64,000 nucleotides of DNA, from assembly GCA_903842345.1 (NCBI GenBank), contig CAIMLR010000036.1, positions 124,001 to 188,000 of the forward strand. The letters run 5' to 3'. Position numbers and translations under genes: made by a program. The notes under the pieces were generated by a model. It ran no database searches and had not been told where the DNA came from. It was given only the letters and a program-made list of their open reading frames with translations. The stretch is from an uncultured Myxococcales bacterium (GTDB lineage Bacteria > Myxococcota_A > UBA9042). This document shows positions 1 to 64,000 of the stretch, piece by piece (position 1 is the first letter of the stretch; every line of letters starts with the position of its first letter).

Positions 1-1571
1 GACGAGGCGGCAGTCGACGAAGGCGGCGGCGCAGTAACCGGGACGAGCGGCGCCACGCACACCGCTTGGGCGCGGATCCAGGAGTCGCCCGGCATGCTCA
101 CGCCAACGGCGTCTTCCATCGGCAGAACCGGCGTGAACAGGTCCACAAGCGCCGCGCCTTCGCGCTCCGCCGGCGCTGAGGCCAGCCGGACGTGATGGTG
201 CGCGTCGTGCCCCTGCGAGACGGCGATGATGTCCTGCCACAGCAGCGTCGCCTTGGCTTCCGCGGGCAGGTGCTTGGCAAACAGCGTGCGCACCTTGCCG
301 TCGATGAAGATGCGCTCCAGCGGCGTGCCCGCCGCGCGCGAGGTCTCGTCCAGCAGCTGCCACCAGCGCCAGGTGCCCATCACATCGATGCGGTTCAGCC
401 GCACGCGCAGGTGGTCCGTGTTGTCGGCCGTCACATAGCTGATATCGGCATCGCGACCGCCCGCGTGGGTCATGTGGCCGGCCTCACTGAGCATCAGCCA
501 ACGCTGCCAGCCGCCTTCCGTGGGCCGCCAACGCACTTCGCCGTTGCCGTTTCCGGGCTTGCGATCGTGCCAGCGCGACAGGCGGATTTCGATGGCGCTC
601 TGCGGATCCAGCGTCGCCCCGGGAAGCGCGCGCGCCAGCACGGTGATCTGCAAGCCAGCGCGCTGGTCGACCTTGTGGACCATCCAGACTTGGCGCTGCC
701 CCGCGGCCGGGTCAAAATCGTTGACCTGTTCGCTCTGAATCGTCTGACCGCTCGCCCACAGCTTCTGCACCGCGCGGGTCATGCCCGCCACGAGGCGCTT
801 CTGCTGGCGCGGCTTCGGCAGGTCCGGCAAGAGCGCGTAGCGACGCGTGGCGACGCGCAGCACGGTACGGCCTTCGCCGTCCTCCGACAGCCCCCGGGCG
901 AGGATGCGATGCTCGACGAGGACCGGCTGGCTCTGGCTGTGAAAGCGCTCGTGCTCCAGCGGAAAGTCAGCCGCCGTGTGCATTTCCGCCGCGCCGGCCT
1001 GACCGACGAGAAACTGCACTTCCGCGAGCAGGCGCTGCGTCTCGGACGGACCATCGCCGTCCAGGCTCGCCGCGTTCAGACCGGCCACGCGACCCGCGGT
1101 CGCCCGCGCCTCAGCGGATTGGCCGTCTTCCACCATGCGCACCAGTGTGCCGTAGGACAGCTGCCCGCAGCCCGGCTGCGTCGCGTCGGCGACCGTCACC
1201 CAATTGGTCGGCCGTTCGGCGCGAAACGCCTCGTGCGCGCGCAGGACCACGCGCGCCAGCGCCGGGCGCATCCAACTGCGGCCGCGAAACTGGTCGCGAT
1301 AGCCAAAGCCACCGGTGCGCACAGCCGTCAGGCCGCGAAAGTCGATCAGACCGCGGCAAGCCATCTGCTCCAAGCCCGCTTCCGCGACTTCATGCAGCTG
1401 TTCCTTGGCGTCGCCGAGGCCGCGCACCCGCGCCAGGGTGTACTCGATGGCGTCAGGCTCCACCCATTGCAGCGGCGCAATCGCCGCCAACGCGCGCGGA
1501 TCGGCCGCCAACGCCGTGGACACGGGCAGGCTCAGGAGCGCGGCAGCAACGGTCAGGATGAGCTTCTTCAC
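1..1571 (-). CDS. MepA-like murein endopeptidase (LAS metallopeptidase), C-terminus cut by window
   Basis: Reading the minus strand from a GTG at 1571 gives an uninterrupted frame of about 523 codons that runs off the window start. Residues 1-22 form a signal peptide (basic Lys-Lys, hydrophobic core, ALA-AD cleavage region), so the enzyme should act in the periplasm. Metal ligands of the MepA/LAS family are visible: His369 and Asp376 in HAGGRDAD (HxxxxxxD spacing as in MepA) and the cluster His455-Asp-Ala-His458-His-His460 (HDxHxH). The MepA family hydrolyses D-Ala-meso-DAP cross-bridges of peptidoglycan independently of penicillin. The roughly 350 residues before the catalytic motifs are much longer than in E. 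coli MepA (274 residues in total); I do not recognise a separate domain there. The exact bond cleaved is inferred. Confidence 0.72.
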   Translation of the reverse strand, partial: MKKLILTVAAALLSLPVSTALAADPRALAAIAPLQWVEPDAIEYTLARVRGLGDAKEQLHEVAEAGLEQMACRGLIDFRGLTAVRTGGFGYRDQFRGRSWMRPALARVVLRAHEAFRAERPTNWVTVADATQPGCGQLSYGTLVRMVEDGQSAEARATAGRVAGLNAASLDGDGPSETQRLLAEVQFLVGQAGAAEMHTAADFPLEHERFHSQSQPVLVEHRILARGLSEDGEGRTVLRVATRRYALLPDLPKPRQQKRLVAGMTRAVQKLWASGQTIQSEQVNDFDPAAGQRQVWMVHKVDQRAGLQITVLARALPGATLDPQSAIEIRLSRWHDRKPGNGNGEVRWRPTEGGWQRWLMLSEAGHMTHAGGRDADISYVTADNTDHLRVRLNRIDVMGTWRWWQLLDETSRAAGTPLERIFIDGKVRTLFAKHLPAEAKATLLWQDIIAVSQGHDAHHHVRLASAPAEREGAALVDLFTPVLPMEDAVGVSMPGDSWIRAQAVCVAPLVPVTAPPPSSTAAS

Positions 1572-1697
1572 ACGGCGAAGATGCACCCGACCGATAACTT
1601 GCGCCAGTTTTGTCAACTTTGGTTGCAACAACTTGAAATCCCGACTCTTTTCCAAATGCAAACGGTCAACTGCCAGCTTGATGAACGCAACCCTAAG

Positions 1698-1726
1698 CCA
1701 GTACCTTTTGGCAGGCCGCGCGTCAA
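1698..1726 (-). promoter_or_regulatory. Candidate sigma70 promoter for the MepA-like gene
   Basis: On the minus strand, TTGACG (1726-1721), a 17-nt spacer and TACTGG (1703-1698) lie in an unusually AT-rich divergent region. The predicted leader to the GTG at 1571 would be about 120 nt. The -10 is weak, so this is a candidate only. The 290 bases between the two divergent genes (1572-1861) hold nothing else I can recognise. Confidence 0.35.
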
Positions 1727-1861
1727 GCGTCGGGAGCAGGTGCCCAACGCGCCGCGGTGTGGCAGAATCGCACGGTTCCTGCTGGAGCTCAGCCGCGCAC
1801 CGGACGACTCCCGGAGCAAAGCGCGAACGTGCGGGCCTTTTGGCGCCGGATACGAGGCAAA

Positions 1862-2845
1862 ATGACAGAGTTGCACGCGGCGCCCAGCCACATCCAGGAA
1901 GGTTCGCAGATCCACGTTGGCCGCTTCCGCGGGGCGATCGCGAACCCCAACGTAACAGCGCCTGGCGGCCGTTGGCGCTTGAAAGAATGGAACTATTTGT
2001 CCATTGTCACGGAAACGCACTTTGTTGCATTCGCGGTTGTGCAACTCGGCTACGTCGCCAACCTGTTCTGCTACGTCGTCGATCGCCAGACACACGCGGT
2101 GTGGCAGATGGAGGCGATGTCGGCGTTCGGCGTCGGCCTGGAGATCGCGCCAAGTTCGCTGGACGGGCGCACGATCTGGACGCGCGGCGCGAACCGCGTG
2201 GAGATCGAGGCGATCCCGCGGGGCTGGCGCGTCGACTTGGCGGTGCGACTGGGCGACAAGTGGCTGCGTGGCTCGGCGGCAATCGATCGCGGCGAAGGCC
2301 TCGGGCTCGTGTTCCCGCTGGCACCCGGGCGGCTCGCGTACACGCACAAGGACGCCGGGATGCTGGCCGAAGTGCAGTTGACGCTGGATGACCAGCCGCT
2401 GCCGCGCCACGGCCTGGCGACGCTGGACTGGACGCGCTCGGCGGCGCTGCGCACGACGCGCTGGAATTGGGCGTCGACGTCGACCCTGTTGCCCGATGGC
2501 CGGCGGTTTGGCCTGAATCTCTCAGCGCATGTGTACGACAATGTCTCGGGGGCGAGCGAGGAGAACACGGTGTGGCTGGACGGCCGCCTGCACCCGCTGG
2601 GCGGCGTGACGTTCAGCCTGCCCGCGTCGCCCGGTTCGGAGACGTGGCATGTGCGCGGTGCGGGAATCGATCTGGCCTTTTCGCCGCTGGGCGCGCGGCA
2701 GCAGAACGTGAATCTGGGCTTGGTGCGCAGTCGTTTTGTCCAGCCGTATGGCCACTTTGCCGGCACCGTGACGCTGCCGGACGGCGAGGAACTCCTGATC
2801 CCGCCCGCGTTCGGCGTCGTTGAGGACCACTTTGCGGTCTGGTGA
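1862..2845 (+). CDS. DUF2804 family protein
   Basis: A 327-residue soluble protein without signal peptide or membrane segments. Its composition (repeated Trp/Gly/Asp-rich beta strands, an early R-LKEWNY region, a late HYD-V-G-S region and the C-terminal G-VEDHFAVW) matches the DUF2804 family, bacterial and fungal proteins of unknown biochemical role. DUF2804 proteins resemble the lipocalin/hydroxysteroid-binding beta-barrel family, so a lipid-handling role is possible but not shown. The ATG at 1862 is chosen because the longer upstream extension is Arg-rich and lacks a conserved look. It is divergent from the endopeptidase gene and precedes a lipoprotein gene with its own ribosome-binding site. 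I rate the family assignment as likely and the function as unknown. Confidence 0.6.
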   Translation: MTELHAAPSHIQEGSQIHVGRFRGAIANPNVTAPGGRWRLKEWNYLSIVTETHFVAFAVVQLGYVANLFCYVVDRQTHAVWQMEAMSAFGVGLEIAPSSLDGRTIWTRGANRVEIEAIPRGWRVDLAVRLGDKWLRGSAAIDRGEGLGLVFPLAPGRLAYTHKDAGMLAEVQLTLDDQPLPRHGLATLDWTRSAALRTTRWNWASTSTLLPDGRRFGLNLSAHVYDNVSGASEENTVWLDGRLHPLGGVTFSLPASPGSETWHVRGAGIDLAFSPLGARQQNVNLGLVRSRFVQPYGHFAGTVTLPDGEELLIPPAFGVVEDHFAVW

Positions 2846-3015
2846 CCCTCGCCGGCCGTGACGTGCAGGTTCCAGCAGTTGCGGATCCGTCAAGTTTCCC
2901 GGACCGCGGCCACTGGCTTCACCGTCGCGCTTTCGCGACTTCAATTGTTTAGAGTTGTTAGCCTTCCGTCGACTCTGGCGGGGGAAGCGCATAGGCTGTG
3001 TTCAGGAGGTGCACT

Positions 3016-4071
3016 ATGCAGCCACTGGACACTACGAAGAAAGTCGCGGCCGCCCTGTTCATCCTCTCGACGTGTGCGCTGGCGTTGCCGGGTTGCGTTG
3101 GCGAGCAGAGCAGCTACGGCGCCGACGGGATCAGCCACGACGCCAGCGACGCCGCGAGCTACGACCAGGACGGCGCGCCGCCGAGCCCCATTGAAGGTCG
3201 GCCCTGCACCAGCAACGTCGATTGCCAGACCGACACGCCGTGTGGCGTCGGCGTTTGCCTGGAGGCCAAGTGCCGCCTGCAAGCTGGTCCCGACGGATTT
3301 GTCTGTGACGACAACGACATCTGCACGCTCCACGACGCCTGCTTCAAGGGCGCATGCATCGGCTCGGCCATCCAGTGCTCCGACGGCAACGCGTGCACGC
3401 TGGACGCCTGCGATCCCAAGGCTGGCTGCGTCCACGCGCCGACCAACCAGTCCTGCAGCGACGGCGATCCCTGCACCGCCTACAAATGCACCGACGGCTC
3501 CTGCTATGCGATCGGCTCGGCGTGCGACGACGGCAATCCGTGCACGCAGGAAGACTGCAGCGGCACGCTCGGCTGCCACACCGTCGCGCTCAGCGGCCCC
3601 ACCTGTGATGACGGCAACCCGTGCACGCTTCAGGACACCTGCACGTTTGGCGCGTGCAAGGGCGGCGGGCTCTGCGACGACGACAATGCGTGCACCGCCG
3701 ACAGCTGCGAGGGCACCGACGGCTGCAAACACGTGAACTTGACGCAGGTCTGCTCGGACGGTCAGGTCTGCACCAATTTTGACACGTGCGTCAACGGCAC
3801 CTGCAAGGGCACGATCAAGACCTGCGACGACGGCAATCCGTGCACCGCCGACACGTGCGACCCGAAAAACTCCGCGTGCACCAACGTGCCGATCCTCGAC
3901 GGCGGCGATTGCGACGACGGCAACCCGTGCACGTACGCGACGACCTGCAAGCAGAGCATCTGCAGCGGCTTGAGCTACGACTGCAGCGACGGGGACGTGT
4001 GCACCGACGACAAGTGCGTCTTCCCGAGCGGCGAATGCCTGCATACGCCGTCGTTCAAGTGCTCGAAATAG
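3016..4071 (+). CDS. Surface lipoprotein with ten Cys/Asp-rich repeats (Dictyostelium-type)
   Basis: The 351-residue protein starts at ATG 3016, preceded at good spacing by AGGAGG. A signal peptide ends in a lipobox (LPGC), so it should be lipid-anchored and exported. After a Ser/Asp-rich linker come ten copies of a C-[DS]-D-x-x-x-C-T motif (variants such as CDDGNPCT, CSDGDPCT, CDDDNACT) spaced about 22-40 residues apart, each followed by a second Cys pair. This matches the Dictyostelium (CTDC) repeat seen in slime-mould spore-coat proteins and in many myxobacterial surface proteins. The Asp/Asn-rich loops and paired cysteines suggest a disulfide-stapled, possibly calcium-binding stalk. A role in adhesion or surface coating is inference. 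The C-terminus ends right after the last repeat with no other domain. Confidence 0.75.
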   Translation: MQPLDTTKKVAAALFILSTCALALPGCVGEQSSYGADGISHDASDAASYDQDGAPPSPIEGRPCTSNVDCQTDTPCGVGVCLEAKCRLQAGPDGFVCDDNDICTLHDACFKGACIGSAIQCSDGNACTLDACDPKAGCVHAPTNQSCSDGDPCTAYKCTDGSCYAIGSACDDGNPCTQEDCSGTLGCHTVALSGPTCDDGNPCTLQDTCTFGACKGGGLCDDDNACTADSCEGTDGCKHVNLTQVCSDGQVCTNFDTCVNGTCKGTIKTCDDGNPCTADTCDPKNSACTNVPILDGGDCDDGNPCTYATTCKQSICSGLSYDCSDGDVCTDDKCVFPSGECLHTPSFKCSK

Positions 4072-4158
4072 GCGCGCGGACGCTGGGCGGAGCCTGGCGG
4101 GCGAGCGACGCGGCGCGATCGCCAATTTCGTTCACCGATTTTCACGCAGGTTTGACGG

Positions 4159-5445
4159 CTACCGCAGCCGGATGACGCCGCGCGACACTTCGCTGGCGGC
4201 GTCCGTGAATACGCGATCCTTGTCCGAACCATCGCCCGTCAGCACGACCTCAAACGGCTTGCTGGCCAGCGCGGCCATCGCTTCAATCGCGTTGGGCTCG
4301 TCTGAATCGGCGGCGGCGCCGTCGGTCACGGCGATCGATTCGCCCAGCGCCAGCAGGGACAGGCGATACGCGCTCTCAGCCCAACTGCGCCGCGGCACAA
4401 AGTTCGCCAGCTTCTGCGAACCACCCTTCTCCGCCAAACCCGCGATGTCCGCGATGAAACGATCAAGCGCCGTGAATTCAGGCAGATCCATCTGACCAGC
4501 CGCGGACTCGTCCGGCGGACCATCGGCCCAGCCCAGCGCGTACAGGTCGTCGGGCCGCGCCGGCACCTGCACGTATTCGTACTCCGCCTCGGAAAGGACG
4601 TTGTCCAGGATCAGGAACATCGGCGAGATCGGCTGGCTGACCATCGGCGCGCCAAAATCGGCTAGCGTTTGCAGATCGCAGCGCATGAGGAACGTCGTGA
4701 CGTCGGTCATCGACAGCCCGGTCGCGCCCAACTGCACGCGCTTGCGGCTCAGATCGCCGATTGCCCGCTGCAAAACCGCTTGCCATTGATGCAGTTCAGA
4801 CAGCGCCGAGCCGACGTCCTGCGCCGCGCGATAGGCTTGGTCGTTCTCCAGATCGAGGCGTTCCACGCACGTCCGCGCCCGGCGCGCCCACGCGAGGTTG
4901 CGCTCAATCCGCGATTGCGCTTCCAGGACCCGAACTTCCGAGTGCGACCGCGCCGCCTCTTCCGCCGTGCCGACGATGCGGCGCAAATTGTGATGCAGAT
5001 GTCGCAAAGCCGGCGCCTGCTCGTGGCCCAGATCGCGCGTCAGCTCGACGTTGAGCACGCCCAGCGCGAGGTCGCCTTCCTCCGGCTTGATGCCGAGGAC
5101 GCGGCTGATGACCGCGTAAAGCGCCTCGCCGCGCTCGGTCAGCTGATGACAGCCTTCGATCACCTCAAGCCAGCCACCCTTGCGCAGCGACTTCAACACC
5201 GAGGAGCGGGCCTCCGCCGTCAGCCAGGAAAAGTGCCGCGCCAGCACTTCCACGTCCCATTTGGTGCGATCGGAGCTCGCCAGTTCCGTCAGGACCGCGA
5301 GACGGACGACAAAGCCCGCTTCGCCGAGGCGCACCAAATCGCGCAAAAGTGTGAAGTACGCCATGCCGGCCTGCGCGGCGACGATGGAAGGCACCGAGCT
5401 GGCGGGGAAATTTGGCTCGAGCAGGGCCTCGAGATCGTCGCTCAT
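4159..5445 (-). CDS. Hypothetical winged-helix/coiled-coil protein
   Basis: A 428-residue protein starting at ATG 5445, which has GGAGG about 11 nt upstream; the frame stays open further but no ribosome-binding site supports a longer form. The N-terminal 130 residues look like a winged-helix domain (helix, then a sequence reading WLTAEARSSVLKSLRKGGWL, then LTERGEALYAVI). Residues about 150-250 are charged, Leu/Arg-rich and probably helical bundle or coiled coil; the rest is mixed alpha/acidic. The order wHTH plus helical middle recalls MukF/MksF/JetA-type kleisins, but no SMC-like MukB/MksB or MukE partner is nearby, so this remains a structural resemblance only. It is divergent from the isoprenoid operon with 174 nt between them. 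Function unknown. Confidence 0.55.
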   Translation of the reverse strand: MSDDLEALLEPNFPASSVPSIVAAQAGMAYFTLLRDLVRLGEAGFVVRLAVLTELASSDRTKWDVEVLARHFSWLTAEARSSVLKSLRKGGWLEVIEGCHQLTERGEALYAVISRVLGIKPEEGDLALGVLNVELTRDLGHEQAPALRHLHHNLRRIVGTAEEAARSHSEVRVLEAQSRIERNLAWARRARTCVERLDLENDQAYRAAQDVGSALSELHQWQAVLQRAIGDLSRKRVQLGATGLSMTDVTTFLMRCDLQTLADFGAPMVSQPISPMFLILDNVLSEAEYEYVQVPARPDDLYALGWADGPPDESAAGQMDLPEFTALDRFIADIAGLAEKGGSQKLANFVPRRSWAESAYRLSLLALGESIAVTDGAAADSDEPNAIEAMAALASKPFEVVLTGDGSDKDRVFTDAASEVSRGVIRLR

Positions 5446-5619
5446 GACCTCGTCAACCTCCGTCTCTGCAGACGAAAACGAGCTTGCGACAAGGACACGG
5501 GGAGCGGTTTGATTGCGGCGTTTGGCGAGCGTCATGGCGCGCGAAGCATGGCAGAACGCGGCTATTGCCGGCAAGTGCCGGTTGACCGAAAGCGGTAGAC
5601 GCTGCACGATCAGCGCCCC

Positions 5620-6693
5620 ATGGCGCAGACTCCGCACAACCCAGATCAGCTCGGCGACCGCAAAGGCGATCACCTCCGTATTGCCCTCGACCAGCAGGTG
5701 CAGCGGCCGGGCGCGGGCAACGGCCTCGCACGCTACCGATTTGAGCTGCTGTCCCTGCCGGAACTCGATCTGAACCGCATCGACATGCGATGCCAGTTGC
5801 TGGGCAAAACGCTGGCGGCGCCGCTGCTGATCGGTGCGATGACCGGCGGCACGAACGAAGCCGGGCGCGTCAATCGCATCCTCGCGGAAGCGGCGGAGCG
5901 CACCAACGTGGGTTTCTGCCTGGGATCGCAGCGGCCCATGCTCGAACGACCCGCTGAAGTCGCGAGCTTTGATCTGCGCGACGTCGCGCCGCGGACGCTG
6001 ATCATCGGCAACATCGGCGGCATCCAACTGCGCGATGAACTGGACGCGGCCAGCCTGGAAGCGCTGGCGCAAGCGGTCGGCGCGGACGCGATCTACGTGC
6101 ACCTGAATCCGCTGCAGGAGGCGATCCAGCCTGAAGGCGATCGCGATTGGCGCGGCGTGCTGGATTCAATCGGCGAAGTCGCGGCGGGCGCTAACCTGCC
6201 GATCCTCGTGAAGGAAGTCGGCTGTGGGCTGGGCGAGGAGACGCTGCGGGCACTGCGCTCGACCGGCATCGCGGGCGTGGAGACGGCGGGCGTGGGCGGT
6301 ACTTCCTGGGCGCAGATCGAGGCGCTGCGGCAGCATGCACGGACGCCGCGGGCGGTTGCCGGTGCGGTGCTCGCGGATTTCGGCACGCCGACGGCCGAGA
6401 GCATCATCCTGGCGCGCCGGGCGCTGCCGAATCGGCTGGTGATTGGCTCGGGCGGGCTGCGCGATGGCCTGGAAGTGGCCAAGTGTATCGCGCTGGGTGC
6501 GGACGCGTGCGCCATGGCGTGGCCGTTCCTCGTCGCGGCGCAAGAGGGCGTGGATGCTGTCGTTGCGGCGATCGACGGCGTCATTGAAACGCTGCGCATC
6601 ACGATGTTCCTCGCCGGCGCGCCGGATCTGTTGCAGCTGCGGCAGGTGGATCTGCGCTACATCCAGGACGCTGACCCGCGGGATCGCCGATGA
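5620..6693 (+). CDS. fni: Type II isopentenyl-diphosphate delta-isomerase (FMN-dependent)
   Basis: The 357-residue protein converts IPP to DMAPP, balancing the two C5 building blocks made by the mevalonate genes that follow. Family features visible are the early RKGDHL segment, the GAMTGG loop near residues 71-76, the NIGG motif, HLNPLQE with the catalytic-site His and Gln, VKEVGCG, and the FMN-phosphate loops GVGGTSW and GSGGLRDG. Length and motif order are standard for the FMN/NAD(P)H-dependent type II enzyme, which is unrelated to the Nudix type I enzyme. It opens a five-gene run in which each gene overlaps the next, so all are probably one transcript and translationally coupled. The stop codon overlaps the mevalonate kinase start by four bases (ATGA). 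Confidence 0.95.
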   Translation: MAQTPHNPDQLGDRKGDHLRIALDQQVQRPGAGNGLARYRFELLSLPELDLNRIDMRCQLLGKTLAAPLLIGAMTGGTNEAGRVNRILAEAAERTNVGFCLGSQRPMLERPAEVASFDLRDVAPRTLIIGNIGGIQLRDELDAASLEALAQAVGADAIYVHLNPLQEAIQPEGDRDWRGVLDSIGEVAAGANLPILVKEVGCGLGEETLRALRSTGIAGVETAGVGGTSWAQIEALRQHARTPRAVAGAVLADFGTPTAESIILARRALPNRLVIGSGGLRDGLEVAKCIALGADACAMAWPFLVAAQEGVDAVVAAIDGVIETLRITMFLAGAPDLLQLRQVDLRYIQDADPRDRR

Positions 6694-7628
6694 GCAGGAC
6701 GGCGACGGGCCACGGTCACGGCAAGACGATCCTGATCGGCGAACACCACGTGATGGACGGGGCGCGCGCGCTCGCCATCGGCCTGCCGCCGTTTCGCACG
6801 GACGTGACGCTGACGCGGGGTGCCCCGGGGACGCTCCACGTCACGCTGGAAGACGACGTCGACCCGGTTGTGGCGAACGACACGCGGCACATGTTCCTCG
6901 CGGCGGCGCAAGCGGCTGGCCTGAGCGGGGAAATTCGCGCGCGCATTGAGTCGACCGTCCCCATGCGCCGCGGGCTTGGATCGTCGGCCGCGCTGGCTGT
7001 GGCAGCCGTGCGCGCGGCGTGGCGACTTGCCGATCGCGCAGAGCCCACGGCCGCGGAACTCCTGCACGCGGCGCGGCAATGCGAATCGATCGTTCACGGC
7101 AACTCGTCGGGGCTGGACCCGGCTGCGGCCGCGGGTACGGATCCGGTGCTCTTCCAAAGCGGCCAGGTGCTGCAGCGCGTGCATGTGGCGCCGGTGCTGG
7201 CGTCGGCGCGCTGGCTGCTGGCGGACCTGGGCGCCTCCGTGCCCACCCGCGACGCCATCGCGATCGCGATGCACCACCGCCGCGAGCTGGGCGTGGACGC
7301 CGTCAAGGAACTGAACGCGCAAACGTCCGCGGCGGCGGATCAGGCGATGGCCGCGCTGGAAAGTGGCGATCTGACGCGGCTGGCGATCGCGCTGCGGTCC
7401 GCTGGCGAAGCGATGGAGCCGCTGGGCGTGGTCAATGTGGCCATGCGCGAGGCGCTCGTTGCGATGCGCGCCGCCGGAGCGTTGGCCGCCAAGCAAACCG
7501 GCGCGGGCTTGGGCGGCATGTTGCTGGCCTTGTGCACGACGGAAGCCGAGGCCCAGGCGGTTGCGGCCGCCATCGCGCCGCGCATCCGCACCTTCTGGAC
7601 CCTGGCGATTTATCCGGAGCACTCATGA
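6690..7628 (+). CDS. mvk: Mevalonate kinase
   Basis: A 312-residue GHMP-superfamily kinase that phosphorylates mevalonate to 5-phosphomevalonate with ATP. Visible motifs are the N-terminal GKTILIGEHHV substrate-binding segment (residues 11-21), the ATP-binding GLGSSA loop at residues 95-100, an HGNSSGLD segment with the catalytic Asp, and the C-terminal KQTGAGLGGM motif. The length is typical. It overlaps fni upstream and diphosphomevalonate decarboxylase downstream by ATGA junctions, so its dose is tied to the rest of the operon. I distinguish it from the phosphomevalonate kinase two genes downstream by the GEHHV segment and the HGNSSGLD motif that mevalonate kinases carry. Confidence 0.9.
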   Translation: MSRTATGHGHGKTILIGEHHVMDGARALAIGLPPFRTDVTLTRGAPGTLHVTLEDDVDPVVANDTRHMFLAAAQAAGLSGEIRARIESTVPMRRGLGSSAALAVAAVRAAWRLADRAEPTAAELLHAARQCESIVHGNSSGLDPAAAAGTDPVLFQSGQVLQRVHVAPVLASARWLLADLGASVPTRDAIAIAMHHRRELGVDAVKELNAQTSAAADQAMAALESGDLTRLAIALRSAGEAMEPLGVVNVAMREALVAMRAAGALAAKQTGAGLGGMLLALCTTEAEAQAVAAAIAPRIRTFWTLAIYPEHS

Positions 7629-8620
7629 GTCTGCAACGCGTCACGGCTTTTGCGCCGTCCAACATCGCGCTCACCAAGTATTGGGGCAAGCGCGATCACA
7701 CGCTCAACCTGCCGCTGGCGTCGTCGATTTCCGTGACGTTGAGCGAGCTGGGCTCGCTGACCGTGTGCGCGCCCGAGCCGGGGCTGAGTCACGACGTCAT
7801 GGCCGTGGACGATCGGCCGCTGGACGACGCGGGCATGATCAAGGTGCGGCGCGTGCTCGGCATCATTCGCGAGATGGCCGGCTCGGACGTCCACGCCGGC
7901 CTCAATTCGATCAACACCGTCCCGACGGCGCGCGGTCTGGCATCGAGCGCATCGGCGTTCGCGGCGCTGGCGATGGCGGCTTCGCACGCGTACGGTCTTG
8001 ACCTCGACAAGGCCACGCTCTCGCGCCTGGCGCGCACCGGGTCTGGCTCCGCGAGCCGGTCGATTCACGGCGGCTTTGTGCAATGGGAATGCGGCCAGAA
8101 GGCCGATGGTTCGGATTCCGAAGCGCGGCAGCTGTTCGCGGCGGACCATTGGCCGCTGACGATCCTCGTGGCGCAGGTCCGCGACGGCAAGAAGAAGGTC
8201 TCGTCGACGAGCGGCATGCGCATGGCAGCGTCGGACTCGCTGACGTTCCGCGGCTGGATTGAGCAGTGCGAGAAAGACGTCATCGCGTGCCAAGCTGCGC
8301 TGGCGGCCAAGGACATGGAGCGGCTTGCGGACGTCGTGGAAGGCAACGCGATGGCGATGCACGGTACGATGATGGCGAGTCGGCCGCCGCTGCTTTACTG
8401 GCAGCCCGCAACGGTCGGCGTTATCCACACGGTGCGCAATCTGCGCGCTGAGGGCACGGCTTGCTGCTTCACGATCGACGCCGGTTCGTCCGTCGTCGTG
8501 CTTGTTGAACCGAGTGACGCGGGTCCCGTGGCGGAAGCGCTCGCGGCGATCGACGGCGTTGAGACGGTCCTGCAAACGCGCGTCGGCGAAGGCGCGCGGT
8601 TGGTGCCAGAACGTGGCTGA
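7625..8620 (+). CDS. mvaD: Diphosphomevalonate decarboxylase
   Basis: A 331-residue GHMP-fold enzyme that converts mevalonate 5-diphosphate to IPP with ATP. Diagnostic sequence includes NIALTKYWGKRD near residues 13-24, the SSIS segment, the phosphate-binding GLASSAS at 104-110, SGSASRSIHGGFVQW, and the late FTIDAGSSVVVL motif. The decarboxylase-specific K-YWGKRD and SGSASRS distinguish it from the kinases. The start ATG at 7625 shares its bases with the mevalonate kinase stop. The next gene begins inside its last codons. Length matches bacterial homologues. Confidence 0.94.
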   Translation: MSLQRVTAFAPSNIALTKYWGKRDHTLNLPLASSISVTLSELGSLTVCAPEPGLSHDVMAVDDRPLDDAGMIKVRRVLGIIREMAGSDVHAGLNSINTVPTARGLASSASAFAALAMAASHAYGLDLDKATLSRLARTGSGSASRSIHGGFVQWECGQKADGSDSEARQLFAADHWPLTILVAQVRDGKKKVSSTSGMRMAASDSLTFRGWIEQCEKDVIACQAALAAKDMERLADVVEGNAMAMHGTMMASRPPLLYWQPATVGVIHTVRNLRAEGTACCFTIDAGSSVVVLVEPSDAGPVAEALAAIDGVETVLQTRVGEGARLVPERG

Positions 8621-9560
8621 GCTGCCGCCGGTCCCGGGCAAGCTGATGCTCGCCGGCGAGTACGCGGTGCTGCGGGCCAATGGCGTGGCGCTGGCGGTTG
8701 CGGTTGGTGAAGTGGCGCTGGGCGAGCTGACGGATGGTGCCGCGGACGTGACGCTGCACGCGTTTGGCCAGACATTTGTCCTCGCGGCGGGAACGCGCCA
8801 TCCCATCGGCCTGCTTGGTTTTGTCGCGCGCGCCTTGACGTGGCTGGAGCGGCATCACGACGTTCGGCTGAAGCGGCACTTGACGCTGCACGTGGCGGGC
8901 GCGGTCGGCGGCGCCAAGGTCGGACTCGGCACGAGCGCGGCGGTTACGGTCGCGACGCTGCGCGCGGTGCTGCAGGACGCCGGCCTGCAGTGGCCAGCGG
9001 CGCAGGTGGCGGACGCTGCGCGCCAGATTCACGGCGCGGGACAGGGAGCCGGCAGCGGCTATGACGTGACGACAATCGCCCATGGCGGCTGCGTTGCCTA
9101 CCACCGGACGCCGGATCGCGCCGTGCGACTGGCGTGGCCAACCGGCTTGCACGGCGTGGCGCTGTTCTCCGGCGAGCCAGCACCGACCCAAGCGGCGCTC
9201 GACAAACGGCCGATGGCTGCGGCGCACTTGGACGCGATGGACGAAGCGGCGCGGGATCTCCTGAGCGTCTGGCAAGGCCCGATAGCGGCGATCGTCGACG
9301 CGCTGCGGCGCTGCGACGCGGCATTCCTCGCAGCGGCGGCGGATGACGCGAGCCTGGTTCCACCGCACGTCGTCGACCTGCGCGCACGGATCGCCAGCCA
9401 TGGCTGCCTGGCCCGGGCATCGGGAGCGGGTGGCGGCGACTGCGTCCTGGCATTCGCTGACGACGCGGAGGCGATCGCCCGCCTCGCCATCGACTGGCAA
9501 AGCAGCGGCGGCCACTTGGTCGCGCTCCTCCCTCATGACATCGCCCCGGAGGTCGCGTGA
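8613..9560 (+). CDS. Phosphomevalonate kinase
   Basis: A 315-residue GHMP kinase, probably converting phosphomevalonate to mevalonate diphosphate, the step between the two preceding enzymes. The frame is open further upstream, but homologues begin at the PGKLMLAGEYAVL segment, so I choose the GTG at 8613, which overlaps the mvaD stop by eight bases. Motifs are GEYAVL (residues 15-20), GLGTSAAV starting at 104 (ATP loop), GAGSGYDV (catalytic Asp region) and ASGAGGGDCVLAF near the C-terminus. The position in an otherwise complete lower mevalonate pathway supports the assignment. A paralogous mevalonate-kinase activity is less likely, because that enzyme is already encoded two genes upstream. 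Confidence 0.88.
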   Translation: MAELPPVPGKLMLAGEYAVLRANGVALAVAVGEVALGELTDGAADVTLHAFGQTFVLAAGTRHPIGLLGFVARALTWLERHHDVRLKRHLTLHVAGAVGGAKVGLGTSAAVTVATLRAVLQDAGLQWPAAQVADAARQIHGAGQGAGSGYDVTTIAHGGCVAYHRTPDRAVRLAWPTGLHGVALFSGEPAPTQAALDKRPMAAAHLDAMDEAARDLLSVWQGPIAAIVDALRRCDAAFLAAAADDASLVPPHVVDLRARIASHGCLARASGAGGGDCVLAFADDAEAIARLAIDWQSSGGHLVALLPHDIAPEVA

Positions 9561-10606
9561 GCGCACCGCAAGACCAACCGCATCTGGAAACGCTGATCGC
9601 GCCGTTCATGGCGGACTGCGAGGAACTCGCGCTCAGCCTGCTGGTCCTGCCGCAGCCACACGTGCCCGCGGGCGTGATGCGGCCGGCGGGGCAGGAATTG
9701 CTGACCGCCATGTGTCGCGACCAACTGGCCAGCGGCGGCAAGCGGTTGCGCGCGCTGTTGACGCCGGCGCTCGTGGCGGCGGCGAACGGTCCGGTGGCAG
9801 CGGCGCGGGTGTTTGGCGCCGGCGTGGAGCTCATCCACAACGGCACGCTGGTCCATGATGACATCCAGGACGGCGACACGCTGCGGCGCGGCCGGCCGAC
9901 GCTCTGGACGCAGTTTGGCGTGGCGCAGGGCATCAACGCCGGCGACGCGCTGCTGATGGGCGCGGTCGCGGGCGTGCTGCGCTCGGACGCGATTGAGATG
10001 GACCTGCGCGCGACGCTCGGGGCGCTGCTGGCGGAGGCGCTGTGCGAGACGATTCGCGGGCAGGTCGCCGACCTGGCGCTGCGCGACCTCCCGCAACCCA
10101 GCCTGCAGGACGTCGAGTCCGTGCACTTGGCCAAGACGGGGCCACTGTTTTCGGCGTGCTTTGTCGGTGCGGTGCGGCTGTTGCGGCGCGGAGCGGCAGC
10201 GGAGAAGGCCGCGTTCGAGCTGGGCCGGGAAATCGGACTGGCGTTCCAGATTCGCGACGACTTGTTGGACCTGCTGGGCACCAAAGGTCGCGGCGACGCG
10301 GGTGCGGACCTGCGCGAGGGCAAGCCGACGTGGCCCGTCCTCGTGGCGCTGCGCGACGTGCCGGGGCCAGAGGCCGATGGGATCCGCGCGCTCCTGCGAC
10401 AAGCGACGCAAGGATCGCCGCCGAGCGACGCGGACGTCGCACAAGCCGTGGCGTGGGTGCGTGCGGTGGGCGGCGAGGCGACCGCACGCGCGCATCTGAC
10501 TGCGACGCTGGAACGCGCCGAGGCTGCGGCTGGCGAAGCGTTCGCGCCCGACGCGGCTGTCGTGGCACTGGCGCTGTGTGAACGGCTCGCACGGCTGGAT
10601 GGCTGA
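9557..10606 (+). CDS. Polyprenyl (geranylgeranyl/farnesyl) diphosphate synthase
   Basis: A 349-residue trans-prenyltransferase of the IspA/GGPS family that condenses IPP with allylic diphosphates. The GTG start at 9557 overlaps the previous stop. Both Mg-binding aspartate motifs are present: DDIQD at residues 101-105 (first, followed by RRGRPT) and DDLLD at 234-238 (second). The GGKRLR substrate-binding segment is at 60-65. Chain length cannot be fixed from sequence alone; the residues before the first motif are small and hydrophobic, compatible with a C15-C20 product. As the last gene of the unit it draws on the IPP/DMAPP made by the upstream enzymes, so the operon runs from mevalonate to a prenyl diphosphate. 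Confidence 0.9.
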   Translation: MSAPQDQPHLETLIAPFMADCEELALSLLVLPQPHVPAGVMRPAGQELLTAMCRDQLASGGKRLRALLTPALVAAANGPVAAARVFGAGVELIHNGTLVHDDIQDGDTLRRGRPTLWTQFGVAQGINAGDALLMGAVAGVLRSDAIEMDLRATLGALLAEALCETIRGQVADLALRDLPQPSLQDVESVHLAKTGPLFSACFVGAVRLLRRGAAAEKAAFELGREIGLAFQIRDDLLDLLGTKGRGDAGADLREGKPTWPVLVALRDVPGPEADGIRALLRQATQGSPPSDADVAQAVAWVRAVGGEATARAHLTATLERAEAAAGEAFAPDAAVVALALCERLARLDG

Positions 10607-10610
10607 GCGG

Positions 10611-12227
10611 TCAGCCCTTGCCAAACACGGCTGACACCGCACTGACCCACGCCGACTTCTCGCCCACTTCTCGCGCCAGGAGCCGCGCGAGGTCGCCCGC
10701 CAAGCCGGGTTCGCCAAATGCCGTCGCGCAGTCCTTGAGGCGCAGCAATTCGTCCTTGAGCGTCCGCGCCGCCACGTTCGTCACGACCAGCGAGTGCACC
10801 CGCAGCGCGCGCACCCGGAACGCCGCTTCCGGCGAGAGCGCCTCCAGATGCAGCAACGCCTCGCGCTGGAAACGCTCGCGCAGCGGCCATTGCAGCGCCA
10901 CGTCCAGCAGCGCGTTCACCGCATCGGGCTCCAACGCGAGGCGCTCGGCCAGCCACGCGAGGTCGTCCTCTGCGAGCGCCTGCGCCGCCAGCGTGTGCCG
11001 TCGTTCCGGCCAGGCGGGACCCGCGTAGAGTTGCGCGAGTTGGTTGAACGTCGGCAGATTGGGACCGCGCTGCCACGCGACGCTGGCGAGCTGCTGCGCC
11101 GACTTGGGGTGTTCCGGAAGCGCCGCCGCCAGCGCCGCCGCCATCAGCGCCTGCCACGTCTCACCGCGCGGATCGTAGTGCTCGGCGACCTGCAGCACCT
11201 CGCCCGCCCGACCTTGCGCACCGAGGACTTCCGCGAGCGCCAGCGCTCCCGATCGCATCGGTGGCCACAGTCGCGCCAATTCCAGCGCCGCGGGCACGTC
11301 GTCATGACGCACCAGCGCGACGACGAGGCCATCGGCCAGCGCATCGCGGGAAGTCGGTGTCGCCACCTCGCGCCACGTCGCGCGCTGCGCCAGAACGCGG
11401 CCCGACAGCATCTCTGCGAGCGCCACAGCGAGCTCCGGAGATTGAATCGCCGCGTGTTCCAGGCCAATGGCCAAGTGCACGGCGACCTGCGGATGCCCCG
11501 CTTCCGCGAGATCAAACAACAAATTCCATTGCGGGCCCAAATCCAGCGGCCGATCGAGGGCCATGCGCGCCAGCAGCCGAATGGCCGGCTCAACAGCCTC
11601 CGGCATCCCGCTGAATACGACCTTCGTCGCGCCCAGCGCCGACAACAGCCGCACCGCCAGCTCGCGGGCCAGCGCATGGTCCTCGCGCGCCTGCACTTCC
11701 AGGCGATCCACGAGCGCGAGCAAGTCCTGGATGTCATTGGGGCCATGGCGCAGCGATTGCCGCCAACTCAGCGCGACCATGTCCACGGCGGCGTCCAACG
11801 GCAGTCGCGCCAGATCGCTCAGCATGCGCGCCGGCTCCAGCGCCTTCTCGGCCGCGTTGGGACGGGCCAGCCGGGACCGCAGCGCCGCGAGAACGTCGGT
11901 CTGTTGCGCCACCGCGGCGTGCGCTTGGCGGGCCAGCCGCGCCGACTCCAGCGCGACCGCCACCGCGTGGGCGCATGGCGCATCGCCGCAGGAGCACGAC
12001 GCATGCAGTTCTTGACGGACGATCGACAATTCAACACGTTGCGGCACGCCGTCAAAAACCGATGCAGTCAGTAGGTTTTCAGCCAACGGGCGGACGCGCC
12101 CGACCGCGCCATCGCGCTGCAGCCGCGCGCCTTGCGTCCCCGCGCGCGCGCCGGCCCAGGTCACGGTCGACAACCGCTGCAGGAGCGGCGCGAAGGTCGC
12201 AAATACGCTGCGTTCGTCGATCTTCAT
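10611..12227 (-). CDS. SWIM zinc-finger domain protein
   Basis: A 538-residue cytoplasmic protein with one SWIM zinc finger near the N-terminus, C78-x-C80-x4-C85-x-H87 (CSCGDAPCAH), followed by roughly 430 residues rich in Ala, Leu and Arg that should fold as an alpha-helical repeat. In bacteria SWIM proteins of this layout are often encoded next to SWI2/SNF2 helicases or AAA proteins and may bind DNA or protein; neither partner is in this window. The start at ATG 12227 overlaps the end of the upstream Bfd-like gene by four bases, so the DHH, Bfd-like and SWIM genes form one minus-strand unit. It is convergent with the isoprenoid operon, with only four bases between the stop codons. The molecular role is unknown. 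Confidence 0.75.
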   Translation of the reverse strand: MKIDERSVFATFAPLLQRLSTVTWAGARAGTQGARLQRDGAVGRVRPLAENLLTASVFDGVPQRVELSIVRQELHASCSCGDAPCAHAVAVALESARLARQAHAAVAQQTDVLAALRSRLARPNAAEKALEPARMLSDLARLPLDAAVDMVALSWRQSLRHGPNDIQDLLALVDRLEVQAREDHALARELAVRLLSALGATKVVFSGMPEAVEPAIRLLARMALDRPLDLGPQWNLLFDLAEAGHPQVAVHLAIGLEHAAIQSPELAVALAEMLSGRVLAQRATWREVATPTSRDALADGLVVALVRHDDVPAALELARLWPPMRSGALALAEVLGAQGRAGEVLQVAEHYDPRGETWQALMAAALAAALPEHPKSAQQLASVAWQRGPNLPTFNQLAQLYAGPAWPERRHTLAAQALAEDDLAWLAERLALEPDAVNALLDVALQWPLRERFQREALLHLEALSPEAAFRVRALRVHSLVVTNVAARTLKDELLRLKDCATAFGEPGLAGDLARLLAREVGEKSAWVSAVSAVFGKG

Positions 12228-12451
12228 CGGGTGCCGTTGCGGAGGGCCGCGGTGCGCAAGTGTTCCGCGAGGATGTGGGCGATCGCCGGCTGGCACGTGC
12301 CGCCGCAGGGGCCGCAGCCCGCCCAGGTGGCGTCAAAGATCTGGGCGAGGGTGCACGCGCCGTCGGCGATGGCCGCGTCAATCCGCGAACGCGGGACGGC
12401 GTTGCACAGGCAGACGAGCGGATCGCGGCGATCGTGCTTGGCTTTGCGCAT
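12224..12451 (-). CDS. Bacterioferritin-associated ferredoxin-like [2Fe-2S] protein
   Basis: A 75-residue protein made almost entirely of a BFD-like domain. Cys14 and Cys16 (CLC) and Cys46 and Cys49 (CGPC) fit the CxC...CxxC ligand set for a [2Fe-2S] cluster, with a helix-forming stretch between; an extra Cys53 follows. Bfd donates electrons to bacterioferritin for iron release, and BFD-like domains also occur in nitrite reductases and other redox enzymes. No bacterioferritin gene is visible here, so the partner is unknown. The gap between the ligand pairs (29 residues) is slightly shorter than in E. coli Bfd (31). The gene starts one base beyond the DHH-gene stop and overlaps the SWIM gene. 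Confidence 0.8.
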   Translation of the reverse strand: MRKAKHDRRDPLVCLCNAVPRSRIDAAIADGACTLAQIFDATWAGCGPCGGTCQPAIAHILAEHLRTAALRNGTR

Positions 12452-12452
12452 G

Positions 12453-13460
12453 TCAGCCCAGTTGGTCCAGCAACGCTTGATCCAGCATTGCCAGCACTTG
12501 CGCGGCGAGCTGGGTCTTTTCGCCCGTCAGCGTCGCGCCGGCAGCGTGCTCATGACCGCCGCCACCAAAATGCTGGGCCACGTGGCCGATCTTCACGGCG
12601 GCCTTGGATCGCAGGGACAGCTTCCACTCGCCGGCATTGCGGCCGGGCTTGAGCTGCATCGCGATGAGCACGCCTTCGATGCCGACGAAATGCGGAATGG
12701 TCTCGCCAATCGCGTCACTCTCCAGGTTCAGCCCCGCGCCGATCTCCGGACCCACGGCCGCCCACGCGATGCGATCGCGGCTGGCAAACTGCATCTGCGC
12801 GAGCACCCGGCCAAGGAGCAGCGTTTCGTCGCGGGTCCGGCTGGCAAAAAGCGCTTCCTGCACGGGATTCGCGTCAAAGCCGGTGTCCAGCAGCTCAGCC
12901 GCCACGCGCAACGTCTCTGACTGGTTGCGCAGAAAACGAAACGAACCGGTGTCGAAGCTCATCGCGGCGTAAAGCGCGCGCGCCGCGATCGCGTCGATCG
13001 GCCAGCCGAGCGCCTTCAACAGCCGAAAAACCAGCTCGCCGCTTGAAGAAAACTCCGTCGCGACGCAGCCTTGCAGGTCCAGATCCGGCTTGACCGCGTG
13101 GTGATCGACGACCCACACGTCCACGCCTTGACGCCGCAGCGCCTGCGCCGGCCGCCCGGCGCGATCGACTTCATGCGTGTCGAACAGCAGGCCAAAATCC
13201 GCGCCGAGGAGCTGTGCCGCATCGCGGTCAAAATGGCCAATATCGCCATCGGGATCGAGCCACGCATGGCGCTTGGGCAGCGGATCCTCGTTCACGACCA
13301 GCGCAGTTCGCCCCGTCGCGCGCGCGGCTCGCACAAAGGCCAACTGGGAACCCAGACCGTCCGCGTCGGGCCCCTGGTGCGTCGACAACAGGATGTGCCG
13401 CGACGCCTGGATACGCGCCAACAGCCACGGTTCAAAAGGCACGCCACTCAAACGCCGCAT
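12453..13460 (-). CDS. DHH/DHHA1 phosphoesterase (NrnA-like)
   Basis: A 335-residue cytoplasmic phosphoesterase. Metal-binding motifs of the DHH family are in order: GPDADGLGSQ near residue 30 (motif I), a FDTHE segment (motif II), VVDHHAV (the DHH signature, motif III) and a later Asp in the MSFDTGSF segment (motif IV). The C-terminal DHHA1 domain carries FGGGGHEHAAGA. NrnA-type enzymes degrade short RNA or DNA oligonucleotides and may dephosphorylate pAp; related enzymes cleave cyclic dinucleotides. Length and the absence of fused PAS/GGDEF or CBS domains favour the stand-alone NrnA type, but substrate preference cannot be read from sequence. It is the promoter-proximal gene of the DHH, Bfd-like and SWIM unit. 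Confidence 0.83.
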   Translation of the reverse strand: MRRLSGVPFEPWLLARIQASRHILLSTHQGPDADGLGSQLAFVRAARATGRTALVVNEDPLPKRHAWLDPDGDIGHFDRDAAQLLGADFGLLFDTHEVDRAGRPAQALRRQGVDVWVVDHHAVKPDLDLQGCVATEFSSSGELVFRLLKALGWPIDAIAARALYAAMSFDTGSFRFLRNQSETLRVAAELLDTGFDANPVQEALFASRTRDETLLLGRVLAQMQFASRDRIAWAAVGPEIGAGLNLESDAIGETIPHFVGIEGVLIAMQLKPGRNAGEWKLSLRSKAAVKIGHVAQHFGGGGHEHAAGATLTGEKTQLAAQVLAMLDQALLDQLG

Positions 13461-13556
13461 GGAACCTCGTTGACCGGGTAACGGTCGATGCAACAGGATC
13501 GGTTGGCGGCGGCGCGGTGTCAACGCGAATCGCTTCCGTCCGTCCGGCGCTGCACC

Positions 13557-13562
13557 TATACT
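13557..13562 (+). promoter_or_regulatory. Candidate -10 element for the exbB/exbD-like pair
   Basis: TATACT lies 76 bases before the start of the proton-channel gene, in the divergent spacer shared with the DHH gene. No convincing -35 hexamer sits 16-18 bases upstream (the best is TTCCGT), so this is a weak promoter call. Confidence 0.3.
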
Positions 13563-13637
13563 AAGACGCTGGGAACGTTTCGCCGTGCGCAGGTGTTGCA
13601 GCCCGGGAATGAATTTGCGCAGGGTAGGCGAGCAGAC

Positions 13638-14330
13638 ATGAACCTCGATCAGTTGCGGCATCTTTTTGAGCTCGGTGGCCCGACGATGTACGCCATCGCT
13701 GGACTGGGCTTTGTCGGTACCGCGATTTTCGTCGAGCGCGTGCTGGCGGTCCGCGCCCTGCTGACGCACGTGCGGTCGCTGGATCGGCGAATTCGCGATG
13801 CTGTGGTCGCGGGCAATCTGCCGGCCGTCGTGTCGCTGTGTTCCAAGGCGCCCGCGGGACTGTCGCCCGTGCTGATGCGCGGCGTGGAAGCGGCGATCCG
13901 ACAGGCGCCGCGGGACGACATTCTGGCCGAGATGAGCCGCGATGGCCGGCGCCTGCTCCTGCGCCTGAAGCGCGGCCTGGGGATGTTGGCGACGCTCGGC
14001 TCCATGGCGCCGTTCACCGGGCTGTTCGGCACCGTGCTCGGCATCATGCAGGCGCTCAAGAACATTGGCCAATCGGGATCTGGCGGCTTGGACGTCGTCG
14101 CCGGCGGCGTGTCCGAAGCGCTGGTGAGCACCGCGGGCGGTCTGGCGGTGGCGCTGGTCATCGTGCTGCTGCATCAGTTCCTCAAGGCGCAGCTGCAAAA
14201 CGCCGTGCTGGAAGTCCAGGTGCTTGTGGAAGATGCCGCCGACGATTTGGCGCGCCTGCCGCCGCAAGCGCTGATTACCGCGATGGGCAACCAGAATCGC
14301 TCGGCTGGAGATGGCAATGGCGCGGTTTGA
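13638..14330 (+). CDS. MotA/TolQ/ExbB proton-channel family protein
   Basis: A 230-residue inner-membrane protein with three predicted transmembrane segments: residues about 13-33, a central one containing the conserved GLFGTVLGIM motif, and one near 165-185 (TAGGLAVALVIVLLH). It forms the pentameric proton channel that couples the proton-motive force to outer-membrane work (TonB uptake or Tol-Pal constriction) or to gliding-type motors in myxobacteria. The partner ExbD/TolR-like gene overlaps its 3' end by 20 nt, which favours translational coupling. No TonB, TolA, TolB or Pal gene is adjacent, so the downstream pathway is undetermined. The start at ATG 13638 is chosen because the longer frame adds Arg/Gln-rich non-membrane sequence. 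Confidence 0.85.
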   Translation: MNLDQLRHLFELGGPTMYAIAGLGFVGTAIFVERVLAVRALLTHVRSLDRRIRDAVVAGNLPAVVSLCSKAPAGLSPVLMRGVEAAIRQAPRDDILAEMSRDGRRLLLRLKRGLGMLATLGSMAPFTGLFGTVLGIMQALKNIGQSGSGGLDVVAGGVSEALVSTAGGLAVALVIVLLHQFLKAQLQNAVLEVQVLVEDAADDLARLPPQALITAMGNQNRSAGDGNGAV

Positions 14331-14775
14331 CTGGGGCACAGCCGATGATCTGGAAGGCAGCGAGTCGGTCGACCTGAACCTGACTTCGCTAATCGACGTG
14401 GTGCTCGTGCTGCTCATCATCTTCATGGTGTCGACCGCGGCGGTCGTCACGGATCAGGGCCAGCGCGATGCTGATGCCGCGACCGCGCTCGATTTGCAGC
14501 TGCCGTCGGGCATGGTGCCGAGCGACCAGCCGCCGGCGCAGGATCTGGTCGTGAAGATGACCAAGGACGGCGCGCTGTACAACGCCGGCGCCGCGACGGA
14601 TCCCAAGACGCTGGAGCAGGACGTCATCAACCGGCTGACCAAAGAGCCGAATCTGCAGGTGCGCATTGAGGCCGATCAGGAACTGAAGTACCTGCAGGTC
14701 GCCGAACTGCTGAGCAAGCTGCAGGGACTGGGCGTCAAGAACGTGTCCTTGGGCATGGGCGGCAAACCGAAATAG
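14311..14775 (+). CDS. ExbD/TolR family biopolymer transport protein
   Basis: A 154-residue protein with a short cytoplasmic N-terminus, one transmembrane helix (about residues 26-44, LIDVVLVLLIIFMV) and a periplasmic domain. The essential membrane aspartate of the family is present (LTSLIDVVLVLL). It pairs with the ExbB/TolQ-like subunit, as shown by the 20-nt overlap of the two genes. The periplasmic segment includes the regular pattern of an ExbD/TolR peptidoglycan- or TonB-contacting fold (VVKMTKDGALYNAG, then VRIEADQELKYLQVAELL). Whether it serves TonB, Tol or a motility machine cannot be decided here. Confidence 0.85.
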   Translation: MAMARFDWGTADDLEGSESVDLNLTSLIDVVLVLLIIFMVSTAAVVTDQGQRDADAATALDLQLPSGMVPSDQPPAQDLVVKMTKDGALYNAGAATDPKTLEQDVINRLTKEPNLQVRIEADQELKYLQVAELLSKLQGLGVKNVSLGMGGKPK

Positions 14776-14777
14776 CG

Positions 14778-15503
14778 CTACGGCGTGAGCGTGATGGGCA
14801 GCTTGGCGACGGCGGCGAAGGTCTCGGTCGTGCCGTCGGGCAGTTGGTGCTCGCCGCTGACGGAGACGCTGAACGTGTAGCTGCCAGCCGGAAAGGCGGG
14901 ACCGGGCTGGTTGCCGGTGTCGGACGGGCCGTACCAGTTCATGCCGTCCCAGGTGAACGCGACGTCGTAGCTGCCGGGCGTGCTGGCGGTGAACGGCGGC
15001 TTGGTCGGCGCGCACAGGCCGGTGTCGCACACGCACCATTTCTGGCTGTTGCCACTGACCTGCTCAAACGTGGCGATGCCGCCGTGGATGCTGCTGGCTT
15101 GCGGCAGGCAGCCGCCCAGATCGCCGCCGATGCTCAACTTCGCCGCCGACTCGACCGTCAACTTGTAGCCGAGGTTGAAGACGCCTTTGGCGGCGCTGAG
15201 TGAGAACGCGCACGGGGTCTTGGACAAGTCGAGCTTGGCGCCGGGGATGCCGCCCTCGTAGGTGGGCGCGCAGGCGGAAACCGGGACGTCGGGGCTGCTG
15301 TCGGCGGTGATCGCGTCGGTGCCGCTGGCCACGTCGGTGGCGGCGTCGCTGATCGCGTCGGTTCCCACGGCGTCCGTGCCGCTGATTTGCAGATCGCTCG
15401 TGGCAGCGTCGTCAGCGCTTGTGGTCGTCGAGCCGGTGGAATTGCCGCACGCGGCGTGGGTGACAAGTGTCGAGACGAGGAAGAACGTGCTGATTCGGGT
15501 CAT
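14778..15503 (-). CDS. Hypothetical lipoprotein
   Basis: A 241-residue exported protein. The signal peptide ends at a lipobox-like THAAC, so the mature protein should be lipidated. Residues about 20-75 are a Thr/Ser/Asp/Ala low-complexity linker common in lipoproteins of this window. The remaining domain is beta-rich with four cysteines in the middle (ACAPTYEGG, GGCLP, WCVCD-GLC), suggesting a small disulfide-stabilised fold, and ends with immunoglobulin-like strand pattern (GSYTFSVSVSGEHQLPDGTT). I do not recognise a family. It faces the exbD-like gene tail to tail with two bases between stops. Confidence 0.6.
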   Translation of the reverse strand: MTRISTFFLVSTLVTHAACGNSTGSTTTSADDAATSDLQISGTDAVGTDAISDAATDVASGTDAITADSSPDVPVSACAPTYEGGIPGAKLDLSKTPCAFSLSAAKGVFNLGYKLTVESAAKLSIGGDLGGCLPQASSIHGGIATFEQVSGNSQKWCVCDTGLCAPTKPPFTASTPGSYDVAFTWDGMNWYGPSDTGNQPGPAFPAGSYTFSVSVSGEHQLPDGTTETFAAVAKLPITLTP

Positions 15504-15626
15504 GGCGGGTCCTGATCGGCTGCACCTGGGGATGATGCGAATTCACCGTAGGCCGCCTCAAGAGGCGAGTCAAGGCGCGACGGGGCGTGCGGCGCGGGTG
15601 CGGGAGACGGCTGGCCTCGCCCGCCC

Positions 15627-15662
15627 AAAAAGCCAAAAGCCGCCGCAGTTTCCCGCGACGGC
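15627..15662 (-). terminator. Rho-independent terminator of the ribosomal operon
   Basis: On the minus strand, GCCGTCGC and GCGGCGGC (15662-15655 and 15646-15639) form an eight-pair stem with one G-U pair and an eight-base loop, followed at once by TTTTGGCTTTTT (15638-15627). It lies about 170 bases past the rplI stop, the expected end of the rplY-to-rplI transcript. Confidence 0.75.
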
Positions 15663-15746
15663 CTTTGGCCATTCTTACCAGAGCTGCGATTGCCCTCAGC
15701 TGACGATGGCGCGCTCAGTTCGAGTCGAGCCGCGCGTGCGCCCACA

Positions 15747-15789
15747 GCAGCCCGACCGAGCGTACTTGACGTACGCGACCGAGGGCTGC
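15747..15789. repeat. Nested symmetrical element (two inverted repeats around a direct repeat)
   Basis: The 43-base element reads outward from its centre as follows: a TTGAC loop (15766-15770), perfect inverted arms GCGTAC/GTACGC (15760-15765, 15771-15776), a direct repeat GACCGA on both sides (15754-15759, 15777-15782), and perfect outer inverted arms GCAGCCC/GGGCTGC (15747-15753, 15783-15789). As RNA it would make a hairpin with a symmetric six-by-six internal loop. It lies 40 bases past rplI. It has no U-tract, so it is not a simple terminator. Function unknown. Confidence 0.7.
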
Positions 15790-15829
15790 GAGGACGTAAG
15801 CCGCGGATCGGCCGAAATGCGCGATGCCA

Positions 15830-16276
15830 TCAGTCCGCGGACTCGATCGTCAAGGTGATCTTGGCCACCACGTCGTTGTGCAGCTTCGCGGTAATCGCGA
15901 ACTCGCCCAGCGCTTTGATGTTCTCCGGCACGATCAGATCGCGACGGTCCAGGTTGAAGCCCTGCTCGGCCAGCAAATCCGCGATTTCGCGCGAAGTCAC
16001 GGTACCAAACAGACGGCCGTCTTCACCGGCATGGCGCTTCACGGTCAAGGTCACACCGTTGAGCTTCTCCGCGACCGTCATGGCTTCAGCTTTCGCCTTG
16101 GCCAGACGCGACGCGACCATCGCTTTCTTGTGTGCCATCTCGCCCACGGCGCGCTCGTTGGCGAGCATCGCCAGGTTGCGCGGCAGCAGGTAGTTGCGGC
16201 CAAAACCGTCAGCAACCGTCAGGATATCGCCAATTTTGCCCACGTTGGGCACGTTTTCACGCAGAATGACTTTCAT
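15830..16276 (-). CDS. rplI: 50S ribosomal protein L9 (bL9)
   Basis: A 148-residue ribosomal protein with the canonical N-terminus MKVILRENVPNVGKIGDI and the conserved GFGRNYLLPR segment, joined by a long helix to the C-terminal rRNA-binding domain. The protein binds 23S rRNA near the L1 stalk and stabilises frame maintenance. ATG 16276 has AAGGAG six bases upstream; that ribosome-binding site overlaps the stop codon of rpsR, which couples the two. It is the last gene of the rplY-pth-rpsF-rpsR-rplI operon. Confidence 0.97.
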   Translation of the reverse strand: MKVILRENVPNVGKIGDILTVADGFGRNYLLPRNLAMLANERAVGEMAHKKAMVASRLAKAKAEAMTVAEKLNGVTLTVKRHAGEDGRLFGTVTSREIADLLAEQGFNLDRRDLIVPENIKALGEFAITAKLHNDVVAKITLTIESAD

Positions 16277-16287
16277 GGCGTTTCTCC

Positions 16288-16575
16288 TTAATCCGCGGTC
16301 GCGCTGGAGAACGGCATGAGCGCCATGATGCGGGCGCGCTTGATCGCTTCCTGCAACTGACGCTGATGCGGTGCACACACGCCGGAAATGCGCCGGGGCA
16401 CGATCTTGCCGCGTTCAGAAATGAACCGCTTCAACATGCTGGGCGTTTTGTAGTCGATGTAGAGCGTCTTGTCGGCGCAGAACGGGCACACCTTGCGGCG
16501 GCCGAAACGACGCTGACGTGCGGGTTCAGCCGCGGCGCCATTCGGATCTTTCTCTTTGGTGTTGGTCGGCTTCAT
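16288..16575 (-). CDS. rpsR: 30S ribosomal protein S18 (bS18)
   Basis: A 95-residue protein with an N-terminal Lys/Ala/Pro extension of about 28 residues, then the conserved core including [25 protein letters not shown] and [13 protein letters not shown]. The CxxC with a further cysteine indicates the zinc-binding (C+) form of S18. It binds the 30S platform as a heterodimer with S6, whose gene overlaps it by four bases (ATGA). Confidence 0.97.
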
Positions 16576-17036
16576 ACGAGGTCATCCTCCATGCCGTCGT
16601 CCATGTCGTCGCGACGACCACGGCTGCTGCGGTATTCATCGGCGCGGCGAAGGTACTGTTCTTCTTCGTCCTCTTCGCGCTCCGGCGTCAAGCTCTCAAC
16701 GCGCTTGGTCTCTTCCTCGATGCTAAACGACTCCAGCTTGGCCAGTTCGCTGAGGCGAACCGTCTGGTAGCGAATCACATCCGGGGCCAACCGCAGCTGA
16801 CGCTCCAGTTCCTTGACGAACGCAGGCGCCGCCAAGTAACCGTAATACCAGTAGTTGCCTTTCTTGTGCTTGCCGACTTCGTAGGCCAGCTTGCGCTTGC
16901 CCCAATCGACCAATTTCAGCTCAGCACCACCCATCGTTTCCATCGACTTGGCAAGACGAACGCGGATTTTCTCCACGGTCTCTGCGTCCGCTTCCGGCTG
17001 GGTGATGAACAGTGTTTCGTACATACGAACCAGCAT
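16572..17036 (-). CDS. rpsF: 30S ribosomal protein S6 (bS6)
   Basis: A 154-residue protein; the S6 core (MYETLFI, the [10 protein letters not shown] segment, [10 protein letters not shown] and the [10 protein letters not shown] strand) occupies the first 100 residues and is followed by a highly acidic, Arg/Glu/Asp-rich tail of about 45 residues. The start is ATG 17036, five bases after AGGAAG; the internal ATG at 17024 would give MYETLFI directly. It partners S18, encoded next. The 120-nt leader upstream is rich in hairpins, as expected for the S6:S18 autoregulatory site. Confidence 0.96.
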
Positions 17037-17156
17037 GTTCTTCCTATCTCCCTATGGTTCCGCAGCTTTCTACTGCGTTTGCGGGTTGATTCCCGCAGGG
17101 TTCGCCGTCGGAAATTCCGACGACGTTCTCGTGGTCGACCTTGCAGTCAACCGCGT
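17037..17156 (-). promoter_or_regulatory. Structured rpsF leader, candidate S6:S18-binding RNA
   Basis: The spacer between pth and rpsF holds three perfect hairpins: CGTCGG/CCGACG arms (17106-17111, 17117-17122), TGCGGG/CCCGCA (17080-17085, 17092-17097) and CGCAG/CTGCG (17061-17065, 17073-17077). In many bacteria the rpsF leader contains an RNA that binds the S6:S18 dimer and represses translation. The location fits; I did not identify that motif's conserved bulged sequence with certainty. Confidence 0.45.
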
Positions 17157-17777
17157 CTAGGTCGGTGCCGGACCGCCAACGGGTCCGTTCACCTTGTTCA
17201 TTGCCGCGCGCACGCCGAAACGCAGGCACGCTTCCACAGCGTCACGCGCACGATCCAGCACTTGCGGCAGCTCAGCGCGTTCCATCGGCGAGAAGGGCAT
17301 CAGCACCCAATCGACGACTTCACCTTTGCCCGCTTCCGGTCGGCCAATCCCCAGTCGTACCCGCGCGTAGCCTGGACTCGCCAGTTGCGCGTGCAGTGAC
17401 CGAAGCCCGTTGTGCCCGCCGTGCCCGCCGCCCGACTTCACCTGCACCCGGCCAAAGGCCAGATCCAAATCGTCGTGCAGCACCAGCACTTCTTCAGCCG
17501 TGATGCCAAAGAACGCGCACATCGCCTGCGTCGGATGCCCGGACAGGTTCATGAACGTCCCCGGCTTGAGCAGCAGCAGCTCCTTGTCGGCGATCCACGC
17601 TTTCGCGAACTCGCCGTTGAACTTCTGCTGCCACTGCACGGGGCCAGCGAGCCGATCCAGCGCCATCCACCCGACGTTGTGCCGCGTCTCCGCGTACTTC
17701 TTGCCGGGATTGCCCAACGCGACGATCGCGCGGATCGGCAGTTCAGGCGGCAGCGGTTTCTGCTCGGGCTTGGCCAT
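17157..17777 (-). CDS. pth: Peptidyl-tRNA hydrolase
   Basis: A 206-residue cytoplasmic enzyme that frees tRNA from prematurely released peptidyl-tRNA. Family motifs are LGNPGKKYAETRHNVGW (with the catalytic His), the KPGTFMNLSG segment with the key Asn, LVLHDDLDL with the catalytic Asp, and SGGGHGGHNGLRSL. A ten-residue Pro/Lys/Glu extension precedes the core. It lies between rplY and rpsF; the rplY-pth pair is a very common bacterial arrangement. Confidence 0.97.
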   Translation of the reverse strand: MAKPEQKPLPPELPIRAIVALGNPGKKYAETRHNVGWMALDRLAGPVQWQQKFNGEFAKAWIADKELLLLKPGTFMNLSGHPTQAMCAFFGITAEEVLVLHDDLDLAFGRVQVKSGGGHGGHNGLRSLHAQLASPGYARVRLGIGRPEAGKGEVVDWVLMPFSPMERAELPQVLDRARDAVEACLRFGVRAAMNKVNGPVGGPAPT

Positions 17778-17849
17778 GACGAGCTCTCAGTGGGGCGGCA
17801 ATCCGGCCCCTGCGCACAGCAACGGCCGTACGGATTGCCTGCCGATCGA

Positions 17850-18461
17850 CTACTTCTTCTTGCCAGCCGGCGCAGCAGTGGCCGCAGCGGTCTCGTCGAC
17901 CTTGGCAGCGTACAGTTCCAGGATCTTGAAGGTCTTCTTGAAGACCGGCACCACGCCCTCGGGCAGCGGCAGGCCTTCGGCGAACATCACGTAGCCGTTC
18001 TCAAACGGCGTGACGTCGATCTCGATGCTCTTCGGCAGCGTCGCCGGCGTGCAGGACACCTTGACGTGGCGCGTGATGAACTCCAAGCGACCGCCGGCCT
18101 TCTGGCCCGCGGAACGACCCGAGAGGATCACCGGCAGCGTGACAATCATCTGCGTATCCGGCTGGACGAGCAGCAGGTCGACGTGTTCCAGCTGGCGCGT
18201 GAGCGACGCGAGCTGCACTTCCTTGGCGATCGCGAGGAAGCTGCCGCCGCCCTGCACTTCCAACTGGAACAGCTGGTTGCGACCGTAGGCGCTCGTCAGA
18301 CCCTTGCGCAGCTGGCGCGGATCAACGGCGATCGGCGTGGCGGTCGTGCCGGCGCCGTACATGATGGCCGGCAGCAGGCCAGCGCGACGAATCTTCTTGG
18401 AGATGCCGGAACCGGACAGGTGACGCGGGCGAACGGCGAGCGGAAAAGTAGGCAGCGACAT
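17850..18461 (-). CDS. rplY: 50S ribosomal protein L25/general stress protein Ctc (bL25)
   Basis: A 203-residue two-domain L25 (CTC form): the N-terminal 5S-rRNA-binding domain begins with LAVRPRHLSGSGISKKIRRAGLLP-type sequence and includes the conserved PAIMYG; the C-terminal TL5-like beta domain follows, ending in an Ala/Lys tail. The start is ATG 18461 with TTGGAG upstream; an in-frame ATG at 18473 would lie inside that leader without a binding site. First gene of the ribosomal operon, preceded by a strong promoter and a leader with two perfect hairpins. Confidence 0.95.
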   Translation of the reverse strand: MSLPTFPLAVRPRHLSGSGISKKIRRAGLLPAIMYGAGTTATPIAVDPRQLRKGLTSAYGRNQLFQLEVQGGGSFLAIAKEVQLASLTRQLEHVDLLLVQPDTQMIVTLPVILSGRSAGQKAGGRLEFITRHVKVSCTPATLPKSIEIDVTPFENGYVMFAEGLPLPEGVVPVFKKTFKILELYAAKVDETAAATAAPAGKKK

Positions 18462-18621
18462 GAGAAACTCCAAGTGCGTAATCGTCCGGGCGACGCCGCT
18501 GTGGCGTCTGCGCGGCAGCAGGGGAGCCGAAGCCCTGATCCTGCTGGCAGAACCGGATTTCTCAGGAACTGCGCCGAGTTAGGCCGCGAGGCGGCGAATA
18601 GCCGGGAACGCGGGGAGCGCA
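18462..18621 (-). promoter_or_regulatory. Structured leader of the rplY operon
   Basis: Between the promoter and the rplY start lie about 150 nt with two perfect stem-loops on the minus strand: CAGCAGG/CCTGCTG (18546-18540, 18522-18516), enclosing a smaller GGG/CCC hairpin, and GACGCC/GGCGTC (18508-18503, 18497-18492) closer to the start codon. bL25 binds a 5S rRNA hairpin, so an autoregulatory RNA mimic is conceivable; this is inference. Confidence 0.4.
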
Positions 18622-18649
18622 AGTATAGAGGATTATTGTGGCGCGTCAA
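18622..18649 (-). promoter_or_regulatory. Strong sigma70-type promoter of the ribosomal operon
   Basis: On the minus strand TTGACG (18649-18644), a 16-base spacer that is AT-rich next to the -10, and TATACT (18627-18622). It is one of the best consensus promoters in the window and sits where the rplY-pth-rpsF-rpsR-rplI transcript should begin. Confidence 0.75.
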
Positions 18650-18670
18650 TCGCGGACGGCCCCGGAAGGG

Positions 18671-19156
18671 TCATCCGACGAGCTTGCGACCGGCGACCAC
18701 GATGCCATCGACGTCCGCGTAAACCCATGCGCCGGGCGTCCAGGTCACGTCCGCAAACTGCACGGCGACGTCGCGATAGCCCGCGCCCTGCTTCACCGAC
18801 TTGCGCGGATGCGTCGCCAGCGCACGGAGGCCCAACGCCATCGGCGCGATCGCCGCGCTGTCGCGGATGCAGCCCCAGACGATGACGCCGACCCAGCCGT
18901 TCTGGACCGCGAGCGCGGCGATCTGGTCGCCCACGAGCGCGCAACGGAGCGAACCACCGCCGTCGACGACGAGCACGCGGCCAGCGCCCGGCTCCGACAG
19001 CGCGGTCTTGACCAACACGTTGTCCTCAAAGACTTTAACCGTGGCGATCGGCCCGCAGAACGCCGCGTTGCCGCCAAACGATCGGAAGATCGGCGCGGCG
19101 ACGTGGACTTCAGCCTCAAAATCGTCACACAGATCGGCGGTTGCCCAAGTCGTCAT
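18671..19156 (-). CDS. rraA: RraA-family protein (RNase E inhibitor/aldolase-like)
   Basis: A 161-residue protein of the RraA/MenG-like fold. It starts [13 protein letters not shown] and carries the family motifs AVTVK-like [38 protein letters not shown] and the late PGDWVYAD-like [14 protein letters not shown]. RraA trimers bind RNase E and lower its activity in E. coli; relatives are HMG/CHA aldolases, with the acidic and Arg residues for aldolase activity partly shared. The short length and conserved GGGSLR and CIRD segments favour the RraA type. The start overlaps the end of the upstream methyltransferase by four bases. Confidence 0.85.
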
Positions 19157-19854
19157 TTTTTCCTGACCACGCAGTAGAAGACCGACGCGCTGTGCAGCGA
19201 CTGCGGCAGCAGCAGGAACGGCAGGTCGAGCAGCTTCACGGGAAAGAACAGGAACAGCGACACGTTGACCAGCGGCCAGAAGAGCCGCTCGTTGCCGAGG
19301 CAGAACAGCGTCGCGAAGGTGTAGCAGAGCCAAACGTTCAGCGTGGAAAACGGCCCGGAGCGCGTGCCGATCGCCACCATCTCAAAATCCTTGAACAGCA
19401 GGCGCAGCCCAGGCGCGGTCCAGCGGTGAAAGTCCGACGGCGAGGCGTGAAACGGGTAGAGGAACGGCGTGCTGACGTAGCCGATGCCGCCCGGCTCGAG
19501 GATGCGGTGCATTTCCCGCACGGCGGCGGGCACATCCGGCACATGCTCCAGCACGTTGTCGCAGACAAAACGCGCCACGCTGGCGTCCGGAATCGGCAGG
19601 TTGGCAATGTCCGCGACGATGTCGACCATGGGCGCCGGCGCAATGTCGATGTTCTCCACGCCGGGTCCAAGCCGCCGCACGCCCGCGCCGAGGTTGAGGC
19701 AGCGACCGGGCCGCGGAAATTTCTTGAGGAACCAGCCAGGACCAAAAACCAGCAGCGCCGGGCCAAAAACCACCGTCATGGTGCGATAGAACAGCGGCAG
19801 GCTCTTGAGGCGCTCGCGCAGGCTGTCCTGGCCGGGATCGGTGGGGTTGCTCAT
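19153..19854 (-). CDS. Class I SAM-dependent methyltransferase
   Basis: A 233-residue protein with a Rossmann-like SAM domain: motif I reads [20 protein letters not shown] (residues about 52-71), motif [18 protein letters not shown], and the post-motif [21 protein letters not shown] typical of type 11 methyltransferases. The C-terminal 60 residues are hydrophobic ([23 protein letters not shown]) and likely membrane-associated, so a lipid or polyprenyl-linked acceptor is plausible but not shown. It overlaps the rraA start by four bases. Confidence 0.8.
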
Positions 19855-20007
19855 GCGTCTCCAAATCGGGCTCGTGGGCCGCGTGCGAGGCTAGTGACGG
19901 CGCCGTTGCCGGTCAAGCCTTCCGCCGCGCGCATTCTTGCGAGTCCCCGCCCGCACCAGTATCCTCCCCGCGCGCTGAATTTGCCCCACTTGCGCGATCG
20001 CGACCTG

Positions 20008-22107
20008 ATGCCCCACGACGCTCCGCCACTGCTCCCGCCTCTGCCCAAATGGCTGCCCTGGCTGTTCGCCATCGGCATCGCCGCCAATCTGCTGCCGATC
20101 TGGACGGTGAAGTGGCTGCCCATGGGCGATCTGTTCGGCCACGTGCAGCTGATGGACATTGTGTTGCGCTACGCCGATCCGGCGACAAGCTACCGCTACA
20201 TCTACCTGCTGCCGCGCTCCCTCGATCCCAACACGCTGTCGCTCTGGTTCGCCCATGCCGTGCCAGGAATGGGCGCGTTGACGGCCGCGCGGCTCCTGCT
20301 GAGCGCGTACGTGATGGGGCTGCCGATCTCGTTGATCCTCCTCGCGCGGGTCTGGCGGCGTTCGCCGTGGCTCGCATTGCTGAGCCTGCCCCTGACGTGG
20401 AACGCCTTGGTCAACATCGGCTTTCTCAACTACATCATCGCCCTGCCCGTGCTGTTTGGCGTGCTGGCGCTGGCGCGGCGCTACGCGGAGTCCGGACGTT
20501 GGCAACGCGGCGTGGCGCTGGCGCTCCCGCTGGTGCTGCTGTTTTTCTGCCACGTCATCGCGTTCCTGATCGGCATGGGCATGACCGTGTTCGTGCTCGT
20601 GTGGCACGGCGAAGGGCGAGAGCGCCTGACGCGGCTGTGGGTCGTGCTGGCGGCGGCGCCGATTGGCGGCCAGTGGATTTGGCGCAAATTTGTGGCGCTG
20701 GAAGCGACGGTGGAAGGCCGCACGTTCGGCACGCGCTCGGGCAACCTGGGACTTTGGTTCCTGAAGCCGCGCGAGCTTGTCGGCCAGTTGTACGAATGGT
20801 CGCTGCAGTATTTCCGCGATGGCGTCGATCGCAAGATGGCGTGGACCGCGCTGGCGATCTGGCTCGTGCTGATGGTCGTTGGCCTCGTCGCCCGGCTGCG
20901 CGGCACGGCGGAGGTGCAACTGCGCTGGCGCGATCGCAGCCTGGAGCTGATGACGGTGCTCTGCGCGATCGCGTATTTCTTTCTGCCGTCGCACATGAAC
21001 GAGATGTCGATCATCACCGAGCGCGTCGTCATGCAGGTGGTCCTGATGCTGACGCTCTGGCCGCAGCTCGAGTTCACGGCGTGGCGGCGCTTGTTGATCG
21101 TGCCGATGCTGGCGCTGGCGATCGTGTACGCGTGGACGGTGCGGCTGGAATTTCGGCGCTTTGAGCAGTTGGAGATCGCCGGGCTGCCGGACGGGCTGCG
21201 CGATCTGCCGACGAAATCGCGGTTCTGCTACGTGCTCGTGGAGCGCGACAACGAGACGACGTTCATGGGCGCGGTGTGGCACGTGCCCCGGGCGATTTTT
21301 GCGCTGCAGCACGGCGGTCTGGTGGATGACAGCTTTGCGGTGCGCCCGTACACGCCGGTGCAGTACAAGCCGGGCGCAATGCCGACGCCGCTGATCGGCA
21401 ACTTCTGGACCAATCCGCATCTTTTTGACTACGACAACGTCCTGGTGCGCGCCGCGACGGCGCCGGTCTATGCCGACATGTCCCCGTATTTGAAGCGCAT
21501 CTGGCATCAAGGCCATTTCTGGCTCTACCGCGTCATCCCCGGCGACCGCACGCACGTGCACGTCAGCAGCGTAGGCGGCGGCGGCGGCACGGGCGAATTC
21601 AGCGACTGCGCGCGCGGTTTCGCCATGAACGGGCTTGTCGTCCAGCAAAAAGACGGCGTCGTGCGCACGTTCACGCCGCTGTGTGGCGACATCAAGGGCC
21701 GATCGGCGCCGCTGCTGCCGCCGACAGCTCCGGCAGGGCGACCTCACGCGCCGCAGTTCGCTGCGACGGACGCCGCGCAGGACGAAGCCAAGAAGACCGG
21801 ACGGCGCCTCGGGCTTCACGCGCCAGACGCGGAAGATGTGCGGCTGACGTGCCCGGCGGATACGTTCGTCGTCGGAATGACGGGGCGTGCCGCGCTGTTT
21901 GTCGACGCGATCGGCCTGTTGTGCGCGCCGATTCCGTGGCCGGGAGACGCCAAGCGCCTTGCCACGACGCGCGTCGTCGGCGGACCCGGCGGCGAACCGT
22001 ATTCGTTCCAGTGTCCGCTGGGCGAAGTCGCGGTCGGCGCCCAAGGCGCGTTTGGCGAAGTCGCGGATCAAGCAGGCGTGGCGTGCGTGGATTGGTCCAC
22101 TTGGTAA
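20008..22107 (+). CDS. Large multi-pass membrane protein with C-terminal Cys-pair repeats
   Basis: A 699-residue protein; ATG 20008 is chosen because the frame upstream runs antisense to the methyltransferase. About ten hydrophobic segments in residues 15-400 follow a GT-C/PMT-like pattern (first loop with an acidic MGDLFGH segment), then a soluble region of about 180 residues. The last 170 residues are unusual: three tandem blocks each with an N-terminal Cys, a G-x-x-G/A core and a closing Cys (DCARGFAMNG...LC, TCPADTFVVGMTG...LC, QCPLGEVAVGAQG...AC). A paralogue without this extension lies at 59317-61275. I cannot assign an enzymatic role; a polyprenyl-phosphate-sugar transferase is the closest analogy, with no catalytic motif confirmed. 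Confidence 0.65.
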   Translation: MPHDAPPLLPPLPKWLPWLFAIGIAANLLPIWTVKWLPMGDLFGHVQLMDIVLRYADPATSYRYIYLLPRSLDPNTLSLWFAHAVPGMGALTAARLLLSAYVMGLPISLILLARVWRRSPWLALLSLPLTWNALVNIGFLNYIIALPVLFGVLALARRYAESGRWQRGVALALPLVLLFFCHVIAFLIGMGMTVFVLVWHGEGRERLTRLWVVLAAAPIGGQWIWRKFVALEATVEGRTFGTRSGNLGLWFLKPRELVGQLYEWSLQYFRDGVDRKMAWTALAIWLVLMVVGLVARLRGTAEVQLRWRDRSLELMTVLCAIAYFFLPSHMNEMSIITERVVMQVVLMLTLWPQLEFTAWRRLLIVPMLALAIVYAWTVRLEFRRFEQLEIAGLPDGLRDLPTKSRFCYVLVERDNETTFMGAVWHVPRAIFALQHGGLVDDSFAVRPYTPVQYKPGAMPTPLIGNFWTNPHLFDYDNVLVRAATAPVYADMSPYLKRIWHQGHFWLYRVIPGDRTHVHVSSVGGGGGTGEFSDCARGFAMNGLVVQQKDGVVRTFTPLCGDIKGRSAPLLPPTAPAGRPHAPQFAATDAAQDEAKKTGRRLGLHAPDAEDVRLTCPADTFVVGMTGRAALFVDAIGLLCAPIPWPGDAKRLATTRVVGGPGGEPYSFQCPLGEVAVGAQGAFGEVADQAGVACVDWSTW

Positions 22108-22117
22108 TTCCCAATCC

Positions 22118-22146
22118 TTGACACCGCGAATGCACCCTCCTAGCCT
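22118..22146 (+). promoter_or_regulatory. Candidate promoter of the triple DsbA gene
   Basis: TTGACA (22118-22123), an exact -35 match, is followed by a 17-base spacer and TAGCCT (22141-22146). It lies 51 bases before the start codon and just past the stop of the upstream membrane-protein gene. Confidence 0.55.
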
Positions 22147-22196
22147 TTTGCCCCTGTTGCCGTACTCACTGGCACAAATTTGCGAGGCACGCGTTC

Positions 22197-24173
22197 ATGA
22201 AGAAAGAAACTGGCATTCTCGTCGTCCTCTTTGCCACGCTTTTGGCGTTCGGCGCTGGTCGCATGTCGGCCAAGGTCTCCTCTCCGCAGCAAGGCGCAGC
22301 CGTTGCCGTTGCTGAAGGCGGCGCTGCCACGGGCGGCGATGGCGTGCTGCCGGCATCCCTGCCGGTCCACGGCGCCAAGGACGCGCTGGTCACGATCTTT
22401 GAGGTCTCGGACTTTCAATGCCCGTTCTGCGGTCGCGTCGGTCCGACGCTGAAGAAGCTGCAGGAGGAGTACCCCAATGACGTGCGCATCGTGTGGGCCA
22501 ACCAGCCGCTGCCGTTCCACGATCGCGCCAAGCCGGCCGCCACGGCTGCTGCCGCCGCGCACCGTCAGGGCAAGTTCTGGGAAATGCATGACAAGCTGTT
22601 TGCCAACCAGCGCGATCTGACGGACGACAACTTCCAGAAGTGGGCCAAGGAAATCGGCCTGGACGTCGCCAAGTTCAACGCCGATCTCAAGGACGAAGCG
22701 ATCGCCAAGCAGATTGACCGCGACGTCGCGATCGCCAACGCGCTCGGTGCCCGCGGCACGCCGGCGTTCTTCATCAACGGCAAGCTGCTTTCGGGCGCGC
22801 AGCCGTATGAGAACTTCAAGAAGGAAGTCGACGACGCGCTGGCCGCCGCCAAGCCGCTGGCCGCACAGAAGAAGGGCGTGGACTTCCTGATGGCGGCCTT
22901 CTCAGCGCGCGATGCCGCGACCGGTGCGAACGTGGTCAAGTACTACGTGAAGGGCGAGACGCCCGCGGGCGAAGCGCCGGCACCTGCGCACGAAGCGGAA
23001 GCCCATGATGACGGCCCGGCGAAGGCGCCGCCGGACAGCTACGACATCTGGAAGGTGCCGGTCGACGCCAAGCGCGACGCGATCAAGGGCGATAGCCAGA
23101 AGGCGCTCGTCACGATCGTCGAATTCAGCGACTTCCAGTGCCCCTTCTGCTCGCGCGCCGCCAACACCGTGACGGAACTCGAGAAGGCGTACGGCGACAA
23201 GGTTCGCATCGTCTTCAAGCACACGCCGCTGCCGTTCCACCAGAACGCCAAGCCGGCGTCGACGGCCGCGATCGCCGCGGGCATGCAGGGCAAGTTCTGG
23301 GAATTCTATGATAAGTGCTTCGCCAACCAGCAGGCGCTGACGGAAGAGAGCTTCCAGGCTTGGGCCAAAGAGCTGAACCTGAACGTCGACAAGTTCAACA
23401 AGGATCGCAAGGACGAGTCGATCGCCAAGCAGATCGAGGACGACATCGCGGCCGGCCAGCTCGTCGGCATTCGCGGCACGCCTGGTTTCATGATCAACGG
23501 CCGCAAGGTCGTGGGCGCGCAGCCGGCCAACGTCTTCAAGGCCGTGATCGACGAAGAGCTGGCCAAGGCGGAAAAGGCCGGCAGGAAAGGCCCCGCGTAC
23601 TACGATTCCATCATCGAAAGCGGCAAGGTGTTCAGCGAGCTCGGCGACAAGAAGGAAATCGACATTGAAGGCCTGCCGTTCAAGGGCCCGAAGGACGCGG
23701 CGGTGACCATCGTCGAGTTCAGCGACTTCCAGTGCCCGTTCTGCTCCAAGATCAACCAGCCGATGGACGCTGCGCTGGAAAAAGACAGCAAGATCAAAGT
23801 CGTGTTTGCGCACTACCCGCTGTCCTTCCACCAGAACGCCAAGCCGGCGTCGATCATGGCGCAGGAAGCCTGGGAACAGGGCCCGGAGAAGTTCTGGAAG
23901 CTGCACAGCCTGATGTTTGGCAACCAGAAAGACCTGTCAGAAGAGAACATCACCAAGTGGGCCAAGGAAGCCGGCGTGGACGTCAGCAAGCTGACCGACG
24001 CGCAGAAGAAGAAGCACGAGGCGTTCCTGACCAAGCTCCAGGAAATGGGCAACAAGGTGGGCGTGGAAGGCACGCCGACGGTGTTCATCAACGGCCGCAA
24101 GTGGGAGCCGTCGAGCGGCTTTTCGCCTGAAGCGATCGTCGACGCGGCGAGCAAGGCCGCCAAGCTCAAGTAA
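22197..24173 (+). CDS. Exported protein with three tandem DsbA-like thioredoxin domains
   Basis: A 658-residue protein with an N-terminal signal or anchor helix (residues 5-22) and three consecutive DsbA/DsbG-type domains (Thioredoxin_4). Each carries an intact CPFC active site: Cys75-Cys78, Cys315-Cys318 and Cys513-Cys516. Each repeats the order SDFQCPFC, a PLPFH or PLSFH strand, a GKFWE or EKFWKLH segment, and the cis-Pro loop GTPAFFINGK, GTPGFMINGR or GTPTVFINGR. DsbA enzymes oxidise or isomerise disulfides in exported proteins, so three active sites on one chain are notable beside the many Cys-rich lipoproteins encoded in this window. The linkers are Ala/Pro/Glu-rich. No DsbB/VKOR partner is adjacent. 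Confidence 0.9.
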   Translation: MKKETGILVVLFATLLAFGAGRMSAKVSSPQQGAAVAVAEGGAATGGDGVLPASLPVHGAKDALVTIFEVSDFQCPFCGRVGPTLKKLQEEYPNDVRIVWANQPLPFHDRAKPAATAAAAAHRQGKFWEMHDKLFANQRDLTDDNFQKWAKEIGLDVAKFNADLKDEAIAKQIDRDVAIANALGARGTPAFFINGKLLSGAQPYENFKKEVDDALAAAKPLAAQKKGVDFLMAAFSARDAATGANVVKYYVKGETPAGEAPAPAHEAEAHDDGPAKAPPDSYDIWKVPVDAKRDAIKGDSQKALVTIVEFSDFQCPFCSRAANTVTELEKAYGDKVRIVFKHTPLPFHQNAKPASTAAIAAGMQGKFWEFYDKCFANQQALTEESFQAWAKELNLNVDKFNKDRKDESIAKQIEDDIAAGQLVGIRGTPGFMINGRKVVGAQPANVFKAVIDEELAKAEKAGRKGPAYYDSIIESGKVFSELGDKKEIDIEGLPFKGPKDAAVTIVEFSDFQCPFCSKINQPMDAALEKDSKIKVVFAHYPLSFHQNAKPASIMAQEAWEQGPEKFWKLHSLMFGNQKDLSEENITKWAKEAGVDVSKLTDAQKKKHEAFLTKLQEMGNKVGVEGTPTVFINGRKWEPSSGFSPEAIVDAASKAAKLK

Positions 24174-24185
24174 GCGCGACGTGTT

Positions 24186-24222
24186 GAGCCGGCGGACGCA
24201 AAAGTGGTGCGGCCGCCGGCTC
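24186..24222. terminator. Bidirectional terminator-like hairpin
   Basis: A perfect ten-base inverted repeat, GAGCCGGCGG (24186-24195) and CCGCCGGCTC (24213-24222), with a 17-base loop lies between the convergent triple-DsbA and LOG genes. There is no clear U-tract on either strand, so termination is inferred from position and stem strength. Confidence 0.55.
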
Positions 24223-24236
24223 CCCGCGCGAATCCC

Positions 24237-24833
24237 TCAAGCGTCCGTCGCCACGGTCCACTTGCCCGCCACTGGCGCGCTGGCCTGAGCCGTCGCGAGC
24301 TTCGCCAGGAGCGCCTCGACCGTATCCGCCACCTGGATCATGGCGAAATGGCGCGGCTGCACAAAGCCCGCCGCAACGGCGCTCTCCAGGAACGTCAGCA
24401 GCGGCGTGTAGAACCCACCGACGTTCAGCAGTCCCACCGGCTTCTGGTGCATGCCGATTTGCGCCCACGTCAGGATCTCAAACAGCTCGTCGTACGTGCC
24501 GAAACCGCCGGGCAGCGCGATGAACGCGTCCGCCATGTCCGCCATCATCGCTTTGCGCGTGTGCATCGTGTCGACCACATGCAGCGTCGTGAGCCCGCCG
24601 TGCGCCACTTCGCGTTCGACGAGCCGTTGCGGCATCACGCCGGTGACCGTGCCTTGCGCGGCCAGGCAGGCATCCGCAAGCGCGCCCATCGTGCCCACGT
24701 GCGCGCCGCCGTAGACGAGCGCGATGCCCTCGCGCGCCAGCAGCCCGCCCAGTTCAGCGGCGGCCAAGCGATACGTGTCGCCGACGCCCAGCGACGAGCC
24801 GCAGAATACGCAGATTGTCTTCAAGGGGTTCAC
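24237..24833 (-). CDS. LOG-family protein (cytokinin riboside 5'-monophosphate phosphoribohydrolase-like)
   Basis: A 198-residue Rossmann-like protein once annotated as lysine decarboxylase. Diagnostic motifs are VFCGSSLG near residue 10, VYGGAHVGTMG, the MHTRKAMM segment with the catalytic Arg region, and PGGFGTYDELFE, the LOG signature. LOG enzymes hydrolyse nucleoside 5'-monophosphates to base and ribose phosphate; in bacteria some act as purine nucleotide hydrolases. Its start overlaps the end of the preceding gene (24830-25393) by four bases. Confidence 0.88.
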   Translation of the reverse strand: MNPLKTICVFCGSSLGVGDTYRLAAAELGGLLAREGIALVYGGAHVGTMGALADACLAAQGTVTGVMPQRLVEREVAHGGLTTLHVVDTMHTRKAMMADMADAFIALPGGFGTYDELFEILTWAQIGMHQKPVGLLNVGGFYTPLLTFLESAVAAGFVQPRHFAMIQVADTVEALLAKLATAQASAPVAGKWTVATDA

Positions 24834-25393
24834 GCGTCGTCGTCGTCGTCATCGTCGTCGCGGCTGCCCACGATCATTTCCGCCGTCTCGCCAATCGCCT
24901 CGACCACGCGCCGCACCCGACCGCGCCGCCGCGCGCTTGGCGCTTCCGCAACCACCGGCGCGGGCGCCTTGGGCTTGCGCGGCTTTGGCGCGGCTTTCTT
25001 CGGCTTCTTGGCGCCGGTCGACCGCACCAGCGGCTTCTTGCTGCGCTTGATCTCCGGCTTGAGCCCACCTTCGCCGTTCGGCACAAAGCGGATCGTCGTC
25101 GCGACCTCAAAGCTCACGCTTGTCAGGATCTTCTTGAGCTCGTCGCCCACGTTCAGGTTCTGCAGGAACTGCTGCATCTCCCGGCCAATCATCGCCACGG
25201 CGTCGCGCTTGGTGCTGTCCACCTGCGCGGCGACGTTGTTCATGAAGTCGCGCGGCAGGAGCGACGAGAAGAAGCGGCGGCGCTCATCCTCGCTGTGCAA
25301 CACGGCGTTGACGCTGCGCTCGATGGTACGGCGGAGCATCTCAGGGATGAAGCCGCCTTCCTCAGGGTCACGCGGTTCGCGGTCTCTCACCAT
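24830..25393 (-). CDS. Hypothetical protein with basic linker and poly-Asp tail
   Basis: A 187-residue protein with no family I recognise. Residues 1-105 look helical (GFIPEMLRRTIERSVNAVL, then DEERR-like and REMQQFLQNLN), reminiscent of small bacterial scaffold or PHA-granule-type proteins but without a decisive motif. Residues 110-150 are a Lys/Pro/Ala stretch resembling histone-H1-like tails, and the chain ends in eight consecutive Asp residues. Both tails come from low-complexity DNA, including a GTC trinucleotide run. It overlaps the LOG gene and follows nuoI by 36 bases, so it may be cotranscribed with the complex I operon. Confidence 0.55.
   Translation of the reverse strand: MVRDREPRDPEEGGFIPEMLRRTIERSVNAVLHSEDERRRFFSSLLPRDFMNNVAAQVDSTKRDAVAMIGREMQQFLQNLNVGDELKKILTSVSFEVATTIRFVPNGEGGLKPEIKRSKKPLVRSTGAKKPKKAAPKPRKPKAPAPVVAEAPSARRRGRVRRVVEAIGETAEMIVGSRDDDDDDDDA
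24834..24860. repeat. CGT/GAC trinucleotide run
   Basis: A near-perfect nine-unit CGT repeat (one CAT interruption) encodes the poly-Asp C-terminus of the hypothetical protein. Such runs can change length by slippage in units of three, so the tail length may vary between strains. Confidence 0.6.
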
Positions 25394-25429
25394 GGTGCTG
25401 ACCTTTGGCCAAAGTCTGGGGACGCTCGC

Positions 25430-25987
25430 TTAGTGACCCGACGACCGGCCGTGCGCCGTGCCCTCGTGGGAATGCGCGCGGTGTTCGCCGCCCTGCGAGG
25501 CGATCGACACGCTGCCCAACGACATCAGGTTGATGACGCCAGCCTTCTGGTCGCGGCGCGTGTACGACGGAATCGTGTGCACACCCGAGTCGAGGCGAAT
25601 GGCATCGCACGGGCAGGCTTCCTCGCAGAAGCCGCAGTAGATGCACTTCAGGAGGTCGATGTCGAAGGCCGACGGGGCCTTTTCGATCGTCGGATCGTCG
25701 ACTTCCCGGGCGAGAATCGTGATGCAGTTCGCCGGGCAAGCCGTCGCGCAGAGCATGCAGGCCACGCAGCGGACGGACTTGTCGTCGCGCAGCATGAGGC
25801 GGTGCTTGCCGCGAAAACGCGGCGTGTACGGCCGACGATCATCGGGGTACTGGACCGTGACGATGTCTTTGCGGGCGAACAGGTTGCGGGCGAACTGCCG
25901 CGTGGTCAGCGCGACGCCCTTGAACACCTCAATGACGTACGACTGGGTCGCAAAATCTGGGTGCAGGCGGTTGACGACTTTGGCCAT
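25430..25987 (-). CDS. nuoI: NADH-quinone oxidoreductase subunit I
   Basis: A 185-residue peripheral subunit carrying two [4Fe-4S] clusters (N6a, N6b). The two ligand sets CVACMLCATACPANC and CIYCGFCEEACPCD are intact. A roughly 60-residue N-terminal part precedes them and a His/Ser/Gly-rich tail of about 25 residues follows, which is longer than in E. coli NuoI. It links the NuoG electron path to NuoB/D at the quinone site. It lies last in the nuoA-C-D-G-H-I run, 27 bases after nuoH. Confidence 0.95.
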   Translation of the reverse strand: MAKVVNRLHPDFATQSYVIEVFKGVALTTRQFARNLFARKDIVTVQYPDDRRPYTPRFRGKHRLMLRDDKSVRCVACMLCATACPANCITILAREVDDPTIEKAPSAFDIDLLKCIYCGFCEEACPCDAIRLDSGVHTIPSYTRRDQKAGVINLMSLGSVSIASQGGEHRAHSHEGTAHGRSSGH

Positions 25988-26014
25988 TGGCGGGTCTCCA
26001 GGTATTCCGTGCCG

Positions 26015-27070
26015 TTACGCGCGTTCGATAAAGGTCAGGACGATGCCCGTGACCACGAGGTTGAGCAGCGCGATCGGCAGCATGATTCGCCAACCGAGGC
26101 GCATGATTTGATCGTAGCGGAAACGCGGCAGCGTCCAGCGCAGGGTCATCTGCAGCCACACCAGGAACAGGCTCTTGAACAGAAAACCGCCGATTTCCAG
26201 GACGACAATCCACCAGGCGTCGCCGTGCAAGCCGGGGATGGTCCAGCCGCCAAGGAACAGCGTGGTCCCGACGCAGCCGATGAGCACGATTTCAATGAAC
26301 TCCGAGAGGGCGAACACGGCGAAACCCATCGCGGAGTATTCCGTCCACCAGCCCGCCGTCAGCTCGGCTTCGGCTTCACCGACGTCAAACGGCGCGCGCT
26401 TGTTCTCGGCGATGGCGCAGGTCAGGTACAGCACGAACGCGACCGGCTGATAGACGATGCCCCAAGCCGGAATGAAGCCCCAGAGCAGCTCGCCCTGACG
26501 CGTCGCGATGTCCTGGAGGTCCAGCGAGCCGTAGATCATGAAGATGCCGCAGAGCGACAGGCCGATCGCGACTTCGTAGCTGATCATCTGCGCGGAGATG
26601 CGCAAGCCGCCGATCAACGACCACTTGTTGTTGGATGCCCAGGCGCCGATGACCGCGCCGTACACGTTCAGCGAGGAAATCGCGAAGATGAACAGGATGC
26701 CGAGGCTGGTGTTGGAGATCTGGAACGTCTCGCCGGGACCGAACGGAATCACCGCAAAAACCACGAGCGCCGGGACGAACGCCATCAGCGGCGCCAGGCG
26801 GAACAGGATCGGATTCGGCGTATTCGGCACGAAATCCTCTTTGGTCAGCATCTTGATCGGATCAGCGAGCATGTGCAGCAGGCCGCCCGCGCGGATGCTG
26901 CCGATGTTTGCGCGGTTCGGACCGATGCGGTTCTGCAGCAGCGCCGAGTATTTGCGCTCAGCCCAGGTCAGCACGGTCGCCGTGCCCATCACGAACGCCA
27001 GCACGAAGCCGGCGAACTTGACGAGCGTCATCAGGACGATGTTCAGGAGGACGTTGTCTACCAGGTGCAT
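26015..27070 (-). CDS. nuoH: NADH-quinone oxidoreductase subunit H
   Basis: A 351-residue inner-membrane subunit with about eight transmembrane helices forming much of the quinone chamber and the first link to the proton channels. Conserved stretches include WAERKYSALLQNRIGPNRA and the acidic cytoplasmic loop with RAPFDVGEAEAELTAG, the signature of the family. The length is normal. It is flanked by nuoG and nuoI in the usual G-H-I order. Confidence 0.97.
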   Translation of the reverse strand: MHLVDNVLLNIVLMTLVKFAGFVLAFVMGTATVLTWAERKYSALLQNRIGPNRANIGSIRAGGLLHMLADPIKMLTKEDFVPNTPNPILFRLAPLMAFVPALVVFAVIPFGPGETFQISNTSLGILFIFAISSLNVYGAVIGAWASNNKWSLIGGLRISAQMISYEVAIGLSLCGIFMIYGSLDLQDIATRQGELLWGFIPAWGIVYQPVAFVLYLTCAIAENKRAPFDVGEAEAELTAGWWTEYSAMGFAVFALSEFIEIVLIGCVGTTLFLGGWTIPGLHGDAWWIVVLEIGGFLFKSLFLVWLQMTLRWTLPRFRYDQIMRLGWRIMLPIALLNLVVTGIVLTFIERA

Positions 27071-27088
27071 GGCAAATTCCTTGGCCTA

Positions 27089-28771
27089 TCAGGCGCCACG
27101 ACGGAGGTGGAACGGACGGTGGTACGTCGGCGAGACCGGATCGGGCTCCCACTCGGGCGTGCCGTTGATGTGGGCGCGCGCCGGGGCGAGGACGCCGTCC
27201 TTGGGCAGACCGCGACCGTGGTCGGCGATTTCCGTGTAGGACAGCCCGGCGAATGCCGGCACCGCCGCAGTCAGGCGATCAAACAGCTCAGCCGCGCGGG
27301 TCTTCTCCGTGAAGTCGAGCGCGAGCGCGTGTTCCCCGTGACCGAGCACCGCGTGGGCGAGGATGGCCGCAGCCACCGTTGGGGTAACCGTCGTCACCGA
27401 CGGCTTGAGCGGCGCAGCCAGACGCTGCACCCAACCGGCAACGTTGACGACCGTGCCTTCGCGGGCATGCAGCTGCGTCACAGGGACGACGACCGTCGCT
27501 GCGTCCGCCAACTTGCCGCCGAGGTCCGTGAGCACCGCCACGTTGCCAATGTCAGAAATCGCTTCCACCAGCTTGGCTTCCGCGGCGATCTCGTTGTCCA
27601 GCACGAGGAGCGTGTCCAGCGTCGCGGCATCCTGAGTCAGCTGCGCAGCATCGCCAAAGCCCGGCGTCAAGGCCGTCAGAATCGCGCGGACGCCGGCGTC
27701 GTTGCAGTCGCGGTCGGCGCTGCGGAGGATGTCATCGCCCTGCCAACCCGCGCGTTTCAGCAGGTAGACCTTGGCGCCCAGCTCCTTGGCGAGGCGCGCC
27801 CACGCGTAGGCGTCCTCGTTGGTCACGGAGGCGGAGATCGCGATGCCAAGGCCGGCGTGCGATTCCTTCAACCAGCCGCCAATCGCGCGGAGACCGTCCA
27901 ACGCCGGCGCTTCCCGGGTCGTGTCATTGGGACCCGGCACACTACCCAGCGTCAGGGCCTTTTCGCGCCGCGCGTTCAGGCTGCGGCGACCATCGTCGCA
28001 CATCCAGTACTTGTTCACGTCCGGATTGTACCGCGGCACGATGCGGTCAACCTTGTTCTTGTGGCTGTCCACGCGCACGGAACAGCCGCGCGCGCAGCCG
28101 GTGCAGACGCTGTCCTTCATGTCCAGGAACCACACGCGCTGCTGGAAGCGGAAATCGCGCGAGGTCAGCGCGCCGACCGGGCAAATGTCCACGACGTTCA
28201 AGCTGTACGGGTTGTTCAGCTCGACGCCTTCGGGCGTTGTGATTTCGCTGTGCTCGCCGCGCGATTCGACGGTCAATTCGTTGGACTTGCTGACTTCTTC
28301 GCAGAAGCGCACGCAGCGGGTGCAGACGATGCAGCGTTCCGCATCCAACACGACGGTCGGTCCGAGGATCTTGGCCTTGGGCTTGCCGACCTTGTCGTGC
28401 ATCAGGCGCGACGGCTTGGCGCTGTAGGTGATGTAGTGTTCCTGGAGGACGCACTCGCCAGCCTGATCGCACACCGGGCAATCGACGGGGTGGTTCAGGA
28501 GAATGAACTCCAGAACTGCCGCCTGCGTCGCCTTGATCTTGTCCGACTTGGTGCGAACGACCATGCCGTCCGTCACTTCCGTGTAGCAAGCGGGCAGCGG
28601 CTTTGGCGCCTTCTCGATGTCCACCAGGCACATGCGGCAGTTCGCCGGAATGGTCAGGCCGGGGTGGTAGCAGAACACCGGCACATCAACGCCGGCTTGC
28701 TTGGCGGCACGGAGAACGGAAGTTCCAGCTGGAACTTCTACTTCAACGCCGTCTACGGTTACTTTCGCCAT
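27089..28771 (-). CDS. nuoG: NADH-quinone oxidoreductase subunit G, short form
   Basis: A 560-residue subunit; the start at ATG 28771 has GAGG upstream, and a GTG 15 bases earlier is less likely. The [2Fe-2S] ligands of N1b (CYHPG-CRMC), the His and Cys ligands of N5 (HPVDCPVCDQAGEC), N4 (CIVCTRCVRFC) and also the four Cys of the optional N7 cluster (CTGCARGC plus WMCDDGR) are all visible. The remaining molybdopterin-oxidoreductase-like part is short, so the protein is well below the 680-900 residues common in bacteria. nuoE and nuoF, its usual NADH-module partners, are not in this run. Functional as an electron conduit is likely; the source of electrons is uncertain from this window. Confidence 0.93.
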   Translation of the reverse strand: MAKVTVDGVEVEVPAGTSVLRAAKQAGVDVPVFCYHPGLTIPANCRMCLVDIEKAPKPLPACYTEVTDGMVVRTKSDKIKATQAAVLEFILLNHPVDCPVCDQAGECVLQEHYITYSAKPSRLMHDKVGKPKAKILGPTVVLDAERCIVCTRCVRFCEEVSKSNELTVESRGEHSEITTPEGVELNNPYSLNVVDICPVGALTSRDFRFQQRVWFLDMKDSVCTGCARGCSVRVDSHKNKVDRIVPRYNPDVNKYWMCDDGRRSLNARREKALTLGSVPGPNDTTREAPALDGLRAIGGWLKESHAGLGIAISASVTNEDAYAWARLAKELGAKVYLLKRAGWQGDDILRSADRDCNDAGVRAILTALTPGFGDAAQLTQDAATLDTLLVLDNEIAAEAKLVEAISDIGNVAVLTDLGGKLADAATVVVPVTQLHAREGTVVNVAGWVQRLAAPLKPSVTTVTPTVAAAILAHAVLGHGEHALALDFTEKTRAAELFDRLTAAVPAFAGLSYTEIADHGRGLPKDGVLAPARAHINGTPEWEPDPVSPTYHRPFHLRRGA

Positions 28772-28800
28772 CTCTGCCTCGCGCACAAAGCCGGTTGGGG

Positions 28801-30036
28801 CTAACGATCGACTTCGCCGCCAATCATGTTCAACGTGTCAAAGGTCGGGATGATGTCGGCCAACATGTGGCCGACAAGCATCTTCCTCAGGATACCCATC
28901 GCGTAGAAGCACGGCGGCCGCACTTTCACCCGATACGGCCGGCCATTGCCCTGACTGACGATGTGGAAACCCACTTCGCCATTGCCGCCTTCCACGGCAA
29001 AATACGCTTCGCCCGGCGGCACTTGATGGCCTTCCGTCACCAACTTGAAGTGGGCAATCATGCCCTCAATCGAGTTGTACACCGCGTCTTTGGGCGGCAA
29101 GCAGACCTTCCAGTCGCCGACGTTGATCGGTCCCTTGGGCATCTGCTTGAAGATCTGGCGGATCATCTTGACCGACTGGCCGAGCTCTTCCATGCGGCAG
29201 AGGTACCGGTCGTAGTTGTCCCCGCGCGAACCGACGATGACGTCAAAGTCCAGCTCGTCGTACGCCAGGTACGGCTGATGTTTGCGCAGGTCCCAATCGA
29301 CGCCGGTGCAGCGCAACATGACGCCGGTGCAGCCGGAGCTGATCGCGTCTTCCTGGCTCAGCACGCCGGTGTGCATCATGCGGTCGTAGAAGATCCGGTT
29401 CTTGGTCAACAGCTTGTCAACCTTGATCATCAGGCCTTCCACGTGCGCCAGCGCCGTGTTCATGTGCTGTTCGTAGCCGTCCGGAATGTCCTTGGCCAGG
29501 CCACCAATGCGCGTGTACGACGTGGTCAGGCGCGCGCCCGTCAGCTCTTCCACCAGCGGGTACAGCGCTTCACGCGCCTCAACGCCGTAGAGGAACGGCG
29601 TGAAACCGCCGAGTTCCAATGCGCCCGCGGCGATCGACGTCAGGTGGTCGGTCATGCGGCTGAGCTCAGAGATGAGCATGCGGATGTATTTGGCGCGCGG
29701 CGTGATCTCCACGCCCCACAGCTTCTCCACCGCGCCGACGTAGCCGACGTTGTTGATGAGCGGTGAAACGTAGTTCAGGCGGTCGGTGTACGGCAGGACC
29801 TGCTGCCACGTCCCGGCTTCCGCCATCTTCTCAAAACCGCGATGCAGGTAGCCGATCGTGATGTCCACGTCATCGACCGTCTCGCCGTCGAGCGTGAGCA
29901 CGAATTTCACCGTGCCATGGGTCGCCGGGTGCGACGGGCCCATGTTGATGATCATCTTGTCATTGATGATTTCCGCTTCTTCCGTGCGCAGTTCCGAGCG
30001 GATTTGCGTGAGCTTCTGGCTGGCGGTCATGGTCAT
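28801..30036 (-). CDS. nuoD: NADH-quinone oxidoreductase subunit D
   Basis: A 411-residue peripheral subunit (49-kDa family) that with NuoB forms the quinone-reduction site. The NMGPSHPATHG loop near the N-terminus, the YLHRGFEK segment, the MTDHL helix and the C-terminal IPTFDTLNMIGGEVDR are typical. ATG 30036 is preceded by GCGGAG at seven bases; a second ATG two codons in is possible. It is a separate gene from nuoC, as in many bacteria, not the fused NuoCD form. Confidence 0.96.
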   Translation of the reverse strand: MTMTASQKLTQIRSELRTEEAEIINDKMIINMGPSHPATHGTVKFVLTLDGETVDDVDITIGYLHRGFEKMAEAGTWQQVLPYTDRLNYVSPLINNVGYVGAVEKLWGVEITPRAKYIRMLISELSRMTDHLTSIAAGALELGGFTPFLYGVEAREALYPLVEELTGARLTTSYTRIGGLAKDIPDGYEQHMNTALAHVEGLMIKVDKLLTKNRIFYDRMMHTGVLSQEDAISSGCTGVMLRCTGVDWDLRKHQPYLAYDELDFDVIVGSRGDNYDRYLCRMEELGQSVKMIRQIFKQMPKGPINVGDWKVCLPPKDAVYNSIEGMIAHFKLVTEGHQVPPGEAYFAVEGGNGEVGFHIVSQGNGRPYRVKVRPPCFYAMGILRKMLVGHMLADIIPTFDTLNMIGGEVDR

Positions 30037-30084
30037 CTTGCGGCTCCGCTTTCCGGTCGCGTGTGGGCTCTCGCCCGTCACGGT

Positions 30085-30651
30085 TTAGCGATAGATCTCG
30101 TTGTCGGCGTAGTCCGCCAGATTCGGCATCGGCACAAGCGGCTGATAGCCGCGCTGGGCAAAGTCCTTGCGCAGCGGGTGACCGACGAACTCTTCGTACA
30201 TCAGCACGCGCCGCAGATCGGGGTGACCGTCAAACTGGACGCCGAACATGTCGTACGCCTCGCGCTCGCCCCAGTTGGCTGAAATCCACAGGCTGCACAT
30301 CGTCTGCACGTGGCAATCGTCTTCAGGCAGCGCCACTTTGACGCGAATGCGCTGGCGGTGCGGCATGGACAGCAGATGGTAGACGACCTCGAAGCGCGGC
30401 AGACCCGCCGAGTTACCGGCGTCCAGCGGGGTCACCGCGTGACGCAAAGCCGGGTCGAATTCCGAGTAGTCGACCGCCGTCACGTCCATCAGCACGTCCA
30501 TGCGGCAGCGCGGGTCGTCGCGCAGAAACGTCATGACGTCCAGCAGTTGCTCGCGAACGACGATCACCGTCGCGTCACCGGCGGCGACAGAACTGCCCAC
30601 GATGGCCGTGGGCTTGACGGTGCGCAGCAGGTCGATCAGGGATTGGGACAT
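30085..30651 (-). CDS. nuoC: NADH-quinone oxidoreductase subunit C
   Basis: A 188-residue peripheral subunit. The 30-kDa signature WGEREAYDMFGVQFDGHPDLRR is present near residue 135, and an acidic DVTAVDYSEFDP segment precedes it. ATG 30651 gives the expected length; the frame remains open upstream through the nuoA gene. nuoB, normally just before nuoC, is absent: only 70 bases separate this gene from nuoA. Confidence 0.94.
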   Translation of the reverse strand: MSQSLIDLLRTVKPTAIVGSSVAAGDATVIVVREQLLDVMTFLRDDPRCRMDVLMDVTAVDYSEFDPALRHAVTPLDAGNSAGLPRFEVVYHLLSMPHRQRIRVKVALPEDDCHVQTMCSLWISANWGEREAYDMFGVQFDGHPDLRRVLMYEEFVGHPLRKDFAQRGYQPLVPMPNLADYADNEIYR

Positions 30652-30686
30652 GTCATCAGCTCCGATGCCAGGAAGCGTCGCGCCGA

Positions 30687-30729
30687 GGTCATTCTCCGCG
30701 CGTGGGTCATTCTCCGCACGGTCATTCCC
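30687..30729 (-). repeat. Short tandem repeats between nuoA and nuoC
   Basis: Three GGTCATTC-type units (full copies GGTCATTCTCCGC at 30687-30699 and 30705-30717, partial copy at 30720-30729) span the nuoA/nuoC junction; the partial copy is the last codons of nuoA. It looks like repeated duplication of the nuoA 3' end where nuoB usually lies. Confidence 0.6.
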
Positions 30730-31105
30730 AGTCGAGCGCGCCGCGCCGCCAAACGTAGGCCAAGCCGGCGCCGAGAATACCAATGAAAACGAACATTTCG
30801 CCGAAGGTCGACCAGCCGATGAGCGGCTCGGCGACCATGCCGCGGAACAGCGATGCCCACGGGTACATGAACACCGATTCGATGTCGAACACGATGAAGA
30901 AGATGGCGACCAAGTAGAATTTGACGCTGAACCGGTGTCGGCCATCGCCGATCGGATCAGAACCGCATTCAAACGGCGCAGATTTGACCGCGGACATGCG
31001 CCGCGGGCCAACCAGCCGATTGATCACGAGAATAGCCACGCCCAGGACGGCGACGATGGCCAGCATGAGGAGGATGGAAATGTAGCCGTATTGACTGGCG
31101 AGCAT
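30722..31105 (-). CDS. nuoA: NADH-quinone oxidoreductase subunit A
   Basis: A 127-residue membrane subunit with three transmembrane helices and the diagnostic loop PFECGSDPIG between the first and second, then FSVKFYLVAIFFIVFDIE. The start at ATG 31105 has CTGGAG upstream. It leads the nuoA-C-D-G-H-I operon, preceded by a good promoter. Confidence 0.95.
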   Translation of the reverse strand: MLASQYGYISILLMLAIVAVLGVAILVINRLVGPRRMSAVKSAPFECGSDPIGDGRHRFSVKFYLVAIFFIVFDIESVFMYPWASLFRGMVAEPLIGWSTFGEMFVFIGILGAGLAYVWRRGALDWE

Positions 31106-31139
31106 GGTGCTCCAGGTAGGCCGCTCTGAGGCCGCGGCG

Positions 31140-31168
31140 GAGATAGCGCAGTGAGGGCGTTGCGTCAA
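31140..31168 (-). promoter_or_regulatory. Promoter of the nuo operon
   Basis: On the minus strand TTGACG (31168-31163), a 17-base spacer and TATCTC (31145-31140) lie about 35-63 bases ahead of the nuoA start. Confidence 0.6.
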
Positions 31169-31307
31169 GGCTCGCGCCGCTGATCGGGCCCGTCCGGGTA
31201 GACGACTGAATCAAATCCGCTACCCTTACGTTCTCCACCCTGACCGCATGGCACGTCGCCGCGCGATCGTTATCTGGGCCATCGCCCGCCATCGCAGGAG
31301 TCCTTTC

Positions 31308-31646
31308 ATGAAGAAACTGTTCGCCACCGTCATCGCCGCCGCCTTTGCCCTCTCCGCCACGTCCGCCTTCGCTGCCAACGCGCAGCAGACCAAGATGGCG
31401 ACCTGCAACAAGGAAGCCGGCGAGAAGAAGCTCAAAGGCGACGAGCGCAAGAAGTTCATGTCCGAGTGTCTGAAGGCGGGCAGCGAGCGCGCGCCGTCGA
31501 CGCCAGAAGCCCCGGCGGCCGGCCCGTTGGCGCCCAAGGACGCGATGAAGGCCTGCATGAACGCGGCCAAGGGCAAGAAGGGCGACGAGTTCAAGAAGTT
31601 CAAGGCGGACTGCCTCGCGGCCAAGGGCCCGGCGAACATGAAATAA
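31308..31646 (+). CDS. PsiF repeat protein
   Basis: A 112-residue secreted protein. Signal peptide MKKLFATVIAAAFALSATSAFA, then two PsiF repeats of about 35 residues each, both with a pair of Cys about 20 residues apart (ATCNKEA...SECLKA and KACMNAA...ADCLAA) among Lys/Ala-rich helices. psiF in E. coli is a phosphate-starvation-induced gene of unknown function; such regulation is not visible here. ATG 31308 has GCAGGAG upstream, and the longer frame has no binding site. Monocistronic, followed by a strong hairpin. Confidence 0.88.
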   Translation: MKKLFATVIAAAFALSATSAFAANAQQTKMATCNKEAGEKKLKGDERKKFMSECLKAGSERAPSTPEAPAAGPLAPKDAMKACMNAAKGKKGDEFKKFKADCLAAKGPANMK

Positions 31647-31698
31647 GCCACCGCGGGGCCTCCGGGCCTCAGCAGTCGGCCACCTGTGTTGCTGCAAA

Positions 31699-31730
31699 CC
31701 TCCCGCCCGCGTACGCTTCCGGGCGGGAGG
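31699..31730 (+). terminator. 11-bp hairpin after psiF that also contains the next gene's ribosome-binding site
   Basis: CCTCCCGCCCG (31699-31709) and CGGGCGGGAGG (31720-31730) form a perfect 11-pair stem with a ten-base loop. It follows psiF as a terminator would, but there is no U-tract. The 3' arm contains GGGAGG, seven bases before the ATG at 31738, so in any transcript that reads through it would hide the ribosome-binding site of the spike gene. Its role as terminator, translation switch or both is open. Confidence 0.7.
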
Positions 31731-31737
31731 CCCTTGC

Positions 31738-32532
31738 ATGCTCGACCGCGCCAAACGTGAACCGTTCAAAGTCCAGGGCGTCGTCGTCGGCATCGTCGTC
31801 GACAACAAAGACCCGGACAAACACTACCGCATCAAGGTCAAATACCCGTGGGTCAGCGAAGCTGGCCAGTACACGGACAAGGCCGACGCGGAAGATTTTC
31901 GCTCCACCTGGTGCCGCATGACGTCGTTCATGGCCGGCAAGCAGCGCGGCGCGTTCTGGCTGCCAGAAGTTGACGATGAAGTCCTCATCGCCTTTGAGCA
32001 CGGCGACGTGCGCCGGCCGTTCGTGATCGGCAGCCTGTGGAACGGCGTTGACCTGCCCACGCACAACAACGAGAGCCAGAGCGGCAAGAACGACTTCCGC
32101 GACATCCGGAGCCGCTCGGGCCACATGCTCCAGTTCGTCGACAAGAAAGGCGACAAGACCGAGCGCATCGTCCTGCAGACCAACGTGCAGCCGGCGGACA
32201 CGGAGAAAGATCCCAAGCAGCGCGACGGCCACTGGATTTGTCTCGATCAGTCGGGCGATGTCGACCAAATCGAGATCTACGACCACACCAAGGAGCACTA
32301 CGTGCTCATCGACACGAAGGCCAAGAAGATCACGATCGAGTGCAAGACCGGCGACATGCTGATCAAGACCGAGAAGACGCTGACGCTGGACTGCAAGGAC
32401 CTGGTCGTGAAAGCGTCAGCGTCCATCAAGCAAGAATCAGGCGCGGCGACGGAGATCAAGGCGGGCTCGACGATGGACGTAAAGTCGTCCTCGACCATGA
32501 CGCTCAAAGGCGCGACGATCAACCTCAACTGA
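31738..32532 (+). CDS. Gp5/VgrG-like baseplate spike protein, orphan
   Basis: A 264-residue protein similar to the phage baseplate V/gp5 OB-fold and VgrG spike: an N-terminal OB-like domain ([56 protein letters not shown]), then a KIG-like middle and a C-terminal triple-stranded beta-helix of short alternating motifs ([35 protein letters not shown]...). It would be the puncturing tip of a contractile injection device (phage tail, T6SS or extracellular CIS). No sheath, tube, other baseplate or TssB/C genes are adjacent. The ribosome-binding site lies inside the hairpin above. It may be a remnant or a spike used in trans. Confidence 0.82.
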   Translation: [264 protein letters not shown]

Positions 32533-32598
32533 CCATCCGGCCGGAAACTGCTATCCTGTCAGCAGGCCCGAATCCTGAGCTGCGCGAGATAGCGACCT

Positions 32599-34299
32599 TT
32601 GTCACATAAAATCCATGGAAATCTGAGCGGTCTCGGCGCGATTGAGCGCGCGGGCCTTGAGCGGCTGTACCACCATCCCTCGGAGGCGCGCGAGCTGGCG
32701 TCGGACGCGCTGGTGCAGCGGATGGTCGGGCTGGCGGTGCGAATCGGTCGGCAGGTCGGCGTGCTGATCGACCGACGCGGCGAAGTGACGCACGTGCTGT
32801 GCGGCGACGACCACGAGCTGCTGTTGCCCGATCTGGGACGCTGGGGCGCGGAGAGCGGGCGGTTGCGCGGGCTCCGGCTCGTGCACGTCCACCTGAAGAA
32901 CGAGCCGCTGTCTGAGGATGACCAGAACGACTTGGCGCGCTTGGGTCTGGACCTCGTGTGCGCGGTGACCCATCGCCGCGGTGTGCCGGATCTGGCGTAT
33001 GTGGGCCATCTGGCGGCCGATTCGCAGACCGCGGATCACAAGTCCGTGCGGCCGGTCACGCTGCTGGCGCCGATGCGCTGGCCGGCGGAAGCGCTCGACG
33101 TCCAGGACTTGCTGAAGTCGCTCGACGAGCAGCTCGCGCGCACGCGTCCGGCGGGGCGCGTGGTGAATGCCCGCGAGACGGCGCTGCTGGTCCACGTGGG
33201 GCCGGAGTCGCTGACGGACGCGGAGGACAGCCTCAACGAGCTGGAAGAGCTGGCGCGGACGGCGCGGGTGCAGGTCGTCGGCCGGGTGATTCAGCGCAAG
33301 CGCGAAGTGGATGCACGCACGCTGTTGGGCGCGGGCAAGCTCAGTGAAATCAAGCTGAAGGCCATGCAATCGGACGCGACGTTGCTGATTTTTGACCGGG
33401 AATTGAGCCCGTCGCAGGCCAAGGCGATCTCCACGCAGGCCGATTCCAAGGTGCTGGACCGCACGCAGCTGATCCTGGACATCTTCGCCGGTCGCGCGAA
33501 GTCCCACGATGGCCGCCTGCAGGTGGAGTTGGCGCAGCTGCGGTATTCCCTGCCGCGCCTCGGCGATCGCGACAACGCGCTGAGCCGTCTGGCCGGCGGC
33601 ATTGGCACGATCGGTCCGGGCGAGACGAAGCTGGAAGTCGACCGCCGGCGCGCGCGCGACCGCATCCATCGCATTGAGGAGCAGTTGAAGAAGCTGCGCA
33701 AGGGCCGCGAAACGCGCCGCAAGAGCCGCACGCTTTCCGAGGCGCCGAGCGCGGCGCTGGTGGGCTACACCAACGTCGGCAAGTCGAGCTTGCTGAACGC
33801 GATGGCCAAATCCGACGCCTACATCGAGAACCTGCTGTTCGCGACGCTGGACCCGACGTCGCGGCGCGTGCACATGCCGGAAGGCACGAGCGTGGTGCTG
33901 ACCGATACGGTCGGCTTCATTCGCGACCTGCCCAAGGAGCTGCTGGGTGCGTTTGAGGCGACGCTGGAGGAGGCGATGAACGCGGATTTGCTCGTCATCG
34001 TCTGCGACGCCAGCCACCCGCAGTTGGAAGCGCAGCTGCGCGCGGTCGAGCGCATTCTTGGCGAGCATGAGATGGCCGACAAGCCGCGGCTGGTGGTCCT
34101 GAACAAGTGCGACGCGATCCAGGACCCGGCCACCGTGCGGGAAGTGGCGTCGACGCGGCGCGCGCTGTTGACCTCAAGCGTGACGCGCGAAGGCCTGCCG
34201 GACTTGATGGCGACAATCGAGGGTGCGGTGCTGGCTGCGCGGCTGCGGGTTCCGCCCGCGCCGGAAGCGCCGCCGGAGTGGACGCCGCACGACGACTAG
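32599..34299 (+). CDS. hflX: GTPase HflX
   Basis: A 566-residue GTPase starting at TTG 32599. Residues 1-170 are an extra N-terminal domain found in HflX of some clostridia and deltaproteobacteria, beginning IHGNLSGLG. The HflX domain (DRTQLILDIFAGRAKSHDG, LPRLGDRDNALSRLAGGIGTIGPGETKLE) follows, then the GTPase domain: G1 GYTNVGKSSLL, G3 DTVGFI, G4 NKCD. HflX splits stalled or hibernating 70S ribosomes and may have RNA-helicase activity under heat stress. No ATG near the N-terminus fits better; TTG is preceded by only a weak GAGA. Its stop codon shares CTAG with the rhodanese stop. Confidence 0.9.
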   Translation: MSHKIHGNLSGLGAIERAGLERLYHHPSEARELASDALVQRMVGLAVRIGRQVGVLIDRRGEVTHVLCGDDHELLLPDLGRWGAESGRLRGLRLVHVHLKNEPLSEDDQNDLARLGLDLVCAVTHRRGVPDLAYVGHLAADSQTADHKSVRPVTLLAPMRWPAEALDVQDLLKSLDEQLARTRPAGRVVNARETALLVHVGPESLTDAEDSLNELEELARTARVQVVGRVIQRKREVDARTLLGAGKLSEIKLKAMQSDATLLIFDRELSPSQAKAISTQADSKVLDRTQLILDIFAGRAKSHDGRLQVELAQLRYSLPRLGDRDNALSRLAGGIGTIGPGETKLEVDRRRARDRIHRIEEQLKKLRKGRETRRKSRTLSEAPSAALVGYTNVGKSSLLNAMAKSDAYIENLLFATLDPTSRRVHMPEGTSVVLTDTVGFIRDLPKELLGAFEATLEEAMNADLLVIVCDASHPQLEAQLRAVERILGEHEMADKPRLVVLNKCDAIQDPATVREVASTRRALLTSSVTREGLPDLMATIEGAVLAARLRVPPAPEAPPEWTPHDD

Positions 34300-34667
34300 T
34301 CGATCGATGTCGGCAAGCCCGCGGCCGTCCATGCCCGCCAGCCGCCGTCCATCGACAACACGTTGCGGTAGCCCATCTTCTGCAGGTTCTCCGCCGACAA
34401 AGCCGAACGGAAACCGCCGCCGCAGTACAGGACGATCTCCGTGTCCTTGTCCGGAATCGCGTCGACGATATCCCGCTCGATGATGCCGCGGCCGAGATGG
34501 ATCGCGCCGGGAATATGGCCTTTTTGCCACTCGTTGTCCTCGCGCACGTCGACGAGCACGAAGGGCGCGCCGATCTGCTGACGGCTCTGCACGCCGGCGA
34601 CGTCGGTTTCGCGAATGTTGGCGCGCGCTGCCTGACAGAGCGCCTCGAACTCGGGGGAATGGGCCAT
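34296..34667 (-). CDS. Rhodanese-like sulfurtransferase
   Basis: A 123-residue single-domain rhodanese with the active-site loop CGGGFRSA, Cys82 as the persulfide-bearing nucleophile. The VDVRE segment and GHIPGAIHLGRG are typical of the GlpE/PspE-type fold. No signal peptide is visible, so it acts in the cytoplasm. AGGAGG sits seven bases before ATG 34667. Its substrate is unknown. It is convergent with hflX, the two stop codons sharing the palindrome CTAG. Confidence 0.9.
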   Translation of the reverse strand: MAHSPEFEALCQAARANIRETDVAGVQSRQQIGAPFVLVDVREDNEWQKGHIPGAIHLGRGIIERDIVDAIPDKDTEIVLYCGGGFRSALSAENLQKMGYRNVLSMDGGWRAWTAAGLPTSID

Positions 34668-34741
34668 GGAACACCTCCTGACGCGATTCTGGACTGCCCA
34701 GCACGGGACAGCAATGCTATGTTCCGCCGCCCGGAGGTGAA

Positions 34742-35629
34742 ATGAAGCACAAGGAAGGTGTCCAGCAGAGTGAAGCCGTGCGGCTGGTGGCGCAGTGGCC
34801 CGGCGCGTGGCTGCTCGATCACGACGGCGCGGTGATTGCCAACGGGCCGATTGCGCCGATGCTGGCGCGGTTTCTGCCCAAGGACGCGCGCGGGCTCACC
34901 TTCTTTGCCGACGTGCTGCCGCTGGACGCCAGCGAACAGATCGCCGGCGCATTTGCCTTGGCGATGGAAGATCAAGAGTTGGCGCTCGACATCGACGAAG
35001 GGCTGCGCCTCACGCTCAGCGGCACGGGGCTGGACGTGCGGGTGCGACTGCGGCGCGTCGAGGGCCTGGGCGCCGCGACGGCGCTGCTGACGCTGGAGGA
35101 CAACACATCGCGCAAAACGACCGAGCGGGCGCTTGCTGCGGCGCTTGGCGAGACCGGCGATCAGAGCCTGCGGGACGAGGAAACCGGGCTGTTTGGCCAG
35201 CGGCAATTGGAGTTCCTGCTGCCGATCGAGTTGCGCCGCGGCCAGCGTTACGGCATCCAGACGACGCTGTTGGCGCTGCAGCCGGAGCTCCAGCGCAACG
35301 GTCGGTTCACGCCGGCAACGCCGAACGCGGCGCTGCTGCGGGAGCTGGGCGATCGGGTGCAAACCGCGCTGCGCCAGACGGACGTCGTGTTCCGCGTGCG
35401 TCCCGATCGCCTGCACGCCGTGCTGACGCATACCGACGGTCCGGGCGGGGAGATCGCGACCCAGCGCGTGCATGCGGCGCTGGCGGCCGCGCCTCTGGCC
35501 GATGGGCGCGTCGTGCGCGTGCGCGCGGGCGTTGTGGCCAGTGGCACGCCGGCGTCACCGCCACCTGCGATGCAATGGGCGCACCAGATGTTGGCCGACG
35601 TGGACGCGTTGCTGGACTCGCCGCGCTGA
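34742..35629 (+). CDS. Protein with degenerate GGDEF domain
   Basis: A 295-residue cytoplasmic protein. Residues 1-130 resemble a PAS-like sensory region (LVAQWPGAWLLDHDGAVIANG). Residues 145-290 follow the GGDEF fold: DEETGLFGQRQLEFLLPIELRRGQRYG matches the opening DxLTGLxNRR..., but the signature itself is replaced; where RYGGDEF stands in active cyclases this protein reads FRVRPDRLH. It therefore should not make c-di-GMP. Inactive GGDEF proteins can serve as ligand or protein-interaction modules. AGGTGAA precedes the ATG. It is divergent from the rhodanese gene. Confidence 0.62.
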   Translation: MKHKEGVQQSEAVRLVAQWPGAWLLDHDGAVIANGPIAPMLARFLPKDARGLTFFADVLPLDASEQIAGAFALAMEDQELALDIDEGLRLTLSGTGLDVRVRLRRVEGLGAATALLTLEDNTSRKTTERALAAALGETGDQSLRDEETGLFGQRQLEFLLPIELRRGQRYGIQTTLLALQPELQRNGRFTPATPNAALLRELGDRVQTALRQTDVVFRVRPDRLHAVLTHTDGPGGEIATQRVHAALAAAPLADGRVVRVRAGVVASGTPASPPPAMQWAHQMLADVDALLDSPR

Positions 35630-35666
35630 CCGACGAATTCTGGCAAGAGAATGCGGGTCAGAAGGG

Positions 35667-36134
35667 CTAAGCCGCGCGCTTGCGAAATACCCAGAACCGC
35701 GCGACGACGTAGTTGGCGATGGTGCCGACGCCGATGCCGATCAGGTTGCCGATCAGCTTGCGCAGCGCGGGCCAAAACGGCAGCGGCGAATCGACCGGCA
35801 GCCAGTGCAGCGCGAGCGTCAGGATGCCCAGTTGCAGGCCCAGACCGCTCAGCGCGCCGAGGTAGTACCGCCACAGCCGCTGAATCCCCGCGTGATGGAA
35901 GTCGTGATCGGCAAAGGTCATGCGGTCGTTCAGCACAAAGTTCGTCGTCACCGACACCAGCCAACCCGCGACGGCGGCGACGTGCGTCGTCGCGGCACCC
36001 AGCGCGTCCTTGGGGAGCGCCCACAGCACCGCCGCGAAGACCGCCATGTTTACGAGCACGCCGGACGCGCCGACGATGCAAAACAGGATGAATTGGCGCT
36101 TGTGTTGGCTCGCCGCCGCCTGCAAATCCGCCAT
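35667..36134 (-). CDS. GtrA-family membrane protein
   Basis: A 155-residue protein with four transmembrane segments. FCIVGASGVLVNMAVFAAVLW opens the first pair; TTNFVLNDRMTF between the second and third is the GtrA signature; NYVVARFWVFRKR ends it. GtrA-type proteins are thought to flip or hold polyprenyl-phosphate-linked sugars. Three bases separate its start from the stop of the 5-formyl-THF cyclo-ligase gene, so zapA, the cyclo-ligase and gtrA are probably one transcript. Confidence 0.88.
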   Translation of the reverse strand: MADLQAAASQHKRQFILFCIVGASGVLVNMAVFAAVLWALPKDALGAATTHVAAVAGWLVSVTTNFVLNDRMTFADHDFHHAGIQRLWRYYLGALSGLGLQLGILTLALHWLPVDSPLPFWPALRKLIGNLIGIGVGTIANYVVARFWVFRKRAA

Positions 36135-36137
36135 CGA

Positions 36138-36758
36138 TTAGCCCAGTACGGCGAGGCCGCTTTCCGTGCAGACCAGCTGAAGCGACTGGTCATGCGATTC
36201 AAGAGGCAGCCACGCGACGACGCACGCCGCCGGACACACCGCGATCGTAACTGCGTCCGCGCGCAGATGCGGCAGGAAGCGGTCAAAATAACCGCCGCCG
36301 CGGCCAAGGCGCTTGCCATCGGGCCGCACGGCTTGCGCCGGAATCACGAGGCAATCGAGTTGAGTCGGCAACAGCGCCGGTCCAACCGGCTCCATGAGGC
36401 GACTGCGCGGCCGCGGCTGCAGCGCCGCCGGACCGTCCGCGAGGACAAAATCCATCGCCTCGCCGTCTGGCCGCACGCGCGGGTAGGCCAGTTGCACGCC
36501 TTGCACGATCAGCGCGTTCGCCAGATCCCGCGTCTCCACTTCCGCGCCGATGGGACTGTACAGGCCAACAATCCGCGCATTCAGCTGCGCCGCCAGTCGG
36601 GTCACTTCCGCGACGAGCACGTGGGCATGCTGCTTGCGCTCGGGCATCGCGCGGGCGCGCTGCTGGCCATCCGCCCACGCCCGCCATGCGCGCTTGTCCT
36701 GCGGCTGCGGGTCGGGCAACGCGTTTTCAGTGGCCTTGGGCAGTCCGCTGGCAACCAT
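36138..36758 (-). CDS. 5-formyltetrahydrofolate cyclo-ligase
   Basis: A 206-residue enzyme that uses ATP to convert 5-formyl-THF to 5,10-methenyl-THF. The family motif GKRLGRGGGYFDRFL (phosphate-binding loop) is present near residue 145, and the LVIPAQAVRPDG segment precedes it. In E. coli the gene lies next to zapA with 6S RNA between; here only three bases separate the genes, so 6S RNA is not in this position. Confidence 0.9.
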   Translation of the reverse strand: MVASGLPKATENALPDPQPQDKRAWRAWADGQQRARAMPERKQHAHVLVAEVTRLAAQLNARIVGLYSPIGAEVETRDLANALIVQGVQLAYPRVRPDGEAMDFVLADGPAALQPRPRSRLMEPVGPALLPTQLDCLVIPAQAVRPDGKRLGRGGGYFDRFLPHLRADAVTIAVCPAACVVAWLPLESHDQSLQLVCTESGLAVLG

Positions 36759-36761
36759 CGG

Positions 36762-37061
36762 TCAACCGCCCGTACCGACGCCGCGCGACGCCAGCGACGA
36801 TTTCAACCGGTCGCGCAGCCGCTCCGCCCGGACTTTCAGCGGCGCAAACCGCTCGCCAGCGCCCTGCGATTTCAACAGCTCGCCCGCCAGCTCCATGCCC
36901 ACAAGCATCGCCAGCGTCCCTTCAGGCAGCGCGGCTTTCTTGCGCAGGGCGTCAATCCGGTCGTTCACCAGCGTCGCTGACGCTTGGATGTACGACTCGT
37001 CTTCCTCCGTTTGCAGCGTGAAAGTCTTGCCCTGCAACGTAACTTTGACGGCTTTGCTCAT
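36762..37061 (-). CDS. zapA: Cell division protein ZapA
   Basis: A 99-residue ZapA homologue. The N-terminal globular part reads VKVTLQGKTFTLQTEEDESYIQASATLVNDRID, followed by a hydrophobic helix (LAMLVGMELAGELL). ZapA tetramers cross-link FtsZ filaments at the division ring. ATG 37061 has GAGGAG seven bases upstream. It leads the zapA, 5-formyl-THF cyclo-ligase, gtrA unit and is divergent from lepB. Confidence 0.85.
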   Translation of the reverse strand: MSKAVKVTLQGKTFTLQTEEDESYIQASATLVNDRIDALRKKAALPEGTLAMLVGMELAGELLKSQGAGERFAPLKVRAERLRDRLKSSLASRGVGTGG

Positions 37062-37091
37062 GATTGGCTCCTCAAGCCCCGCTCGCTGTTC

Positions 37092-37120
37092 CGTATGGCG
37101 CGGCGACGGGCTCGTGTCAA
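37092..37120 (-). promoter_or_regulatory. Candidate zapA promoter
   Basis: On the minus strand TTGACA (37120-37115, exact -35 match), a 17-base spacer and CATACG (37097-37092). It lies about 31 bases ahead of the zapA start. Confidence 0.5.
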
Positions 37121-37151
37121 GGCGGCTGGAATGGATCGCCCGCCCGAGCGG

Positions 37152-37180
37152 TTGCAACTGCCCCGGCGGACGGCTACGCT
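37152..37180 (+). promoter_or_regulatory. Candidate promoter of the lepB-pyr operon
   Basis: TTGCAA (37152-37157), a 17-base spacer and TACGCT (37175-37180), about 67 bases before the lepB start and back to back with the zapA promoter. Confidence 0.5.
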
Positions 37181-37246
37181 GCGCGCGCTTTGGGAACTTG
37201 AGGTGTTCATGTCGCAGCTCCGCTCCCAGCTTGGAACGCCCACCCC

Positions 37247-38329
37247 ATGCCGTTGATTCCGACCGATCCTGCCAAGCGCAAGCGTTTCCACGCGGAACTG
37301 CGCGAGCGTTGCGTCTACCTCGACGAATCGGGCGGCCGCCTGCTGCGCAAGCACCGCAAGGTGCTCCCGGATGACGTCGCGCTGTCGTTGGAGAGCCAGT
37401 GGCAGACGCTGCACGACCTGCTCAAGGCCAAGTCCAAGGACACGGCCGCGCTGCTGGCGATTGCCGAGCCGTTTGACCAGGCGCTGGACACGCACTTGGG
37501 CAAGTGGCGCAAGTCGGCGACGCGCGAGTATTTCGACTCCATCGTCTGGGCCGTGGTCCTGACGCTGCTGATCCGCATCTTCGTGTTTGAAGCGTTCAAG
37601 ATTCCGACGGGTTCGATGATCCCGACGCTGCAGATCCACGACCACCTCTTCGTCAACAAGTTCCTGTATGGCCTGAAACTGCCGTTCACGCGCATGAAAT
37701 TCCTGACGCTGCGGCATCCGCACCGCGGCGAGATCATTGTGTTTGAGTATCCGTACAAGGACGGCTCGGGCTCGGAGGATAAGGACCTGATCAAGCGCGT
37801 CATCGGCGTCGCGGGCGATCGCTTGCGCCTCATCGACAACGTGCTCCAGATCAACGGCAAGCCGATTCCGCGCAAGGTCATCGGCGAGAACGCGGATTGC
37901 GGCCAGGAAGGCTCAGGCGCCCGCTGCGTGGTGGCCCGCGAGTGCCTGGACGGCGTTGTCTACACGACGCAGCACCACATTCCGCGGCCCGATGAGCCGT
38001 TTGCCAATGGCCGCCCGGACTGGCCGACGGCGACGGTGCCGCCCGGCGCGGAGGACAACGCGGCGATCTACTCGCTGCCGCTGAACAAGGACTTCCCGGA
38101 TTTCGTCGTGCCGGAAGGCTTTGTGCTGGGCATGGGCGACAACCGCGACAACTCGCAGGACAGCCGATTCTTTGGCCTCATTCCGCTGGACACCATCAAG
38201 GGCAAAGCCGGCGTGCTGTGGTTCGCCACGAAGGACCAGAACTGCGAATGGCTCTGCGCGCCGGACATGAGCCGCATGTTCACGCTGGTGCATGAGAGCG
38301 CCCCCGGAGGCACATGCGACAAGTTCTGA
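37247..38329 (+). CDS. lepB: Signal peptidase I
   Basis: A 360-residue inner-membrane serine protease that removes signal peptides from exported proteins. The catalytic Ser123 (GSMIPTL) and Lys183 (KRVIGVAGD) are present, with the later GDNRDNSQDSR box. One transmembrane helix (about residues 98-112) is preceded by an 85-residue cytoplasmic extension rich in charged residues, longer than usual. It overlaps pyrR by 16 bases, so a secretion gene and pyrimidine genes share a transcript. Confidence 0.93.
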   Translation: MPLIPTDPAKRKRFHAELRERCVYLDESGGRLLRKHRKVLPDDVALSLESQWQTLHDLLKAKSKDTAALLAIAEPFDQALDTHLGKWRKSATREYFDSIVWAVVLTLLIRIFVFEAFKIPTGSMIPTLQIHDHLFVNKFLYGLKLPFTRMKFLTLRHPHRGEIIVFEYPYKDGSGSEDKDLIKRVIGVAGDRLRLIDNVLQINGKPIPRKVIGENADCGQEGSGARCVVARECLDGVVYTTQHHIPRPDEPFANGRPDWPTATVPPGAEDNAAIYSLPLNKDFPDFVVPEGFVLGMGDNRDNSQDSRFFGLIPLDTIKGKAGVLWFATKDQNCEWLCAPDMSRMFTLVHESAPGGTCDKF

Positions 38330-38913
38330 ACGCCCAAGACCTGCCCGCCGACGCGCGGATCCTGTTGGATCGGCCGGCGATTGACGCGGTGCTCACGCAG
38401 ATGGCGGCCGAGATCCAGGCGATGGCGTGGCCGCGCGACGTGGAACTGCCGCTCGCGGATCGGCCCAGGCCATGGCTCTGTGGCATCCAGCGCGGCGGTG
38501 TGGCGTTGGCCAAGGAACTGGCAGAGGTCATCGCCCGCGACTACGGGTGGACGCCGGAGCTCGGCGCGATTGACGTGACGCTGTACCGCGACGACACGTG
38601 GCTCAAGGGCCCGCGCGCCGTGGAGGGCGTGACGCGGTTGCCCGGCGACGTGAGCGGCCAGCGCGTGCTGCTCGTGGACGATGTGCTGTTCACCGGCCGG
38701 ACGATCCGCGCGGCGCTGAATGTGCTGATGGACTTTGGCCGCCCGGAAGCGGTGCGGCTGGTTGTGATGGCGGATCGCGGCGGTCGGGAGTTGCCGATGG
38801 CGGCGGACCTGACCGGGCGCAAGCTGGACGTGGCGCGCCACGAGTCGGCGGAGCTGTGCGTCGATGGCCAAAACCGGCTCCTGAGCGTGATTGTTCGCCC
38901 CAAAAACCCTTGA
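38314..38913 (+). CDS. pyrR: PyrR bifunctional regulator/uracil phosphoribosyltransferase
   Basis: A 199-residue type I phosphoribosyltransferase-fold protein. The PRPP-binding motif VLLVDDVLFTGRTIRAAL and the early GIQRGGVALAKEL are diagnostic. PyrR regulates pyr operons through RNA binding in Gram-positives and has weak uracil phosphoribosyltransferase activity. No recognisable anti-terminator leader was found in front of this unit; the start lies within the lepB gene. Immediately followed by pyrB and pyrC', the same order as the pseudomonad pyrRBC' locus. Confidence 0.92.
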   Translation: MRQVLNAQDLPADARILLDRPAIDAVLTQMAAEIQAMAWPRDVELPLADRPRPWLCGIQRGGVALAKELAEVIARDYGWTPELGAIDVTLYRDDTWLKGPRAVEGVTRLPGDVSGQRVLLVDDVLFTGRTIRAALNVLMDFGRPEAVRLVVMADRGGRELPMAADLTGRKLDVARHESAELCVDGQNRLLSVIVRPKNP

Positions 38914-38928
38914 TGCAACGAGGCCCCG

Positions 38929-39924
38929 ATGCAGCCGCAGGTTGAACCAGGTCAAACGCCGGGCACCGATACTTTGCCGCAAGCGCCACAGGAGCCGCTG
39001 CGCCACCTGCTGGGGCTTGAGCACCTGAGCGCCGAGCAAATCAACAGCATTCTCGACCTCGCGGCGCACATGAAGGCCGTGAACAGCCGGCGCATCAAGA
39101 AGCTGCCCACGCTGCGCGGCGTGACCGTGCTGACGTTCTTCGTGGAGAACTCGACGCGGACGCGCATGAGCTTTGAGCTCGCCGCCAAGCGGCTGTCCGC
39201 TGACACGATGAGCTTCACCGCGTCGTCGTCGTCGCTGGCCAAGGGCGAGACGCTCATCGACACCGCGCGCAACCTGGAGGCGATGGGCCCGGACATCGTC
39301 ATCATCCGCCACAGCTGTTCCGGCGCGCCGGCGCTGCTGGCACGGACCGTGAATTGCGGGATCGTCAACGCGGGGGACGGTTCACACGAGCATCCGACCC
39401 AAGGCCTGCTGGACATCTTCACGCTGCGCGAGCGGCTGGGCGATTTGCGCGGCAAGAAAGTGGCCATCATCGGCGACATTGCCCACTCCCGCGTCGCGCG
39501 CTCCAACATCTTTGGCATGCAAAAGCTCGGCGTGGACGTGCACGTGGCGGGACCGGCGACGATGCTGCCGCACGCGATTGAAGACCTGGGCTGCACGGCG
39601 TGGCCGCGCGTGGAACCGGCGATGGAAGGCGCGGACGCGATCATGATGCTGCGGATCCAGCGCGAGCGGCAGGGCAACGACCTGATCCCGTCGAGCCACG
39701 AATACCACCGCTTCTTTGGCCTGGACGAACAGCGCCTCAAGCTGGCCAAGCCCGGCGCGCTGGTGATGCATCCGGGACCGATGAACCGCGGCGTGGAGAT
39801 CGCGCCGGAAGTCGCGGACGGCGAGCAGTCGGTGATCCTGCAGCAGGTCGAAAACGGCGTGGCGGTGCGCATGGCGGTGCTCTATCTGGTCGGCGCGAGT
39901 CGCGGACTTGAGCCGCAAGGCTAA
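38929..39924 (+). CDS. pyrB: Aspartate carbamoyltransferase catalytic subunit
   Basis: A 331-residue enzyme that condenses carbamoyl phosphate and aspartate. The carbamoyl-phosphate loop ENSTRTRMSFE, the HPTQGLLD segment and the PGPMNRGVE aspartate site are all intact. A 25-residue Pro/Thr/Gln N-terminal extension precedes the fold. It likely assembles with the inactive dihydroorotase homologue encoded next, as in the dodecameric ATCase of pseudomonads and Aquifex-type enzymes; this is inference from gene order. Confidence 0.96.
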   Translation: MQPQVEPGQTPGTDTLPQAPQEPLRHLLGLEHLSAEQINSILDLAAHMKAVNSRRIKKLPTLRGVTVLTFFVENSTRTRMSFELAAKRLSADTMSFTASSSSLAKGETLIDTARNLEAMGPDIVIIRHSCSGAPALLARTVNCGIVNAGDGSHEHPTQGLLDIFTLRERLGDLRGKKVAIIGDIAHSRVARSNIFGMQKLGVDVHVAGPATMLPHAIEDLGCTAWPRVEPAMEGADAIMMLRIQRERQGNDLIPSSHEYHRFFGLDEQRLKLAKPGALVMHPGPMNRGVEIAPEVADGEQSVILQQVENGVAVRMAVLYLVGASRGLEPQG

Positions 39925-39936
39925 ACGGAGGCGCAG

Positions 39937-41214
39937 ATGGGTCAGGAATTGCTGCTGCGTCAGGTGCAAATCTTTGCTGCCGATGGCGGCTTGAGCGCGG
40001 CGGTGGATGTGCGCATCGCGGATGGCCGCATCGCCGCGATCGGCCAAAAGCTGGCGGTGGACGGCGCAGTAGTCATCGATGGCGCGGGCAGGATCCTCGC
40101 GCCGGGCTTTGTGGACCTGCGGGCGTGCGCGCGCGAGCCGGGCGATGAACATGAGGAAGACCTGGTATCGCTGTCCGATGCGGCGAACGCTGGCGGATTC
40201 ACGGCGGTTGTGGTCAATCCGGATACGACGCCGGGCAATGACGACCACGCGGTGACGGAGCTGATCCGGCGGCGCGCGCGCGAGTACGGACATTGCGATG
40301 TGATGCCGCAGGGCGCGCTGAGCCACCGGCTGAAGGGCGAAACGCTGGCGCCGATGGGCGAAATGAGCGAGGCGGGCGCGGTCTGCTTTGGCGATGGCGA
40401 TCGGCCGATGACGTCGCCGCGCCTGCTGCGGCGGGCGCTCGAGTACGCGCGCGGTTTTGACCGGCCCATCTTCACCCACGCGATCGACCCGGATCTGGCG
40501 GGCTCGGGAACGATTCACGAAGGTCCTTGGTCGACGCGGCTGGGCATGCGCGGGATCCCAGCAGCGGCGGAGCACGTCATTGTGGCGCGGGACATCGCGG
40601 TCACGCAGTTGGCCAATTCGCGGCTGCATTTCGCCCGCATCACGACGGCCAAGTCCGTGGCGCTGATCCGCGCCGCCAAGGCGGAAGGCATCCGCGTGAC
40701 CGCGAGCGTGACGCCGTGGCACTTGACGCTCACCGATGCGGCGATGGTCGACTACGACGTCAACCTGAAGCTTGTCGCACCGCTGCGGACGGAAGCCGAC
40801 CGGCAGGCGCTGCTCGCGGGCCTCGCCGACGGTACGATTGACGCGATCTGCAGCGACCACATGCCGGTGAACATCGCCGGCAAGGCGCTTGAATTCGACT
40901 ATGCAGCGCCAGGAGCGATCGCCATCCAGACGGCGCTGGCGCAAGTGCTGGCGTGCGTGCGGGCGGGTGAACTGCCGCTGCCGGTGGCGCTGAACGCGCT
41001 GACAGCCGGACCGCGGCGGGTGCTGCAGATGCCGAGCGCACGCGTGGAAACGGGCGCGGTGGCGGATTTGACGCTGCTGGATCCGCAAGCGACGTGGACG
41101 CTGGATGCCCGGACCAACAAGTCCAAGAGCCGCAACACGGTGCTGTGGGGCCAGGAACTGACCGGCCGCGCGGTGCTGACGCTTTTCCACGGCAAAGTGG
41201 TGTGGCGGGCCTAG
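39937..41214 (+). CDS. pyrC': Dihydroorotase-like protein without metal ligands (PyrC')
   Basis: A 425-residue protein of the type I dihydroorotase fold, with good overall similarity (VDL...AREPG, NPDTTPGND, VTPWHLTLTDAAM, CSDHMPVN). The zinc-ligand HxH is lost: position 62 is Arg and position 64 Cys in the sequence VDLRACAREPG. The later metal His in the LHxxH segment is also replaced (LHFARITTA). Such PyrC' proteins are catalytically dead and serve as a structural partner of PyrB. An active PyrC must therefore be encoded elsewhere. GGAGG lies 7-12 bases before the ATG. Confidence 0.9.
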   Translation: MGQELLLRQVQIFAADGGLSAAVDVRIADGRIAAIGQKLAVDGAVVIDGAGRILAPGFVDLRACAREPGDEHEEDLVSLSDAANAGGFTAVVVNPDTTPGNDDHAVTELIRRRAREYGHCDVMPQGALSHRLKGETLAPMGEMSEAGAVCFGDGDRPMTSPRLLRRALEYARGFDRPIFTHAIDPDLAGSGTIHEGPWSTRLGMRGIPAAAEHVIVARDIAVTQLANSRLHFARITTAKSVALIRAAKAEGIRVTASVTPWHLTLTDAAMVDYDVNLKLVAPLRTEADRQALLAGLADGTIDAICSDHMPVNIAGKALEFDYAAPGAIAIQTALAQVLACVRAGELPLPVALNALTAGPRRVLQMPSARVETGAVADLTLLDPQATWTLDARTNKSKSRNTVLWGQELTGRAVLTLFHGKVVWRA

Positions 41215-41288
41215 CGCGCGCAGCGGCGAATTGAATCAGCCGTCAGGAGCGCACGCGCGACTTGGCGAAACGCCGCCGGATGGCGGAT

Positions 41289-41318
41289 CGCGCCAAGGCC
41301 ACCTCCGCGCTTGGCGCG
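41289..41318. terminator. Inverted repeat after pyrC'
   Basis: CGCGCCAAG (41289-41297) and CTTGGCGCG (41310-41318) form a perfect nine-pair stem 75 bases past the pyrC' stop and about 40 bases past the small membrane protein gene. No U-tract follows; it may end both convergent transcripts. Confidence 0.45.
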
Positions 41319-41356
41319 TGAAGGCGGCCAGCCCACTTCGGCTGCCGATGCCGGAC

Positions 41357-41479
41357 TCAGGCAGTCTTCTTCTGCTTCTGCGGCATCGCATTCACCAGCG
41401 CCGCCAAGCTCACGCGCGCCGTCAGAACCGCCAAACCCACGCCACTCGCAATCGTGCCAATCAGAACCGCGCTACCCAT
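41357..41479 (-). CDS. Small single-span membrane protein (40 residues)
   Basis: A 40-residue gene with a strong ribosome-binding site: GGAGG seven bases before ATG 41479. A candidate promoter (41509-41536) lies upstream. The protein has one hydrophobic segment (about residues 4-24, VLIGTIASGVGLAVLTAR) and a basic Lys-rich tail (MPQKQKKTA), so it should insert with the tail in the cytoplasm. No homologue is recognised. The combination of promoter, RBS and typical small-protein layout is the reason to call it a gene. Confidence 0.5.
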   Translation of the reverse strand: MGSAVLIGTIASGVGLAVLTARVSLAALVNAMPQKQKKTA

Positions 41480-41508
41480 GTGACACCTCCGGATTTGAGC
41501 CGGACACG

Positions 41509-41536
41509 AAGGTACGATCGGAATGGCGAAGCGCAA
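41509..41536 (-). promoter_or_regulatory. Candidate promoter of the small membrane protein gene
   Basis: On the minus strand TTGCGC (41536-41531), a 16-base spacer and TACCTT (41514-41509), giving a leader of roughly 20-25 bases. Confidence 0.4.
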
Positions 41537-41570
41537 GAAAATCGCGAGTCGTGGATCGGGGTTAGGGCGC

Positions 41571-41608
41571 CCGCGGCCGATCGTGTGACATCTTGCCCGA
41601 GGCCGCGG
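41571..41608. terminator. Inverted repeat past the radical SAM gene
   Basis: CCGCGGCC (41571-41578) and GGCCGCGG (41601-41608) form a perfect eight-pair stem with a 22-base loop, about 70 bases after the stop of the minus-strand radical SAM gene. Terminator function is inferred from position. Confidence 0.35.
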
Positions 41609-41678
41609 CAAAAGACGGCGGGACGCGAATACCAGGGGACTCCCACCCTCGATTCGGGCGGGTTCCCGGCCCTGCCGC

Positions 41679-43370
41679 CTACGCGACCGGACTGACCGCC
41701 GGCACGCCGCGCAACCGCCGACCCAGCGCCTGACTGAACTGCGCCATCGTCACATCGCTCAGCCCCGTGGCAACATGCTGGAAACGCGGGACAAACCGCC
41801 CATCCGGCGCTTCGTCGGCGCGCACCGTCAGCGTCACGTTGCCTTCCGCGCCGGCAAACTCCAGATCAACGGCAACCTGATCCGCATGCTTGCGGAGCGC
41901 GCCCGGCTTCAGATTCGCCAGCGGCTCGCCGCGCAGCCGATCGACAAGGCCAGCCAGTTGCCGCCACGCCTGGGTCTCGCGCTGGCGCGTCGCCGCGTCC
42001 TGCCGCTGCTGGAGGTGCCACGCGCGGTCCAACGCCTCAGCCGAGATCGCCGGCAGCGTCGCGCCCAACACGACGGCAAGCGCTTGAAGCGCCTCGTTCA
42101 GGCCGGCCAATGACTCCGCCGCTGGCGCTTGCGGCCCCGCGCCAAAGAACGCCGCCTCCAGCCGCTCGCCGCTGAGCGTGTACCAGCCCGCGCGCGCGCC
42201 ACGTCGTCCCGGCCGCCGCAGGCTCAGACGCCACTGCGCGCCGTCGGGCTGGGACGCCTGCATGGGCGTCGCAACCTCGATCTCCACAGTCGCGTCGTTC
42301 GTTCGGGTAATGCGCCACGCGCCGGATCGCGCCACCGCCTCAATCGCCGGCCGCGCCAGCAGCATGAAGTGGTGCCCCGCCGTGTCGCGCCGCCAGAGGT
42401 CGTCGGTGCTGATCGGCTGGAACTCGGCATCGCCGTAGAATTCCCGGTACTTGTCAAAGACGCCCGAGCACGACTGATTGAAGACGCAGCGTTCGCAGCC
42501 GAGCGGCTTGTGCTTGTCCGACCGCTTGTCTTCATACTTGTTGAAGCCGAGCTGCGTCCCGCCTTCGCCGTCCGCCGCGACGGTCACCGTCAACTCGCCG
42601 TCGTGGTGAATGCGGTGGCTGACCGACGGCGCGGTGCAATACGGCACGTTGCCAAAATTCAGGTCGAAATCCGGACCCAGCTTCTCGTCGCAGCGCGCGA
42701 GCAGTTCGGCAAACTTCGGCGCCATGTCCGTGTAGCGCGCCATAATCGAGCGAAGATGCGCATCGGTGCGGTCGCCCGAGTCCCGTGGCCGGATCATGTC
42801 CAGGTGCAGGTTCTCAAAGTTGTACGTCGCGGCCATGTCGGCCAGCGTGGCGATCGACCGCCAATTCGACGCAACGACGCACATGTTGCCCGTCAGCCGC
42901 GCGCCCGTGCCCTGCAGTTCGTTCATGCTCGCGACGATCCGGTCCCAGGAACCCGGATTCATCGTCGTCGCGTCGTGCTCGTCCTGGGTGCCGCCCTGAA
43001 GGGAGAACCGCCAGATGACGCGCTTGCGCATGTCGGGGCCAAGGCCCGCGAGGATATCGAGCGCGCGTTTCCGAAACGAAGCGCGCGGCGTCATCGTGCC
43101 ATTGGTGAAGATGACGATTTCCTGAAAGTCGAGCTCAACCGCAAATGCCAGGAGGTCGAAGAACGAGCGCTGCATCGTCGGCTCGCCGCCGAGAAAGGTC
43201 ATCTTGGTAGCGCCCGAGTTGCGCGCTTCCAGGATCTGGCTGCGAATCGGCGCGGCGGGCAACTGCGGCGCACGCTTCTGTTCGCTCAACTGACCGCTGA
43301 CGCAGAACACGCACCTGTTGTTGCACAGGTGGCCGAGCTGAACTTCAACTTGCAGAATCGGCTCGGCCAT
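41679..43370 (-). CDS. Radical SAM protein with SPASM-like Cys cluster and long C-terminal domain
   Basis: A 563-residue enzyme. The radical SAM [4Fe-4S] ligands Cys16, Cys20 and Cys23 (CNNRCVFC) lie at the very N-terminus; the GGEPTM motif and FTNGT strand follow. Around residue 295 a second cluster motif (CERCVFNQSCSG...YREFYG) resembles SPASM-type auxiliary Fe-S sites of peptide-modifying enzymes. Residues about 350-563 form an unknown domain with beta-rich then helical parts. No small precursor-peptide gene or RiPP exporter is adjacent, so the substrate is unknown. ATG 43370 is chosen because homologous similarity begins there. Confidence 0.78.
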   Translation of the reverse strand: MAEPILQVEVQLGHLCNNRCVFCVSGQLSEQKRAPQLPAAPIRSQILEARNSGATKMTFLGGEPTMQRSFFDLLAFAVELDFQEIVIFTNGTMTPRASFRKRALDILAGLGPDMRKRVIWRFSLQGGTQDEHDATTMNPGSWDRIVASMNELQGTGARLTGNMCVVASNWRSIATLADMAATYNFENLHLDMIRPRDSGDRTDAHLRSIMARYTDMAPKFAELLARCDEKLGPDFDLNFGNVPYCTAPSVSHRIHHDGELTVTVAADGEGGTQLGFNKYEDKRSDKHKPLGCERCVFNQSCSGVFDKYREFYGDAEFQPISTDDLWRRDTAGHHFMLLARPAIEAVARSGAWRITRTNDATVEIEVATPMQASQPDGAQWRLSLRRPGRRGARAGWYTLSGERLEAAFFGAGPQAPAAESLAGLNEALQALAVVLGATLPAISAEALDRAWHLQQRQDAATRQRETQAWRQLAGLVDRLRGEPLANLKPGALRKHADQVAVDLEFAGAEGNVTLTVRADEAPDGRFVPRFQHVATGLSDVTMAQFSQALGRRLRGVPAVSPVA

Positions 43371-43467
43371 GACCCATCCGCGCACAGTGAGGCGCCTTGT
43401 GAGCATACACGCGTCGCGGTCGACGGCAACGAGCGATTGCTGCGACCGCCACAACGCTGCGCAGGGA

Positions 43468-43926
43468 CTAGCCTTTCACCCAGCGCTCCAGCGCTGAACG
43501 GTGCGGCGCCGACGGGCGACGGGACGTGACTTGCTCCCACGCCGTCTCGAGGTCGAGGCCGCCGTGCATCACAAGCCAGGCAATCGCGACGGTCGGCGAA
43601 CGATTGACGCCCGCAGTGCAGTGCAAATAGGTGATGCGATTGGCCGAGCGCATTTCCTGCACCGCCGCCACCGCTGGACTCAAGCCGCGGACAAGCGCCG
43701 TCTCGTCAAAGTCGACGATCGGGTGACGATGCGCGGCGATGCCTTGCGCCATCAGGAATTTCCACAGCAGCGGCCACGGCACGCCGACGGACTGCAGATC
43801 GCGATCCGTTTGCACGCTCACCAGCCCGGTCACGCCGTTCTGCCGGAGGATCGCGATGCGCTCGGGCGAGTCCGGCACCGGCCCCACCCACAGTCCATCG
43901 GCAACTTCGTCGATTTCAAACGCCAT
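43468..43926 (-). CDS. Dual-specificity protein phosphatase-like protein
   Basis: A 152-residue cytoplasmic phosphatase of the DSP family. The P-loop HCTAGVNRSP carries the nucleophile Cys103 and Arg109; the general-acid Asp73 sits in VDFDE. It likely removes phosphate from Ser/Thr/Tyr proteins or a small phosphorylated molecule; the substrate is unknown. The start overlaps the stop of the PEGA gene by ATGA coupling. Confidence 0.85.
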   Translation of the reverse strand: MAFEIDEVADGLWVGPVPDSPERIAILRQNGVTGLVSVQTDRDLQSVGVPWPLLWKFLMAQGIAAHRHPIVDFDETALVRGLSPAVAAVQEMRSANRITYLHCTAGVNRSPTVAIAWLVMHGGLDLETAWEQVTSRRPSAPHRSALERWVKG

Positions 43927-44795
43927 CAGAACCGCCAGCCGAGGAGCGCCATCGCGCCATTGCCCCAGCGTGTGACTTTCACGTCGAAGGTGCCGTCCTT
44001 GGTGGGCGGCGTGCCGACTTCATCCATGTTGTGTTTGAGCAAGAGCGTGCCGCCGACAAAGCCCGCGGTGCCCACGCCGAGCAACGTCCAGCGCGTCGCT
44101 TCCCCGCCCACTTTGTCATACTGCGTCGCGGCATCGATGATGAGCGCGGTGACCACGAGCGCGCCGCCGCCCACGATGCCGACCCACGCGAGCACGTTGT
44201 TGACCGGCATGTCGAACTTCTCGAGGCTCGCCGTAATCTCGGTCGTGTGGCCGCCGGTGACGTCGACCGACGCCTTGCGCCCCACGTAGCCCGGCTGCGT
44301 CACGACGACGGTGTGCGAGCCGATGCCGACGTCCTGCAACACCTGCCCGGCCGCGACTTGCGCCGCCTTGCCGTCAATCTCGACCTTCGCGCCTTCCCCG
44401 ACGTGCAGCAGCAGCTTGCCTGCCGACCACGCTTCCGCGCGCGCTTCTCCGCCCGCCGGCACGTTGGCCTCCCCTTTGACCGTCAGGCCGTTGGCGAATT
44501 TCACGGTCCAGGCGACCTTGCCCGCAGGCATGCCCAGCTTGTTGTCGCCCTTCTTCAACGACGCGGCTTGGCCGCCGATGGTCGCCTCATCCGTGTCCGC
44601 ATCGACCACGAGGATCAGCGAACCCGGCGCGAGCGGCGCCTCCGCAGTGACGGCCGCTGGCAAAGCCACAGGAGCGGGCGCAGGCGCGACGGCGGCGGCT
44701 TCTGGCGCCTTTGGCTTGGGCGGCGCAACTTTGGCCTGGGCAGTTCCGGCGACAAGCGCGGACACGAGGAGGAAACCGAGCGTGCGATGCATCAT
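43926..44795 (-). CDS. Exported PEGA-domain protein with two C-terminal membrane helices
   Basis: A 289-residue protein with a signal peptide (MMHRTLGFLLVSALVAGTAQA), a Pro/Ala linker, a region like PEGA beta repeats (KLLLHVGEGAKVEIDGK and GSHTVVVTQPGYVG) and two predicted transmembrane helices near the C-terminus (VLAWVGIVGGGALVVTALII; WTLLGVGTAGFVGGTLLL). PEGA domains are short beta modules on bacterial surface proteins, often of unknown ligand. Start at ATG 44795 (GGGAG six bases upstream). Its stop overlaps the phosphatase gene. Confidence 0.72.
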   Translation of the reverse strand: MMHRTLGFLLVSALVAGTAQAKVAPPKPKAPEAAAVAPAPAPVALPAAVTAEAPLAPGSLILVVDADTDEATIGGQAASLKKGDNKLGMPAGKVAWTVKFANGLTVKGEANVPAGGEARAEAWSAGKLLLHVGEGAKVEIDGKAAQVAAGQVLQDVGIGSHTVVVTQPGYVGRKASVDVTGGHTTEITASLEKFDMPVNNVLAWVGIVGGGALVVTALIIDAATQYDKVGGEATRWTLLGVGTAGFVGGTLLLKHNMDEVGTPPTKDGTFDVKVTRWGNGAMALLGWRF

Positions 44796-44961
44796 TTCAT
44801 GCTCCCAATCTGGCGGTGCGCGCAAGCAGGCCCGGTCCGGCGGGAATTCGGGCAGTCGCGGACGTCGTGCATGCGCGCGATTCACCACAGCGTAGCCGAA
44901 CGGCTGCTGCAGGCCAAGCGCCGATTGCCCGCCGCGCCGCAGGAATCCGTGCTGGTACCCG

Positions 44962-44990
44962 TTGCGACAGACCGCTTGAGACGCTAGTCT
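44962..44990 (+). promoter_or_regulatory. Promoter of the Cys-rich lipoprotein gene at 45024
   Basis: TTGCGA (44962-44967), a 17-base spacer and TAGTCT (44985-44990), 34 bases before the start codon in the 228-base divergent spacer. Confidence 0.55.
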
Positions 44991-45023
44991 CGAAAGCCCG
45001 GTCCTGATGGGCAAAGGCACACG

Positions 45024-46112
45024 ATGGGTCTGTCGCGCAAGACAATGTTGAAATGGGGGTTGCTCTCGGGCATCGCCATGGCCGCGGTCACGGGCTGCGG
45101 CGACGACGCGAGCGCGACCGCGCAGGACGCCGTGGGCGGCCTCAACAACGACGCGACGACCGACGACGCCAGCCAGACGGGCACCGATGGCGACGGCGCA
45201 ACACTCAGCGACGCCAACCAGACACCGGGCAACATCGGCAAGCCGTGCGCCGCGACCGCCGACTGTCCCGGCGAGTTGAAGTGCATCGAGACGAACGCCG
45301 CGACGGGCGATGGCATCTGCTCGCAGGCTTGCGCCACGACCGCGAACTGCCCCGCCGGCGGCTTCTGCCACATCGTCGGCAAGCAGATGGCGTGCACGCT
45401 GGCGGGCCTCTGCGACCCGTGCAAGGACGATGCGGACTGCGGCGCCAATGCCCCGCTGTGCGCGCCCGGCAAGGACGGCAAGACGTTCTGCACCGCGGCG
45501 TGCGCGTTCGGCGACAAGACCTGCCAGCCCGGCTACTCGTGCGAGCAGTATGGCAGCGCGATTGATGACTTCGCCTGCCGCCCCGACTATGGCGCCTGCT
45601 CCGGCGGCGGTGAAGCATGCGCGCCGTGCCAAGCGCAATCCGACTGCAAGAGCGGCACGCAGTGCCTCACGTCGCCCGACACGGGCGAACGCGCGTGTTT
45701 CGCGACATGCACAAAGGCCACCGACTGCGCCGCTGGCTTTGACTGCTCGCCCAAGGGCATCTGCAGCCGGCTCGTGCCCGACGCCGATCCCAAGAAGCCC
45801 GCCACGTACGTCCAGACCTGCGCCAAGGCCAGCCGCGGCTACTGCGACCCGTGCACGGACGATTGGCAATGCGCCTCGAGCCGCTGCGGCACGACGGCGG
45901 GCCAATCGTTCTGCGTCGAGCCCACCGAGTGCGTGAAGGCGAATGAAACGAAGGATTGCGCCGATGGCACCTTCTGCGTGCCATCCAACAAGGGCATGAT
46001 CTGCGCGCCGCCGCCGTCCTGGAAATGCCAAGGCTACAAAGCCTGCCTCGGCAAAACGGTCCCGTGCAACAACACAGAAGTGTGCAGCGACGGCCTGTGC
46101 AAACCCAAATAA
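45024..46112 (+). CDS. Cys-rich lipoprotein
   Basis: A 362-residue exported protein. The signal peptide ends at a lipobox (AVTGC), then a long Asp/Thr/Gln linker precedes a domain with about forty cysteines arranged as Cx(3-6)C modules (for example GKPCAATADCPG, CDPCKDDADCG, CAPCQAQSDCKSG). These small disulfide-rich modules resemble those of myxobacterial surface proteins. They share the DxDC-type spacing seen elsewhere in this window but are not the CDDGNPCT repeat. The ATG at 45024 is the first in frame; one at 45045 would still leave the lipobox intact. Confidence 0.7.
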   Translation: MGLSRKTMLKWGLLSGIAMAAVTGCGDDASATAQDAVGGLNNDATTDDASQTGTDGDGATLSDANQTPGNIGKPCAATADCPGELKCIETNAATGDGICSQACATTANCPAGGFCHIVGKQMACTLAGLCDPCKDDADCGANAPLCAPGKDGKTFCTAACAFGDKTCQPGYSCEQYGSAIDDFACRPDYGACSGGGEACAPCQAQSDCKSGTQCLTSPDTGERACFATCTKATDCAAGFDCSPKGICSRLVPDADPKKPATYVQTCAKASRGYCDPCTDDWQCASSRCGTTAGQSFCVEPTECVKANETKDCADGTFCVPSNKGMICAPPPSWKCQGYKACLGKTVPCNNTEVCSDGLCKPK

Positions 46113-46156
46113 CGCACGGCCGCCAAGCCTTGCCCAGCTGTTTCTGGAGCCCCTAG

Positions 46157-46945
46157 ATGATCGATCGCGCCCACCACGCCCCGCTGCTTTCCGCACGCCG
46201 CATTCTGGACCGCCTGCTCGCCGCCGCGGAGGTCGAGTCCAGGCGCTCGGGTCGGCGTTCCTGGGTCGCGCTGGACATGGACGGCACGCTGTTTGACAAC
46301 CGCCCGCGGACGCTGGCGATCCTCCACAGTTTTGCGATGACCCACCGCGAGGCGCTGCCGCAGCTCCTTCACGCGGTGCAGAAGCTGACCCTGGACGATC
46401 TGCACTACACGCCGTCGCAGGCCGTGGACGCGCTCAACTTGCCCGAGAAGGATCTCGGCGAGCGGTTCGTGAACTACTGGCGGCAGCGCTTCTTTACCAA
46501 CTCGTTCCAGCCGCTGGATCACGTGGAGCCAGGCGCGGCGGAATTTGCCCATCGCCTCGTCGATGCTGGCCTCGGCGTCGTCTACCTGACCGGCCGCGAT
46601 CGCCCCGGCATGATGCACGGCGTCCTGCAAAGCCTGGACGCCCACGGCTTTCCGCTGATGAGCCCGCAGACGCAGGTCGTGCTGAAGCCGGATTTCCAGC
46701 ACGACGACGTGGATTTCAAGCGGATCGCGCTGGCGGAGCTGGCCAAGAATGGCCCGATCGTCGGCCTCGTGGACAACGAGCCGGGCATCGTCAACATGGC
46801 GCTGGAAGTGCTGCCTGACATGCTCTGCGTGCGCATTCTGCGGCCGCACGCGCCCAATCCGCCGCGCCTCGATGCGCGCGCTGTGCAGATCCCGTCGTTC
46901 CGTCTGGACGTCGAGTTTCCCGATATGACGGAAGCTGCGGATTGA
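46157..46945 (+). CDS. HAD-superfamily hydrolase
   Basis: A 262-residue cytoplasmic phosphatase of the haloacid dehalogenase fold. Motif I DMDGTLFD (two catalytic Asp), motif II LTGRD (Thr) and motif IV VDNEPG (metal Asp) are visible; Lys of motif III lies before VDFKRI. A long insertion between motifs I and II forms the helical cap. No specific substrate can be assigned. TGGAG precedes the ATG. Confidence 0.83.
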   Translation: MIDRAHHAPLLSARRILDRLLAAAEVESRRSGRRSWVALDMDGTLFDNRPRTLAILHSFAMTHREALPQLLHAVQKLTLDDLHYTPSQAVDALNLPEKDLGERFVNYWRQRFFTNSFQPLDHVEPGAAEFAHRLVDAGLGVVYLTGRDRPGMMHGVLQSLDAHGFPLMSPQTQVVLKPDFQHDDVDFKRIALAELAKNGPIVGLVDNEPGIVNMALEVLPDMLCVRILRPHAPNPPRLDARAVQIPSFRLDVEFPDMTEAAD

Positions 46946-46970
46946 CATAACGGCGCAGTCCCCGTATCTT
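46942..46970 (+). promoter_or_regulatory. Strong promoter ahead of the PxxKW gene
   Basis: TTGACA (46942-46947), a 17-base spacer and TATCTT (46965-46970). The -35 overlaps the stop codon of the HAD gene and the start codon lies 44 bases past the -10. Confidence 0.65.
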
Positions 46971-47013
46971 CTTCGCCGCTTTTGCGCGGCCAGACCGCAT
47001 CAGGATTCCTACC

Positions 47014-47280
47014 ATGTCCGACGCTATCAACGCTCCCGCCGCCGACGCGGCCACCCTCGCCCGCTTCACGAAGTTCGGCTTCACGCCGATCGTCAGCCAG
47101 TGCGTGGGCTGCGCTCATGTTCGCGCGAACGACGGCGTGGGCTTCTGCAACAGCTACGCCAATCCGACCGCCAAGTGGTCGTCCGGCATGTGCAACTTCG
47201 CGACGCACGCCAAGGTCGAGAAGGTCAAAGACACCAAGACGGTCAACCCGATCAAGGCGTCCAAGCGCGGCGGCAAGTAG
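47014..47280 (+). CDS. PxxKW family cysteine-rich protein
   Basis: An 88-residue protein with four cysteines: SQCVGCAH, GFCNSY, and GMCNFATH, with PTAKW between the third and fourth. This is the PxxKW family signature (QCxGC...CxxY.xPxxKW...C). The family is spread through Deltaproteobacteria and has no known function; the Cys pattern would suit an iron-sulfur or zinc site. The basic tail (VKDTKTVNPIKASKRGGK) is longer than in the homologues I recall. It has its own promoter. Confidence 0.75.
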   Translation: MSDAINAPAADAATLARFTKFGFTPIVSQCVGCAHVRANDGVGFCNSYANPTAKWSSGMCNFATHAKVEKVKDTKTVNPIKASKRGGK

Positions 47281-47327
47281 TCTTTTTTCCGCAGCACTGC
47301 GTCGAACTTTGACGCGCGGGAGTGCCC

Positions 47328-48125
47328 ATGGAACCGAACGCGATCGCGGACGACTTGGTCTTGCGGCGTGATGAGGGGCCAGTTGCCCTCCTGACGCTCA
47401 ATCGGCCCAAAGCCCTGAATGCGCTGAACCAGCCGCTGTTGCAGCGGTTGGCGGAGCGTCTGCGCGAGTTGGCGGTCGATTCCAACGTGCGCGTCGTCGT
47501 GCTCACGGGTTCCGGCGAAAAGGCTTTCGTGGCCGGCGCGGACATCGCGGAGATGGCCGACTATGACGCGGCGACTGCCCAGCACTTTGCCCTCGCGGGA
47601 CAGAACGTGTTCAACCACATCGCGACCCTCGGCAAGCCGATGATCGCGGCGGTGAACGGTTTTGCCCTGGGCGGCGGCTGCGAGCTGGTGCTGGCCTGCG
47701 ACTTCGCCATCGCCTCGCAAAAAGCCAAGTTTGGTTTGCCAGAAGTGACGCTCGGGGTGATTCCGGGCTTTGGCGGCACGCAGCGCCTCGCGCGGCTGAT
47801 CGGGCGCCACAACGCGCTGCGCTGGATTCTCACCGGCGACGTGCATGGCGCGGACGAAGCGCTGCGCCTGGGCCTCGTGACGCAGCTTGTCGAGCCGGAG
47901 CTGCTGCTGCCGGTCGCGCTGGAAATCGCCCAGCGGATCGCGACGCGTGGGCCGCTGGCCATGCGGGCGGCGAAGCAAGTCGTGGATCAGGGCTGGGATG
48001 CGCCGTTGGCCGATGGCCTGCGCAAGGAGGCTGCCGCGTTCGGCAAGCTGTTCCGCAGCGACGACCAGAAAGAGGGCATGGCCGCGTTCATGCAGAAGCG
48101 TCCGGCCAAGTTCACCGGCAAATAG
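47328..48125 (+). CDS. Enoyl-CoA hydratase/isomerase family protein
   Basis: A 265-residue crotonase-fold enzyme acting on 2-enoyl-CoA thioesters. The oxyanion-hole segments FVAGADIAEM and ALGGGCELVLACD and both catalytic glutamates (GGGCE and FGLPEVTLGVIPGFGGTQRL) are present, which marks a true hydratase rather than an inactive paralogue. ATG 47328 has GGGAG five bases upstream. No other beta-oxidation genes are adjacent, so the pathway is uncertain. Confidence 0.9.
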   Translation: MEPNAIADDLVLRRDEGPVALLTLNRPKALNALNQPLLQRLAERLRELAVDSNVRVVVLTGSGEKAFVAGADIAEMADYDAATAQHFALAGQNVFNHIATLGKPMIAAVNGFALGGGCELVLACDFAIASQKAKFGLPEVTLGVIPGFGGTQRLARLIGRHNALRWILTGDVHGADEALRLGLVTQLVEPELLLPVALEIAQRIATRGPLAMRAAKQVVDQGWDAPLADGLRKEAAAFGKLFRSDDQKEGMAAFMQKRPAKFTGK

Positions 48126-48140
48126 GCCCCGTTCGCGCGG

Positions 48141-50099
48141 TTACGGCGTCGGCTTCAGCACAAACCGCGCCACCGCCTGCTGGCCGTCGATCTGCATCCA
48201 CCGCCGCCAGGAGATACCGCCCGAGGCGATCGCCACGAGATGCGGCCCGCGCGCGATGCCGTCCAACCGCAAGGACGCGCCCGGCTGCAGCGTCATCTCC
48301 GCGCCGCCATCGACTGAGACCTGCGCGACCGCCTGACCCTGCCAGCCAATCTCCAGCGCCGCGCGATCCGCCGCCGGCAGCGCCAACTCGACTTGCTGCG
48401 TCGGCGCCACGAGGCCGAGAAACGTGTGGGCGCGGCCCTTGTCATCCCGCACTTCCGCCTGCACCTGGCCCGCCGTCACCGGCACCACGACCGGCTCACC
48501 GGGCTGGGCTTCCGCCACTTCCACGCCGCGCACGCGCACCGTCACCGGCTGCGTTCCAGCCGTCAACTTCAAGGAGCCCGTCGGCGGCTTGATCGTCAGC
48601 GTGCGGCGCTCGCCGTCCACAACGTCCAGCTCAATCACCGCCTGCGTGCCCGAGCGCAGCGCCCGCGCCTCCACCCGATGGGCCCCCGGCCGCGCGTTCA
48701 TGCGCACGGACTTGCCCGGCAGCAGCTTGAACTGCGCCGCGCCATCCAGCCGCACCAGCAGCGGCTCCGCGTAGGTCGACGCCACAATCAGCCCCGTCAA
48801 CTTGCTCTTGACCTGCCACAGCATCTCTTTGCCGACGAGCAACGTCATCCCGCGCTTCCACGCGCGATCGCCAACCTGCGCCTTGGCGACGAGCGAGAGC
48901 CGCCCCGCCGGCACTTTGGCCTCCGCCATCTTGCCTATCGCCACCGCCATCGTCTGGTCGTCGGGAAGCGTCACGATGATCGGCACGCCGGTCGAATTCT
49001 TCACGCGCAGCACCGCCATCGGCCGCGTGATGCGCCACACGATCGCGTCCGGATCCGTCCGCGCGTGAAAATCCTGGCGATACTTCAGGCCCGAATCGCG
49101 GCCCACGAGCACCGCGCCGAACGTCCGCCGCGGAACCCGCACCTGCAGCGTCCCCAGCACGTCCATGACCGTTCCCCACTCGCGCAGCCCAGGCGGAATA
49201 TCGAGCAATTCACCCGACAGGTTCGCCACCGTCACCGCGATTTCCGGCGACTTGCCCAGCGGCTCACCAGCCGGCGACGCCACGATCTCAAACTTCTTGG
49301 TCTTGCCCGACGGAAAGAACGTCAGCAGCACCTGGTGCTTGCCCGCGCCGAGCCCCAGCACGCGGATCTCGTTCTCCGCGGCCACGTCGCCAAAGCCGAC
49401 GCCGTCCACGACGACGTGCGCCGCCTCGTTCTCGTGATTGTGCACTTGCGTCCAGGTCGGCGGCGGCTGCCACGTCACGGTCGTCGTATCACCCGCGGCC
49501 AGCCGCACGCGCTTGGTGTCCCGGCGCTGGCTGATCTTGCCGCGCGCCAGCAGCGTGTGCGCCCCCGCATCCACCGGACCCACGGTCTTTTGCTTGCCGG
49601 CTTCCAGCTTGCCAATGTCGTGGCCGTCCAACTGCAGGCGCTGCGTTTCGCCGGTCGCGTTGACGATCTGCAGCGTCGCCCCCGGCGCGATCAGCGTCTC
49701 CTCGCGCAGCCGCAGGCCCTTCACATCCAGCCGACCGCCATACTGCCAGCCGTGCGGCGAGGATACCTGCCACCCGACGACGTCCTCCTGCGCGCACACC
49801 CGCTGCGTCTGCTTGGGCGCGATCTGCAGCGGCGCCGCTTCGCCGATGGTCAACGTCAGCGTCGCGCTGCTGGCATTGCGAAAGGCCACGATCGCCCGCG
49901 GGCATTGCGACGCGCTTTCCAGCGTCGCCGCGAGCGGAAGTGCCACCGGCGGATTGCCCGGCGCCTCCGGCTGCCGCGACGTCGACCGACCTTGGATCTG
50001 CACGTTGACGACCTTGCCCCAGCGCGGATTCTTGGCGTGCACGGGCAGCGCGATCAGCGCGACGAGCAGGAACAGCAACAGGCGGGCGGACAACTTCAT
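48141..50099 (-). CDS. Exported beta-rich protein with PEGA-like repeats
   Basis: A 652-residue protein with a signal peptide (MKLSARLLLFLLVALIALPVHA). The rest is a chain of short beta-strand modules with the G-x-H-x-V-x-A pattern of PEGA-type repeats (LDAGAHTLLARGK, LGAGKHQVLLTFF, RPGAHRVEARA, GIARGPHLVAIASG). No catalytic motif, transmembrane anchor or lipobox is seen. It may act as a periplasmic or surface scaffold. It ends the minus-strand set that runs from ftsY; the gap to the GH36 gene is 39 bases. Confidence 0.6.
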   Translation of the reverse strand: MKLSARLLLFLLVALIALPVHAKNPRWGKVVNVQIQGRSTSRQPEAPGNPPVALPLAATLESASQCPRAIVAFRNASSATLTLTIGEAAPLQIAPKQTQRVCAQEDVVGWQVSSPHGWQYGGRLDVKGLRLREETLIAPGATLQIVNATGETQRLQLDGHDIGKLEAGKQKTVGPVDAGAHTLLARGKISQRRDTKRVRLAAGDTTTVTWQPPPTWTQVHNHENEAAHVVVDGVGFGDVAAENEIRVLGLGAGKHQVLLTFFPSGKTKKFEIVASPAGEPLGKSPEIAVTVANLSGELLDIPPGLREWGTVMDVLGTLQVRVPRRTFGAVLVGRDSGLKYRQDFHARTDPDAIVWRITRPMAVLRVKNSTGVPIIVTLPDDQTMAVAIGKMAEAKVPAGRLSLVAKAQVGDRAWKRGMTLLVGKEMLWQVKSKLTGLIVASTYAEPLLVRLDGAAQFKLLPGKSVRMNARPGAHRVEARALRSGTQAVIELDVVDGERRTLTIKPPTGSLKLTAGTQPVTVRVRGVEVAEAQPGEPVVVPVTAGQVQAEVRDDKGRAHTFLGLVAPTQQVELALPAADRAALEIGWQGQAVAQVSVDGGAEMTLQPGASLRLDGIARGPHLVAIASGGISWRRWMQIDGQQAVARFVLKPTP

Positions 50100-50138
50100 G
50101 GCACTACTTTGCAGCACGCGGGCCACATGTCAAAGAGG

Positions 50139-52061
50139 CTACGGCGCGAGCGCGGAGTGCGGCTGGACGACGTGGCCGTCGATCGTCGCCGTGACGTCGC
50201 TGGCATTCATCAGAACCCGCTGACCGTCCGGCGTGTTCCAAATCGGCGGCACAATCTGCGTCGTCGTCAGCGCGATCTGGTCCAGGATCGCGCTGGACAG
50301 CGTCATCGGCGGATTGTCGGGGAAGATCGACGTCGGCAGGGACAGCTTGCCACCCAGCGCGAGGTTCAGGCGCTTGGCGTCCAGCCCCGGCGCGAGGCGA
50401 TCGGTCGGCAGTTTTTGCAGATCGTCGCTCAGGAAGTAGCCGCCTGCGGCAAAAGCGACCGTCCAGAGGCCAAAATCGACTTCATTGGCCGGCAGCGGCG
50501 CGCGCAGGATCGGCGGATCGACGTCGCACGCGATGACCTGGCAGTACGGAATGCGCGCGGCAAAATCGCGGAGCTGGTTGGGCAAAAACGCCCATGCTGG
50601 GCCAAAATTCTCGACGGCGATATCCGTGCCTGACCGCCAGCCATCACAATACTCCAGCGTGGGCACCGGCGGCGCACCCACCGCAACCAGCCGCATCCCG
50701 TGCTTGTCGGCGACGTCGCGGATGATTTGCAGCGCGGCGCGGTAGGACTGGATCGGCGTGGACTTGCCGTCAAAGCGCGGCGCTTCGTACAGGCCGGCAA
50801 ACAGGAAGTCGATTTTCAGGATCTCGCAGCCCCAAGTCGCCAGCTGCTCGATGACGCCCTTCAGGTGCGCCGCAGCGTCCGGGTTTGTCACGTCGAGAAT
50901 CTTCATCGAGCCGTTCTTCAAGTGCAGGTAGCTCACGCCCGGCAGGAACCAGTCGGGGTGCTGCTTGACCAGATCGAGCTTGTCGGACACGAGGAACGGC
51001 GCCAGCCACACGCCAAAGTGCCAGCCCTGGGCCTTGACGTCCTTGGCCAAGCCATCGATGCCGCTGGGAAATTTGCTGTTGGGCGTCCAATCGCCCCAGG
51101 CTTTTTGCCAGGAATCGTCGACGACCAGCCACTTGCCGGCGGTGGCGGTGAATGGCGTGAGCGCGGTCTGGGCCAGTGCGAAGTTGCCGCGGGCGAGCTT
51201 TTCGTCGGTGGTGTCCCACAACTCGTACCAGGAGTTCCAGCCGAGCATGGGCGCCAGCAGGTCACGGCTGCCGGCACAAGCACTCGCCGGCGCGCAATCC
51301 GCCTTGGGCAGGCGACGCAAGCCGACCGCGAAATCCGCGAGCGCGGTCTTTTCGTCCTGACCGAGCGCGAATCGCCACACCTCGCCGTCGGCGCGTTTAC
51401 CGGCGCCCAGGATCATGGGGGCGGCCGTGCCACCGCTGGCCAAGCGCACATGCACGTGGTCCTTGGCTCCGGCGTTTTGCCAGACCTGCGCCCACGCCTT
51501 GTTGTGGCCGGATTCGGTCACGCCCGCGACGAACGTGCCCGCGCCGCCGCCGACCGCGGTGTACCACCACGACAGCGCCGCGCCGTCGCGGATGGTTTCG
51601 GCATCGCCAAAGGACGCCAAGGCAGCGTTGGTGTCGTCCGCAGACGGCTCGGCGCCGATCGCCAGCGCGCCGGACTGCGACCACGACTGGAAACCGTTGG
51701 AGATCCAAGCGCGCGCACCGGGCAGCGCAACATCTGCTTCAACAGCGACCGCCTCAATCGTCGCCGGCACCGCCAGCTCGACGCGGCCGAGCACGCTGTT
51801 CGCCGTCATGTCCAGGAAGGCGCGGTTGCCGTCGCCCAGCGGGCACGACAAGCCCGGCGTTTCAGCGCGACACGCGCCGTCGCGACCGGCGCCGTGCCAG
51901 ACGCCAGCGATGCGTGCGGCCGGCAGGAACGAGGCTTTGAGGCCATCCGCGGAGGTGAACTGACCGTCGGTGTAGACGAGCATCCCGACGTCGCCGGTTG
52001 TCTGCGCGTTGCACGCCAGCGCGCCCAGCCCAACCACCAGTGCCCAAGTCAGACCACGCAT
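50139..52061 (-). CDS. Secreted GH36-type alpha-galactosidase-like lipoprotein
   Basis: A 640-residue lipoprotein (lipobox LGALAC) with a GH36/melibiase (beta/alpha)8 barrel. MLGWNSWYELWD, VDDSWQKAWGDW, the nucleophile Asp418 in ILKIDFLFAG and the acid/base Asp480 in GTDIAVENFG are in the expected order. The N-terminal 230 residues are a beta-sandwich. GH36 enzymes release alpha-galactose or related sugars from oligosaccharides and glycans; the substrate is not fixed by sequence. AAGGAA precedes ATG 52061. A free-living polymer-degrading lifestyle is consistent. Confidence 0.85.
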   Translation of the reverse strand: MRGLTWALVVGLGALACNAQTTGDVGMLVYTDGQFTSADGLKASFLPAARIAGVWHGAGRDGACRAETPGLSCPLGDGNRAFLDMTANSVLGRVELAVPATIEAVAVEADVALPGARAWISNGFQSWSQSGALAIGAEPSADDTNAALASFGDAETIRDGAALSWWYTAVGGGAGTFVAGVTESGHNKAWAQVWQNAGAKDHVHVRLASGGTAAPMILGAGKRADGEVWRFALGQDEKTALADFAVGLRRLPKADCAPASACAGSRDLLAPMLGWNSWYELWDTTDEKLARGNFALAQTALTPFTATAGKWLVVDDSWQKAWGDWTPNSKFPSGIDGLAKDVKAQGWHFGVWLAPFLVSDKLDLVKQHPDWFLPGVSYLHLKNGSMKILDVTNPDAAAHLKGVIEQLATWGCEILKIDFLFAGLYEAPRFDGKSTPIQSYRAALQIIRDVADKHGMRLVAVGAPPVPTLEYCDGWRSGTDIAVENFGPAWAFLPNQLRDFAARIPYCQVIACDVDPPILRAPLPANEVDFGLWTVAFAAGGYFLSDDLQKLPTDRLAPGLDAKRLNLALGGKLSLPTSIFPDNPPMTLSSAILDQIALTTTQIVPPIWNTPDGQRVLMNASDVTATIDGHVVQPHSALAP

Positions 52062-52080
52062 GGCGTTTTCCTTGCGGGCG

Positions 52081-53358
52081 CTAGTGCCCAGCAAACAGCG
52101 TCTCAACAAACAGCTCCGCGTCAAAATCGCGCAGGTCCTGCATCTTCTCACCCACGCCGACCAATTGCACCGGGATCTTCAGCGTTTCCGCGATCGCCAG
52201 CACCACGCCGCCCTTGGCCGTGCCGTCCAGCTTCGTCAGCGCGATCGCCGAGACCGCCACGCTCTCGCGGAACTGCTCGGCTTGCTTCACCGCGTTTTGG
52301 CCCATCGTCGCATCCAGCACCAGAAGCACCTCGTGCGGCGCGCCCGGCAGCGCCTTGTCGGCCACGCGCGCGCACTTCTGCAGCTCGGCCATCAGCCCCG
52401 CGTTGGTGTGCAGGCGCCCCGCTGTGTCGACAATCACGAGGTCAAACCCTTCCGCCTTGGCGCGCTCGATCGCCGCGAAACAGACGCTCGCGGGGTCCTG
52501 GTTGTCCTTGCCGCGGTGGATCGGCACGCCGGCGCGGTCGCACCACACTTCCAGCTGATCCACGGCCGCCGCGCGGAACGTATCGCCCGCCGCCACAAGC
52601 ACTTTGCGCCCCTCGGCGGCATAGCGGTGCGCCAGCTTGCCAATCGTCGTCGTCTTGCCCGAGCCGTTCACGCCCACGACCATCAGCACCGCCGGACCGT
52701 TGGCCACGCGCAGCTTCATCGGCTCGGTACCCGCAGCCCGCAACGTCTCCAGCGAACGCTGCCGGAGCGCCTGCCACACATGCGCCGCATCGTTCAATTC
52801 CTTGCGCGACGACGCCTCGCGGATCGCCGCCAGCAGCGTCTGCGTCGCCTTCACGCCCAGATCGGCGCGGTAAAGCACTTCCTCCACTTCGGCCAGCACC
52901 GCTTCGTCGATCTGCTTGGCCGCGAAAAGCTTGCCCAGCCGCGCGATGAAGCCTTCCGAGCGCGTCTTGTCCAGACCGGTTTGCAGGAATGCCCGCTCGC
53001 CGTCCTTGTGCGACTTGCGCACGCCGACCGCTTCCGCCGCCGCCGCCGCTTGCGCCATCGCGTTCTCGGCGGCTTCCTGGATCAGCTCATCGGCGCTCAG
53101 CTTGCGCGCCTTGCCGTCCGCGCCAATCCGCAGCGTCGCCTTGGCGCCGGCACGATCGTGGCGATCGCGTTCGGCCGTCTCAGCGCCCGGAGCGAGCCGC
53201 TTTTCCTCGGCTTTGGGCAGACGGGAAGTCGGCTTGCGCAGCAGGACAAACGCGACGATCGCGACCAAAGCGAGCACGACGCCGGCGAGGATCAGACCGT
53301 TGGAGTCGGCCATCGGCGCGGTCGCGGCGAAGAGGGGCTGGAACAGAGGCGAAGTCAT
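52081..53358 (-). CDS. ftsY: Signal recognition particle receptor FtsY
   Basis: A 425-residue SRP GTPase. It has an N-terminal membrane-associated segment (LILAGVVLALVAIVAFVLL), a charged linker, then the NG domain with G1 GVNGSGKTTTIGKL, DTFRAAAVDQL, DTAGR, TKLDG and the final GVGEKMQDLRDFD. The segment replaces the long acidic A domain of E. coli FtsY. It docks ribosome-SRP complexes at the membrane. GGGAG precedes ATG 53358; MADSNG further on is an alternative start. Confidence 0.95.
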   Translation of the reverse strand: MTSPLFQPLFAATAPMADSNGLILAGVVLALVAIVAFVLLRKPTSRLPKAEEKRLAPGAETAERDRHDRAGAKATLRIGADGKARKLSADELIQEAAENAMAQAAAAAEAVGVRKSHKDGERAFLQTGLDKTRSEGFIARLGKLFAAKQIDEAVLAEVEEVLYRADLGVKATQTLLAAIREASSRKELNDAAHVWQALRQRSLETLRAAGTEPMKLRVANGPAVLMVVGVNGSGKTTTIGKLAHRYAAEGRKVLVAAGDTFRAAAVDQLEVWCDRAGVPIHRGKDNQDPASVCFAAIERAKAEGFDLVIVDTAGRLHTNAGLMAELQKCARVADKALPGAPHEVLLVLDATMGQNAVKQAEQFRESVAVSAIALTKLDGTAKGGVVLAIAETLKIPVQLVGVGEKMQDLRDFDAELFVETLFAGH

Positions 53359-53437
53359 GGGCGCTCCCGGCGTTGGGCGCGACAAGTTAGTCGCGATGGG
53401 GCGCGGATTCAAGTTCGCGGGGTGACGGGGGAGGATA

Positions 53438-53473
53438 CCCACCCTGCCGAGGGTGGGCACCGAGGGTGGGCAC
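53438..53473. terminator. Hairpin and 13-bp tandem duplication after cysA
   Basis: CCCACCCT (53438-53445) and AGGGTGGG (53450-53457) make a perfect eight-pair stem with a four-base loop, about 100 bases past the cysA stop, followed on the minus strand by TATCCTCCC. CGAGGGTGGGCAC is duplicated in tandem (53448-53460 and 53461-53473). Confidence 0.5.
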
Positions 53474-53554
53474 CCCCATGTCGCAGCCCGGCGACTTTTG
53501 CCGCGACCGGGCGAAAATTGTCACACGCGGCGAACCGAAGTTGGGCGCCAGTTC

Positions 53555-54523
53555 CTACGTCGCAAACGCGTACTTCCGGGTCGCCACCGCGCGCACTTCC
53601 TGTCCCACCGCGAATTCCCGCGCCGCGGACGGCTCCAGCGCGGCGATCAGCGGCTGCCCGGTGTGCAACTGCAGGTCCACACGCACGCGCGGCCCCGTGC
53701 GGTGGATGCGCTCGATGCGCGCGGGCCAGCCGTCGTGACCCGCCGCGTGCAACACGACGTCGCGGTGCCGCACGCCCAGCGTCGCCAGCCCCAGCCCTTC
53801 CAGCCACTGCACATGCCCGAGAAAGTCCAGCACAAATGGACTCTTTGGCTCGTCGTAGATTTCGTCCGGCGTACCGACCTGCTCGATCCGCCCGCGGTGA
53901 AACACGGCGACCCGGTCGGCCAGCTCAAATGCCTCGTCCTGATCGTGCGTGACAAAGACGGTCGTCGTCCCCAGCTCTTCGTGCAGCTGCCGCAGCCAAG
54001 CCCGCAGCTCGTGGCGCACCTTGGCGTCCAGCGCCGAAAACGGCTCATCCAGCAGCAGCACCCGCGGTCGCGCCGCCAAGGCCCGCGCCAACGCCACCCG
54101 CTGCCGCTGCCCGCCCGACAACTCCGCGGGACGCCGGTGCGCCAGACCGCCCAACTGCACCAGATGCAGCAATTCATCGACGCGCGCGCGCACCTCCGCG
54201 TCCGGGCGCTTGCGCACGCGCAGGGCGAACGCGATGTTCTCAAACACGTCCAAGTGCGGAAAGAGCGCGAAGTGCTGGAACACCAGACCGACGTTGCGGT
54301 CGCGCGCGCCCAGGGAAGTCAGGTCGTGGCCATCCTCCTGCACCGTCCCCACGTCGGGCACTTCCAGTCCGGCAAGGACGCGCAGCAGCGTCGTCTTGCC
54401 CGAACCGGACGGCCCCAGCAGCGCCAACAGCTCGCCCTTGCCGATGCGCAGCGTCACGTCGTCCAGGGCGCGGAAAGCTCCAAAGTTCTTGCTGATTCCC
54501 AGTATCTCAATCGACATCGTCAA
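53555..54523 (-). CDS. cysA: Sulfate/thiosulfate ABC transporter ATPase
   Basis: A 322-residue ATPase. Walker [10 protein letters not shown], the LSGGQRQR signature, Walker [12 protein letters not shown] and the switch His in FVTHDQDEA are intact; a short C-terminal regulatory region follows. It powers the CysT/CysW channel fed by the sulfate-binding protein. Gene order cysT, cysW, cysA after sbp is the standard sulfate operon. It ends the operon. Confidence 0.93.
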
Positions 54524-54529
54524 CTCCGG

Positions 54530-55318
54530 CTAATCGCCCGTTTCCGGCGTGTGCAGGCGGCGCAGTAGCAGCGTGGCCACGCCGACGAGCAGCAGCAGCG
54601 ACGCGGCGGCAAAAGCGGCCTGAAAGTGGTACTCGTTGTGCAGAATCTCCACGTGCAGCGGCAGGGTGTCCGTCTGGCCGCGGATGTGACCGGAAACGAC
54701 CGACACGGCGCCGAATTCACCCAGCGCCCGCGCCAGACACAGGAGCACGCCGTACGCCAGCGCGCCGCGCATGCGCGGGAAGGAGACGCGCCAAAATACC
54801 TGCCAGCCCGACGCGCCGAGCGTGAGCGCCGCCAGTTCCGCGTCGTCGCCTTGGGATTCCAGGAGCGGCAGAAGCTCACGGGCAACCATGGGCAGCGTGA
54901 CAAACGCCGTCGCGAGCACAATGCCGGGCACGGCAAAGATGATCTGGACGTCGTGTTCCTGCAGCCACACGCCAAACCAGCCTTGCGCGCCAAACAGCAA
55001 CACAAAGACCAGGCCGGCAACGACGGGCGACACCGACAGCGGCAGATCGAGAAGCGCCAACAGCAGCGCCCGCCCCGGAAAGCGGAAACGCGCGAGCGCC
55101 CACGCCGCGGCGACGCCAAAGATCGCGTTCAGCGGCACGACGAGGGCGGCGATCTGGAGCGAAAGGGCAACCGACGTGCGCGTCTCCTCGTCGCTCACCG
55201 CCGCCCACCACGCGCCGAGACCCGCGCCCAGCGCTTCAACAAGCACGATTGCGACGGGCGCCAGGACCATCAGCGCGAGCCACGCCATCGCCAGGAATGT
55301 CAGCACAATGCGGACCAT
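54530..55318 (-). CDS. cysW: Sulfate ABC transporter permease CysW
   Basis: A 262-residue permease with six transmembrane segments and the binding-protein-dependent transport motif (DAELAALTLGASGWQVFWRVSFP), whose EAA-like loop contacts CysA. Six bases separate its stop from the cysA start. Confidence 0.93.
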   Translation of the reverse strand: MVRIVLTFLAMAWLALMVLAPVAIVLVEALGAGLGAWWAAVSDEETRTSVALSLQIAALVVPLNAIFGVAAAWALARFRFPGRALLLALLDLPLSVSPVVAGLVFVLLFGAQGWFGVWLQEHDVQIIFAVPGIVLATAFVTLPMVARELLPLLESQGDDAELAALTLGASGWQVFWRVSFPRMRGALAYGVLLCLARALGEFGAVSVVSGHIRGQTDTLPLHVEILHNEYHFQAAFAAASLLLLVGVATLLLRRLHTPETGD

Positions 55319-55330
55319 CGGGAGCCTCCG

Positions 55331-56167
55331 TTAACGCAGCGCGGTGCGGCGTCCCGCGTGCAGCGCCTGCAAGAGCGCGAGGATCACCGCTGAGAGCGCG
55401 AGCATGATCGTCGCCAGCGCCGTCGCGCCGGCGTAGTCGTACTGCTCCAGACGCGAAACGATGAGGAGCGGCGTGATCTCCGTCTGCATCGGAATGTTGC
55501 CGCAGATGAAGATCACGGAGCCGTACTCGCCCACCGCGCGGGCAAACGCGAGCGCGAAGCCGGTCAACAGCGCCGGGCGCAGCGACGGGAGCACGACGCG
55601 CCACGCAACTTGCGCCGGACTCGCACCCAGCGATTCGGCGGCCTCCTCCAGCTCCTTCTCAGCGCTTTGCAGCACGGGCTGGAGCGTGCGAACGACGAAC
55701 GGCAGCCCGATGAAAGTCAGCGCGACAACGACGCCCGGCCAGGCGAACGCAACCTTGCCGCCGAACGGTTCAATGAGCCGACCGAGCCAGCCGTCCGGCA
55801 CCCACAGCGCCGTCAGCGCAATGCCGGCGACGGCGGTGGGCAGCGCGAACGGGAGGTCGACAAGCACGTCCCAGAACGCGTGGCCAGGCACCTTGTACCG
55901 GCACAGCACCCACGCGATCAGCAGCCCGGCGAACGTGTCCAACAGCGCCGCGATCAGCGACGCGCCAAAACTCAGCCGCAGGGACAGCCAGACGCGCTCG
56001 CCGGAAACCGCGTCGAGCCAACCCTGCCAGCCCAGCCCGCCGGCGCGAATCACCAGCGCGGCCAGCGGAATCAGCGCAATCAGGCTCAGCCACGCGAGCG
56101 TGATGCCGAGCGACAGCCCAAGGCCTGGCAGTGCGACCGGCGCGCGCTTGCGACGGATGATGGCCAT
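55331..56167 (-). CDS. cysT: Sulfate ABC transporter permease CysT
   Basis: A 278-residue permease with six membrane segments and the EAA loop (LEEAAESLGASPAQVAWRVVLP). ATG 56167 follows GGGG at eight bases; a start four codons earlier (56179) is possible. It forms the channel with CysW. The stop is 12 bases before cysW. Confidence 0.92.
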   Translation of the reverse strand: MAIIRRKRAPVALPGLGLSLGITLAWLSLIALIPLAALVIRAGGLGWQGWLDAVSGERVWLSLRLSFGASLIAALLDTFAGLLIAWVLCRYKVPGHAFWDVLVDLPFALPTAVAGIALTALWVPDGWLGRLIEPFGGKVAFAWPGVVVALTFIGLPFVVRTLQPVLQSAEKELEEAAESLGASPAQVAWRVVLPSLRPALLTGFALAFARAVGEYGSVIFICGNIPMQTEITPLLIVSRLEQYDYAGATALATIMLALSAVILALLQALHAGRRTALR

Positions 56168-56182
56168 GACCAACCCCATCGG

Positions 56183-57187
56183 CTACAGCCGCCGCGCCGC
56201 GAGCTGGTCAAACAGGCCGCCATCGGCGAAGTGCTTGGCCTGAACCGCGTGCCAACCGCCGAATTTCTCGATCGTGAAAAGCTCCAGCTTGGGAAACTGC
56301 GCGGCGTACTTGGCCGCCGCCACGGGATCGCGAGGACGGAAATAGTGCTTGCCGATGACCAACTGCGCTTCCGGCGTGTAGAGGAATTGCAGATACGCCT
56401 CGGCCGCCGCCTTGGTGCCCTTCTTGGCCACGACGCGATCGATCACGGCGACGGGCGGCTCCGCGAGGATGCTGCGGCTCGGCGCGACGATCTCGATCTT
56501 GCCCACGCCCAGTTCCTTGGCGGCGAGCAGCGCCTCGTTCTCCCAGGTCAGCAGCACGTCGCCGATCCCGCGCTGCACAAACGTGATCGTCGCCCCGCGC
56601 GCGCCGGTGTCGAGGACCGGCACGTTGGCCAGCAGGCGCTTGAGGTAATCCTTGGCCTTGTCCTCCGAGCCGTACGCCTGCAGCGCCCAGCCCCACGCCG
56701 CCAGATAGTTCCACCGCGCGCCGCCGGACGTCTTGGGATTGGGCGTGATGACCTGCACGCCCGGCTTGACCAGATCCGCCCAGTCGCGGATGCCCTTGGG
56801 ATTGCCCTTGCGGACAAGGAAGACGATCGTGGACGTGTACGGCGTGCTGTTGTTGGGCAAGCGCTTCTGCCAGTCCTTGGCGACAAAGCCGGAGCGCTCC
56901 GCGATCGCGTCGATGTCGCCGCCCAAGCCGAGCGTGACAACGTCCGCCTGCAGCCCGTCAATCACCGCGCGCGCCTGCTTGCCCGACCCGCCGTGGGACT
57001 GCTGGACGGTCAGGGTCTGGCCGGTCTTCTGCTGCCAGCTCTTGGCAAAAAGACTATTGATTTCCTGATACAACTCGCGGGTTGGGTCGTAGCTGACATT
57101 CAGGAGCGTGACGTCAGCCGCCAACGCTGCCTGCGCGGTCCAAAACGCCAGGAGCGGAACGAGAATGCGGTAGAGTCGAAAAATCAT
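56183..57187 (-). CDS. sbp: Periplasmic sulfate-binding protein
   Basis: A 334-residue secreted protein: signal peptide, then the Sbp/CysP fold ([58 protein letters not shown]). Its sulfate-contacting GGSGKQ loop is intact. AAAGGA precedes ATG 57187 by eight bases. A GTAGGAATTAGGC element lies just upstream and may be a regulator box (see 57219). Confidence 0.93.
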
Positions 57188-57218
57188 TGGAAGTTCCTTT
57201 GGTATGCACATCGCAAAA

Positions 57219-57231
57219 GTAGGAATTAGGC
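57219..57231 (-). promoter_or_regulatory. ATTCCTA box ahead of sbp (candidate Rrf2 site)
   Basis: Read on the minus strand GCCTAATTCCTAC (forward GTAGGAATTAGGC) lies in the 56-base gap between the porin and sbp genes, 32 bases before the sbp start. It shares ATTCCTA with the two boxes below, but without a clear inverted partner. Confidence 0.4.
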
Positions 57232-57243
57232 AAAAAAGAGGCG

Positions 57244-58644
57244 TCAGTAGGCCAGCTGGATGCGGCCGATGACGGCCTGCTCCGCTTTGCGATCGCCGGT
57301 TGCCGCGCCGCCGGTGAAGGCGGTGTGCTCGTAGTCGACAAACAGGCGGTAGTGTTCCGAGAAATGCCAACGGAGGCCGCCGGTGAAGCTTGTCGCCTGA
57401 CGCGCGGACTTGGCGGGATCGGCCCAGGTGGCGTACGTGGCGGAGTCGGCGGCGATCGCGGAGACGCGGCCAGCGACCTCGAATGCCCCCCAGCCGTCCG
57501 CGCCCATGCGGAAAGGCGTGTCCACTTTGGTGCCGGAGAAGTGCGGTTTGCCGCCGAGGACGTACGAGATGGCACCCTGCCACGCGCTGGCTTTCCAGTC
57601 GCCGCTCGTACCGGCGCGGCTGACGGGCTCGGTGACGGCGGTGTACTCGCCGAGGAACGCCAGCGGGCCGCCGTTCCACCACGCGTGGGCGGTCCAGCGC
57701 AAGCGCGCACCGTTGGCGACGGGGTTGGGCAACGCGATGGCCGCGCCCGCGGCGTCCTTGCCTTTTTCGCCGCTGCGGAAGCTGAAGAACGTGTTCTGGC
57801 CCGGCGTCTTCCAGGACGGCGTCTGCGGCGAAGCGTCTGTGCCGTTCTGGTCGCCCCACGTGACCGCGCCGCCGATCAGCAGCGACTTCAGCCAGTCGTT
57901 CTCAAGCGTCGCGAACGGCTGGGCGAACAGGCGGCCGACGACCTCCTTGGAATCGTTGGTGTCCGCGTCCGTCAGGCTGTTGTCAGGTCCGCCGTCAAAC
58001 GCGCCGACCGACCAGCCAATGCGTTTGTCCAACAGGTCGCCAAAGACGAGGATGCCGAGATCCCGGTTGGGCGCGAGCTGCGTCGGGTACGCGCGTTCGA
58101 CGAACCGCAGGGATGCCGTGCCCTGCCAGCGCTCCAGACCGAACGGCACGGTCATTTTGCCCACGCGCACGGTCACGTGCTCGCCCAGCGCGAGGTCGAC
58201 CCACGCGTCCTGGATCGTCGCGACGCCGCCGCCAAAGTCCGGAGAGAACTGCCATTTCAGGAGCTTGCCGTACGACCCGGAGAAGATCGGGCGGATGGTG
58301 CGCGCGGTGAACGTATCGGTCAGCGCCCGCGCCTCGTCGTTCAGGAACAGGCGGCCATCGGCCTGGAGCACGCCGTTGAACTGCAGGGTCAGGTCGCCGT
58401 TGCCGGACTTCAGCACCAGGTCGTCGCCCTTGCTGCCCGTACCGGCATTGCGCGCGGCCGCGACCTCTTCAGCGACCTCTGCGCGCCGTTCCAGAAGCCG
58501 CACCTTCTGGTCCAGTGCGTCAACTTTCTCTGCAAGGTTCGCGGGCTTTGGCTCCGCAGTCGGAGCCGCTTCCGTCGGCGCTTGGGCAAACGCGCTGCCC
58601 GCGGTCGTCAGCAGGAGCACGGCAATCAGTGTTGATATCTTCAT
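57244..58644 (-). CDS. OprP/OprO-family porin
   Basis: A 466-residue outer-membrane protein. Signal peptide, then a coiled region ([23 protein letters not shown]), then a 16-strand barrel pattern ending with the family-typical C-terminal aromatic (IQLAY). The Phosphate-selective porin O and P family is trimeric and anion-selective; sharing an operon with sulfate uptake genes suggests passage of sulfate or organosulfur compounds, an inference. Possible starts are ATG 58650 and 58644. Confidence 0.85.
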
Positions 58645-58651
58645 TATCATT

Positions 58652-58666
58652 ATTCCTATCGCTATA
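58652..58666 (-). promoter_or_regulatory. ATTCCTATC box overlapping the porin -10 region (candidate Rrf2 site)
   Basis: Forward ATTCCTATCGCTATA (minus TATAGCGATAGGAAT) lies 8-22 bases before ATG 58644 and overlaps the likely -10 (TACTAT). The palindromic core CTAT-CGCT-ATAG suits a dimeric repressor. Confidence 0.45.
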
Positions 58667-58734
58667 GTATGATTTAGGGAAAAACAAACAGCGGACGTCA
58701 GTTGGACGTTCACGCTCGGGGGTTCTGGACGAAT

Positions 58735-59241
58735 TTAGTCGATAAAGTCGAGCTTGGCCGACACGGGACCCTGTTCCGGTCGACAGCGCTCCGATTGGCC
58801 TTCAGCCTCGCCGACCGCCGACGCGTCCACGCGCGCAACGAGCTGCGCGAGCGTGGTACCATCGACGATCCGCAAGGTCGCGGCGTGCACATCGGCCATC
58901 AGCAGCCGCACGGCGCACGTGGCTTCGTCCACGCATTCCGTGCAGCGGTGATAGGCGGTCTTGGACAGGCACGGCAGCGGCGCCATGGGCCCGGACAGGT
59001 TGCGAATCACGTCGCCCAGATGCACGGTCTCCGGCTCAACGCGCAGCTGATAGCCGCCCGTCGGCCCGCGGCGGCTCGTCAGGATGCCGGAATTGCGCAG
59101 CTCCAGGAGAATCGCTTCCAGGAACTTGACGGGAATCGCCTCGGCGGCCGCGATACCCGCAACGGGCACCGGGCCATCGGCCTGATGCCGCGCCAGAAAC
59201 ACCAATGCCTTCAGTGCATAACGCGACTTCATGGGCAGCAT
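58735..59241 (-). CDS. Rrf2-family transcriptional regulator (IscR-like)
   Basis: A 168-residue regulator with the Rrf2 winged helix (KSRYALKALVFLARHQ, then SRRGPTGGYQL) and four cysteines at 91, 100, 103 and 109 of the chosen frame. IscR uses three Cys and a His for [2Fe-2S]; here C-x8-C-x2-C-x5-C could do likewise. It probably controls the sulfate unit that follows. I choose ATG 59241 because a start further upstream would place its operator-like palindrome inside the coding sequence. Confidence 0.85.
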   Translation of the reverse strand: MLPMKSRYALKALVFLARHQADGPVPVAGIAAAEAIPVKFLEAILLELRNSGILTSRRGPTGGYQLRVEPETVHLGDVIRNLSGPMAPLPCLSKTAYHRCTECVDEATCAVRLLMADVHAATLRIVDGTTLAQLVARVDASAVGEAEGQSERCRPEQGPVSAKLDFID

Positions 59242-59257
59242 GGCGTCCAGTTCCCCA

Positions 59258-59277
59258 ATTCCTATCATCGCGATAGG
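59258..59277 (-). promoter_or_regulatory. CCTATC-N5-GATAGG palindrome ahead of rrf2 (candidate autoregulatory operator)
   Basis: The perfect inverted repeat CCTATC (59261-59266) and GATAGG (59272-59277) lies 20-36 bases before the start and extends to ATTCCTATC on one side, matching the porin box. A dimeric regulator such as the neighbouring Rrf2 protein could bind it. Confidence 0.5.
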
Positions 59278-59316
59278 TTTACTCAGACTGCCCGTTTCAT
59301 CGACCCGTGTCAACCG

Positions 59317-61275
59317 TCACGGCGTGATGGGCAAACGACCTGGTACCGGCAAATTCGCCAGCGGACGCTGCAGGAGTCGCGGCAAGAAGCCATGGAAAAC
59401 CTGCTGGTCCCAGAATAGCACTGGTTTTGGCCAGCGAACAGGCAGGGGCGCGGTCGCCGCCACAAGCATCTTTTCGCTGTCGGTCGCGCAGTGCCCCGGC
59501 AAGCCGAGTAGCTCCAGCGCAGCGCCCGCCATCACGTTTTGCACGGCATGCGGCAGGGCGGCGAGCGCCTGTCCCGCGTACTCCGCGTCGCTCGGCGGCG
59601 GCCAGGCTTCCGGCTCGGGATTGCGCCACACGGTCCAGCCCTTGCCGCGCCAAACGACCGGAAGTTTCGGCATCGTCGGCGTCCACGGATGGGCGATCCC
59701 CGGTTCGTCAAACCGCACGATGTAGTCGTAGTAGCGGCCCTGGCGCTGCCAATTGAAGAACTCCAAATCGACCGCGGGCGGCGCCGGCAGCGCGGTCTGG
59801 CGATTGACAACGACGGGCTTGGAGCTCGTGTCGGCAAACGAGTACGGCACGTAGCCGTGGCGGAAGACGGCGTAGTACTCCCCAATATTGAAGAGGAACC
59901 ACCGGCTCGGCCGCCGACCGCGCAGCGTCAGGACGCGCTTGCCCTCCGGAATGTGATCGTAGGCCTGACGGATCTCGCCCATCAGCGCGCGGTCCTCGCG
60001 GAATTCCCGCAGGGTGGCGATCGGCAGCAGGATCGCGCCCGCCAGCATGAACGCCGCGCCCAGCCACACGCGCCAGCGCGTCGACGCGGGCGGGTGCCGC
60101 GGGTCCAGCGGCAACGCGCAAATCAGCAGCACCATGGCCACTTCAATCAGGCGAAAGTTGACGCCGTACAGGGCGATGGGCCGACTGAGGTTGCGCGGCA
60201 TGAGGAAATACTCGACGGCGAGGATGGTCACCGCCCACGCGGCGTAGGAGCTGCCCGAGACGCCGTTGCGCGTATTGGACCGCACCGCCCCCGCTGACTT
60301 GGGCGTACGCGCGACGCCGATCAGCCAGAGCACGAGCGCCACGAGCCAGAATACGGTCACCAGCTCGCCGGGGCGCTCGCGCAGGGACATCGGCGCGTCG
60401 GAGCGGTACACGGCATCGAACATGACGTCCGGAATCTGCCGCAGGTTGGCCAGCGGACCGATGTGCTCGCCGAGGTACACGTTGGAGAGCCGCTGGAGAA
60501 AAGAGCCGCCAACGCGGTGAATCGCCGCGTCGGACGTCTTGACGCCTTCCGCGAAGACGAAATAGCGCAGGAACCAGGGCAGCAGGAGCGCCAGCGATGG
60601 CAGGAGCATCAGCGAGTCGCGGATCGGCCACCAGATCGCGCGGCGCCAGCCCTGCCGACTGGCAAAAGCCAGGGCGATGGTGGGCAGAAGCACCAGCGCG
60701 ACCGCCCAGAGCAGGTAATGCGTGAGCGCCAGCAGGCCGAGGAGACCGGCGAGGAGCAAGCCGCGCTTGCGGGTCGGCGACTGCAGCCAACGCAGATGCG
60801 CGGCCAGAATGAGCAGAAACACCGGGATCGACAGCAGGTAGCTGAAGAAACCCATGTAAAAATCGCAATGCAGAAGCCACGGCAGCACGCCGAGCAGGAG
60901 CCACGGACTGTGGCCGAGCGTGCGCAGGTAGACGTACGCGGACCACGGCATCGCTGCGACGGTCAAGGTCAGGACGACGCGGTTGGCCTGCTCGACCGTC
61001 ATCAGATACGCCAGCCAGTCGACGGCCTTGTAGTAGCTGAGATACGGGACTAGCGCGTGAACTTCTTGATAGTGATGCTGAATCAGCGGCGACCACGACA
61101 TGTCGTGCATCACGGTCATCAAGTGCAGGTGCGCCGCCATGTCGACAAGCGGCAGCAGATCGCACAGCCAAATGGGCGCGACGCCCAGGAGGGTGAGCGC
61201 CACGGCGAGCAGGAGCAGGAGCGGCTCATGACGCGGTTTTTCAGGCTTGGCGGGATGCGGCGTCATCAGATTCAT
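59317..61275 (-). CDS. Large multi-pass membrane protein (paralogue of the 20008 gene)
   Basis: A 652-residue protein with about ten transmembrane segments in the first 430 residues, resembling the 20008-22107 protein in topology and in the opening PIWLCDLLPLVDMAAHLHLM (there PIWTVKWLPMGDLFGHVQLM). The acidic D-x-x-x-H pair in the first loop is shared. The soluble part near the C-terminus ends without the Cys-pair repeats of the other protein. A glycosyltransferase-like GT-C fold is possible. ATG 61275 is chosen over a start 81 bases earlier because the extension is Cys/Arg-rich and not membrane-like. Confidence 0.65.
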   Translation of the reverse strand: MNLMTPHPAKPEKPRHEPLLLLLAVALTLLGVAPIWLCDLLPLVDMAAHLHLMTVMHDMSWSPLIQHHYQEVHALVPYLSYYKAVDWLAYLMTVEQANRVVLTLTVAAMPWSAYVYLRTLGHSPWLLLGVLPWLLHCDFYMGFFSYLLSIPVFLLILAAHLRWLQSPTRKRGLLLAGLLGLLALTHYLLWAVALVLLPTIALAFASRQGWRRAIWWPIRDSLMLLPSLALLLPWFLRYFVFAEGVKTSDAAIHRVGGSFLQRLSNVYLGEHIGPLANLRQIPDVMFDAVYRSDAPMSLRERPGELVTVFWLVALVLWLIGVARTPKSAGAVRSNTRNGVSGSSYAAWAVTILAVEYFLMPRNLSRPIALYGVNFRLIEVAMVLLICALPLDPRHPPASTRWRVWLGAAFMLAGAILLPIATLREFREDRALMGEIRQAYDHIPEGKRVLTLRGRRPSRWFLFNIGEYYAVFRHGYVPYSFADTSSKPVVVNRQTALPAPPAVDLEFFNWQRQGRYYDYIVRFDEPGIAHPWTPTMPKLPVVWRGKGWTVWRNPEPEAWPPPSDAEYAGQALAALPHAVQNVMAGAALELLGLPGHCATDSEKMLVAATAPLPVRWPKPVLFWDQQVFHGFLPRLLQRPLANLPVPGRLPITP

Positions 61276-61364
61276 GCGGTACGGGCGACCGTTGGGATGC
61301 TGAGGATACCCGCAGCGCGCGGCTCGTGTACAATCCGCGGCGGTTTTCGTTTCCAAGGAGTGTC

Positions 61365-62693
61365 ATGGCCGATTCCTATCCCCGCGCAGTCGTCGCAGCC
61401 GCCGACGGGCGCATCTTTGAACACCCGACGCTGGCCATGCTCGCGTGGGACGGCGATTGCTGGCGACAGCCGCAGGCTGAGGAGCTGATTCAACTGCCCA
61501 AGGGCTCGGATCTGTTCGTGATGCCCGGCCGGACGCCGTATGCGGTGGACGTCGACAACGACGAGCCGGTCGAAGTGGAAGGGGACGCGGAAACGGGCGT
61601 GCTGCAGACCGTCGCGGCGTTCATCGCCCCGGCGTATTTGAAGCTCCTGCACCCCGCGTATGACACCCAGGAGGGCGCGCCGGATCTGACGCTGTACTCC
61701 TACGCCGCGGTGGGTTGGCTCAACGGCCATTTTGTCGTGCCGGCCGTGCGCGTCGATGCCGACAAGCGCCAGGATCCGTACCGTTTTGACATCGTGGAGG
61801 TCGAATCCGGTGTCCGCAGGCTGCGCGCAGAGCATCCGCTGAATCGGGCGATCGAGCACATCGAGCACTGCGCGCTCGTCTATCACTGCCGCGCGGCGCA
61901 GAATTTCTTCCTCGGTCGTTGGGAAGCGCCGATGCCGGCCGCTTCGCAGTGCAACGCGGCGTGCGTGGGCTGCATCAGCGATCAGTCGGGCTCGACGTTC
62001 GTCGCCAACCACGAGCGCATGAAGATTCCGTCGCGCGCCGAGGATCTGATCGAGCTGGCGTGTTTGCACCTCGAACGCGTGCCGAACGGCGTCGTGAGCT
62101 TTGGTCAAGGTTGCGAGGGCGAGCCGCTGATGCAGCCCAAAGTGCTGGAAGCGACAATTCTCGGCATCCGCGCGCGCACGTCCGCGGGCGTTGTGAACCT
62201 GAACAGCAACGCCAGCCTGCCGCGCATCGTGGCGCGCTTGGCGGATGCGGGGCTGGATTCCATCCGCATCAGCCTGAATTCCGCGCAGCCCGAGCTCTAT
62301 CGCGCCTACTACAAGCCGCGCGGCTATGATTTCTCCCACGTCCTGCAGTCGGCCAAGGAGATGTCCCAGCGCGGCAAGTACGTCAGCCTCAACTACTTCG
62401 TCTTCGCCGGCGTGTCGGATTCCCCGCGCGAGATCGAGGCGCTTTGCCAGTTCATCGAAGCGGGCGGCGTCAATCTGATCCAGCTGCGCAACCTGAACAT
62501 CGATCCGGAGCTCTACCTCAAGGTGCTCGGCGAGGGTGCGGTGGACGAGCCCATCGGCGTGCTGGCGATGGTCCACACGCTGCGGCGGCGCTTTCCGCAG
62601 CTGCGGTTTGGCTACTTCAATCCGCCCAAGACGAAGTTCGGTCGGCCAGGTCCGCTCCCGGGCGCGGAGCTGGCGATGGAATTGGACGCGTAG
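61365..62693 (+). CDS. Radical SAM protein with large N-terminal domain
   Basis: A 442-residue enzyme. Its radical SAM Cys ligands 196, 200 and 203 (CNAACVGC) are placed unusually deep: residues 1-190 form an unknown N-terminal domain (beta-rich, with YPRAVVAAADGRIFEHPT and YSYAAVGWLNGHFVVPAVRV). The barrel carries FGQGCEGEPL, NLNSNASLP and IRISLNSAQ. AAGGAG is seven bases before ATG 61365. No auxiliary Fe-S cluster motif is apparent. It may modify a peptide or tRNA-like molecule, unresolved. Confidence 0.78.
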   Translation: MADSYPRAVVAAADGRIFEHPTLAMLAWDGDCWRQPQAEELIQLPKGSDLFVMPGRTPYAVDVDNDEPVEVEGDAETGVLQTVAAFIAPAYLKLLHPAYDTQEGAPDLTLYSYAAVGWLNGHFVVPAVRVDADKRQDPYRFDIVEVESGVRRLRAEHPLNRAIEHIEHCALVYHCRAAQNFFLGRWEAPMPAASQCNAACVGCISDQSGSTFVANHERMKIPSRAEDLIELACLHLERVPNGVVSFGQGCEGEPLMQPKVLEATILGIRARTSAGVVNLNSNASLPRIVARLADAGLDSIRISLNSAQPELYRAYYKPRGYDFSHVLQSAKEMSQRGKYVSLNYFVFAGVSDSPREIEALCQFIEAGGVNLIQLRNLNIDPELYLKVLGEGAVDEPIGVLAMVHTLRRRFPQLRFGYFNPPKTKFGRPGPLPGAELAMELDA

Positions 62694-62696
62694 CGG

Positions 62697-64000
62697 CTAC
62701 TGCCACGGCAGATTGGCGTGTGCAGCCCAAGCCAGTTTCTTCATCCGCTCGGTCAATTCTTTGTACGGATCGTCCTTTTCGGTGACGAGGCCGAAGTTGC
62801 TGTCTTCGCCGTCAAACCGCCCTTCCTTGGGCTGATCGGCGTACAGGAACCAATGGTGGCCGACAAAATACGGTCGCTGCATCACGTTCTTGGCATAGGC
62901 CTCGTACGCATCGGCGCGCTGCGTCTGCGTGTCCAGCGTCGGGTAGATCGGCGGAAACGAGTTGGGGAGGCCGGAATCCGCGGCGCGATAGCCCCATTCC
63001 GTGATCAGGATCGGCTTGCCACCTGCGGCGTAATGCTCGGCAAGGAAGTCGCCGACCGAGAGATAGTCCGGTTCAAGGCCCTGCAGCCACTCCGGCAGCC
63101 CAGGATTCAGATCGTAGTAGTTGATGCTCATGACATCGACGTACTTCCCCGCCGCCTTGATGACGGCCCGCGGCACCAACTGGCTGATGAAGCGCACGCC
63201 CATGTTCATGTGGTTCGGATCGGCGGCGCGCAGGACCTGGTCCGTCACGGCAAAGAATTTCTCAGCGACGATGCCGGACCATTCCGCGCGCGTCGCAATC
63301 GCGCTTGGTGTCTCGCGCGATTCCAACGTCGTGCCGGTTGCCACGCCTGGCCAATCCACTGCGTCGGTTTTGAAGTCGGCGGTGAGCGCCGCAACGGTTT
63401 TGTAGCGGTCCTCTAGGTACTGCATCAGGTGCTGCTTGCCCGGCGACGTCGCCATCGGCAGCGCCATGTAGTCGTCAAAGACGTAGTGGAATCCGCGGAT
63501 GCCATAGCCCCAGTAGACTTCATTGTTGAGGAAGTAGCCGATCAGGAACTTCTCGTCTTTTAGCTGGGTGGCCGTCGACGTGAGCACGTCCTTGGCATGC
63601 TGGGCAAAGGCCGGCGTGAAGTAGTCGGGGGCCGTGCCTACGTCGATGAGCACGGTGAATGGCATCCGGTCCTTGAACAGCGCCCAGTCGCTCCAGCCGC
63701 CGACGGTGTTGATCCCCCAGTTCTGGCAGTTCTTGAACGCCGCGTCGGACCACGCGGCGTTGGTGGCGTACTTGGCCGTCACCGCGTCCTTGTAGTGCAA
63801 GACGCCGTCCTTGGTCGCCGTGCCGTCAAACGTCAGCACGTTGATGCCGGTGGAGAAGAACGGGTGGCCGTCCGGCGTCACGAGCCACCAGCGGTCGCCG
63901 ATCTGCGCGGTGCGAAAAAAGCCCGTGGCGGCGAGCTGAACCTTGAGCGAGCCGGTGTATTTGTCGCGACCGGGGTCGGGCTTGACCTGTTGAACTTCGC
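62697..64000 (-). CDS. Glycoside hydrolase, (beta/alpha)8 clan A, N-terminus cut by window
   Basis: The frame is open from the stop at 62697 to the window end. Reading into 64000 it includes the typical entry GFFRTAQIGDRWWLVTPDG and HPFFSTGIN of agarase/beta-galactosidase-like enzymes, the acid/base candidate Glu in LNNEVYWG and the nucleophile candidate Glu in ILITEWGYR. About 435 residues are visible. Clan GH-A family cannot be fixed without the rest; a polysaccharide exo- or endo-hydrolase is likely. Confidence 0.75.
   Translation of the reverse strand, partial: EVQQVKPDPGRDKYTGSLKVQLAATGFFRTAQIGDRWWLVTPDGHPFFSTGINVLTFDGTATKDGVLHYKDAVTAKYATNAAWSDAAFKNCQNWGINTVGGWSDWALFKDRMPFTVLIDVGTAPDYFTPAFAQHAKDVLTSTATQLKDEKFLIGYFLNNEVYWGYGIRGFHYVFDDYMALPMATSPGKQHLMQYLEDRYKTVAALTADFKTDAVDWPGVATGTTLESRETPSAIATRAEWSGIVAEKFFAVTDQVLRAADPNHMNMGVRFISQLVPRAVIKAAGKYVDVMSINYYDLNPGLPEWLQGLEPDYLSVGDFLAEHYAAGGKPILITEWGYRAADSGLPNSFPPIYPTLDTQTQRADAYEAYAKNVMQRPYFVGHHWFLYADQPKEGRFDGEDSNFGLVTEKDDPYKELTERMKKLAWAAHANLPWQ

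Follow-up and report, generated by a model that had tools for sequence, protein, structure and literature searches.

A probable family of non-autonomous palindromic mobile elements with a strand-specific conserved core in Myxococcota

Short palindromic repeats are commonly regarded as transposon debris. A 43-base nested palindrome behind a ribosomal protein gene of an uncultured Myxococcales bacterium raises the question of whether some bacterial hairpin repeats are retained for their structure. We analyzed the 64,000-nucleotide stretch of DNA containing this feature (hereafter, the window, to which all coordinates without a locus label refer) together with related genomes. A preliminary description of the feature, placed at 15747-15789, had offered three readings: a protein-binding palindrome, a transposed repeat family, or an RNA structure at the end of a transcript. 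On the best reading of the data, the feature belongs to a new family of palindromic, non-autonomous mobile elements, whose conserved core is strand-specific and unusual. We assign a probability of roughly 0.7 to the feature being the tip of one copy of such a MITE/REP-like element of the Myxococcota, a reading that includes the inferred spread of the family and retention of its fold. The mobile nature of the palindromic repeat is well supported by dispersed copies, tandem arrays, and empty rplI sites; the copies share a single rod-shaped fold, which is best on one strand.

The element behind rplI

Every described part of 15747-15789 was found letter for letter on the + strand. The outer arms GCAGCCC (15747-15753) and GGGCTGC (15783-15789) form stem P2. 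The direct repeat GACCGA (15754-15759 and 15777-15782) supplies the two sides of a symmetric internal loop with tandem G-A steps around CC. The inner arms GCGTAC (15760-15765) and GTACGC (15771-15776) enclose the five-base loop TTGAC to form P3 (15760-15776). The symmetry is indeed beyond chance: the 64-kb window contains the nested pattern a single time, and 20 order-1 Markov windows held no instance of it, even when the direct repeat was not required. Relative to dinucleotide shuffles, folding of the 43-mer gave z-scores of -5.5 (+ strand, RNA) and -4.3 (- strand).

As the limits of a symmetrical tip, the original coordinates hold; as those of the element they are too narrow, the 43-mer making up just the apical half of an imperfect hairpin of greater length. 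Comparison of the filled site with empty sites in four sister genomes, together with a family model match at 15717-15820 (102.9 bits), places the whole inserted element of 125 nt at 15705-15829 on the + strand, the strand with the conserved fold. The 5' strand of the basal stem P1 runs, to the limit of the model, from 15717 to 15734 (model columns 1-18) and is followed by a 5' conserved box (15735-15746; here CGTGCGCCCACA, consensus AGCGCGCCCGCA) that lay outside the search pattern and is near-invariant in alignments A1-A3. Beyond P2 lies the 3' conserved box GAGGACGTAAGCC (15790-15802), which was part of the search pattern and has variants. The 3' strand of the basal stem (15803-15829, from the model and the empty-site comparison) abuts the stop codon (15830-15832) of rplI, which encodes ribosomal protein bL9 (15830-16276, - strand). 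The element thus sits directly behind the last gene of an apparent rpsF-rpsR-rplI operon on the - strand (gene names assigned by us), in agreement with its reported position past a ribosomal operon.

Alignment of the flanks indicates how the element came to be there. In four sister species of the same genus (G001-G004), rplI ends alike, and a terminator-like hairpin follows within ~20 bases of the stop codon. In the window's genome (G000), 125 other bases follow the stop before the sequence shared with the relatives begins again (GTCAGC) and leads into the same hairpin; this hairpin with its T-tract (15626-15671, - strand) was recognized by eye and was not listed by the terminator scan. The element is therefore present in G000 and absent from G001-G004, and the window copy is probably an insertion, repeated loss in the relatives being less likely. 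A search with the family model over 27 rplI loci, including the window's own, and over the window itself found no genome but the window's with the element downstream of rplI; a phylum-wide model search recovered the arrangement once more, in a genome of another family (G160, locus L220). Comparison of the filled site with the four empty ones revealed no target duplication, TNA or otherwise. The window copy also has no GAGGGTGT-like end and no terminal inverted repeats (TIRs), its ends being formed by the paired basal stem only. These absences count against our best explanation.

Copies, ends, and mobility

The preliminary description had proposed searching the genome for mismatched copies and looking for compensatory changes in the arms. 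Searching with the exact 43-mer and up to three mismatches returned the window copy only; a similarity search of the same genome found a second copy at G000:C4:89673-89739 (91%). There, the outer arms have changed together (GCAGGCC/GGCCTGC versus GCAGCCC/GGGCTGC in the window), and compensatory changes recur in the family alignments. Beside this second copy (L031, ~1200-1450), repeated CCAGCGGC(C/T)AGCGAAGCGAC units lie between a tRNA-Glu gene and the element.

Wider searches extended the family well beyond this genome. A loose pattern run over 52 genomes of the class found nine copies, all within the five genomes of the genus. A pattern built on the second conserved part matched at least 115 stretches in GTDB contigs, 80 of which were taken as loci, and gave no match in viral contigs. 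A covariance model built from 18 copies found the element in at least 14 of the 52 class genomes (E ≤ 0.01) and at least 40 of 377 phylum genomes (E ≤ 0.001), both lower bounds because filtering was strict and no more than ten candidates were scored in each genome. One model search took in 100 loci. From the 73 elements extracted, 49 distinct ones passed the parser; inserted, truncated, or altered ones (among them L052, L057, L064, L118, L127, and L134) failed it, and L068 was left out of all counts as a chance coding match. Within the genus, 19 of 23 copies in the five genomes share no flank with another genome. The proposal of a transposed repeat family is thus upheld by the second copy, the many copies in relatives, the empty sites, and target duplications in one branch, described below; a lone copy with unconserved arms, which the preliminary description had named as the contrary outcome, is not what we found.

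Copies are also clustered at some loci. Head-to-tail arrays with a period of ~116-120 bases lie behind one gene (L224:2442-2778 and L225:2737-2961), and L132 and L133 hold inverted pairs separated by a few hundred bases. Contigs of MAGs titled 'Klebsiella pneumoniae' (L062, L096, and L111; records CAMDBH01...) carry the Myxococcota element in copies resembling those of a genome from the window's family (G005); either a mislabeled record or a mixed bin is probable. Since blastn of the window copy matched no plasmid and no phage record, a phage or plasmid origin was rejected. A literature search, with subscription journals mostly outside its reach, recognized no report of this family.

Evidence on the mode of mobility comes from one branch. 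A TNA triplet is duplicated around the paired ends of 20 of 95 elements; one of these (L160) is poor, and the other 19 are convincing: they pair at 11-14 of 14 end positions and measure either 121-122 or 177-180 bases. Control triplet classes in the same scan gave 2-12. TNA duplications are a trait of an IS5-type subgroup of elements, and PF13340 is a marker of IS5-type transposases. The TIR-bearing branch has the attributes by which MITEs are recognized, namely terminal inverted repeats, a target duplication, and an autonomous partner with the same ends. Its commonest end, GAGGGTGT..., was present in five of the six genomes searched and occurs as well on hairpin elements that lack the family core (G048). 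In G016 (L297), an identical 15-base end, GAGGGTGTAGCCAAA, stands ahead of an IS5-type transposase gene that is broken (PF13340, E 1.6e-25), and a complete 1267-base IS (L301) in G002, one of the sister species, has the related GAGGGTGTTTACATT ends, a TTA duplication, and a PF13340 match (E 4.7e-24). At L280 and L281, hairpin elements with different ends adjoin directly at TAA, as if inserted into each other's edges.

IS5-type mobilization is therefore supported for the TIR-bearing branch; for the rest of the family, we infer it. The family would have spread in trans by IS5-type transposases, and the branch of the window copy may have lost its TNA/TIR-type ends or never had them. The mere presence of the transposase domain is a different matter: with PF13340 in 7 of 23 element-positive and 5 of 19 element-negative genomes, the former show no enrichment. 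The domain was therefore rejected as a correlate of the element, and its lack of enrichment counts against our best explanation.

Fold, strand, and genomic position

Every copy folds into a rod comprising basal stem P1, a conserved internal region, P2, the symmetric loop, P3, and a terminal loop. The internal region sets the 5' box against the 3' box, with an AA bulge, a single A, and C-A and G-A mismatches. The symmetric loop is GACCGA/GACCGA or GAGGGA/GACCGA and is open to two interpretations, in which two tandem G-A steps flank either CC/CC or two G-C pairs. In most copies, P2 and P3 together have 13 pairs, split 7+6 or 6+7. The invariance of the 3' box in A1-A3 is at least partly by construction because the box was in the search pattern. 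Copies found with the model vary this box and its partner too: in alignment A5, whose rows were aligned to the model and are thus biased towards structure, columns 25-115 hold C-G in 17 rows and G-C in 11, and columns 27-113 hold C-G in 25 and U-A in 3. A subfamily (L086:150-252, L130:2247-2348, and L071:5545-5647) keeps both boxes, has an AT-rich tip in place of P2 and P3, and carries AGAGCTGTCC-like ends, with a TCA duplication in L086.

Covariation was scored in A2 (all 18 elements of one type), A3 (28 of the 31 of the other type, three near-duplicates left out), and A5 (28 distinct rows); A4 and A6 do not enter the counts. Both sides had changed in 12, 18, and 26 of the 33 pairs, respectively. 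The corresponding scores were 0.294 (versus 0.119 shuffled and at most 0.070 slid), 0.322 (versus 0.101 shuffled), and 0.479 (versus 0.139 shuffled), none reached by any of 500 shuffles; given that the rows are related, these figures flatter the signal compared with independent rows. A protein-binding palindrome in double-stranded DNA, one of the original proposals, is a poor fit, since complementarity of the arms persists through changes in their sequence. Paired mutations that keep the fold, on one strand, suggest that the fold itself does something.

A locus behind tRNA-Pro provides a case example. In four of the five genus genomes, the element lies there between homologous flanks with 76-86% identity. 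The P2 arms in these species read GCCGCCC/GGGCGGC, GTGGTTC/GGACCGC, GCGGACC/GGTTCGC, and GCAGCCC/GGGCTGC, with every pair Watson-Crick or G-T. The outermost arms also covary (TTTGC/GCAAA versus ATTGC/GCAAT), and one change is uncompensated (GCGC to GCAC in G004). Arms rewritten with their pairing kept favor selection acting on the fold at this locus; the same pattern could also arise by gene conversion or by repeated insertion at a single site. Compensatory change within one inherited locus exceeds what a purely selfish repeat would predict and to that extent counts against our best explanation. The tRNA-Pro locus of the window's own genome (L256) holds a different palindrome-flanked spacer, ACGAATCC ... 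GGATTCGT, unmatched by the family model.

Several asymmetries distinguish the two strands. Across P1-P3, alignments A2 and A3 hold 62 G-T cells on the + strand versus 16 A-C cells, the equivalent of G-T on the other strand; in P1 and P2, G-A outnumbers C-T by 69 to 3. One core pair is G-T in all 46 rows. Mildly contrary is an invariant C-A mismatch at one core position, equivalent to G-T pairing on the - strand. The + strand fold is the more stable in 45 of 46 copies with RNA parameters and in 41 of 46 with DNA parameters. For the window, the 43-mer differs little between + and - strands (-24.1 versus -24.5), and the 104-mer gives -54.3 versus -50.9. These data favor the + strand of the window, which runs antisense to rplI, as the bearer of the conserved fold. 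Of the suggestion of an RNA at the transcript's end, the covarying fold is borne out, and the orientation is wrong because wobbles, G-A pairs, and energies favor the strand opposite the rplI transcript.

The position of the elements relative to genes was surveyed with our own codon log-odds gene caller rather than a standard tool; since the caller is simple and at least one of its calls in the window (12453-14339) looks wrong, all placement counts are approximate. In 33 of 85 elements, a gene that ends facing the 3' end of the element has its stop codon within 40 bases of the core. Among 77 complete cases (nine more were incomplete), gaps were convergent in 29, tandem with the element antisense in 24, tandem sense in 16, and divergent in 8. 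In the branch without recognizable TIRs, the 3' end of the element touches a stop codon in 30 cases and the 5' end, with a wider margin, in 11; between tandem genes of this branch, 20 antisense placements versus 10 sense are alone not significant. Genes touched, as named by us from their sequences, include rplI (L001 and L220), rpsT (L117, and L225 by eye), rpsI, secA, pnp, dnaE, cysS, and a SlyD-like gene. Because stop codons at the contacts have background composition (TAG in 8 of 33, compared with 102 of 386 genes), a TNA target was rejected as the cause of stop-codon contact, a failure that counts against our best explanation. In G004 (L054, contig C97), an element is flanked on one side by a tRNA-Ser gene and on the other by a partial tRNA-Ser-like stretch, an arrangement suggestive of a duplicated tRNA end.

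Within the mobile-family reading, copies at gene 3' ends may have been retained under selection for the + strand structure. Their putative role would most likely be that of a hairpin met by transcription running towards the gene from the other side. A function as an RNA processing or transcript-end element on this antisense side is a guess at mechanism, and a rather doubtful one.

Alternatives and known systems

The folded + strand could instead represent a putative new class of functional nucleic acid: either a conserved-core RNA that may be catalytic or bound by protein, or a site in single-stranded DNA. Mobile elements would have spread it through Myxococcota genomes, and behind housekeeping genes it would have become domesticated, its pairing kept under host-level selection by compensatory mutations on the strand opposite the gene. 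We regard this extension as unlikely. A closely allied rival makes the element primarily a structured RNA, antisense or in cis and possibly catalytic, that mobile elements have spread, with the boxes as a putative active or protein-binding site on a P1-P3 scaffold. Strong covariation accompanied by conserved unpaired positions, the G-T pair shared by all 46 rows, a strand difference that grows with RNA rather than DNA parameters, and the kept pairing at tRNA-Pro are what this account explains well. Against it, searches with Rfam covariance models matched no family (one gave only a tRNA, another nothing up to E 5), and a known RNA family was rejected on that ground. Neither a conserved promoter nor a transcript of its own was seen; the + strand runs antisense to the gene it abuts, with nothing obvious to transcribe it where the genes are in tandem; and the TNA-duplicated branch behaves like ordinary MITEs. 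Although it survives best among the competitors, this rival too seems improbable.

Integron attC sites lie behind genes, fold on the bottom strand, and vary in their arms while keeping their structure; they carry R boxes and form cassette arrays. The present element, which likewise stands behind stop codons, folds on the strand complementary to the gene, varies its arms around a constant structure, and left no target duplication at rplI, might by analogy be a single-stranded DNA recombination site whose recombinase recognizes structure rather than sequence. However, no consistent R boxes (RYYYAAC / GTTRRRY) were seen by eye in the listed ends, the neighbors are housekeeping genes rather than cassettes in arrays, and one branch has TNA duplications; we regard an attC-like site as quite improbable.

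Mobilization as a REP by a REP-associated tyrosine transposase (RAYT) is more improbable still. As described in PMC3733652, REPs are extragenic repeats of 20-40 bases with a GTAG or CGTC tag, rare in divergent gaps, near gene 3' ends, and sometimes paired or clustered. Our elements share the extragenic palindromic nature, the avoidance of divergent gaps, the proximity to gene 3' ends, and the occasional pairing or clustering of the REPs described there, but they are ~120-180 bases long and show no consistent GTAG or CGTC tag by eye among the 71 end pairs listed. Nor do they go together with Y1 transposases: Y1_Tnp matched in 18 of 23 element-positive versus 12 of 19 element-negative genomes. 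RAYT was rejected because five of the 23 (G001, G004, G061, G088, and G273) gave no Y1_Tnp match. Weakest of all, an intrinsic terminator of the rplI operon would account for a stable hairpin directly behind rplI and is scarcely credible, given that the stem has no T-tract on the gene strand (as the preliminary description had noted of the U-tract), the terminator scan reports none at the element, and the sisters' terminator-like hairpin is still present downstream.

The family of mobile palindromes makes the question of structural retention testable, as its many pair changes reveal the folding strand and its core is conserved across families of the phylum. The tRNA-Pro locus, with arms rewritten in four species and pairing intact, offers a test case for repeats kept for their structure, and annotators gain a model for a feature absent from Rfam. 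Among known mobile repeats, IS5-type MITEs resemble the TIR-bearing branch, which has the same ends and TNA duplications as IS5-type genes, and differ from the window's branch, which has neither; some MITEs with the ends of the TIR-bearing branch have no conserved core. ERIC/IRU, NEMIS (Correia), RUP, and YPAL are, as reviewed in PMC2229807, palindromic, non-coding, mostly intergenic repeats of ~100-200 bases that form long stem-loops, with target duplications in some and with both empty and filled sites. The family described here matches that account in size, in its non-coding palindromic stem-loop, in its mostly intergenic position, in the target duplications of some members, and in its empty and filled sites. 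Unlike the repeats as described there, it inhabits other hosts, has other, GC-rich sequences with TNA duplications in one branch, and possesses a conserved internal core and covariation that singles out one strand.
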